DNA of 33,769 nucleotides from Alphaproteobacteria bacterium (lineage in GTDB: Bacteria; Pseudomonadota; Alphaproteobacteria; SHVZ01), in assembly GCA_016869375.1 (NCBI GenBank), contig VGEH01000039.1:1-33769 (forward strand). The letters run 5' to 3'. Positions 1 through 33,769 of this stretch are shown here, piece after piece (the first letter of the stretch is position 1; each line of letters starts with the position of its first letter). Position numbers and translations under genes: made by a program. The notes under the pieces are model-generated. The model did not search any database. It was not told where the DNA came from and saw nothing but the letters and a program-made list of their open reading frames with translations.

Positions 1-185
1 TTCGACCCGCCGCTCCATGACCGACGGGGCCGATGCCCCGAAAACACCCGTTCCCTCAATCCCAAACCAATAACCCGACACCCGACGAACCAACCCGCGA
101 TGAAAAAGGCGCAACGACAAAGCATGCCATCTGATCGCCTTCCATCGCCGCAATTCAAATCATGCTCGCTCGTGAATAGGCCGGG

Positions 186-1373
186 CTAGCGGCGCGGAAT
201 GCTCGTCGTTGCGAGCAGGAGGAAGCCCGCAAGACTGCCGAGCGCGATCGCGGCCAGCACCGCGAGCGTGCCATCGGCCCCGACGGAGTCGAGCAGCAAG
301 GCGCCGATCGGCGGTGCGGCGGCCTGCGCCAGCAGGCTCGGCACGGCGAGCTTGCCGATCAGCACCGCGTAGCCATGCGGGCCGAACAGCGCCAGCGGCA
401 CCGTGCCCCGCGCGATCGACCAGATGCCGTTGCCGGCGCCGTAGAGGACCAGCGACAGCGCCGGGATCGGGAAGCCCATCCAGAGAAGCGTCATACCGAG
501 CGCGACCAGGATCACGGAGGCCGCGAGGGTCCACATCGCGTGGCAGCGGCCGCCGGTCAGCATCTCGATGACGCGGCCGCCAACCTGCGCCGGCCCGACC
601 AGCGCGCCGAGCGCCACGGCGCCGGCGAGAGTGAGACCGCCTGCCTGCAGGATCGTGATCGCGTGCACGGACCATACGGCCATGATCGCGCCGCCCGCCG
701 TCATCATCAGCGACAGGATGGCGAAGGCGAGCCGGCGGCGCCCGGGCGGTGTCTCGCCCGACTCCGGGGCGGCGGCATGCTTCATGCCGCTCTCGCGCCT
801 TTCCTCGCGCGGCAGGATGACGAGGAGAAGCGGCAGCACGACGATCAGGAAGACGGCGGCATAGACGAGGCAAGCGCCGCGCCAGCCGAAGGTCTCGGCG
901 AGGAAGGCGGAGATCGGCCAGCACACGGTGCTGGCGAAGCCGCCCCAGAGCGTGAGCGCGGTGATCGCCGGACGGGCCTCGCTGCCGAAGATGCGGCCAA
1001 GGCAGGAGAAGGCTGCATCGTAGAGCCCCGCTGCCATGCCGATGCCGAGCACGACCCAGGCGAGAAAGAAGACGACGAGGCCATTGGTCGCCGCGAGGAT
1101 CGCGAGGCCGAGCGCGAGCAGCACGACGCTCGTCGCCAGCACGGGCCGGCCGCCATGTCGTTCGATCGCATGCCCGACACGAACGGCAACGAGGCCGGCG
1201 ACGAGAAGGCCGACCGAGAGTCCGCCGACCACCCAGGCAAGCGGCCAGCCCATCTCGGCCTCGATCGGCCGTGCGAGGATCGCCGGGAGATAGTAGGAGG
1301 CACCCCAGGCGAGGATCTGCGCTATGCCGAGCGCCGCGATCACCCGCCGACGGCGGCCTGTCGACAGCGTCAT
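186..1373 (-). CDS. MFS transporter, probably part of the adjacent arsenic locus
   Basis: 395-aa ORF with about 12 hydrophobic segments, MFS-like N-terminus (AQILAWGASYYLPAILARPIEAEMGW). Same strand and 39 nt downstream of the ArsO-like flavoprotein gene. Confidence 0.85.
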   Translation of the reverse strand: MTLSTGRRRRVIAALGIAQILAWGASYYLPAILARPIEAEMGWPLAWVVGGLSVGLLVAGLVAVRVGHAIERHGGRPVLATSVVLLALGLAILAATNGLVVFFLAWVVLGIGMAAGLYDAAFSCLGRIFGSEARPAITALTLWGGFASTVCWPISAFLAETFGWRGACLVYAAVFLIVVLPLLLVILPREERRESGMKHAAAPESGETPPGRRRLAFAILSLMMTAGGAIMAVWSVHAITILQAGGLTLAGAVALGALVGPAQVGGRVIEMLTGGRCHAMWTLAASVILVALGMTLLWMGFPIPALSLVLYGAGNGIWSIARGTVPLALFGPHGYAVLIGKLAVPSLLAQAAAPPIGALLLDSVGADGTLAVLAAIALGSLAGFLLLATTSIPRR

Positions 1374-1396
1374 GCGTGAGGTCTAACGCCTCACGC
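1374..1396 (-). promoter_or_regulatory. Intercistronic 8-bp inverted repeat directly abutting the MFS start codon
   Basis: GCGTGAGG (1374-1381) / CCTCACGC (1389-1396), 7-nt loop. MFS ATG is complement 1371-1373. Confidence 0.5.
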
Positions 1397-1412
1397 CGTC
1401 GCGTTCCAAATC

Positions 1413-2825
1413 CTATCGCGCGGCGACGGACTCGGCGGGCGCAGGACAGCCGCAGCCCGCCTCGCCCGCAGCCTTCGCCTCCACATCGGCGACGCAACAG
1501 GCAGCGGCTTCGGCCGGTGCCGCGCCGCCGCAGCATCCCGCGGAGGCTTCGGCTGCTGCGAGCGACTTGCCGATTTTCGGCGTCGCGTGACAGACGCCGG
1601 TCTCCGGCAGCTCGAGCTCGACGCGCGCCGCGGCTTCGTGATCGCCGGCGAGAGCGGCTGCGATCGAACGCACCTGCTCATGCCCGGTGGCGAGCAGGAA
1701 GGTCGGGGCGCGGCCATAACTCTTGATGCCGGCGATGTAGAAGTCCTTCTCCGGATGCGCGAGCTCCTTGGCGCCGTGCGGACGCACGGTGCCGCAGCTG
1801 TGCAGGTTCGGATCGATCAGCGGGCCGAGCGCACGCGTCGATTCCAGCCACGGATCGAGATCGAGGCGGATCTCGCGCAGCGGATCGAAGTCGGGGCGGA
1901 AGCCGGTGGCGACGATCAGGCGATCGGCGATGACGCGGACGGTGTTGTCGCGCAGCGCGCCTTCGACCTCGACGGCGCCGTCGCTGCGGCGCGCGAGCCT
2001 GGCGATGCGGAAGGGCGAGAGGACCTCGACGCGGCCGTCTTCGACCGCGCGCTTGGCGCGCAGGCCGAGGGCACCGCGTTCCGGCAGCGCGTCGGCCGCG
2101 CCGCCGCCGAAGGCGCTGTCGACCTGCTCGCGCCGCGTCGCCCAGAGGATGCGCGTCGCCGGCGCCGTCTCCTGTAGCTCGGTCAGCTCGAGCAGCGCGT
2201 TCAGCGCCGAGTGGCCGCTGCCGATGACCATCACCGCCTTGTCGCGATAGGTATCGCGCGCCTCACCCAGAACATCGGGAATGCCATAGGCGATCTTGTT
2301 GCCGACCTCGCTCTCGCCCGGCACCGGCAGGCCGCCGGAGCCGATCGGGTTGGGAGAATTCCAGGTGCCGGACGCATCGATGACGGCGCTGGCCTCGATC
2401 CAGTCGCGTGTGCCGTCGCGTCCGACGGTCTCGATGACGAAAGGCTGCGCCTCGCGTCCGGCGGTCTTCACCTTGTCGAAGCCCTTGCGGCCGATCGAGA
2501 CGACCATGGTGTTGAAGCGCAGATGCGGGCTGATCGCGGGATGCGCGGCGAGCGGCTCGAGATACCGGGAGACCAGGTCGCCGCCGGTCGGCACCTCGTC
2601 GGCGGGCGGCGCTTCCCAGCCGGTCGCTTCCAGCAGCGCGCGTGCGACGCGATCGGTGGTGAAGCCCCAGGGCGAGAACATCTGCACATGCGCCCACTGG
2701 CGCACGGCGTGACCGACCTTCGGGCCGGCTTCGAGAACGAGCGGTGTCAGGCCGCGTTGAAGGAGATGCGCCGCGGCGGCAAGACCGACGGGGCCGGCGC
2801 CGATGACGGCGATGGGAAGGCTCAT
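1413..2825 (-). CDS. FAD/NAD(P)-dependent flavoprotein monooxygenase-like (ArsO-like) with Cys-rich C-terminal tail
   Basis: N-terminal GxGxxG (AVIGAGPVGLAAAAHLL), second nucleotide motif VMVIGSGHSALNALLEL, ATGFRPD motif; tail CCGG..ACC..CGC. Located between arsR and an MFS gene. Confidence 0.82.
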   Translation of the reverse strand: MSLPIAVIGAGPVGLAAAAHLLQRGLTPLVLEAGPKVGHAVRQWAHVQMFSPWGFTTDRVARALLEATGWEAPPADEVPTGGDLVSRYLEPLAAHPAISPHLRFNTMVVSIGRKGFDKVKTAGREAQPFVIETVGRDGTRDWIEASAVIDASGTWNSPNPIGSGGLPVPGESEVGNKIAYGIPDVLGEARDTYRDKAVMVIGSGHSALNALLELTELQETAPATRILWATRREQVDSAFGGGAADALPERGALGLRAKRAVEDGRVEVLSPFRIARLARRSDGAVEVEGALRDNTVRVIADRLIVATGFRPDFDPLREIRLDLDPWLESTRALGPLIDPNLHSCGTVRPHGAKELAHPEKDFYIAGIKSYGRAPTFLLATGHEQVRSIAAALAGDHEAAARVELELPETGVCHATPKIGKSLAAAEASAGCCGGAAPAEAAACCVADVEAKAAGEAGCGCPAPAESVAAR

Positions 2826-2842
2826 GGGACGACCTTTCGGGT

Positions 2843-3166
2843 TCAGGCGGCGCAGGCGCGCGGCGGGGAGGCCGCGGGCGGGGTCGCCAGCGGCTGAAGG
2901 AAAGCGACGAGATCGGCGAAGGCGGTAGGTTCGAGCCGGTAGTACATCCAGCGGCCCTGCTTCTCGCCACTGACCAGCCCGGCCTGGGTCAGGATCTTCA
3001 TGTGATGGCTGATCGCGGGCTGCGAGAGACCGAGCAGGCTCTCGATGTCGCAGGCGCAGACGCGATCGGGCAGCACGCAGCAGCCGGCGTCCGGATTGCG
3101 CAGGAACTCGACGATCCGCAGCCGGGCCGGGTCGGCGAGGGCCTTGATCTGTGGGCTCAGGTCCAT
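2843..3166 (-). CDS. arsR: ArsR/SmtB-family repressor with VCACDI metalloid motif
   Basis: wHTH; RVCACDIESLLGLSQPAISHHMKIL resembles the classical ELCVCDL As(III) site. ATG at complement 3166 preferred over the TTG at 3175 in the ORF track. Confidence 0.88.
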   Translation of the reverse strand: MDLSPQIKALADPARLRIVEFLRNPDAGCCVLPDRVCACDIESLLGLSQPAISHHMKILTQAGLVSGEKQGRWMYYRLEPTAFADLVAFLQPLATPPAASPPRACAA

Positions 3167-3170
3167 GCGT

Positions 3171-3193
3171 TTCAATATATCGATGGATTTGAA
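3171..3193. promoter_or_regulatory. Putative ArsR operator in divergent promoter region
   Basis: AT-rich inverted repeat TTCAA-N13-TTGAA (TTCAATATATCGATGGATTTGAA) in a GC-rich background, between arsR and the divergent dioxygenase. Confidence 0.45.
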
Positions 3194-3237
3194 TATGTCA
3201 ATGTAAGAAGATGTTCCAATAAAGTGGAGGAGCGATC

Positions 3238-4320
3238 ATGGGCAGTTTTGATGGGGAGATGCCGCCCGCGCCGGTCGGCGGCAGCTTCGCCTGGACGGTG
3301 CCGGAGGTGATGCGGCGCGAGGATTGGATCTGCCGGCTCGATGCCGATGCAATCACGGAGATCGAGGCCGCGCTCGACGCGACGCGCAAGCGCGGCCTGC
3401 AGATCCAGGAGATCGGCCGCGACGACTTCGCCCTCGATCGCCTGACGACGCGGCTCGGCGCGTTGCGCGCGCAGATCCGCTCGGGCCTCGGTTTCGGCTA
3501 CATCAAGGGGCTGCCGGTCGAGCGCTACGACCGCGAGACCCTGATGCGCATCTATTGGGGGCTCTGTCGTCATATCGGCGATCCGGTGACGCAGAACCGC
3601 AACGGGCATCTCGTCGGCCATGTCATCGATGTCGGCGACGCGGTCGCAGATGCCAACAAGCGCATCACCCAGACCAATGCCGAACTCTGCTTCCACGCGG
3701 ATTCGTGCGACGTCGTCTCGCTTCTCTGCATCAACCGGGCCGAGCGCGGCGGCGAGAGCATGATCGTCGGCGCCGTCTCGGTGCATGACGCGATGATGAA
3801 GAGGCGCCCCGACCTGCTGCCCGAGCTCTACAAGCCGATCTACATGGACCGCCGCGGCGAGGTGCCGCCGGGCAAGCTTCCCTGGTTCGGCATGCCGCTC
3901 TTCACCTGGCATCGCGGCGGATTGAACGGCTACGCGCCGGTGCGCCAGTACATCGAGTCGCTCTCGCGCTTCCCCGACGCGCCGCGCATGTCCAACGCGC
4001 AGGCCGAGGCGCTCGATCTCTTCTATGCGATCTGCGAGGAGGACGCCTTCTGTCTCCGCCTGCACTTCGAGCCGGGCGACATCCAGTTCCTGCAGAACCA
4101 TGTGATCTTCCACTCTCGCACCGGCTATGTCGACGGGCCGGACCCGGTGCGGAAGCGTCACCTGATGCGGATCTGGATGTCGCTGCCCGACGGCCGCGAG
4201 CTGCCGGCCTCCTATGCCGAGAAGTGGATCAACATCGCGCTCGGCACCAGGCGCGGCGGCGTGCCGACCGACAAGCCGCCGGTGATCCCGCTCGATCCCT
4301 TCACCAAGGCCTATGCCTAG
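3238..4320 (+). CDS. TauD/TfdA-family Fe(II)/2-oxoglutarate-dependent dioxygenase in ars locus
   Basis: 360-aa ORF; HxD in ELCFHADSCDVVSL and distal His in GDIQFLQNHVIFHSRTGY, with the downstream Arg region KRHLMRIWMSLP. Confidence 0.85.
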   Translation: MGSFDGEMPPAPVGGSFAWTVPEVMRREDWICRLDADAITEIEAALDATRKRGLQIQEIGRDDFALDRLTTRLGALRAQIRSGLGFGYIKGLPVERYDRETLMRIYWGLCRHIGDPVTQNRNGHLVGHVIDVGDAVADANKRITQTNAELCFHADSCDVVSLLCINRAERGGESMIVGAVSVHDAMMKRRPDLLPELYKPIYMDRRGEVPPGKLPWFGMPLFTWHRGGLNGYAPVRQYIESLSRFPDAPRMSNAQAEALDLFYAICEEDAFCLRLHFEPGDIQFLQNHVIFHSRTGYVDGPDPVRKRHLMRIWMSLPDGRELPASYAEKWINIALGTRRGGVPTDKPPVIPLDPFTKAYA

Positions 4321-4323
4321 CGA

Positions 4324-4352
4324 TTGACACCGGGGCTAAGGTTCGATATTTC
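4324..4352 (+). promoter_or_regulatory. Possible sigma70-type promoter for arsR2-arsC-aqpS
   Basis: TTGACA at 4324-4329, 17-nt spacer, TATTTC; within the 39-nt gap before arsR2. Confidence 0.3.
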
Positions 4353-4359
4353 CAGAACT

Positions 4360-4707
4360 ATGAAATCAACGGCGATCGTCGCGACCCTCTCTGCGCTCGC
4401 GCAGGAAACGCGGCTCGCGATCTTCCGATTGCTGGTCGATGCGGGGCCCGATGGAATGCCCGCCGGCGCGATCGCCGAGCGCCTGGACCTGCCGGCGCCG
4501 ACGCTCTCCTTCCATCTGGCCCAGCTCGATCGCGCCGGCATCGTCGCCTCGCGCCGGGCCGGGCGCTCGATCATCTACGCCGCGCATTTCCCGGCGATGC
4601 AGGCGCTGATCGGCGCGCTGACCGAAAGCTGCTGCGCCGGCAATCCGGAGGCCTGCGGCTTTCCGGCTCCAAGAGGAAAGCGTCGCCTGGCGAGGACCAA
4701 GTCATGA
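4360..4707 (+). CDS. arsR: Second ArsR-family repressor, C-terminal Cys type
   Basis: wHTH (LDLPAPTLSFHLAQLDRAGIVASRRAGRSIIYAA); no ELCVCDL motif, instead C-terminal SCCAGNPEAC. ATG at 4360 in ORF frame. Confidence 0.85.
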   Translation: MKSTAIVATLSALAQETRLAIFRLLVDAGPDGMPAGAIAERLDLPAPTLSFHLAQLDRAGIVASRRAGRSIIYAAHFPAMQALIGALTESCCAGNPEACGFPAPRGKRRLARTKS

Positions 4708-5210
4708 ACCGGCCCTACAACGTGCTCTTCCTCTGCACCGGCAATTCGGCGCGCTCGATCCTGGCGGAAGCGCTGCTCAATCGCCTCGGCGGCGGCCGCT
4801 TCGACGCCTACAGCGCCGGCAGCCAGCCCAAGGGCGCGGTGCATCCGCTGGCGCTCGAGCTGCTACAGGCACAGGGCTTTCCGACCGCGGACCTTCGCAG
4901 CAAGAGCTGGGACGAGTTCGAGGCAGCGGACGCGCCGAAAATGGACTTCGTCTTCACCGTCTGCGACTCCGCCGCGGCCGAGAGCTGCCCCGTGTGGCCG
5001 GGTCAGCCGATGACCGCGCATTGGGGCCTGCCGGATCCCGCCGCGGTCGAGGGTGCCCTCGATGCTCGGCGCAAGGCGTTCAAGGAAACCTTCGTCGCGC
5101 TTCAGGCGCGGCTGCGCCTCTTCACGAACCTCGGCATCGACAAGCTCGACCGCCTCGCGCTCAAGCGCGAGATCCAGCAGATCGGCCGCATGGTCGGCGA
5201 GAGTGTCTGA
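4704..5210 (+). CDS. arsC: Arsenate reductase, low-molecular-weight PTP/thioredoxin type
   Basis: P-loop CTGNSARS, VCDSAAAESCPVWPG with second and third Cys, DP near TAHWGLPDP. ATGA overlap with arsR2. Confidence 0.92.
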   Translation: MNRPYNVLFLCTGNSARSILAEALLNRLGGGRFDAYSAGSQPKGAVHPLALELLQAQGFPTADLRSKSWDEFEAADAPKMDFVFTVCDSAAAESCPVWPGQPMTAHWGLPDPAAVEGALDARRKAFKETFVALQARLRLFTNLGIDKLDRLALKREIQQIGRMVGESV

Positions 5211-5865
5211 GGCGAGCCTGCCGCGGCGGCTCGCCGCGGAGTTCGTCGGCAGCGCCTTCCTGCTCGCCACCGTCGTCGGCTCGGGGATCATGGGTGCGAG
5301 CCTGTCGGGCGGGAACGTCGCGCTCGCGCTCCTCGGCAACACGCTGGCAACCGGCGCGATCCTCTTCGTGCTGATATCCCAGCTCGCGCCGATCTCAGGT
5401 GCTCACTTCAATCCGGCGGTGACGCTGGTCGTCATGCTTCGTCGCGAGCTTTCGGCACGCGAGGGCCTTCTCTACGCGGTGGCGCAGCTCGCCGGCGCGA
5501 CTCTCGGCGTCGTCGTCGCGCATCTGATGTTCGACCAGATGCTGCTCCAGGTCGGAACCAAGGTCCGCACCGGCAGCGCGCAGTGGATTGCCGAGTTCGT
5601 CGCCACCTTCGGCTTGCTCCTGACGATCCTGCTGACGGCGCGCGAGCGCGTCGCCGCCTCGGTCGCGCTCTACATCACGGCGGCCTACTGGTTCACGGCG
5701 TCCACGTCCTTCGCCAATCCGACGGTGACGATCGCGCGCAGCCTCTCTGATACCTTCGCCGGCATCCGGCCGGCGGATGTGGCGCCCTTCATCGTCGCGC
5801 AGGTTGTGGGCGCGCTCGCGGCCCTGGCGTTCTGCCGCTGGATGCGGCCTAACCCTCGCGCTTGA
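5203..5865 (+). CDS. aqpS: MIP/aquaglyceroporin-family channel, AqpS-like
   Basis: HFNPAVT first NPA box and FANPTVTIARS second (NPT) box; GTG start at 5203 overlaps the arsC end by 8 nt. Confidence 0.85.
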   Translation: MSEASLPRRLAAEFVGSAFLLATVVGSGIMGASLSGGNVALALLGNTLATGAILFVLISQLAPISGAHFNPAVTLVVMLRRELSAREGLLYAVAQLAGATLGVVVAHLMFDQMLLQVGTKVRTGSAQWIAEFVATFGLLLTILLTARERVAASVALYITAAYWFTASTSFANPTVTIARSLSDTFAGIRPADVAPFIVAQVVGALAALAFCRWMRPNPRA

Positions 5866-6667
5866 TCGCGCTTTCGTGCCATCGGCGCAGCAGCAGGTGG
5901 TTCAGGGCCGTGAAGGCGAGGAAGATCACGATGCCGGCGCCGGAGATCAGGAAGAGGGACGCATACATGCGCGGGATCTCGAGGCGATAGCTGGCTTCCA
6001 GGATGCGGAAGGCGAGGCCCGATCCCGAGCCGGCGCCGCCGGCGACGAACTCGGCGACGATGGCGCCGATCAGGGCCAGGCCGCCGGAGATGCGCAGGCC
6101 CCCGAGGAAGAACGGCAGCGCGCCCGGCACGCGGATGAACCAGAGCACCTGCCAGCGCTTCGCGCCGTAGAGCCGCATCAGGTCGAGCAGATTGTGGTCG
6201 GCCGAGTTGAGCCCGATCGTGGTGTTGGAGAGGATCGGGAAAAAGGCGACGATCCAGGCGCAGATCAGGAGCGCCATGGTCAGGTTGTCGACATAGACGA
6301 TGATCAAGGGCGCGATGGCGACGATCGGCGTCACCTGCAGGATCACCGCATAGGGAAAGAGCGAAAGCTCTATCCAGCGCGCGGAAGCGAAGAGCACGGC
6401 GAGCGAGAAGCCGCCGAGCACGGCGACGATCAGCGCGAGCGCGGTCACCTGCAGCGTGTTCACCAGCGACGGCCACAGCATGTGCCAGTCGCGGATCATC
6501 GCCTCGCCGATCGCGAGCGGGCCGGGCAGGATGTACCAGGGGATCTCCTTGACCCGGACCATCGTCTCCCAGGCGACGAGCACGACGATGCCGATGGCGA
6601 GCGGCGCGCCGACCTTGAGCCAGAGCGACTCGCGCCGCGACTTCGGCTGAGCCGTAGTGTCGGTCAT
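5849..6667 (-). CDS. ABC transporter permease, SsuC/TauC-like
   Basis: Binding-protein-dependent permease pattern (PGPLAIGEAMIRDW..., GGLRISGGLALIGAIVAEF). Confidence 0.9.
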   Translation of the reverse strand: MTDTTAQPKSRRESLWLKVGAPLAIGIVVLVAWETMVRVKEIPWYILPGPLAIGEAMIRDWHMLWPSLVNTLQVTALALIVAVLGGFSLAVLFASARWIELSLFPYAVILQVTPIVAIAPLIIVYVDNLTMALLICAWIVAFFPILSNTTIGLNSADHNLLDLMRLYGAKRWQVLWFIRVPGALPFFLGGLRISGGLALIGAIVAEFVAGGAGSGSGLAFRILEASYRLEIPRMYASLFLISGAGIVIFLAFTALNHLLLRRWHESAIKREG

Positions 6668-7431
6668 GCGGCAATCGCCTGGTGCAGGCTGCGCGAGACG
6701 TCGCGGCAGAGATCGCCATAGGCATCGGAGACGCGGAAGCGGTCATCGCGCGGATAGGGGGCGTCGATGGCGATGTCCTCGACGATGCGCCCGGGCCTCG
6801 CCGACATCACCAGGATGCGGTTCGAGAGGTAGACCGACTCGAAGACCGAGTGGGTGACGAAGACCACGGTCCATTTGTGCTGCTGCCACAGCGCCAACAG
6901 GTCGTTGTTAAGCTTGAAGCGCGTGATCTCGTCGAGCGCGGCGAAGGGCTCGTCCATCAGCAGCACCTTCGGCCGCGTGACGAGCGCGCGCGCGATCGAG
7001 ACGCGCATCTTCATGCCGCCGGAAAGCTCGCGCGGAAACGACTTGGCGAAGCCCTCGAGGCCGACCATGCGGATCGCCTCGTCGACGCGCGTATCGGCCT
7101 CTGCCTTGGAGGCGCCGGATACGCGAAGCGGCAGGCGGATGTTCTCGGCGACGCTGGCCCAGGGCATCAGCGTCGGCTCCTGGAAGACGAATCCCAACTC
7201 GGGATGGCCGCCGGCGCGGGTCGCTTCCGGCAGGCCCGGCCAGTCGATGCGCCCGGTGCTCGGCTCGATCAGGCCCGCGATCATGCGAAGGATCGTCGAC
7301 TTGCCGCAGCCCGAAGGCCCGAGCAGCGAGACGAAGCTGCCTGCCTCGATCGCGAGATCGACGCGGTCGACCGCGAGCGTGCCGTTGGGAAAGCGCTTGG
7401 CGACGCCGGAGAGCGTGACGAGCGGCGGCAT
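6664..7431 (-). CDS. ABC transporter ATP-binding protein, SsuB/TauB-like
   Basis: Walker A GPSGCGKST, signature LSGGMKMRVSIARAL, Walker B VLLMDEPFAALD. Confidence 0.94.
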   Translation of the reverse strand: MPPLVTLSGVAKRFPNGTLAVDRVDLAIEAGSFVSLLGPSGCGKSTILRMIAGLIEPSTGRIDWPGLPEATRAGGHPELGFVFQEPTLMPWASVAENIRLPLRVSGASKAEADTRVDEAIRMVGLEGFAKSFPRELSGGMKMRVSIARALVTRPKVLLMDEPFAALDEITRFKLNNDLLALWQQHKWTVVFVTHSVFESVYLSNRILVMSARPGRIVEDIAIDAPYPRDDRFRVSDAYGDLCRDVSRSLHQAIAA

Positions 7432-7438
7432 GGCCAGA

Positions 7439-7473
7439 CGCCCTCTTCTCCGCTTGGGGCGGAGGAGAGGGCG
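7439..7473 (-). promoter_or_regulatory. Strong intercistronic stem-loop between substrate-binding protein and ATPase genes
   Basis: 15-nt arms CGCCCTCTTCTCCGC / GCGGAGGAGAGGGCG, one mismatch (G.U if read on plus), 5-nt loop. Confidence 0.65.
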
Positions 7474-7479
7474 AGAGAC

Positions 7480-8493
7480 CTACAGGCCGACCTTCTTGTT
7501 CACGAACTTCGTCGTGTAAGCCTTGGTGTAGTCGGTGCCCGGCGCGTAGACGCCGAGCGCCTGGGCGTCGTCGAAGGCCGCCTTCCAGCGCTGGTCGGTC
7601 ATGGCGCCGATGCCGAGCGTCTTGGCGTCGCCGGAATCGACGATGCCGTATTTCTTCATCGCCTCGATCGAGAAGGCGATCTGGTCATCGGTCATGTCCG
7701 GGTTGTCCTTCTTGATGAGGGCATTGCCGGGCGCGGGGTTGCCGTAGAGATAGTCCTTCCAGCCGAGGATGGAGGCGTCGACGAAGCGCTGCACGAGGTC
7801 GGGCTTCTCGTCGATCAGCTTCTGGCTGACCTCGATCGTCGTCGAATAGGTGCGATAGCCGTTGTCGGCGAGCAGGTGCACGACCGGGGTCACGCCAGCC
7901 TTGATCGCGGCATAGGGCTCGGAGGTCGCATAGCCCTGCTGGCTGATCTGCTTGTCGGCGAGGAAGGGCGCGATGTTGAAGGTGTAGGGCACCACCATCT
8001 CGTCGGTGAAGCCGAACATCTTCTTGAGATAGGGATAGAAGCTGACGACGCCGGCCTTCGAGATCAGGACCTTCTTGCCCTTGAGCGCGGCCAGGCTGTC
8101 GTTGCCGACGCCCGGATGCGACATCAGGATCTGCGGATCCTTCTGGAAGATCGCGGCGACGGCGCGGAAGGGGATGTTCTTCTCGGCGAAGGCGAAGACG
8201 CTGTCCGAGTTGCCGCCCATGTTGAAGTCGATGCGGCCGGCGAGCATCAGCAGGTTGTTGTCGACCTGCGGCCCGCCCTGGCGGATCGTCACGTCGAGGC
8301 CGTACTTGGCGTAGATCCCGGTAGCGACGGCCTGATAGTAGCCGCCATGCTCGGCCTGTGCCTTCCAGTTGGTCGCCTTGGTGACCTTGTCCTGGGCGAA
8401 AGCGTTGGGGACGAGAGCGGGCGAAGCAGCGAGAGCGGCGAGCACCGCGGCGACGAGGAACGAGCGGGTCATAGTGCCTCCATGGGGGATCAT
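7480..8493 (-). CDS. ABC transporter substrate-binding protein, NMT1/THI5/SsuA-like
   Basis: Signal peptide (FLVAAVLAALAASPALVPNAFAQ) and NMT1-like body (GGYYQAVATGIYAKYGLDVTIRQGGPQ). Confidence 0.9.
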   Translation of the reverse strand: MIPHGGTMTRSFLVAAVLAALAASPALVPNAFAQDKVTKATNWKAQAEHGGYYQAVATGIYAKYGLDVTIRQGGPQVDNNLLMLAGRIDFNMGGNSDSVFAFAEKNIPFRAVAAIFQKDPQILMSHPGVGNDSLAALKGKKVLISKAGVVSFYPYLKKMFGFTDEMVVPYTFNIAPFLADKQISQQGYATSEPYAAIKAGVTPVVHLLADNGYRTYSTTIEVSQKLIDEKPDLVQRFVDASILGWKDYLYGNPAPGNALIKKDNPDMTDDQIAFSIEAMKKYGIVDSGDAKTLGIGAMTDQRWKAAFDDAQALGVYAPGTDYTKAYTTKFVNKKVGL

Positions 8494-8578
8494 GGTCGGG
8501 GGATGACCGCGCGGCTTAGAGGGTTTTCACCGTCGCGGGCATGAGAGTTATCGCGCGCCGATCCGGGTCGAGCAAGCC

Positions 8579-9094
8579 TCAGCTGTCGTAGGCGACGAGC
8601 GCCGAGAACGGAACGTCGAGGCGCTTGCGGCCGCCAAGGAAGGTGAGCTCGATGATGCAGGCGGCGGCCGGGACGATGCCGCCCATGTCGCGCACCAGCC
8701 CGATCGCCGCGGCGAGCGTGCCTCCGGTCGCGAGCAGGTCGTCGAGCACGACGACTCGTTGGCCGGGCGCCACCGCGTCCGACTGCACCTCCATCGTGTC
8801 CGAGCCGTATTCGAGCTTGTAGGTGAAGGCCTTGGTCTTGCCCGGAAGCTTGCCCTTCTTGCGCACCATGATGAAGCCGCAACCGAGCTTGAGCGCCAGC
8901 GGCGCGGCGACCAGGAAGCCCCGCGATTCGATGCCAGCCAGAATGTCCGGCTTGTGCGGCGCGATCTGCTCGGCGAGGCGGTCGACCGTCGCCTGCCAGG
9001 CCGGCGGATGCTTCAGCAGGGTCGAGATGTCGTAGAAGAGGATGCCCGGCTTGGGAAAGTCCGGGATGCCGCGGATATGCGTCTTCAGATCCAT
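8579..9094 (-). CDS. apt: Adenine phosphoribosyltransferase
   Basis: [40 protein letters not shown] loop [14 protein letters not shown]; start MDLK at complement 9094. Confidence 0.95.
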
Positions 9095-9370
9095 CGAGGG
9101 GTCCGGTTCAGGGTGGTGGTGCGGCGGAAAGGCCGCGCACCCTAGCAAGGCCATGCTGCGACGCGCCAGCCCTTCGCGGTTGCAGCGAATCGTAAATGCG
9201 GTATCTCCGTCCGCATACGCCCCAAGAGCCAGAAATGCTGTTGTGCAACCTATTGGTATCTCACGATCTTTGCGCTTAATCTCGCTCGTCACATGATAAA
9301 GTGTCCATAACTCCATAAGAATATTGATGTTCCGGGCGTTACTCACAGGGGCCCACGACTCGCTTGACCG

Positions 9371-9389
9371 CATGCCCCGGCGGGGTATG
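9371..9389 (+). promoter_or_regulatory. Short hairpin upstream of small membrane protein gene
   Basis: CATGCCCC-GGC-GGGGTATG; 8-bp stem with one G.U. Confidence 0.35.
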
Positions 9390-9452
9390 AAAGACGAGGG
9401 AGCGAGACCCATTCCGGAACCGAAGCCCACCTGGGGAGGGGCAAGGCCGCGA

Positions 9453-9707
9453 ATGACGGACTTGGCAGAAAGATCGGAAGACGGCCTGGGCCGGATCGGC
9501 CGCCTGGCCCTGCGGGCGGTGCTCGTCCTGATTCTGGCGAGTCCCATCGTGGTCGGCTTCCTGCTCGCGCCCAAGGCGGACGACATGCCGCCCCCGCCGG
9601 AGCTCACCGCACCGGCCTCGGTCACCACGCTGCCGGAAGCCGTGCGCCGCGTGCTGCCGACGGCGGTGCAGGACACCACGGCGTCAAGGACGATGTCCGG
9701 CGGCTGA
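9453..9707 (+). CDS. Small single-pass membrane protein of unknown function
   Basis: 84 aa from internal ATG of ORF 9324-9707; hydrophobic segment [21 protein letters not shown] then Pro-rich region. Confidence 0.5.
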
Positions 9708-9838
9708 AGCCGGCCCCGCGGCGCGTCGCGAGGGTCTCCGCGCCTCGAGATCCGCGACTCGCTGAACGGCGGCCGCCGTCTATGACCGGGTGGGGCTTCC
9801 CGCTATAAGGCGACCCTCAGGGAGGCGGCCGGAAGCGG

Positions 9839-11236
9839 ATGAGCGTCGTGGAGACGGAAGCAAGAGCCCGAGCGATGACCGCGGCCGATCCGCTGGATAT
9901 CGGCGGCCACCACCTGTCGGTCACGACAGCCTTCAGGACCGGCGATGTCGCGGCCTGGGTGCGCGCTTATGAGCAGGCCGCAAGCACCATCGGCCAGCGC
10001 GCCGGAGAGCTGACGCCCGAGCGCCTGCGGCAGTTCGGGCTCCTGGCCGAGCAGTTCGTGCGCATGGCCGAGCTCCGCATGGCCGAGCTTGGCCAGATGG
10101 CATTCGATCCGGGGCTGATCGCGGGATTCGCCGATCAGGCGCGGCATGCGGCGAATATCGGCGGCATCGTCGGCGATGGCACGCTCGTCGAGAGCGGACG
10201 CCGCCTCGCGGATCGCTTCTGGCAGGTGTCGTCGCCGGCAGGTGGACAGGTTCGGACCTATTGGCGTCCGGACTCGCCGCCCCAGCTGCAGGTGGAGCCG
10301 ACCAACCACTGCAATCTGAAATGCACCATGTGTCCGCGGACCACCGCGATGACGCGGCCGCTCGGGCACATGGAAGAGGATGTCTGGCGGCGGATCCTGA
10401 GCAGCTGGAGCGCGCGAGAGATTATCTACACCTTCGCCGACATCGCGCCGGGCAGCGGCTTCCGCCATGTCTTCCGCGGCGGCGTGCGCCTGTTCTTCCT
10501 CGGCGAGTTCCTGATGCATCCGAACTTCGAGGCCTTCATCCGCATCAGCGAGGAGCTCGGCGCGAATGTCGGCGTCCAGACCAACGGAACGCTGCTGGCT
10601 AAGCGAAGCCTGAGACGGCGATTGCTCGAAGCGGCGCCGCGCGGGCTCACGATCTCGCTCGACGGCATGGATGCCGCGACCTATCAGGCCGTCCGCGCCG
10701 GCGGCAAATGGTCGGCGGTCAAGGAAGCGATCGAGACCTTCATCGCCGAGCGCGATGCCGCCGGGCTTGCCGAGCGCATGCCGGTCCAGCTTGTCACCAT
10801 CCTGCCGGATGAGACGGCAGCTTCGCGCGAGAGGGCCCGCGCCTTTCTCGGCACCATCGCGGAGGGCCGGCTGAAGGTGGGCTTCCTGCAGCTCGGCAGC
10901 AGCAACCCCGTTTCGTTCTACAATGCCTCGGGCGAGATCGCGGAAGCCGCCTTCGTTCCGGATCACAAGGTGACGGCGGACCGGCCCTCCTGCTTCGAGC
11001 CGCTGGAGAAGCTGCAGGTCCTCTGGGACGGCCGCATCAGCGCCTGCTGCAACGACATCGACGGGACCATCGCGCTCGGGCACGCGACCGAGGGTGTCGA
11101 TGCGATCTGGCAGAGCGAGCCGATGCACCGCCTGCAGCGCGCGCATCTCGAGCATCGCCTCGCGGACTATGCCTTGTGCCAGAGCTGTCTCGGCGTCGAC
11201 GCCGAGGCGCGGCCGCGCGCGCTCGCGCCTGCCTAA
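9839..11236 (+). CDS. Radical SAM protein with SPASM-like C-terminus
   Basis: CNLKCTMC cluster motif, downstream Cys set (CFEPLEKLQVLWDGRISACCND ... CQSC), about 150-aa N-terminal extension. Confidence 0.9.
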   Translation: MSVVETEARARAMTAADPLDIGGHHLSVTTAFRTGDVAAWVRAYEQAASTIGQRAGELTPERLRQFGLLAEQFVRMAELRMAELGQMAFDPGLIAGFADQARHAANIGGIVGDGTLVESGRRLADRFWQVSSPAGGQVRTYWRPDSPPQLQVEPTNHCNLKCTMCPRTTAMTRPLGHMEEDVWRRILSSWSAREIIYTFADIAPGSGFRHVFRGGVRLFFLGEFLMHPNFEAFIRISEELGANVGVQTNGTLLAKRSLRRRLLEAAPRGLTISLDGMDAATYQAVRAGGKWSAVKEAIETFIAERDAAGLAERMPVQLVTILPDETAASRERARAFLGTIAEGRLKVGFLQLGSSNPVSFYNASGEIAEAAFVPDHKVTADRPSCFEPLEKLQVLWDGRISACCNDIDGTIALGHATEGVDAIWQSEPMHRLQRAHLEHRLADYALCQSCLGVDAEARPRALAPA

Positions 11237-11640
11237 GCGACGCGATAGACCGTCGCGAAGAAGCAGCGCCACTCGCCGTTCACGCGCCGGAACACATCGA
11301 CATAGCGCGTGTTGAACGCGACCCACTTGCCGTCGATCAGGCGCTCGTAGCGGTTGCGTGCGGTGACCACGGCGGTATCGCCCTCGATCCGCGTCGCCAC
11401 CTGGTCGTGCACGAGATTGCGGAAGGGCGGCTGCGCGAGGCAGGTCTTGTCGAACTCGGGGCGCTGCACCGTGCGACCGTCGCTGCCATCCATGAACATG
11501 AAGCTGGCGTCGAGCGCCTTGCCCCAGAGCGTGTCGAGATCCTTGCCGTAGTAGCTGCGCACGAACAGATCGTCGAGCTTGCGCAGCGTCGGATCGAGCG
11601 CCGGATTGTCGAGATCGCGGTTGTCCATCTCTACGCTCAT
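11233..11640 (-). CDS. SnoaL/NTF2-like (DUF4440-type) protein
   Basis: 135 aa from MSVEMDNRD; pattern DDLFVRSYYGKDLDTLWGKAL...VATRIEGDTAVVTARNRYER..WRCFFATVYRVA. Confidence 0.7.
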   Translation of the reverse strand: MSVEMDNRDLDNPALDPTLRKLDDLFVRSYYGKDLDTLWGKALDASFMFMDGSDGRTVQRPEFDKTCLAQPPFRNLVHDQVATRIEGDTAVVTARNRYERLIDGKWVAFNTRYVDVFRRVNGEWRCFFATVYRVA

Positions 11641-11641
11641 G

Positions 11642-11731
11642 TCAGGTAGCCTCGTCGTCCTTGCGGGAACAGAGCCGGGAGAGCAGGACATCGAGCGCCT
11701 TGCCCTCGGGGTCGGGTGTGGGATTGGTCAT
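11642..11731 (-). CDS. Possible 29-aa small ORF immediately upstream of the NTF2-like gene
   Basis: ATG at complement 11731, MTNPTPDPEGKALDVLLSRLCSRKDDEAT then TGA; next ATG 1 nt after the stop; high-GC third positions. Confidence 0.4.
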   Translation of the reverse strand: MTNPTPDPEGKALDVLLSRLCSRKDDEAT

Positions 11732-11891
11732 GTTCGTTCCATCTTGGCGGGCCTGTGATCATAGTCGGTCACCGTCTCTCCGTTCGACCGCGCACTCGCC
11801 TCAATGCTGGGTGGGGGTGGTCAATTTTTGATCGTACTGTCACACTAGGAAAGAGTTCCAGGCATGGGCTCAGAGGATACGGCGAGGCTAG

Positions 11892-12845
11892 GTGCCGTCA
11901 GTCTCGGTCATCATCCCGGCATACAATCGGCGGCGCTATATCCGCCGCGCGGTTGAGAGCGTCCTTTGCAGTTCCGGTGGGAACATCGAGGTAATCGTCG
12001 TCGATGATGGGTCGACCGATGGTACTCCGGAGGTAGTGGGCGCCATCTCGGATCGACGCGTCCGGCTGTTGCGTATGGAGAGCAATGGCGGGACCTCGGC
12101 CGCGCGAAATCGTGGGATCGAAGAGGCCAGGGGAGATCTGATCGGCTTTCTCGACAGCGACGATCTGGCCACGGCAGGCCGGTTCGAAGCGCAGGCGCAT
12201 CGTTTCTCTTCGCAACCTGAGTTGGCCCTGCTCGGTGGCTCGGTCGAGCGTATGGACGCCGAGGGGAGAGCGATCGAGCGCCAGATCCGACCATTCGGCG
12301 ACACCGAGGCGCGCTGGTTCCTGCTGTTCGACAATCCGTTTACGGCGTCCACTGTGATGGTCCGCAGGACAGATCTCCTCCGTCACAATCTGCGCTTCGA
12401 CGTCGCAATAAAGTTCGTCGAGGACTACGACCTTTGGTCGCGTTTGCTCCGTCACGGCGGCAAGGCCGAGATCGCCAGCGACGTTTGGGTTCGATACCGC
12501 GTACACGATGGCCAGCTGACGGTGCGTGAGGCTGAAGTCAGCGCTGCCGCCGGCCGAGTGTCTACCCGAAACCTGGGCGCCATCGGTATTCACTACGCCG
12601 ACGAGCCGACCGCCGTCGCGATCCGTCAACTGTTCCATCAGTTCGCCGTCGTGCGCCTCGCCTATCCGGGCAACCCCTCGATCGAGGTCGCGCAGTGGCG
12701 GTGCCTCGGGGCCTTCATCAGGATATTCGAGCAGTTCCGGCGACAGGCAGGCTTGGACGAAGGCATGCTCACGCAGATCGAGCGCGACCTCAAGGATCGG
12801 CTCTATGCGATCATGCTGGAGCAGATGGAGCAGCCGGCGGCCTAG
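11892..12845 (+). CDS. Family 2 glycosyltransferase
   Basis: VSVIIPAYNRRRYIRRAVESVL, VIVVDDGSTDGT, GFLDSDD motifs; GTG start. Confidence 0.92.
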   Translation: MPSVSVIIPAYNRRRYIRRAVESVLCSSGGNIEVIVVDDGSTDGTPEVVGAISDRRVRLLRMESNGGTSAARNRGIEEARGDLIGFLDSDDLATAGRFEAQAHRFSSQPELALLGGSVERMDAEGRAIERQIRPFGDTEARWFLLFDNPFTASTVMVRRTDLLRHNLRFDVAIKFVEDYDLWSRLLRHGGKAEIASDVWVRYRVHDGQLTVREAEVSAAAGRVSTRNLGAIGIHYADEPTAVAIRQLFHQFAVVRLAYPGNPSIEVAQWRCLGAFIRIFEQFRRQAGLDEGMLTQIERDLKDRLYAIMLEQMEQPAA

Positions 12846-12870
12846 TCAGGACAGGCCCTCCGTACCGCGG

Positions 12871-14001
12871 CTAGCCCTCCAGGCTCAGCCGGTCCGGCGA
12901 TAGATCGGCGGCATCGATGCCGCGGTCGGCCATGTCGGCGGGGAAGGGGCGGCCGCGCGCCAGGTCGCCGGCGATGCGCGCCATGCCGGGGCAGGTCTGG
13001 ATGCCGTAGCCGCCTTGTCCGGCGAGCCAGAAGAAGCCCGGCGTCTTCTTCGAGAAGCCGCAGACCATCGTCTTGTCGGCGACGAAGGAGCGGAGCCCCG
13101 CCCATTTGGAATGGAAGCGGCCGACGCCGAAGGCGAGCACCTGCTCGATGCGGTCGACGGCGATGGCGAGGTCCAGCTCTTCCGGCTGCGCATCGCAGGG
13201 TTCCGACGGCGTCTCGTCCGCCGGGCTGCCGAGGAGCCGGCCGGACTCGGGCTTGATGTACCAGGTCTCGTCGACATCGATCACCGCCGGCACCTTCTCG
13301 ACAGGCGTCCCCTTGGGCACGTCGAAGGTGAAGGCGGTGCGGCGCTTCGGCACCAGGCCGACGGTCTTGGTGCCGGCCATGCGCGCGATCACATCGGCCC
13401 AGGCGCCGGCGGCGTTGATCACCACAGGCGCACGGAAGGTCCCGGCGCGGGTCTCGACCGTCCAGTCGCCGTCCCGCGAAAGGCCGAGCACTTCGGCGTC
13501 GGTGATCACCTTGCCGCCGCGTGCGCGCAGCCCTTTCAGGAAGCCATGATGAATCGCGTGCACGTCCATGTCGCGCGCATCCGGCTCCCACACCGCGGCC
13601 TTGGCATAGCCGGGCTTGAGGAACGGGACCTTCATCGCGAGCTCGTTGGCGCCGATCATCGACACCGAGCCGACCGTGCGCTGGCCCTCCTCGAGCGCGA
13701 GCGCGAGCGAGGCCTCCTGGTCGTCGCGGCCGATCAGCAGCGTACCCCGAGGCGTCAGCAGCGGATGCTCGGTGAAGCCCTGCGGCGGGCTCTCGAAGAA
13801 GGCGCGGCTGCCGCTGGTGATCGCGCGGATCACGCGGTTGCCGTAGACCTCGGTGTACAAGGCGGCCGAACGGCCGGTGGTGTGATAGCCCGGCTGGCTT
13901 TCGCGCTCGAGCACGATCACCCTGGAGTCGCTGGCGAGCTCGTAGGCGGATGAAGCGCCGGCGATGCCGGCGCCGATGACGATGAAATCGGCGGTTTCCA
14001 T
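12871..14001 (-). CDS. FAD-dependent oxidoreductase, DadA/glycine oxidase-like
   Basis: FIVIGAGIAGASSAYELA, RSAALYTEVYGN, INAAGAWAD, GQGGYGIQTCPGMA; start METAD at complement 14001. Confidence 0.88.
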   Translation of the reverse strand: METADFIVIGAGIAGASSAYELASDSRVIVLERESQPGYHTTGRSAALYTEVYGNRVIRAITSGSRAFFESPPQGFTEHPLLTPRGTLLIGRDDQEASLALALEEGQRTVGSVSMIGANELAMKVPFLKPGYAKAAVWEPDARDMDVHAIHHGFLKGLRARGGKVITDAEVLGLSRDGDWTVETRAGTFRAPVVINAAGAWADVIARMAGTKTVGLVPKRRTAFTFDVPKGTPVEKVPAVIDVDETWYIKPESGRLLGSPADETPSEPCDAQPEELDLAIAVDRIEQVLAFGVGRFHSKWAGLRSFVADKTMVCGFSKKTPGFFWLAGQGGYGIQTCPGMARIAGDLARGRPFPADMADRGIDAADLSPDRLSLEG

Positions 14002-14045
14002 GGCCGCGCGTGATAGCATCTTTCTCTGGCGCAAGGGAGAGGCCG

Positions 14046-14462
14046 ATGGCGACCGGGCAATGCTTCTGCGGCGCGGTGCGCTTCGAGACGACGGGCATGC
14101 CGAAATGGGTCGCGCATTGCCATTGCACCATGTGCCGGCGCGCGCATGCCGCGGGCTACGTCACCTGGGTGGGGTATCCCACGGGCGCGATGCGCCTGAC
14201 CCAGGGCGCGGAGAACATCACGATCTACAAGTCATCGCCGCCGGCCAGCCGCGAGTTCTGCAGGATCTGCGGCAGCCAGCTGTTGTTCCGCCACGAGAGC
14301 TATGCGGATGAGGTGCATATCCCCCGGGCGCTATTCGAGGGCGACGTGGGTATGGAACCCAGGGCGCATATCTATTTTTCGGACAAGGCCGAGTGGATAC
14401 GGGTCCACGACGATCTCAAGAGGAAGGGTGGCGCCAGCGGGCTGGAGCCGCTCCAGGATTAG
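14046..14462 (+). CDS. GFA (glutathione-dependent formaldehyde-activating)-like zinc-binding protein
   Basis: GQCFCGAVRFE, HCHCTMCRRAHA, FCRICGSQL motifs. Confidence 0.88.
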   Translation: MATGQCFCGAVRFETTGMPKWVAHCHCTMCRRAHAAGYVTWVGYPTGAMRLTQGAENITIYKSSPPASREFCRICGSQLLFRHESYADEVHIPRALFEGDVGMEPRAHIYFSDKAEWIRVHDDLKRKGGASGLEPLQD

Positions 14463-14869
14463 CGCATCGTCAGGCTCTTGAGCACCGCATCGACGCGCAG
14501 CTTGAGGGCACCGAGCGAGACCGGCTTCACCAGATATCCCGAGACATTGTGTTCCTTGGCGAAGGTCACCGTGTCGCGACTGGAGTCGGAAGTCAGGAAG
14601 ACCACCGGTATGCGCGCGACCGCGCGTTCCTCGAGGATGCGCAGGTTCGACATGAACTGGCGGCCGTCGACCGGCTCCATATGCACGTCGCAGAGGATCA
14701 GAGTCGGCTTCCACTGGATGGCCTGGTCGAGACCGGTCTTGCCGTCGCCGGCCTCGAGCACGGTGCGGATGCCGATCTGGATCAGCATGTTCTTGATGAG
14801 CTTGCGCACGCTCGTCATATCCTCGATGACGAGGACGACGACCCCTTCGTAAGTGTTGGATTCACTCAT
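14459..14869 (-). CDS. Single-domain (CheY-like) response regulator
   Basis: VLVIEDMTSVRKLI, phospho-acceptor LILCDVHMEPV, FLTSDSSRDT, YLVKPVS. Confidence 0.92.
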   Translation of the reverse strand: MSESNTYEGVVVLVIEDMTSVRKLIKNMLIQIGIRTVLEAGDGKTGLDQAIQWKPTLILCDVHMEPVDGRQFMSNLRILEERAVARIPVVFLTSDSSRDTVTFAKEHNVSGYLVKPVSLGALKLRVDAVLKSLTMR

Positions 14870-14950
14870 GCCATCCCCCGGGCGGCTCTTCCTCGGCGGC
14901 GATCATGAACGAAAGCGCGGCGTTCTGCTCCTATTTCCGCAGCGCGGCGC

Positions 14951-15361
14951 TCACCTTGGTGCGGATCCCTTCAGCACCGCGTCGAGCCTCGATTTGAGGT
15001 CGGTCAGCGACACCGGCTTCACCAGATAGCCGTTGACATTGTGCTCCTTGGCGAAGAGCACGGTGTCGCGGTTGGCGTCGGCGGTGAGGAAGATGACCGG
15101 CGTCAGGGCGATCGAGCGCACCTTGAGGCCGCGTAGCGTCCGGAGGAACTCGCGGCCGCTCACCGGCTCCATGTGCACGTCACAAAGGATCACGGTCGGC
15201 CGCGTCCGCACGGTCTCGTCGAGCCCGGCTTTGCCCTCGCCCGCCTCGACCACCGAGACGATGCCGATCTGCAGCAACAGGCGTTTGATCAGGAGCCGCG
15301 TGTGCGACTCGTCCTCGATGATCAGGACGGTGACGCCGTTATAGGGGGAAGCCTGGGCCAT
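14951..15361 (-). CDS. Single-domain (CheY-like) response regulator, paralog of the 14459-14869 gene
   Basis: VLIIEDESHTRLLI, VILCDVHMEPV, FLTADANRDT, YLVKPVS; same length, ungapped alignment. Confidence 0.92.
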   Translation of the reverse strand: MAQASPYNGVTVLIIEDESHTRLLIKRLLLQIGIVSVVEAGEGKAGLDETVRTRPTVILCDVHMEPVSGREFLRTLRGLKVRSIALTPVIFLTADANRDTVLFAKEHNVNGYLVKPVSLTDLKSRLDAVLKGSAPR

Positions 15362-15370
15362 GGGCCGACC

Positions 15371-18300
15371 TCACGCGGGCTGGGGAAGGGAGGCGACGGC
15401 GCCGGCGACCTCGTCGAGGCTCTTGCGGAGCCCTCCCGAGAAGAGGCGCGCGGTGTCGAGATCGCCGTCGTCGAGACAATCCTGCATGTCGGCGGCAAGC
15501 TGGCCGAGCCTGACGGCGCCGACCGAGCGCGCCGCGCCCTTGAGCGCATGCGCATGGCGCCGGGCTTGCGCCGCGTCATCCGCGTCCAGTGCCGCCTGCA
15601 TCGCCGCCGCGTTGCGTTCGGACTCGACGACGAAGCTGCCGAGGAAGGCGAGCGAATCCTCGTTGACGCCGCCGAAGGCCTCGCCGATCGGTGTGAGATC
15701 GAGAACCTGCGGATCGATGCCCGGTATCGCCGGTGATCCCGGTGTCGCCGGTGGCCGCTCCTCCTGCCGACGCCGGAAGTCCGCCGCCTCAGGCAGGAAG
15801 CGCGCCAGCGTTTCCGCCAGACGCGCCGAGTCGATCGGCTTGGTCAGATACGCATCCATGCCGGCGTCCAGGCATTGCTGCTCGGTGCCGGCGAGGGCAT
15901 CGGCGGTGAGTGCGACGATCGGCAGGCGGCCGCCGCCATCGGCCTCGCGTCGGCGGATCGCGCGCGTGAGCTCGAAGCCGTCCATCTCCGGCATGTGGAA
16001 GTCGGTGAGAAGAAGACCGTAATTGCCGCCGGCCTCGATGCGCGTCAGGGCCTCGCGTCCGTCCTCGGCGAGCTCATGGGCATATCCCCGCTGGCTCAGC
16101 AGGCGCGAGATCACGATGCGGTTGGTCTCGTTGTCCTCGGCGACCAGGATCAGGACGCCGGCGGCGCGCGCCTCCTCGATCGGCGGCGGGGCGAAGCCGG
16201 TCGCGTCGGCGCTGCCGGGCAGGCTGGCGTCTTCCAGGTCGGCACGGCCGAGCGATGCCGCGATCACGCGCCAGAGTCGGCGGCGGCGGATCGGCACCGT
16301 CATCGCCGCGAGCAGGCCGAGGCGATCCGCCTCGCTGAGCGTCGAGGCCAGCCCACGCGGCGCGACCAGCGCGATCTTGATCCCGGACTCCGCGAGCATG
16401 CGAACCCGGAACAGCGCCGTCTCCCGGTCTGCTTCGGCGGCGATGAGCGCGAGATCGGCGGCGCCGGGCTCGACCTCGGCGTCGAGCGCCTCGAAGCGGG
16501 CGGCGATGCCGGCCCAGCGCAGCTGGCGTTCGAGCGCCCGGCGCTGGGTGTCGGCGAAGCCGAGCGCGACCACCCGCGCATCGTCGATCTTGGGATCCGG
16601 CCGCTCGGCCTCGGGCATGACGGCGGGGAAGGGCAGCGCGGCCCAGAAGGTCGAGCCGGCGCCGAGCGTGGACTCGACGCCGACGGAACCTCCCATCAGC
16701 TCGACGAGCCGCCGGCAGATCGAGAGCCCGAGTCCGGTGCCGCCATAGCGCCGCGCGGTCGAGGTGTCGGCCTGCTGGAAGGCCTGGAACATTCGGCCTT
16801 TCTGTTCCTCGCTGAGCCCGATGCCGGTGTCGATCACCTCGAAGCGCAGCTTCTCCGCGCCCTCGATCGAGGGCAGGCGCTCGACCCGGAGCACGACGCT
16901 GCCCTTGTCGGTGAACTTGACCGCGTTGCTCAACAGGTTGAGCAGGACCTGGCGGAGACGGGTCGGATCGCCGATCAGACGGTCGGGAATGGAAGGATCG
17001 GCGTCGACGGCCAGCGTCAGGTCCTTGTCGGCGGCGCGGCCGGCGATCAGCTCGCCGGCGCCCTCGACGATCTCGAGCAGCGAGAACTCGACGGACTCGA
17101 TGTCGAGCTTGCCGGCCTCGATCTTCGAGAAGTCGAGGATGTCGTTGATGATGGTCAGCAGCGCCTGCGAGGAGCTGCGGATCACCTGGCTCATCGAGCG
17201 CTGGTCGGATGAGAGCTTCGTCTGCTCCAGCATCTCGGCCATGCTCATGACGCCGTTCATCGGCGTGCGGATCTCGTGGCTCATCATCGCGAGGAAGGAG
17301 GATTTGGCCTGCGTCGCGGCCTCGGCGTCCTCCTTGGCCTGACGGAGCTCGTCGTCGCGCCGCTTGCGGCGGGTGATGTCGCGGATGAAGTTGCAGGCGA
17401 ACTCGTAAGTTCCGGTCTTGATGTGCTTGATGCTGCTCTCGATCGGCATCAGCGAGCCGTCGGCCCGGATCATGCTGCGCTCGAGCGGCGCCTCGCGCTT
17501 GCCGTCCTTGATCGCCTGCCACAGCCGCTCGGCGTCGGCGCGCGTCACGCCCGGGATCTGGATCACCTCGCTCGCGTGGCGGTCATGCAACGCGCCCGGC
17601 TCGTATCCCGCCATGGTGGCCGCCATGCGGTTGGCCTCGATGATCGTGCCCTTGGGATCGATCCAGATGATGCCCTCGGCGGCGTTCTCGAGCGTGAAGT
17701 GGGCGACGCTGAGCTTGTCGTTCGCCTCCTGCACCTGGCGGAAGGTGCGTCCGACGACGACGTAGGTCAGCAGGAAGAGCAGCATCAGGACGCCGAGATA
17801 GGCGCCGCCGGGCAGCGCGTAGGTGCGCACCACCTCGGCGTGGAGATGGTCGAGCGGCATGATCTCGATCAGCCGCCAGGGCGCGCCGTCGAAGGAGCGA
17901 TAGGTGACGGCGACGCCGTCGCCGACCTCCTGGCCGAAGCGCCGCACCGAGAGCGAGCCGAGCACCGAACCGTGCAGGCTCTCGGGCAGGCGCTGCTGCA
18001 GGCCGCCCATCTCGCTGAGGCTCGTGAGGTTGGACTCGGCGAGGATGCGCCGGCGGTTGTCGACCAGCAGCAGCGTCCCCTCGCTGTCGGCCGAGCGCAG
18101 GAAGTCCTGCAGCTCGGCGACCGGCACCTCCATGGCGACGACGCCGGCGAAGCGCTGCCCGTCATAGACCGGCGCGCCGCGGACGAGGACATGCCCAGGC
18201 CCGGTCTCGCTTCGATAGGCCGGCGTCCAGAAGGCCGAGCGCGACGGATTCAGCTCCGGCGTGCCGTACTGGTAGAAGTCGTTGGTGAAGAAAGTGTCGT

Positions 18301-18871
18301 CGAACCCCTCCGCGGTACGGAAGGGATGCACATAAGCGACCGCATGCGGCGTGATGAAATAGACCGATCCGCCCTTGTTGTTGCGCTCGTGCACGATGCG
18401 TATCGGGCGCGCGAGGTCGAAGGCGACCTCGGCATCGGCGACGATCTGCGTCGGCGTCGGACGGGGAAAGCCGGCGAGATAGGCAAGCGCATCGTCGAGC
18501 GCGAGAAGGTTGCCGCTGTCGAGCCCGCGATCCTCGGCCGGGACGCTGTCGAGGCTGTGGACGCCCTTCTCGGGATAGGAAAGCCAGCGGAAGAGGCGCG
18601 GATCGCGCGACATCGCGGCCAGCGTCGCCTGATCCTTGAGGAACGCCTCGGCATGGCTCCTGAGCAGGCCGACCAGGTCCTCGATCCGGCGAACCTTGAT
18701 TTCGAGCTGCCCCTTGGCGTGCTCGACGGCTTCCTGGCGCTGCGCCAGCGCCTCGTCGAAATCCCGCCGGGCGACAAGCCCGAGCGCGACGATCGAGGCG
18801 GCCAGCACGAGCGCGAAGGCCGCGACCACGATCCGGGTCGGGCCAGCCGTGAACCACCGTATCAACCCCAT
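15371..18871 (-). CDS. Hybrid sensor histidine kinase: Cache-like sensor, PAS, HisKA, HATPase, degenerate REC-like, REC, Hpt
   Basis: FLAMMSHEIRTPMNGVM, GTGLGLSICRRLVELMGGSVGVES, REC LLLTDFHMPEMDG, Hpt RRHAHALKGAARSVGA. Confidence 0.93.
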   Translation of the reverse strand: MGLIRWFTAGPTRIVVAAFALVLAASIVALGLVARRDFDEALAQRQEAVEHAKGQLEIKVRRIEDLVGLLRSHAEAFLKDQATLAAMSRDPRLFRWLSYPEKGVHSLDSVPAEDRGLDSGNLLALDDALAYLAGFPRPTPTQIVADAEVAFDLARPIRIVHERNNKGGSVYFITPHAVAYVHPFRTAEGFDDTFFTNDFYQYGTPELNPSRSAFWTPAYRSETGPGHVLVRGAPVYDGQRFAGVVAMEVPVAELQDFLRSADSEGTLLLVDNRRRILAESNLTSLSEMGGLQQRLPESLHGSVLGSLSVRRFGQEVGDGVAVTYRSFDGAPWRLIEIMPLDHLHAEVVRTYALPGGAYLGVLMLLFLLTYVVVGRTFRQVQEANDKLSVAHFTLENAAEGIIWIDPKGTIIEANRMAATMAGYEPGALHDRHASEVIQIPGVTRADAERLWQAIKDGKREAPLERSMIRADGSLMPIESSIKHIKTGTYEFACNFIRDITRRKRRDDELRQAKEDAEAATQAKSSFLAMMSHEIRTPMNGVMSMAEMLEQTKLSSDQRSMSQVIRSSSQALLTIINDILDFSKIEAGKLDIESVEFSLLEIVEGAGELIAGRAADKDLTLAVDADPSIPDRLIGDPTRLRQVLLNLLSNAVKFTDKGSVVLRVERLPSIEGAEKLRFEVIDTGIGLSEEQKGRMFQAFQQADTSTARRYGGTGLGLSICRRLVELMGGSVGVESTLGAGSTFWAALPFPAVMPEAERPDPKIDDARVVALGFADTQRRALERQLRWAGIAARFEALDAEVEPGAADLALIAAEADRETALFRVRMLAESGIKIALVAPRGLASTLSEADRLGLLAAMTVPIRRRRLWRVIAASLGRADLEDASLPGSADATGFAPPPIEEARAAGVLILVAEDNETNRIVISRLLSQRGYAHELAEDGREALTRIEAGGNYGLLLTDFHMPEMDGFELTRAIRRREADGGGRLPIVALTADALAGTEQQCLDAGMDAYLTKPIDSARLAETLARFLPEAADFRRRQEERPPATPGSPAIPGIDPQVLDLTPIGEAFGGVNEDSLAFLGSFVVESERNAAAMQAALDADDAAQARRHAHALKGAARSVGAVRLGQLAADMQDCLDDGDLDTARLFSGGLRKSLDEVAGAVASLPQPA

Positions 18872-18983
18872 GGGGTAATCCTAACGGATCACAGTGCTTG
18901 ATGGTATTTACTTAAATTTGCCAGTAATTTACTAAACGGTAACCTGTTCCGTAGCAGCCAGGGCGTCGCGGTGAACCGAAGCC

Positions 18984-20417
18984 CTAGCGTTTGCTCAGCT
19001 TTTTGAGGTCCGGGAGGGGCCGGCGCAGCTTCGGATCGCCCTCGAAAAGCCGCTCCAGCGCATGGGCGCACTCAAGCGTGAAGCGGTCGGACTGGTGCGG
19101 GCCGGTAACCATAAGGCCGAAGGGGGTGCCGGTCGGCTCCAGGCCGCAGGGGATCGAGATCGACGGATGCCCGGTCAGGGTCATCGCATAGGTCAGCGCC
19201 AGCCAGTGGAAATAGGTGCGCAGCTGCTTGCCGTTGATCTTCTCCATGTAGAGCTGGGTCCAGGGGAAGGGCGGCACGGCGACGGTCGGCGACAGGATCA
19301 GGTCGTACTCCTGGTGGAACTCCTGCACGCGGCGGAAGATCTTGGTCTGCTCGGCATGCGCCCAGGCGACGTCGGAGGCGGTGTACTTCAGCCCCTCCTC
19401 GTAATTGGCGATGAGGTTGGGGCCGAGCATGTCGCGGCGCTTCTCGTAGTTCTCCTTGTGCCCGGCAAGGAAGCTGACGGCGCGCAGAACCTCGAAGACG
19501 CGGTCGGCCTCGCCCATGTCGGGCGTCGCCTCGACGCAGCTGCCGAAGGCCGAGCGGAACCGCTTCACGCGATCCCGGAAGGTCTTCCGGATCCGGTTGT
19601 CGACCGGGCAGAAGCCGAAATCCTCGGTGACCGCAACACGCAGGCTCGAAAGATCGACGGGGCGAAGCTCGGCGAAATGCGAGCTCGAGGGATGCGAGAA
19701 GGGGTCGGCGGAGTCATAGACCGCGATCGCCGAGAGCATCAGCGAGGCATCCGCGGTGGTGCGTCCCATCGGGCCGACCACCGAGAGCGGCGTCCATCCG
19801 AGGCCGCGGCGCTCGGAAGGCACGAGGCCGGGCGACCCGCGCACGCCGACGACGCCGCAGAAGGCGGCCGGGATACGCAAGGACCCGCCGGTGTCGGAGC
19901 CGGTGCAGAGCGGCAGCATCGAGGTCGCCAGCGCGACCGCCGAGCCGCCGGAGGAGCCGCCGCAGATCCGCTTCGGATCGAAGGGATTGCCGGTCGGTCC
20001 CCAGACCGGGTTGTTGGTGTTGGCGCCGGCGCCGAACTCGGGAACGTTGGTCTTGCCGACGACGATGGCGCCCGCCCGCCGGCAGGACTGGACCATGAGC
20101 CCGTCCTTCTTCGGGAAGTTCTTCTTGAAGATGGGCGAGCCGAAGGTGGTCGGCAGGCCCTCGGCGTCGTCGAGATCCTTCACGCCGAGCGGCAGCCCGT
20201 GCAGCGGACCCAGATAGTCGCCGCGCATCACCGCGGCCTCGGCCGCCTTCGCCTCCTGCTCGGCGCGCGGCCAGATCGTCGCCGTCACCGCGTTCAGGGT
20301 CGGGTTCACCGCGCGAATGCGCTTCTTGCAGCTCTTCAGGAGCTCGACCGGCGAGATCTCCTTCGCGCCGATCATGCGGCGCAGTTCCACCGCGGTGAGA
20401 TCGCAAAGCTCGGTCAT
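18984..20417 (-). CDS. Amidase (amidase-signature family)
   Basis: LHGLPLGVKDLDDAEG, GGSSGGSAVALATSMLPLCTGSDTGGSLRIPAAFCG. Confidence 0.93.
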   Translation of the reverse strand: MTELCDLTAVELRRMIGAKEISPVELLKSCKKRIRAVNPTLNAVTATIWPRAEQEAKAAEAAVMRGDYLGPLHGLPLGVKDLDDAEGLPTTFGSPIFKKNFPKKDGLMVQSCRRAGAIVVGKTNVPEFGAGANTNNPVWGPTGNPFDPKRICGGSSGGSAVALATSMLPLCTGSDTGGSLRIPAAFCGVVGVRGSPGLVPSERRGLGWTPLSVVGPMGRTTADASLMLSAIAVYDSADPFSHPSSSHFAELRPVDLSSLRVAVTEDFGFCPVDNRIRKTFRDRVKRFRSAFGSCVEATPDMGEADRVFEVLRAVSFLAGHKENYEKRRDMLGPNLIANYEEGLKYTASDVAWAHAEQTKIFRRVQEFHQEYDLILSPTVAVPPFPWTQLYMEKINGKQLRTYFHWLALTYAMTLTGHPSISIPCGLEPTGTPFGLMVTGPHQSDRFTLECAHALERLFEGDPKLRRPLPDLKKLSKR

Positions 20418-20487
20418 GAGGGACTCATTCGAGAGACGAGGCAGGATCGCGAGAGTGGCGCGGCTGCTTCAGCCTTGGCAAGAGGCC

Positions 20488-22185
20488 CTATGGCCGGCTC
20501 GGCAGCCTCGGGATCGGCGTTCGCTGCGCGACATCGAGCTTGAGGTCGCGCCGGTCGATGACTACGGAGAGCATCACGTTCATGCGCTCGACGCTATGTA
20601 TCTGGATGCCGGCCATCATCTGCCGGCACTCGTCGAGCTCGACGATCCGCGTCGCCGCCGGCACGTAGTTCGACAGCGCGATGACGAAATCGGCCTCGCG
20701 CTCGTTCTCGGCCTCGACGAAATTTCGCGGGAAGTAGTACTTGGCCGCGACTTTGGGCCCGCAGATGCGGATCTTGAAGGTTCGCGCCTCGAACTCGCCG
20801 CCATAGCGTTCGCGCAGGACGCTCTCGAGGCCGCGCACGGCTTCGGCATAGGAGTTGCCCCAGTAGTCGAGCTTGTAGAGGCCATCGGCGCCTTCGACGC
20901 CGCCGATAAAGGCGTTGTAGTAGACGTACTCGTTCGGATGCAGGCGGGTCAGCACCGAGAGGTGGTATCCCGCATAGAGCGCAAGCATCGCGGCGAGCGC
21001 GCGACCGAGGCGGAGCGCAGTGGCATAGTCGATCGCCCGGTCGAGCATGAGCGCGGCGATCACCGCCAGCGGCGGCAGGATGAACAGGAAATGCCGCATG
21101 CCATTGAACACGGTGGCGCCGATGCCGACGGCATAGGCGACCGGGAACACGACGGCGAAGCCGACGCTCGCCAGCGCGATCAGACGCGCCGGATCGCGCC
21201 AGGTCGAGGCCCGCGTCAGCGCCCACAGCGACAGCGCCGAGGCCGCGACGACCAGGAGGACGGTCAGCTCCGGGAGCTTGAGCAGCGTGTATGTGGGCAC
21301 ATAGGTCCAGGGTACGTCCTTGGGCCAGTAATAGGTGCCGTCGAGAAGCACCTGGTAGCCATAGGCGTGATGCGAGAAGTCGTTGAGCGCGGCCAGCGGG
21401 TTCGCGATCGGCGCCTGCTGCGCGTAGGGCCAGAACAGCAGCATCGCCGGATACCCGACGATGACGACGGGCACCACGACACGAACCAGGCCGCTCATGC
21501 CGTCGGCGATCATGCGGCGCAGGCTCCGCTCCGCGAGGCCGCGCCACAACGACAGAGCGCCGATCAGAAGCCCGAGATAGCCGATCAGGAGCACGCCGCC
21601 GATGCGGACGCCGGCGGTCAGTCCGATGACGAGACCCAGGCGCGCGGCGAGCGAGAGCGGCACGGCCGGCCAGCTCTCCGGGATCCGCACGAGATAAGAG
21701 AGGCCCTAGACCATACCGACGGCGAAGGGAATGTCCTTCGGGTTGTTGAACATGTGACCGAGATAGTTTGGCGTCAGCGCCAGCAGCACCGTCGCGATCA
21801 GCGCGGCGCGCGGGCCGCCCAGCGCGCGGGCCAGCTTCCAGGTGCCGACGACGCCGAGAATGCCGATCGCGGCGTTGAAGGCGTGCCGCGTCTCGTAATA
21901 GCCGAGCGGTGAGATCTGGGTTAGCAGCGTCGCCGGCACGTCGAAGGCGCCGCCATAGATGTAGAGGTTCCACCAGCCGAGTGCGGTGGTGTCCTGCATC
22001 CAGGAGGCGTAGTACCGCACGATCAGCTCGCCATAGTAGGCGTGCAGATCTTCGTCCCAGGTGACTCCGTAATCGGGAAAGCGCCAGAGCGCAAAGAGGC
22101 CGAGCAGGGCCAGGAAAGCCCAAGACAAGCGGTCAGGGGAAACGAAATTGCGCCAGCTCGGCGCCGGCTCGAAGGCCCACCTCAT
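20488..22185 (-). pseudogene. Multi-pass membrane glycosyltransferase-like protein (GT39/ArnT-like) interrupted by one in-frame TAG
   Basis: ORFs 21706-22185 and 20488-21690 are in the same frame, separated only by TAG (complement 21706-21708): ...NNPKDIPFAVGMV*GLSYLVRIPESWP...; DYGVTWDEDLH resembles the GT39-type first-loop acidic motif. Confidence 0.72.
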
Positions 22186-22318
22186 CGATCCCCCACGCCG
22201 CGTTCTTCGTTGAACGCTTCTTTATTTCCTACCCTTGTCCATCATCAGGACATCCGAGTGCGGCTAAACCGTGGCTTAAGCGCTATCGTGTTGGCAAGCC
22301 TTTCGAGGACATCGGGCC

Positions 22319-24112
22319 GTGATCCGGACTCTCGTGCGCATACTTTGCATCGCGCTGTCGGTGGCGCTCGCCCCCTATGCGGGCGCGGCCGAGGAGCATG
22401 CGCCGTTCCTGCCGGCGCCGATCTGGGTCTACAACAACTGGTCGGCCTACGACGAGCTCTCCGACAACGTGCCGCTCAGCGAGGCGCTCGCGATGCGACA
22501 GCTCCAGGAGATCCTCCGGCTGCGCAAGGCCGGCGTGCGCATCGACTACTACATGATGGATGCCTTCTGGTACGACCCCGAAGGCGGCTATCGTACCTGG
22601 CGCCCGGAGAGCTGGCCGGAAGGGCCTGATCGCTGGATCGAAGCGTGCAAGGAGAACGGCATCGAGCCAGGGCTCTGGTTCAGCACCAACACGCTCACGC
22701 ACATGAAGCCTGTCGCGTGGTGGAAGGACTCGCTCGACAAGGACGGCTATGCGATGGCGCTCTATACGGGCGGCTTCCTTGCCGACTTCATGGAGGTGCT
22801 GCAGCACTGGTACGACCGCGGCATTCGCATGTTCAAGCTGGACTTCGCGCTGTTTACCGTCCCGGCGAGCGGCGACCAGTCGGTCATGACCCGCCGCGAG
22901 ATCCGCATGCGCAACGAGTGGGCGCTCTACAACGCGTTGCGCGATTTCCGCGAAGCCAATCCGGATGCCGTGCTCGTCGCCTTCAATGGAATCGTCGGCG
23001 ACATCAGCTCGGTCGACCGGCCGCTGACGCCTTTCGCTAACAAGTGGCTGGAGGTCTTCGACACGCTCTATTCCGGCGACCCGCGCCCGGCCGATGTGCC
23101 GGCGATGGACTTTTGGCGCTCGATGGACATCTACTCAGACCACATGGTGCGCGCCTTCGAGCGCGACGGCGTGCCGTTGAGTCGCGTCGACTCCACCAGC
23201 GTCATGCTCGGCGAGACGGGCACCAACTACCGGCGCGGGACCGGAGGCTGGAAGGGCAGCCTGCTGCTGCAGGCCGCGCATGGCGGCTGGATCAACACCA
23301 TCCACGGGAGCCTCGACCTGCTCGGCGAGGAGGACGCACGCTGGCTGGCGAAGGTGCAGAGGATGTATGTGCCGCTCCAGAGCGCCGGCAGGACGCGTTC
23401 CTTCGGCAGCGGAACGCTCGGCAGCGCCGCGCCCTACGGTTTCGTCTCGGAGGACGTCTTCGGCGCCCTGACCATGGTGGTCAATCCTTCGCAGCGCGCG
23501 CGCGACGTCGAGCTTCCGCCGACGGCGCGTACCCGCGCGCGCATCCTGTTCCGCGACGCCGGATTCGATCCGGTGCTGGGCCGGACGACGATCACGCTGG
23601 GGCCCGGCCAGCTCGCGCTGATCGGCTCCGGCCGCTACGCCGCTCCCGCCTATGATCTGGGCGTCCAGGAGGACATCCGCATTCCGCGTGCGATAGAGCG
23701 GGTCGCGGCCGAGTTCATCGCGTCGAGGCCGAACGGGGCGGAGCCCGCGCCGGAGCAGATCAGTTCGCGCGCGCGACGGCGTCCGCTCGCGATCGAGGCC
23801 GTGATCGCACCGCCGGAGCGCGGCGACCTCCGCGTCATCCTGAGACGACGCGACACGGAAGGCTCGATGGCGCGACGCTTCTCGAAGAGCCCGATGGGGC
23901 GCCATCTCGTCATCGGCGCGACGCAGGGCGAGAAGGCGCTCCCGGTCGAGATCCGCTACGACAAGGTGGTGTGGAGCGGGCTTTCCTGGGCCGTGGGCGA
24001 GATCCGAGCCGCCGACATCGTCCCGGGAGCGCCGATCCGCATCCGCCTGTCCTCGGCCGAACGCGATCCGACGCTGCGCCTCGACGGCCGCATCTACCGC
24101 GTCGAGTACTAG
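22319..24112 (+). CDS. Exported glycoside hydrolase-like protein (GH-D clan/alpha-galactosidase-like)
   Basis: Signal peptide to AGAAEE; IDYYMMDAFWYDPEGGYRTW, CKENGIEPGLWF, IRMFKLDFALF (candidate KxD nucleophile); GTG start. Confidence 0.65.
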   Translation: MIRTLVRILCIALSVALAPYAGAAEEHAPFLPAPIWVYNNWSAYDELSDNVPLSEALAMRQLQEILRLRKAGVRIDYYMMDAFWYDPEGGYRTWRPESWPEGPDRWIEACKENGIEPGLWFSTNTLTHMKPVAWWKDSLDKDGYAMALYTGGFLADFMEVLQHWYDRGIRMFKLDFALFTVPASGDQSVMTRREIRMRNEWALYNALRDFREANPDAVLVAFNGIVGDISSVDRPLTPFANKWLEVFDTLYSGDPRPADVPAMDFWRSMDIYSDHMVRAFERDGVPLSRVDSTSVMLGETGTNYRRGTGGWKGSLLLQAAHGGWINTIHGSLDLLGEEDARWLAKVQRMYVPLQSAGRTRSFGSGTLGSAAPYGFVSEDVFGALTMVVNPSQRARDVELPPTARTRARILFRDAGFDPVLGRTTITLGPGQLALIGSGRYAAPAYDLGVQEDIRIPRAIERVAAEFIASRPNGAEPAPEQISSRARRRPLAIEAVIAPPERGDLRVILRRRDTEGSMARRFSKSPMGRHLVIGATQGEKALPVEIRYDKVVWSGLSWAVGEIRAADIVPGAPIRIRLSSAERDPTLRLDGRIYRVEY

Positions 24113-25113
24113 CGGATCTGGTCGTGGATCGTGAGCGTCGCGATCAGGGTCTGCAGCGCGTCGCGGCCGTCGATCACCGGCCTTGCTTCGCCACGGATAA
24201 CGTCGGCGAAATGCGCGATCTGCCGGTCGAGCGGATCCGCATGCGCGACATCGAGGCGCTCCATCGAGAGCGGCGCGGTCCAGCTCGCCTCGTCGGTGTA
24301 GCGCCAGCGCTTGAGGCTCGGCATGGCGAGCGAGCCTTCGGTGCCGGCGACGAGGTAGCAATCCTCGGGCAGCCGCGGAAAGACCTTGTTCTCGCCGGAG
24401 GTCAGCTCCCAGCTCCACGGCGCCGCCGCGGCATCGGAGAGCGCGATGGTGCCGAGCGCGCCGCTGGCGAAGCGGAGGATCGCGGTCGCGCTGTCCTCCA
24501 CGGGGAAGTTGCGCAGCGCGCGCGAGCCCATCGCCTGGATCTCGGCGATCTCGCCGAGCAGGAAGCGCAGATCGTCGATGACATGAATCAGGTTGATCAG
24601 CACCGGCCCGCCGCCGGGCTCGCGCCGCCAGGCCGTGTCGAAATAGGGCGCGGGCTTGAGGAAGGTGGTGAAGGCCGAGGCGGTGGCGATGCGGCCGAGT
24701 TCTCCGCCGCGGATCAGCGCGCGCGCACTGGCCATGATCGGGTTGTGCCGGCGGTGATGGCCGACGAGCACCGGCACCTTGGCGCGCTCGGCAGCCTCGA
24801 CGATGCGCTCGCCATTGGCGGCGGTCTCGGCCAGCGGCTTCTCGATCAGCACCGGCAATCCCCGCGCGATGCAGGCGAGCGCGTTGGGGGCATGCGCGGC
24901 GTTGGGCGTGGCGACGATGACGCCGTCGAGCTTTTCTTCCTCCAGCATCGTTTCGAGGTCGGCATGGATGGGCACGCCAAATCCCGCATCCCGGATAGCT
25001 GGCGCCGGATCGGCAATGGCGGCCAGGCGGCAGGCGGGCGAGCGCTGGAGGCGCAGGATATGGGCGCGGCCGATCAGCCCGGCGCCGGCGATTCCGATGG
25101 CGAGTTTCGACAT
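24109..25113 (-). CDS. Gfo/Idh/MocA-family oxidoreductase
   Basis: IGIAGAGLIGRAHILRLQ, VATPNAAHAPNALACIARGLPVLIEKPLAET (EKP motif). Confidence 0.92.
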   Translation of the reverse strand: MSKLAIGIAGAGLIGRAHILRLQRSPACRLAAIADPAPAIRDAGFGVPIHADLETMLEEEKLDGVIVATPNAAHAPNALACIARGLPVLIEKPLAETAANGERIVEAAERAKVPVLVGHHRRHNPIMASARALIRGGELGRIATASAFTTFLKPAPYFDTAWRREPGGGPVLINLIHVIDDLRFLLGEIAEIQAMGSRALRNFPVEDSATAILRFASGALGTIALSDAAAAPWSWELTSGENKVFPRLPEDCYLVAGTEGSLAMPSLKRWRYTDEASWTAPLSMERLDVAHADPLDRQIAHFADVIRGEARPVIDGRDALQTLIATLTIHDQIR

Positions 25114-25196
25114 GGCGCGACTGTCGCGTGCAGGCGGATGGCTTGGCAAGCAGCAGCGTCTCGACGTAGCGTTCCTTCCCTTCCGCCGGAGCTCCC

Positions 25197-26075
25197 ATGA
25201 CCGCGATCGTCCAGGCCAGCCGTCTCCGTGTGCGTCCGCTCGGCAACGCGCTCGGCGCGGAAGTCACCGGCGGCGATCTCAAGACGGCGAGCGAGGCGGA
25301 TATCGAGGCGCTGCGCGAGGCGATCCTCGATCGCTACGTGCTTCGGCTCCGCGGCTACAGGCTCGACGACATCGAGTTCACGCGTTTCGTCGAGCGGCTG
25401 GGGCCGCTCCACACATCGCCCGACTATGTGAAGGACCGGAAGGTCTATGTGAAGGAGTCGCCGCTGATGAGCGTCGTCTCCAACATCGTCGAGAATGGCG
25501 AGCCGATCGGCCATCACGGCGATGGCGAGCTGGGATGGCACACCGATCTCTCCTTCACCGATATCCCCTCAGAGTTCACACTGCTCTGCGCGCGCGAGGT
25601 GCCGCCGAAAGGCGGCAATACCTGGTTCTGCGACATGTATGACGCCTATGAGTCGCTGTCGTTGGAGATGAAGCAGCGGGTCGCACGCCTCACGCTCAAG
25701 CATCAGGCGAGCCACAACCCGCAATACGGGCGCTGGCCCGGCTGGTCGCATATCGAGACGGACGATGTGCGCGAGATGCCGGGGCCGATCCATCCGCTGG
25801 TGCGCACCCATCCGGTGAGCGGTCGGAAGACGCTCTATCTCGGCCGCCGCTTCGGCGCCTATATCCCAGGCCTCAAGCTGGAGAAGAGCGAGGCGTTGCT
25901 CGACGAGCTCTGGTCGCATGCCGGGCGGCCGGAGCATTGCTTCATCCAGGAGTGGCAGCAGGGCGACATCGTCATGTGGGATAACCGCTGCACCATGCAC
26001 CGGCGCGACGCCTTCCCGGGGCAGGGACGGCGGCGCATGCACGGGCTGATGACGCGCGGCACGCGGCCGGAGTGA
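25197..26075 (+). CDS. TauD/TfdA-family dioxygenase
   Basis: LGWHTDLSFTDIPSEFTLLCA (HxD), WDNRCTMHRRDAF (distal His), RRRMHGLMTRG (Arg). Confidence 0.9.
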   Translation: MTAIVQASRLRVRPLGNALGAEVTGGDLKTASEADIEALREAILDRYVLRLRGYRLDDIEFTRFVERLGPLHTSPDYVKDRKVYVKESPLMSVVSNIVENGEPIGHHGDGELGWHTDLSFTDIPSEFTLLCAREVPPKGGNTWFCDMYDAYESLSLEMKQRVARLTLKHQASHNPQYGRWPGWSHIETDDVREMPGPIHPLVRTHPVSGRKTLYLGRRFGAYIPGLKLEKSEALLDELWSHAGRPEHCFIQEWQQGDIVMWDNRCTMHRRDAFPGQGRRRMHGLMTRGTRPE

Positions 26076-26086
26076 AGGACGAGGCT

Positions 26087-27343
26087 ATGAACCGCGAAGC
26101 GCTGATCATGGTCTGCACCTGCGAGATGTCGGGGCGGGTGCGTGGCAAGGGCTTCCCCGCACGCGAGCTTTCTTCGCGCATGAAGAGCGGCGTCGGCTGG
26201 GTTCCGACCAACTCGATGATCAACGCCTTCTCGAAAATCCCGGCGACGCCCTTCGGCACCGGGGGCGATCTGATCCTGGTGCCGGACGCGGAGGCGGAAG
26301 CCAAGGCCGAGTTCGGCGACGGCTCGGCCCCGGAGCATTTCTTCCTCGGCGACATCAGGCAGCTCGACGGCACGCCCTGGGAATGCTGCCCGCGCAATTT
26401 CGCCCGGCGCGCGCTCGCGGCCCTGAAGGAAGTTGCAGGCGTGAATCTGCTCTCCGCCTTCGAGCATGAGTTCGTCTATACCGGCGTCGAAAGTCGGCCC
26501 GGCGAATCCTATTCGCTGGATGCCTATCGCCGGCAGGGCATCTTCGCCGAAGGTTTCACCGCAGCGCTGCGCCAGGCCGGCGCCGAGCCCGAGACCTTCC
26601 TTCCCGAGTACGGCGCATGCCAATACGAGTTCACCGTCTCCCCGGCGCTCGGCCTGCAATCGGCCGATCGCGCCGTGATCGCGCGCGAAATGGCGCGGGC
26701 GACCGCGCATCGCCTCGGCCATCGCGCCATCTTCTCGCCGATCCTCGATCCCGCCGGCGTCGGCAATGGCGTGCATATCCATTTCAGTTTTCGCGATGCG
26801 CATGGCGGCTCGGCGACGCACGATCCGAAGGATCCGTTCGGCCTCTCGCCGATCGCGCGCCACTTCGCCGCCGGGCTCCTGCATCACATGCCGGCGCTGA
26901 CTGCGATCACCGCGCCGTCATCCGTCTCCTACATCCGGCTGCGCCCCAATCGCTGGGCGCCGACAGTCGCCGACCTTAAGCGCCAGGACCGCGGCGCGGC
27001 GATCCGCATCTGCCCGGTGATCCCGGGCGCGGATGTCGCGCGGCAGTTCAATCTCGAATATCGCGTCGCCGACTCGGCGGCGAGCCCGTACCTGACTTTA
27101 GGCGCGCTGGTCTTCGCCGGCGTCGACGGCATCAGGCGCAAGCTCGACCTGCCGAGCGAAGGCCCGCCGCTGTCGGCGACGCTCTCATCCGCGCTCGATG
27201 CGCTCGAAGCGTCAGCGCCGGCAAAGGAGTGGATGGGCGCCGCCTTCCACAACGCCTACCTCGTCCACAAGCGCGGCGAGCTCGCCGGTCTCGAGGGCCT
27301 GGACGAGAAGGCGTGCTGCGACCTCTACGCGGAGACCTACTAG
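26087..27343 (+). CDS. Glutamine synthetase-family (gamma-glutamyl-amine ligase-like) protein
   Basis: SAFEHEFVYTG, LPEYGACQYEFTVSP, GNGVHIHFSF, IRLRPNRWAPT; ATG 26087 (in-frame GTG 26072 possible). Confidence 0.88.
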   Translation: MNREALIMVCTCEMSGRVRGKGFPARELSSRMKSGVGWVPTNSMINAFSKIPATPFGTGGDLILVPDAEAEAKAEFGDGSAPEHFFLGDIRQLDGTPWECCPRNFARRALAALKEVAGVNLLSAFEHEFVYTGVESRPGESYSLDAYRRQGIFAEGFTAALRQAGAEPETFLPEYGACQYEFTVSPALGLQSADRAVIAREMARATAHRLGHRAIFSPILDPAGVGNGVHIHFSFRDAHGGSATHDPKDPFGLSPIARHFAAGLLHHMPALTAITAPSSVSYIRLRPNRWAPTVADLKRQDRGAAIRICPVIPGADVARQFNLEYRVADSAASPYLTLGALVFAGVDGIRRKLDLPSEGPPLSATLSSALDALEASAPAKEWMGAAFHNAYLVHKRGELAGLEGLDEKACCDLYAETY

Positions 27344-27999
27344 TGCCGAATCTGGACCACCCGACCTCGCGCGAGATCGCGGTCGAGCCGAAGGCGACGA
27401 CGCTGCTCTACATCGACGTGCAGAACTACTGCGCGCGGCGCGACGGCACGGAGTTCGCCAACCACACGCCGGAAGTCTTCCAGGAGAAGCTGGGTTACTT
27501 CTTCGATGAGATGGAAGGGCGCGTGATCCCGAACATGCAGCGGCTCCAGGCCGGGTGCCGCAAGGCCGGGATCGAGGTCATGTACACGGTGATCCAGAAC
27601 CTGACCAAGGACGGCCGCGACCGCTCGCTCGACTACAAGATCACCGGCTTTTCGGTGCCGCCGGGATCCTGGGACGCGCAGGTGATCGACGCGATCAAGC
27701 CGGGCGACGACGAGATCGTGCTGCCCAAGACCTCGTCCAATGTCTTCCACTCCACCAACATCGACTATCTGCTGCGCAACCTCGGCACCAGGTACTTGGT
27801 CATCTCCGGCATCGTCACCGACCAGTGCATCGACGGCGCCGTGCGCTCGGCCTGCGACCTGGGTTACCTGGTCACGCTCGTGACCGATGCCTGCGCCACC
27901 TACACCAGAGAGCGTCACGACTTCACGTTGCGGGCGATCAAGGGCTATTGCCGCCAACGTACGACGGACGAGTTCCTGAAGGAGCTCGGCGTATCCTGA
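27343..27999 (+). CDS. Isochorismatase-family cysteine hydrolase
   Basis: LLYIDVQNYCARR (catalytic Asp), PKTSSNVFHSTNIDYLLRNLG, VISGIVTDQCIDGAVRSACDLGY (catalytic Cys); GTG start overlapping the preceding TAG by 1 nt. Confidence 0.88.
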   Translation: MPNLDHPTSREIAVEPKATTLLYIDVQNYCARRDGTEFANHTPEVFQEKLGYFFDEMEGRVIPNMQRLQAGCRKAGIEVMYTVIQNLTKDGRDRSLDYKITGFSVPPGSWDAQVIDAIKPGDDEIVLPKTSSNVFHSTNIDYLLRNLGTRYLVISGIVTDQCIDGAVRSACDLGYLVTLVTDACATYTRERHDFTLRAIKGYCRQRTTDEFLKELGVS

Positions 28000-28080
28000 A
28001 CGCCGGTTGAGGTACTCGGTTACCGAAAAATCACCGATGGATGAGTTGGACGCGGTCTAACCTCTGCCGCTCTTGGGAGG

Positions 28081-28338
28081 GTACGGGGTCTGAGGACGTT
28101 CGGCGGCATCAGTCGTGAGGCGGCGCTTGAGCTGATCGCTGCGAATCCTGGTATCTCGGACCGCGAGATTGCCGAGCGCACGCTCGGCCCCGGCACGCTC
28201 GGCACCGCCGTGAACGCGGTCTGCCGCGCCCTCGCCGATGCCGGCCTCACGCGCCGGCGGCTCCGCAGCGACGGTCTCCTCGGCAACTGGCTGATGAAGG
28301 ACGATCCCTCGCCGGGCCGCGCGCCGGCGGCGGATTGA
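28081..28338 (+). pseudogene. Winged-helix-like coding region lacking an ATG/GTG/TTG start in frame
   Basis: Open frame VRGLRTFGGISREAALELIAANPGISDREIAERTLGPGTLGTAVNAVCRALADAGLTRRRLRSDGLLGNWLMKDDPSPGRAPAAD then TGA; only a CTG (28090) before the domain. Confidence 0.45.
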
Positions 28339-28345
28339 CGACCGC

Positions 28346-30148
28346 TCAGTCGGTACGCCACCGAGTCAAAGGCAGCTCGATCATGCTGGGCTCGGCGCCG
28401 CCGCGAATGATCTCGAAACGCTCCGGCCGATCGGAGGTTGGCGCGAAGGTGTCGGCATCGGCACCGGCGATCGCGAGGCGGAGACGATGTCCGACCCGGA
28501 TCAGCGCCGCGGTGGCGAAGAGCTTCAGCTTGAGCGTGAAGGCTTCGCCGGGGATGACGGGAAGCGCATCGGCGCGACGGAACGAGTGCGGCGCCGGGCC
28601 TGGATCGTAGGGCAGCGCCTTCGGATCGGCGATCCTGCGGTTGATCGCGCGGAGCTGGCCCTCGGTCAGATAGGTCACACGGCCATCCGGCGCGACATTC
28701 TCGAGGTAGGCGAAAACGACGGGATCGGATGTTCGCGTCCGCATGCGAAGCGTCATCACCGGCCAGCCGGCGAGCTCGAAATCTTCCGAGAACGGTGCGC
28801 TGTCGTAGGTGAGAAGCTTTCGATCTTCCTCACGACGATCCGGATAGCTTGGCCGCGCGATCCAGTGCCAGCGGTTGGTTCGTCCGGTCGTCGCGGTCGG
28901 ATCGACCTCGTAGACGTCGGTGCCGGGCATCGGCGCGCCACCGTACAGTCGGCCATTCTCGTCGAGATGGAAGCGGCTGCCCGCGCTGGAAAACCGGGAC
29001 GCCTCCTTCATCACGCCGGCGCCGAGCACGTAGTAGCGAATGCGTCGGTTCGCCTTCCGCAACAGCGTAAGCGGGTAGCGGCCATGCAGAACCTGGTCGG
29101 CGTAGACCACCGTCTGGCGTTCCTGCTCCTTGAGCGAGGGCATCGGCTCCTCGACATCGGGTAGGAGTGGGTCGGCGCGCGCGTCGCCGCCGTGGGTATT
29201 GGCGGTGATGATGATCTCTGCGGGCACGTCGGCCGCCGAGTTGAAGCGGCTGAGCGCGGCCTCGGCGGTGTTGCAGTCGATCCATGAGCCCCAGTACTGC
29301 ACCGGCTTCTTCTCGCGGCGCACGGCGTCCATCTTCGAGCCGCAGCAGCCCTCGAAGAAGGAAGAACCGTTGTGCGCGATGTCATCGCGGAACTCGATCG
29401 CCGCGTAGTCCTCGATCGTCCAATGCGCGGCTAGCTGCTCGCGCGCCCGGAGGGCCTGGTTGAGCAGCGCGCCGTCCGGGTCCTCGTCGACCGGCTGCAG
29501 CGTCGGGAAGAGCTTTCGTACATCCTCGATCCGCTCGCGCGCATCGAGCCCCGCTTCGTCCGGATTGACCAGCGCGCCCGTACGCGTGCGCGGGCGGCCG
29601 AAATCGATCTCGCGGATGCCGCTCATCCAGTCATGGAACATGGCGCGGTTGAAGATGCCGCCCGGCCAGAACAGCTCCCAGAAGTCGAAATCGGTCTGGC
29701 GCGGGATCGCCGCGATCAGGGCCGGGGCCGGCCGCGTCGTCGCCATGTCCGCGGTGTTGGCGGTGTAGGAGACGCCGGTCGCGATCACTTTGCCGTTCGA
29801 CCAGGGCTGGCTCGCGGCATGGGCGATGATCTCGTCCATGTCCGCCTGCTCCTCGGGTCCGAGCTCGGCGGTACGTGCACCGAAGGACGAGGTCGAGCCG
29901 CGCACATCGACGACCATCGCGACGAACCCGGCCCTGAGCCAGGGATCGAGGCCGCGTGGTTGTCCTTTCCGTCGCACGCCGGCGCGACCGTAGCGCGTCT
30001 GGATCAGGAGGACCGATGCCGGCTCGCGCGGCTCTGTGCATCCGGGGAAGTAAAGCGAGACGGCGAGCCTGACGCCGTCGCGCATCGAAAGATAATAGGA
30101 GCGGTCGCTCCAGTCTGTCGGCTTCGCGACCATTCCCTCGGCGGTCAT
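28346..30148 (-). CDS. CocE/NonD-family alpha/beta hydrolase
   Basis: MRDGVRLAVSLYFPG, VIATGVSYTANTADM nucleophile region, C-terminal jelly-roll-like region; start at complement 30148 or 30184. Confidence 0.87.
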   Translation of the reverse strand: MTAEGMVAKPTDWSDRSYYLSMRDGVRLAVSLYFPGCTEPREPASVLLIQTRYGRAGVRRKGQPRGLDPWLRAGFVAMVVDVRGSTSSFGARTAELGPEEQADMDEIIAHAASQPWSNGKVIATGVSYTANTADMATTRPAPALIAAIPRQTDFDFWELFWPGGIFNRAMFHDWMSGIREIDFGRPRTRTGALVNPDEAGLDARERIEDVRKLFPTLQPVDEDPDGALLNQALRAREQLAAHWTIEDYAAIEFRDDIAHNGSSFFEGCCGSKMDAVRREKKPVQYWGSWIDCNTAEAALSRFNSAADVPAEIIITANTHGGDARADPLLPDVEEPMPSLKEQERQTVVYADQVLHGRYPLTLLRKANRRIRYYVLGAGVMKEASRFSSAGSRFHLDENGRLYGGAPMPGTDVYEVDPTATTGRTNRWHWIARPSYPDRREEDRKLLTYDSAPFSEDFELAGWPVMTLRMRTRTSDPVVFAYLENVAPDGRVTYLTEGQLRAINRRIADPKALPYDPGPAPHSFRRADALPVIPGEAFTLKLKLFATAALIRVGHRLRLAIAGADADTFAPTSDRPERFEIIRGGAEPSMIELPLTRWRTD

Positions 30149-30187
30149 TGTGAAAACAGCATTGGCTGCGTGGGAAGCCGTCAAATC

Positions 30188-30206
30188 GACGGCTCGCCGA
30201 GCCGTC
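30188..30206 (-). terminator. Perfect stem-loop overlapping the stop codon of the hybrid kinase gene
   Basis: GACGGCTC-GCC-GAGCCGTC; stop codon is complement 30205-30207. Weak U-tract (GATTTG). Confidence 0.4.
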
Positions 30207-32508
30207 AGACTTGTTCCTTCGTCTCTACCGTCACCTGATCTCCGGCCGCGCGACGTGACAGCGCGGCATCGACCGCTTCGAGGAAGGTGCGAACATCGAG
30301 CGGCTTGGTGAGGTAGGCGGTGAAGCCTGCTTCCAACCCGCGCGCGATGTCGCCGGGGAGGGCGCCGGCGCTCAAAGCGAGCACGGGCGTGCCGGCGGCC
30401 TCCGGCGTGGCGCGGAGGCGCGCGAGGACCTCGTAGCCGTCGACGTCGGAGAGGTTGATGTCGAGGATGACGAGGTCCGGCCGATGCTGGCGCGCGAGCG
30501 CGAGGCCAGTCTCGCCGTCGGCGGCTTCGATCACTGTGACGCCGTCGAGCGTGGCAAGCACGTTGCGCAGCAGCACGCGGTTGGCCGGATTGTCCTCGAC
30601 ATGCAGCACGGAGAAGCCGGCGACCCCCGCCAGGCCGTCGCGGGCGTGCATCGCCGGCTCGATCTCCGCTGTCGGGGCGCCGGCATAGATCGAGACGTCG
30701 ATCCAGAAGACGCTGCCCTCAGGCGAGCTTGTAAAGCCGATCGAGCCGCCCATCAGCTCGACCAGCCGGCGGCTGAGCGCGAGCCCGATGCCGGTGCCTT
30801 CGATCGCCCGCGACTCGGCGCCGAGCCGATTGAAAGGCTGGAACAGCTCGGCCCGACGCTCGGGCGGAATACCTTCGCCGGTGTCGGTGATGGCGATCCT
30901 GAGCTTGTCCTCGCCGATCTCCTGGAAGGAAAAGCCGACCGTGCCGTTCGGCCGGTTGTACTTGATCGCGTTGGTGCCGAGATTGATCAGCACCTGGGCG
31001 AGCCGCACGCGATCGGCCAGCACCGGCGGCAGCCCGGCGCCATAGTCGCCCGTCTGGATCGCGATGCCGGATTTCTCCGCCGGCTGCCGCAGCGTGGCGA
31101 TCACCGATTTGACCAGCGGCACCAGGTCGACGCGCTCGTTCGAGACCGAAAGCTTGCCGGCATCGATCTTCGAGAGGTCGAGCACGTCGTCGATGAGGCC
31201 GAGCAGATGCCGGCCGCTCGACAGGATGTGCCCGACGAACTCGCGCTGCTTGTCGTTCAGCTCGCCGTAATAGGGGCGCGTCATCAGCTGGGCAAATCCC
31301 AGGATGCCGTTCATCGGCGTGCGCAGCTCGTGGCTCATCAGCGCGAGGAACTCGGATTTGGCGCGGTTGGCGTCGTCGGCCGCCTGCTTCTCGACCAGCA
31401 TGCGCCGTTCGCCCTGCTCCGCCTTGTCGCGTTCGCGGGCTCGCGTCTCGATCAGCTCAGCGGCCTTCGCGAGCGCGTTGCCGAGGGCGGCGACCTCCTT
31501 GATCTCGACCTGCGGCACCGTGACCTTCTCGGAGGACCCGAGCGCGAGTGCCGGCGCGGCCAACGCGTCGAGCGAGCGCGTGACGCGCATGCCGATCGCG
31601 TTGGCCAGCACCACCCCCACCAGCAGCACGAGAAGCGAGAAGGTGACGTTGACGATGAGCGGCTGGATCAGCCCCTTGGCGACGACGATGGCGGGCACGC
31701 CGAAGGCGATCATCCAGCCGGTGCGCGGCGAGCGGCTGAAGCCGCCCAGCATGGTGACGCCCTTTGGCGTGACGATCTCGAAGGCGCCTTCGTCGGCGCC
31801 CGCCGTGCGCTCCATGAACCGGGCCGGCGCCTTGGTCCCGACGTAGTTGCCGGGGTCGAATGTCAGCGCGCCCACGGTGCCGGAGCGGTCGAGGATGCCG
31901 ACGACCCAGCCTTCGGGGATCTTCTGGCGCTGCAGCACCTCGGCCAGCCGGTCGGCGAACATGCCCATGCCGACGAGATACCTGACCTCGCCGTCGACGA
32001 TGACCGGCACCGTGTTGCCGAGCACGAGCTTGCCGGTCGCAGGCCCGACGAAGAGATCGGAGACCACCGGCTTGCCGGTCGCGATCGCGCGGTCGATCAT
32101 CGGCGCGGTATTCTCGCGCGGCAGCGGCGAGCCGAAGGGCCGGACGGTGTTGATCAGCTGCTGGCCGGTCGGATCGTGGACGACGAGGTTGCTGCTGACC
32201 TGGTTCGCGAGCAGCGCCTTCGCCTCGGCGTAGAAGGCTTCGAGATTGCCGGATCGGAGCGTCTGCGAGGCGGCCAGCACCTGCAGGATCGAATGTATCG
32301 TGTTGATCTCGGCATCGACCGTCTGCATCAGCGCGCGGGCGGTCGCGATCATGTCGCGCTCCTGCGCGGCGCGTTCGCGCTGGTAGGATTCCCAGATCAG
32401 GAAGGCGGCGATCGAGGCGGCCGGCACGATGCAGGCGATCACCAGCCAGCGAAGCCAGAACTGCAGACTTCTCGGGCGATTTCCGACCGGCAACAGACTC
32501 GGCAGCAT
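30205..32508 (-). CDS. Hybrid sensor histidine kinase with Cache-like periplasmic domain, HisKA, HATPase, C-terminal REC
   Basis: FLALMSHELRTPMNGILGFAQLM, GTGIGLALSRRLVELMGGSIGF, REC LVILDINLSDVDGYEV and YLTKPLDV. Confidence 0.93.
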   Translation of the reverse strand: MLPSLLPVGNRPRSLQFWLRWLVIACIVPAASIAAFLIWESYQRERAAQERDMIATARALMQTVDAEINTIHSILQVLAASQTLRSGNLEAFYAEAKALLANQVSSNLVVHDPTGQQLINTVRPFGSPLPRENTAPMIDRAIATGKPVVSDLFVGPATGKLVLGNTVPVIVDGEVRYLVGMGMFADRLAEVLQRQKIPEGWVVGILDRSGTVGALTFDPGNYVGTKAPARFMERTAGADEGAFEIVTPKGVTMLGGFSRSPRTGWMIAFGVPAIVVAKGLIQPLIVNVTFSLLVLLVGVVLANAIGMRVTRSLDALAAPALALGSSEKVTVPQVEIKEVAALGNALAKAAELIETRARERDKAEQGERRMLVEKQAADDANRAKSEFLALMSHELRTPMNGILGFAQLMTRPYYGELNDKQREFVGHILSSGRHLLGLIDDVLDLSKIDAGKLSVSNERVDLVPLVKSVIATLRQPAEKSGIAIQTGDYGAGLPPVLADRVRLAQVLINLGTNAIKYNRPNGTVGFSFQEIGEDKLRIAITDTGEGIPPERRAELFQPFNRLGAESRAIEGTGIGLALSRRLVELMGGSIGFTSSPEGSVFWIDVSIYAGAPTAEIEPAMHARDGLAGVAGFSVLHVEDNPANRVLLRNVLATLDGVTVIEAADGETGLALARQHRPDLVILDINLSDVDGYEVLARLRATPEAAGTPVLALSAGALPGDIARGLEAGFTAYLTKPLDVRTFLEAVDAALSRRAAGDQVTVETKEQV

Positions 32509-32674
32509 TCGGCCAGATCCACCCGACTGAAAGACGGTACAACCGCCGCGTTAGGCCCCCCGCCTGGAAGCTAGTCACTATTGGTAAACTTTTCCTAAAA
32601 ATGCCTTCGGACCTCCCTTCCGCCGAAGGTGGGGGATGCGCGCCGTCAGCACCTTCTCGTATTAATCCGGCGCC

Positions 32675-33412
32675 ATGCCGGCGATGGAGATGATTCTCGG
32701 CGAGATCCTGAAGCGGCGGCCGGAGCGGCCGCCCTTCGTCGTCGGCGTCGGCGGCTCGGTGGCGGTCGGCAAGAGCACCTTCGCCAAGGGACTCGGCCAG
32801 GCGATGGCAGCGCTGCCCGACAGGCCGAGGGTCGAGATCCTCTCGACCGATGGCTTCCTTTTCCCCAATGCGGTGCTGGCCGAGCGCGAGCTTCGCCGAC
32901 GCAAGGGCTTCCCCGAATCCTTCGACATCGAGGCGCTGCGGCGCGCGGTCGCGGCGATCCGGCGCGGAGAGCGTGTCGAGGTACCGCTCTACTCGCATGT
33001 CACTTACGACATCGATCGCGAGAAGGTGCATGTCGTCGCCGGCGCCGACATCGTGATCCTCGACGGGCTGCATCTGGCACGCATCGAAGAGGCCGGAAAG
33101 CCCCGGCTGATCGACTGCCTCGTCTATCTCGATGCCGAGGAGGCCACGATCGAGGGGTGGTTCACCGAACGCCTGCTGCCCCTGATGGTGGCCGGCGTCG
33201 ACGATCCGAAATCCTTCTACTACGCCTATCGCGATCTCGATGCGCCCAAGCGGCTCGACTTCGCCGCGCGCGTCTGGGCCACCATCAACCTCCCCAATCT
33301 CCGCGATCACATCATCGACGATCGCGCGGCCGCCGACCTGGTGCTGAAGAAAGCCCCGAACCACGCGGTGCTCGAGGTCCTCCTCGGCGGTTCCGGCAAC
33401 CCTCGCCGCTAG
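32675..33412 (+). CDS. coaA: Type I pantothenate kinase-like (CoaA), short form
   Basis: VGGSVAVGKSTFA P-loop, LSTDGFLFPNAVLAERELRRRKGFPESFD, LYSHVTYDI, TINLPNLRDHI, APNHAVLEVLL. Confidence 0.88.
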   Translation: MPAMEMILGEILKRRPERPPFVVGVGGSVAVGKSTFAKGLGQAMAALPDRPRVEILSTDGFLFPNAVLAERELRRRKGFPESFDIEALRRAVAAIRRGERVEVPLYSHVTYDIDREKVHVVAGADIVILDGLHLARIEEAGKPRLIDCLVYLDAEEATIEGWFTERLLPLMVAGVDDPKSFYYAYRDLDAPKRLDFAARVWATINLPNLRDHIIDDRAAADLVLKKAPNHAVLEVLLGGSGNPRR

Positions 33413-33517
33413 ATCGCCTTTTCCGCGCGATGCCCGTTTAGCTTCGCAGCCGATGTGACATCGCTGTGCGCGGCGCGGGAACGATCGTGGCGGGACGTTC
33501 TTATCAAGTCGGCAACA

Positions 33518-33537
33518 GGCGGCCCCTTCGGGCCGCC
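33518..33537 (+). promoter_or_regulatory. Stem-loop in the coaA to exported-protein intergenic region
   Basis: GGCGGCCC-CTTC-GGGCCGCC, perfect 8-bp stem; no T-tract follows (CTCACCC). Confidence 0.5.
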
Positions 33538-33560
33538 CTCACCCGTGCGAGAGGAACGAC

Positions 33561-33769
33561 ATGATCCGTCTCCGATCCATTCTCTATGTTGGCATGCTGG
33601 TGCCTCTGGCGGCGCTTCCGGCTGCGGCCGAGCCGCGTGCCTCGCTGCTGATCCAGGCACAGGCGCAGCCCCCTGTCGCCGCGCCGCCGCAGACGCGCGA
33701 AGAAGAGCGCGACCGCCGCCGCAGCGAGCGCCGTGAGCGGCGAGAGGAGAGGCGCGAGGAGCGCCAGCG
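33561..33769 (+). CDS. Exported Arg/Glu-rich low-complexity protein (truncated by window end)
   Basis: MIRLRSILYVGMLVPLAALPAAAEPRAS... signal peptide then TREEERDRRRSERRERREERREERQ; frame open to window end, ATG preceded by GAGAGGAACGAC. Confidence 0.6.
   Translation, partial: MIRLRSILYVGMLVPLAALPAAAEPRASLLIQAQAQPPVAAPPQTREEERDRRRSERRERREERREERQ

Follow-up and report, generated by a model that had tools for sequence, protein, structure and literature searches.

A TauD-family oxygenase gene in an alphaproteobacterial ars locus as a candidate accessory arsenic-resistance gene

TauD-family oxygenases are best explained as accessory genes of arsenic resistance (ars) loci that have been recruited at least twice. 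One case is a tauD gene located between two arsR genes in the 33.8-kb stretch of DNA analysed here (the window). The other, which is new here, is a distant TauD clade embedded in arsR-arsI-tauD-arsC-(acr3/aqpS) operons. The picture of a patchy accessory ars gene with at least two recruitments is drawn from the layout of a sister species, the operator-like site upstream of tauD, the ortholog of BAL199 and the second clade. Linkage to ars operons was found in two species for the window clade and in four for the second clade, and it is patchy elsewhere. The window protein belongs to an iron-dependent oxygenase family whose best-known reaction is C-S bond cleavage, and it is a credible candidate for a new arsenic-detoxification enzyme. 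No precedent for TauD or 2-oxoglutarate (2OG) enzymes in ars operons was found in the open-licence literature.

The tauD gene, its locus and its upstream sites

The tauD ORF is intact and its ATG start is preceded by a GGAGGAG ribosome site. The product scored 112.3 bits (cut-off 27) in a profile search with PF02668 (TauD), and it carries both the facial triad of metal ligands (H153-x-D155...H292) and the 2OG-binding arginine (R307) of that family, which bears out the intact 2-oxoglutarate dioxygenase ORF with a HAD...H motif proposed in a preliminary description. R307 and R311 are unchanged in 93 of 93 aligned homologs. They presumably correspond to the R-x3-R of TauD, which binds 2OG and sulfonate, and probably form the 2OG and anion site of the window protein.

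PF02668 is shared with taurine dioxygenase TauD and TfdA, and the cofactor chemistry is expected to be alike; however, the window protein reaches no NCBIfam equivalog, that of taurine dioxygenase included, and its only matches were weak ones to other equivalog models, far under their cut-offs. The ArsI/CadI VOC-type profile gave no match to this protein, which is matched by the TauD profile instead, and no cysteine pair for As(III) binding is evident in it. The best solved relative by sequence comparison is the "Predicted hydroxylase" PDB 7n7v (E 1.6e-53), which is still distant. Homology to FrbJ (PDB 5eqn), a phosphonate hydroxylase of FR-900098 biosynthesis, extends across 324 residues (E 1.6e-42). 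FrbJ has the same metal and R-x3-R motif, but it is a distant relative from a non-ars context with a role in antibiotic synthesis. The AlphaFold model, obtained with the window protein and three orthologs (four sequences), had a mean pLDDT of 38, a value too low to support the double-stranded beta-helix expected of the family. A second, ordinary TauD-family gene is present at 25197-26075 of the window (PF02668, 220 bits), and there are 12 such matches in the genome.

Table 1. Features of the ars locus around tauD (window positions).
Feature	Position	Strand	Remarks
MFS transporter, ArsK-like	186..1373	-	NF033733 229 bits, under its cut-off of 400
FAD/NAD(P) flavoprotein, Cys-rich tail, distantly ArsO-like	1413..2825	-	core of the ArsR/PadR-flavoprotein-MFS module
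arsR1, ArsR/SmtB repressor, CxC metal motif (VCACDIE)	2843..3166	-	
arsR1 promoter/operator, TTGACA-N16-TATATT, arms TTGAATATG/CAATATAT	3174..3201	-	11/12 promoter match
ArsR2-type operator-like palindrome TTCCAATAAAGTGGAG, TTCCA-ATAAAG-TGGAG	3214..3229	+	exact core 3214-3228
tauD, TauD/TfdA-family Fe(II)/2OG oxygenase, 360 aa	3238..4320	+	PF02668 profile; motif residues
TTGACA, putative -35 of a promoter specific to the arsR2 operon	4324..4329	+	by eye; directly 3' of the tauD stop
arsR2 operator TTCCAGAACTATGAAA, across the arsR2 start codon	4350..4365	+	
arsR2, ArsR repressor, C-terminal CC-x5-C	4360..4707	+	
arsC, LMW-phosphatase-type (thioredoxin-coupled) arsenate reductase	4704..5210	+	
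aqpS, MIP/aquaglyceroporin channel	5203..5865	+	
NMT1/SsuA-type ABC transporter (permease, ATPase, binding protein)	5849..8493	-	congeners without tauD keep the transporter

The coordinates agree with the earlier placement of tauD, divergent from an arsR gene (arsR1 on the minus strand, tauD on the plus strand) and 39 nt before arsR2-arsC-aqpS (stop at 4320, arsR2 start at 4360). On this right flank the pairs arsR2/arsC and arsC/aqpS overlap, and the part types are those of the Sinorhizobium meliloti-type ars operon with aqpS (PMC6205960); the published ars operon survey has no mention of a dioxygenase or TauD (PMC6205960). The left flank consists of arsR1, the flavoprotein and the ArsK-like MFS transporter. 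The arsR1 ORF spans 2843-3175, and the start conserved in its relatives is the ATG at 3166.

The three genes of the left flank form a widespread ars module. Its flavoprotein is present in 33 of the 385 sampled genomes of the class (E<1e-90) and adjoins ArsR or a Cys-bearing PadR in nearly all loci examined, usually with an MFS transporter; on plasmid pB32-2 of Bosea, arsH, arsC and acr3 come after the flavoprotein gene. The module with ArsR or Cys-rich PadR, flavoprotein and ArsK-like MFS (window 186-3175, loci L122-L174) recurs across Alphaproteobacteria and also on Bosea, Roseomonas and Rhodococcus plasmids, and its distantly ArsO-like flavoprotein looks uncharacterised. At L054 7066-7530, a regulator of the PadR family that bears CC and ACCG motifs is encoded directly 5' of the flavoprotein gene; such a PadR is a possible candidate for the As(III) sensor that stands in for ArsR in many of these modules.

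tauD carries an ArsR-type operator-like site upstream. It had been described as lying downstream of one AT-rich ArsR box; the box region is real, but it holds two different boxes, that of ArsR1 and one of ArsR2 type. The arsR1 promoter is kept in four congeneric genomes, some of them without tauD. The TTCCA-N6-TGGA core of the second box ends 9 nt before tauD. This exact core occurs once in the window (0.14 expected), shuffles of the 62-nt region match the quality of the site in 0.11% of cases (p 0.0011), and the ArsR2-class promoters have a common palindrome, TTCCA-N6-TGGAA, with at most 2 mismatches in 28 of 47 (about 1.2 expected from shuffles), all these values being suggestive rather than strict tests because the motif was spotted during alignment reading.

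Relatives of the window gene inside and outside the genus

Neighbourhoods were read by tblastn with markers taken from the loci found, using flanks of 1.5-6 kb in a sample of genomes, a reading that divergent ars genes may escape. The layout of the congeneric sister genome G002 is identical to that of the window from the flavoprotein through the ABC importer, and it includes a weaker ArsR2-type site (2 mismatches) at the equivalent place upstream of tauD. Between the tauD genes of G000 and G002 the whole-gene dN/dS is 0.19 and dS is 0.50, and dS of the flavoprotein gene is 0.52. The divergence of tauD agrees with that of its neighbours, and branch lengths are similar in both species. The ars-tauD block has diverged vertically in these species, with tauD under purifying selection. 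In the G002 protein (L053 5983-7077) the metal ligand H153 is replaced by tyrosine (CAC to TAC), and this is the only genome with such a replacement among the 93 aligned homologs, where G002 accounts for two overlapping rows. As G002 is metagenome-assembled, the tyrosine may stem from an error of assembly or from recent inactivation.

Other congeners have ars loci without tauD. In G003, arsR1 faces arsR2-arsC-aqpS; G001 has only arsR1-flavoprotein-MFS, adjoining the ABC importer; and in G005 the ars locus is rearranged. The arsC gene of G003 (L215 3290-3774) appears frameshifted. The congener layouts with and without tauD indicate that the gene is an addition of patchy occurrence, placed between two regulatory regions. 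Such patchiness, the H153Y change in the sister species and the two of three closest outside orthologs that have no ars neighbours would be expected if tauD had landed by chance between two ars promoters and were kept, or decaying, with no arsenic role. However, the low whole-gene dN/dS with branch lengths alike in both species, the ArsR2-type box upstream and the fact that a second TauD clade entered ars operons independently argue against a chance landing, which is considered unlikely; tauD is probably not a mere passenger.

The ABC importer also has to be considered, as it is related to TauABC/SsuABC and, in both species that carry tauD, is found 1.5 kb downstream. TauD could partner it in sulfonate utilisation, with the ars genes merely intervening. 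Nevertheless, the importer sits on the opposite strand, it adjoins the ars genes in G001, G004 and G005, all of them without this tauD, and no NMT1/SsuA-type transporter is found among the operon genes of the second clade. Since congeners retain the importer without tauD, a link between the two is unlikely, and sulfonate utilisation as a whole is regarded as highly improbable.

The nearest relatives outside the genus, with 77-80% identity, are those of BAL199 (L054), L055 and G140 (L102), and in all three a LysR gene is divergent from tauD. In BAL199, a PadR gene and a flavoprotein gene of the window's type are located directly 3' of the tauD ortholog, in an arrangement that differs from the window, and no ars genes were detected near the orthologs of L055 and G140. 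In a quick tree (91 rows, LG+G4, SH-aLRT support only) the window and G002 proteins cluster (96% SH-aLRT) inside the LysR-linked group. The LysR gene beside the closest outside relatives, together with the location of most relatives away from ars genes, indicates that the window tauD was recruited.

Among about 90 homologs, six are inside ars loci and one is beside the flavoprotein module, and most of those with 35-46% identity have no ars neighbours. The preliminary description held that an arsenic role would be refuted if homologs rarely lay near ars genes. This is partly the case, as the count of six and the two of three closest outside orthologs without ars genes indicate, but the presence of TauD in ars operons recurs independently. 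When the phylum was searched for close relatives of the two TauD clades, nothing new emerged, and none of the five plasmid relatives inspected has ars neighbours. Relatives adjoin varied metabolic genes, sulfur metabolism among them.

These neighbours are in line with a co-opted helper, which would retain the ancestral activity of its LysR-controlled past (on an organic acid, a sulfonate or an amino acid) under ArsR control and leave arsenic untouched, its product aiding the cell under arsenic stress, for example through sulfur or thiol supply. The LysR-linked non-ars orthologs also have nearly all conserved residues in common with the window protein, and the surroundings of the metal and Arg motifs are nearly identical in the ars-linked and the LysR-linked orthologs. 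This likeness means that the substrate may predate recruitment and that arsenic is not required. On the other hand, the position of the second clade directly between arsI and arsC fits better with arsenic chemistry, and the helper role is regarded as rather unlikely.

A second TauD clade in arsI operons of another order

The second clade has 34% identity to the window protein and occurs in four species of two genera from another order. The gene order is arsR-arsI-tauD-arsC-acr3 in G015, G414 and G415, and aqpS replaces acr3 in G391, so that tauD is always placed between the C-As lyase gene (arsI) and arsC (4/4 species). The proteins are 63-79% identical to that of G015, and in the alignment they keep every metal and Arg residue. 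The genes overlap or nearly abut in most operons: in G415 arsI is separated from tauD by 3 nt and the frames of tauD and arsC share 4 nt, and in G015 the tauD-arsC gap is about 107 nt. The VOC protein of the operon narrowly exceeds the ArsI/CadI cut-off (116.7 vs 116), and the exporter exceeds that of ACR3 (436 vs 283). The ArsI proteins of the L051, L212, L213 and L214 operons have an additional Cys-rich C-terminal tail.

tauD lies between arsI and arsC in 4 of the 28 arsI loci of this order; among the other 24, arsC was undetected in four, two of them at contig ends. Some genomes of the order have a 98-99% identical arsR without tauD. Taken together, the four of 28 loci and the near-identical arsR without tauD indicate that the second-clade gene is optional and its position fixed. 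These operons are a clean testable case, with natural versions with and without tauD at one place. No ars genes were detected near other TauD homologs of this order with identities up to 47% (1.5-kb flanks; about 5 kb for some). A common origin of both ars-linked clades was rejected, as they are separate in the tree and each has closer non-ars relatives.

Possible role in arsenic resistance

It is quite possible, although at somewhat less than even confidence, that the window tauD is an accessory ars gene under an ArsR2-type operator and that its enzyme cleaves a pentavalent organoarsenical via hydroxylation. A stand-alone LysR-linked oxygenase gene would have been captured between arsR1 and arsR2 and placed under the ArsR2-type operator, where arsenic would induce it. 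The carbon hydroxylated by TauD-type enzymes adjoins an anionic group of sulfur or phosphorus. An arsonate hydroxylated at the alpha position should break down to an aldehyde and arsenite. Following the model of TauD, which acts beside sulfur in taurine, the enzyme, with Fe(II), O2 and 2-oxoglutarate, could add a hydroxyl group to the carbon adjoining arsenic in an arsonate or arsinate. The hydroxylated product would break into an aldehyde and inorganic arsenic, and the latter would pass to ArsC, AqpS and the ArsK-like exporter. Against this explanation, G001, G003 and G005 have ars loci without tauD, few arsI loci of the other order (4 of 28) contain it, most homologs are away from ars genes, the LysR-linked orthologs resemble the window protein closely, no cysteine pair for As(III) is evident, and the G002 protein has lost a metal ligand (H153Y).

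ArsI, a product of ars operons, is an oxygenase that depends on Fe(II) (PMC12607644). ArsI (NF041414) and the window TauD are alike in their expected Fe(II) dependence and ars association, and in the operons of the second clade ArsI is the direct partner of TauD; unlike the window protein, ArsI has a VOC fold and uses no 2-oxoglutarate. The substrates of ArsI are trivalent organoarsenicals. The lack of an evident Cys pair for As(III) in the window TauD points to a pentavalent substrate. A search of the window's genome, whose assembly is about 90% complete, revealed no ArsI homolog, and TauD could therefore complement ArsI or take its place. More tentatively, the TauD-family 2OG oxygenases, recruited at least twice, might be a second C-As-cleaving class for organoarsenicals beyond the reach of ArsI; substrates may include pentavalent alkyl arsonates, arsinates and arsenobetaine. 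To our knowledge, few enzymes carry out biological C-As cleavage in ars systems, ArsI foremost. If true, the release of inorganic arsenic from pentavalent or marine organoarsenicals by a 2OG oxygenase would supply a missing step of the arsenic cycle.

A Pseudomonas aeruginosa plasmid (L253 5938-11698) carries two related TauD genes with 36-37% identity to one or other query. The pair adjoins genes for a sulfurtransferase, a soxC-type sulfite dehydrogenase and a cytochrome c, which suggests an organosulfur degradation cluster. By analogy, this pair could be the sulfur counterpart of the arrangement proposed here, as expected of a C-S cleaving enzyme.
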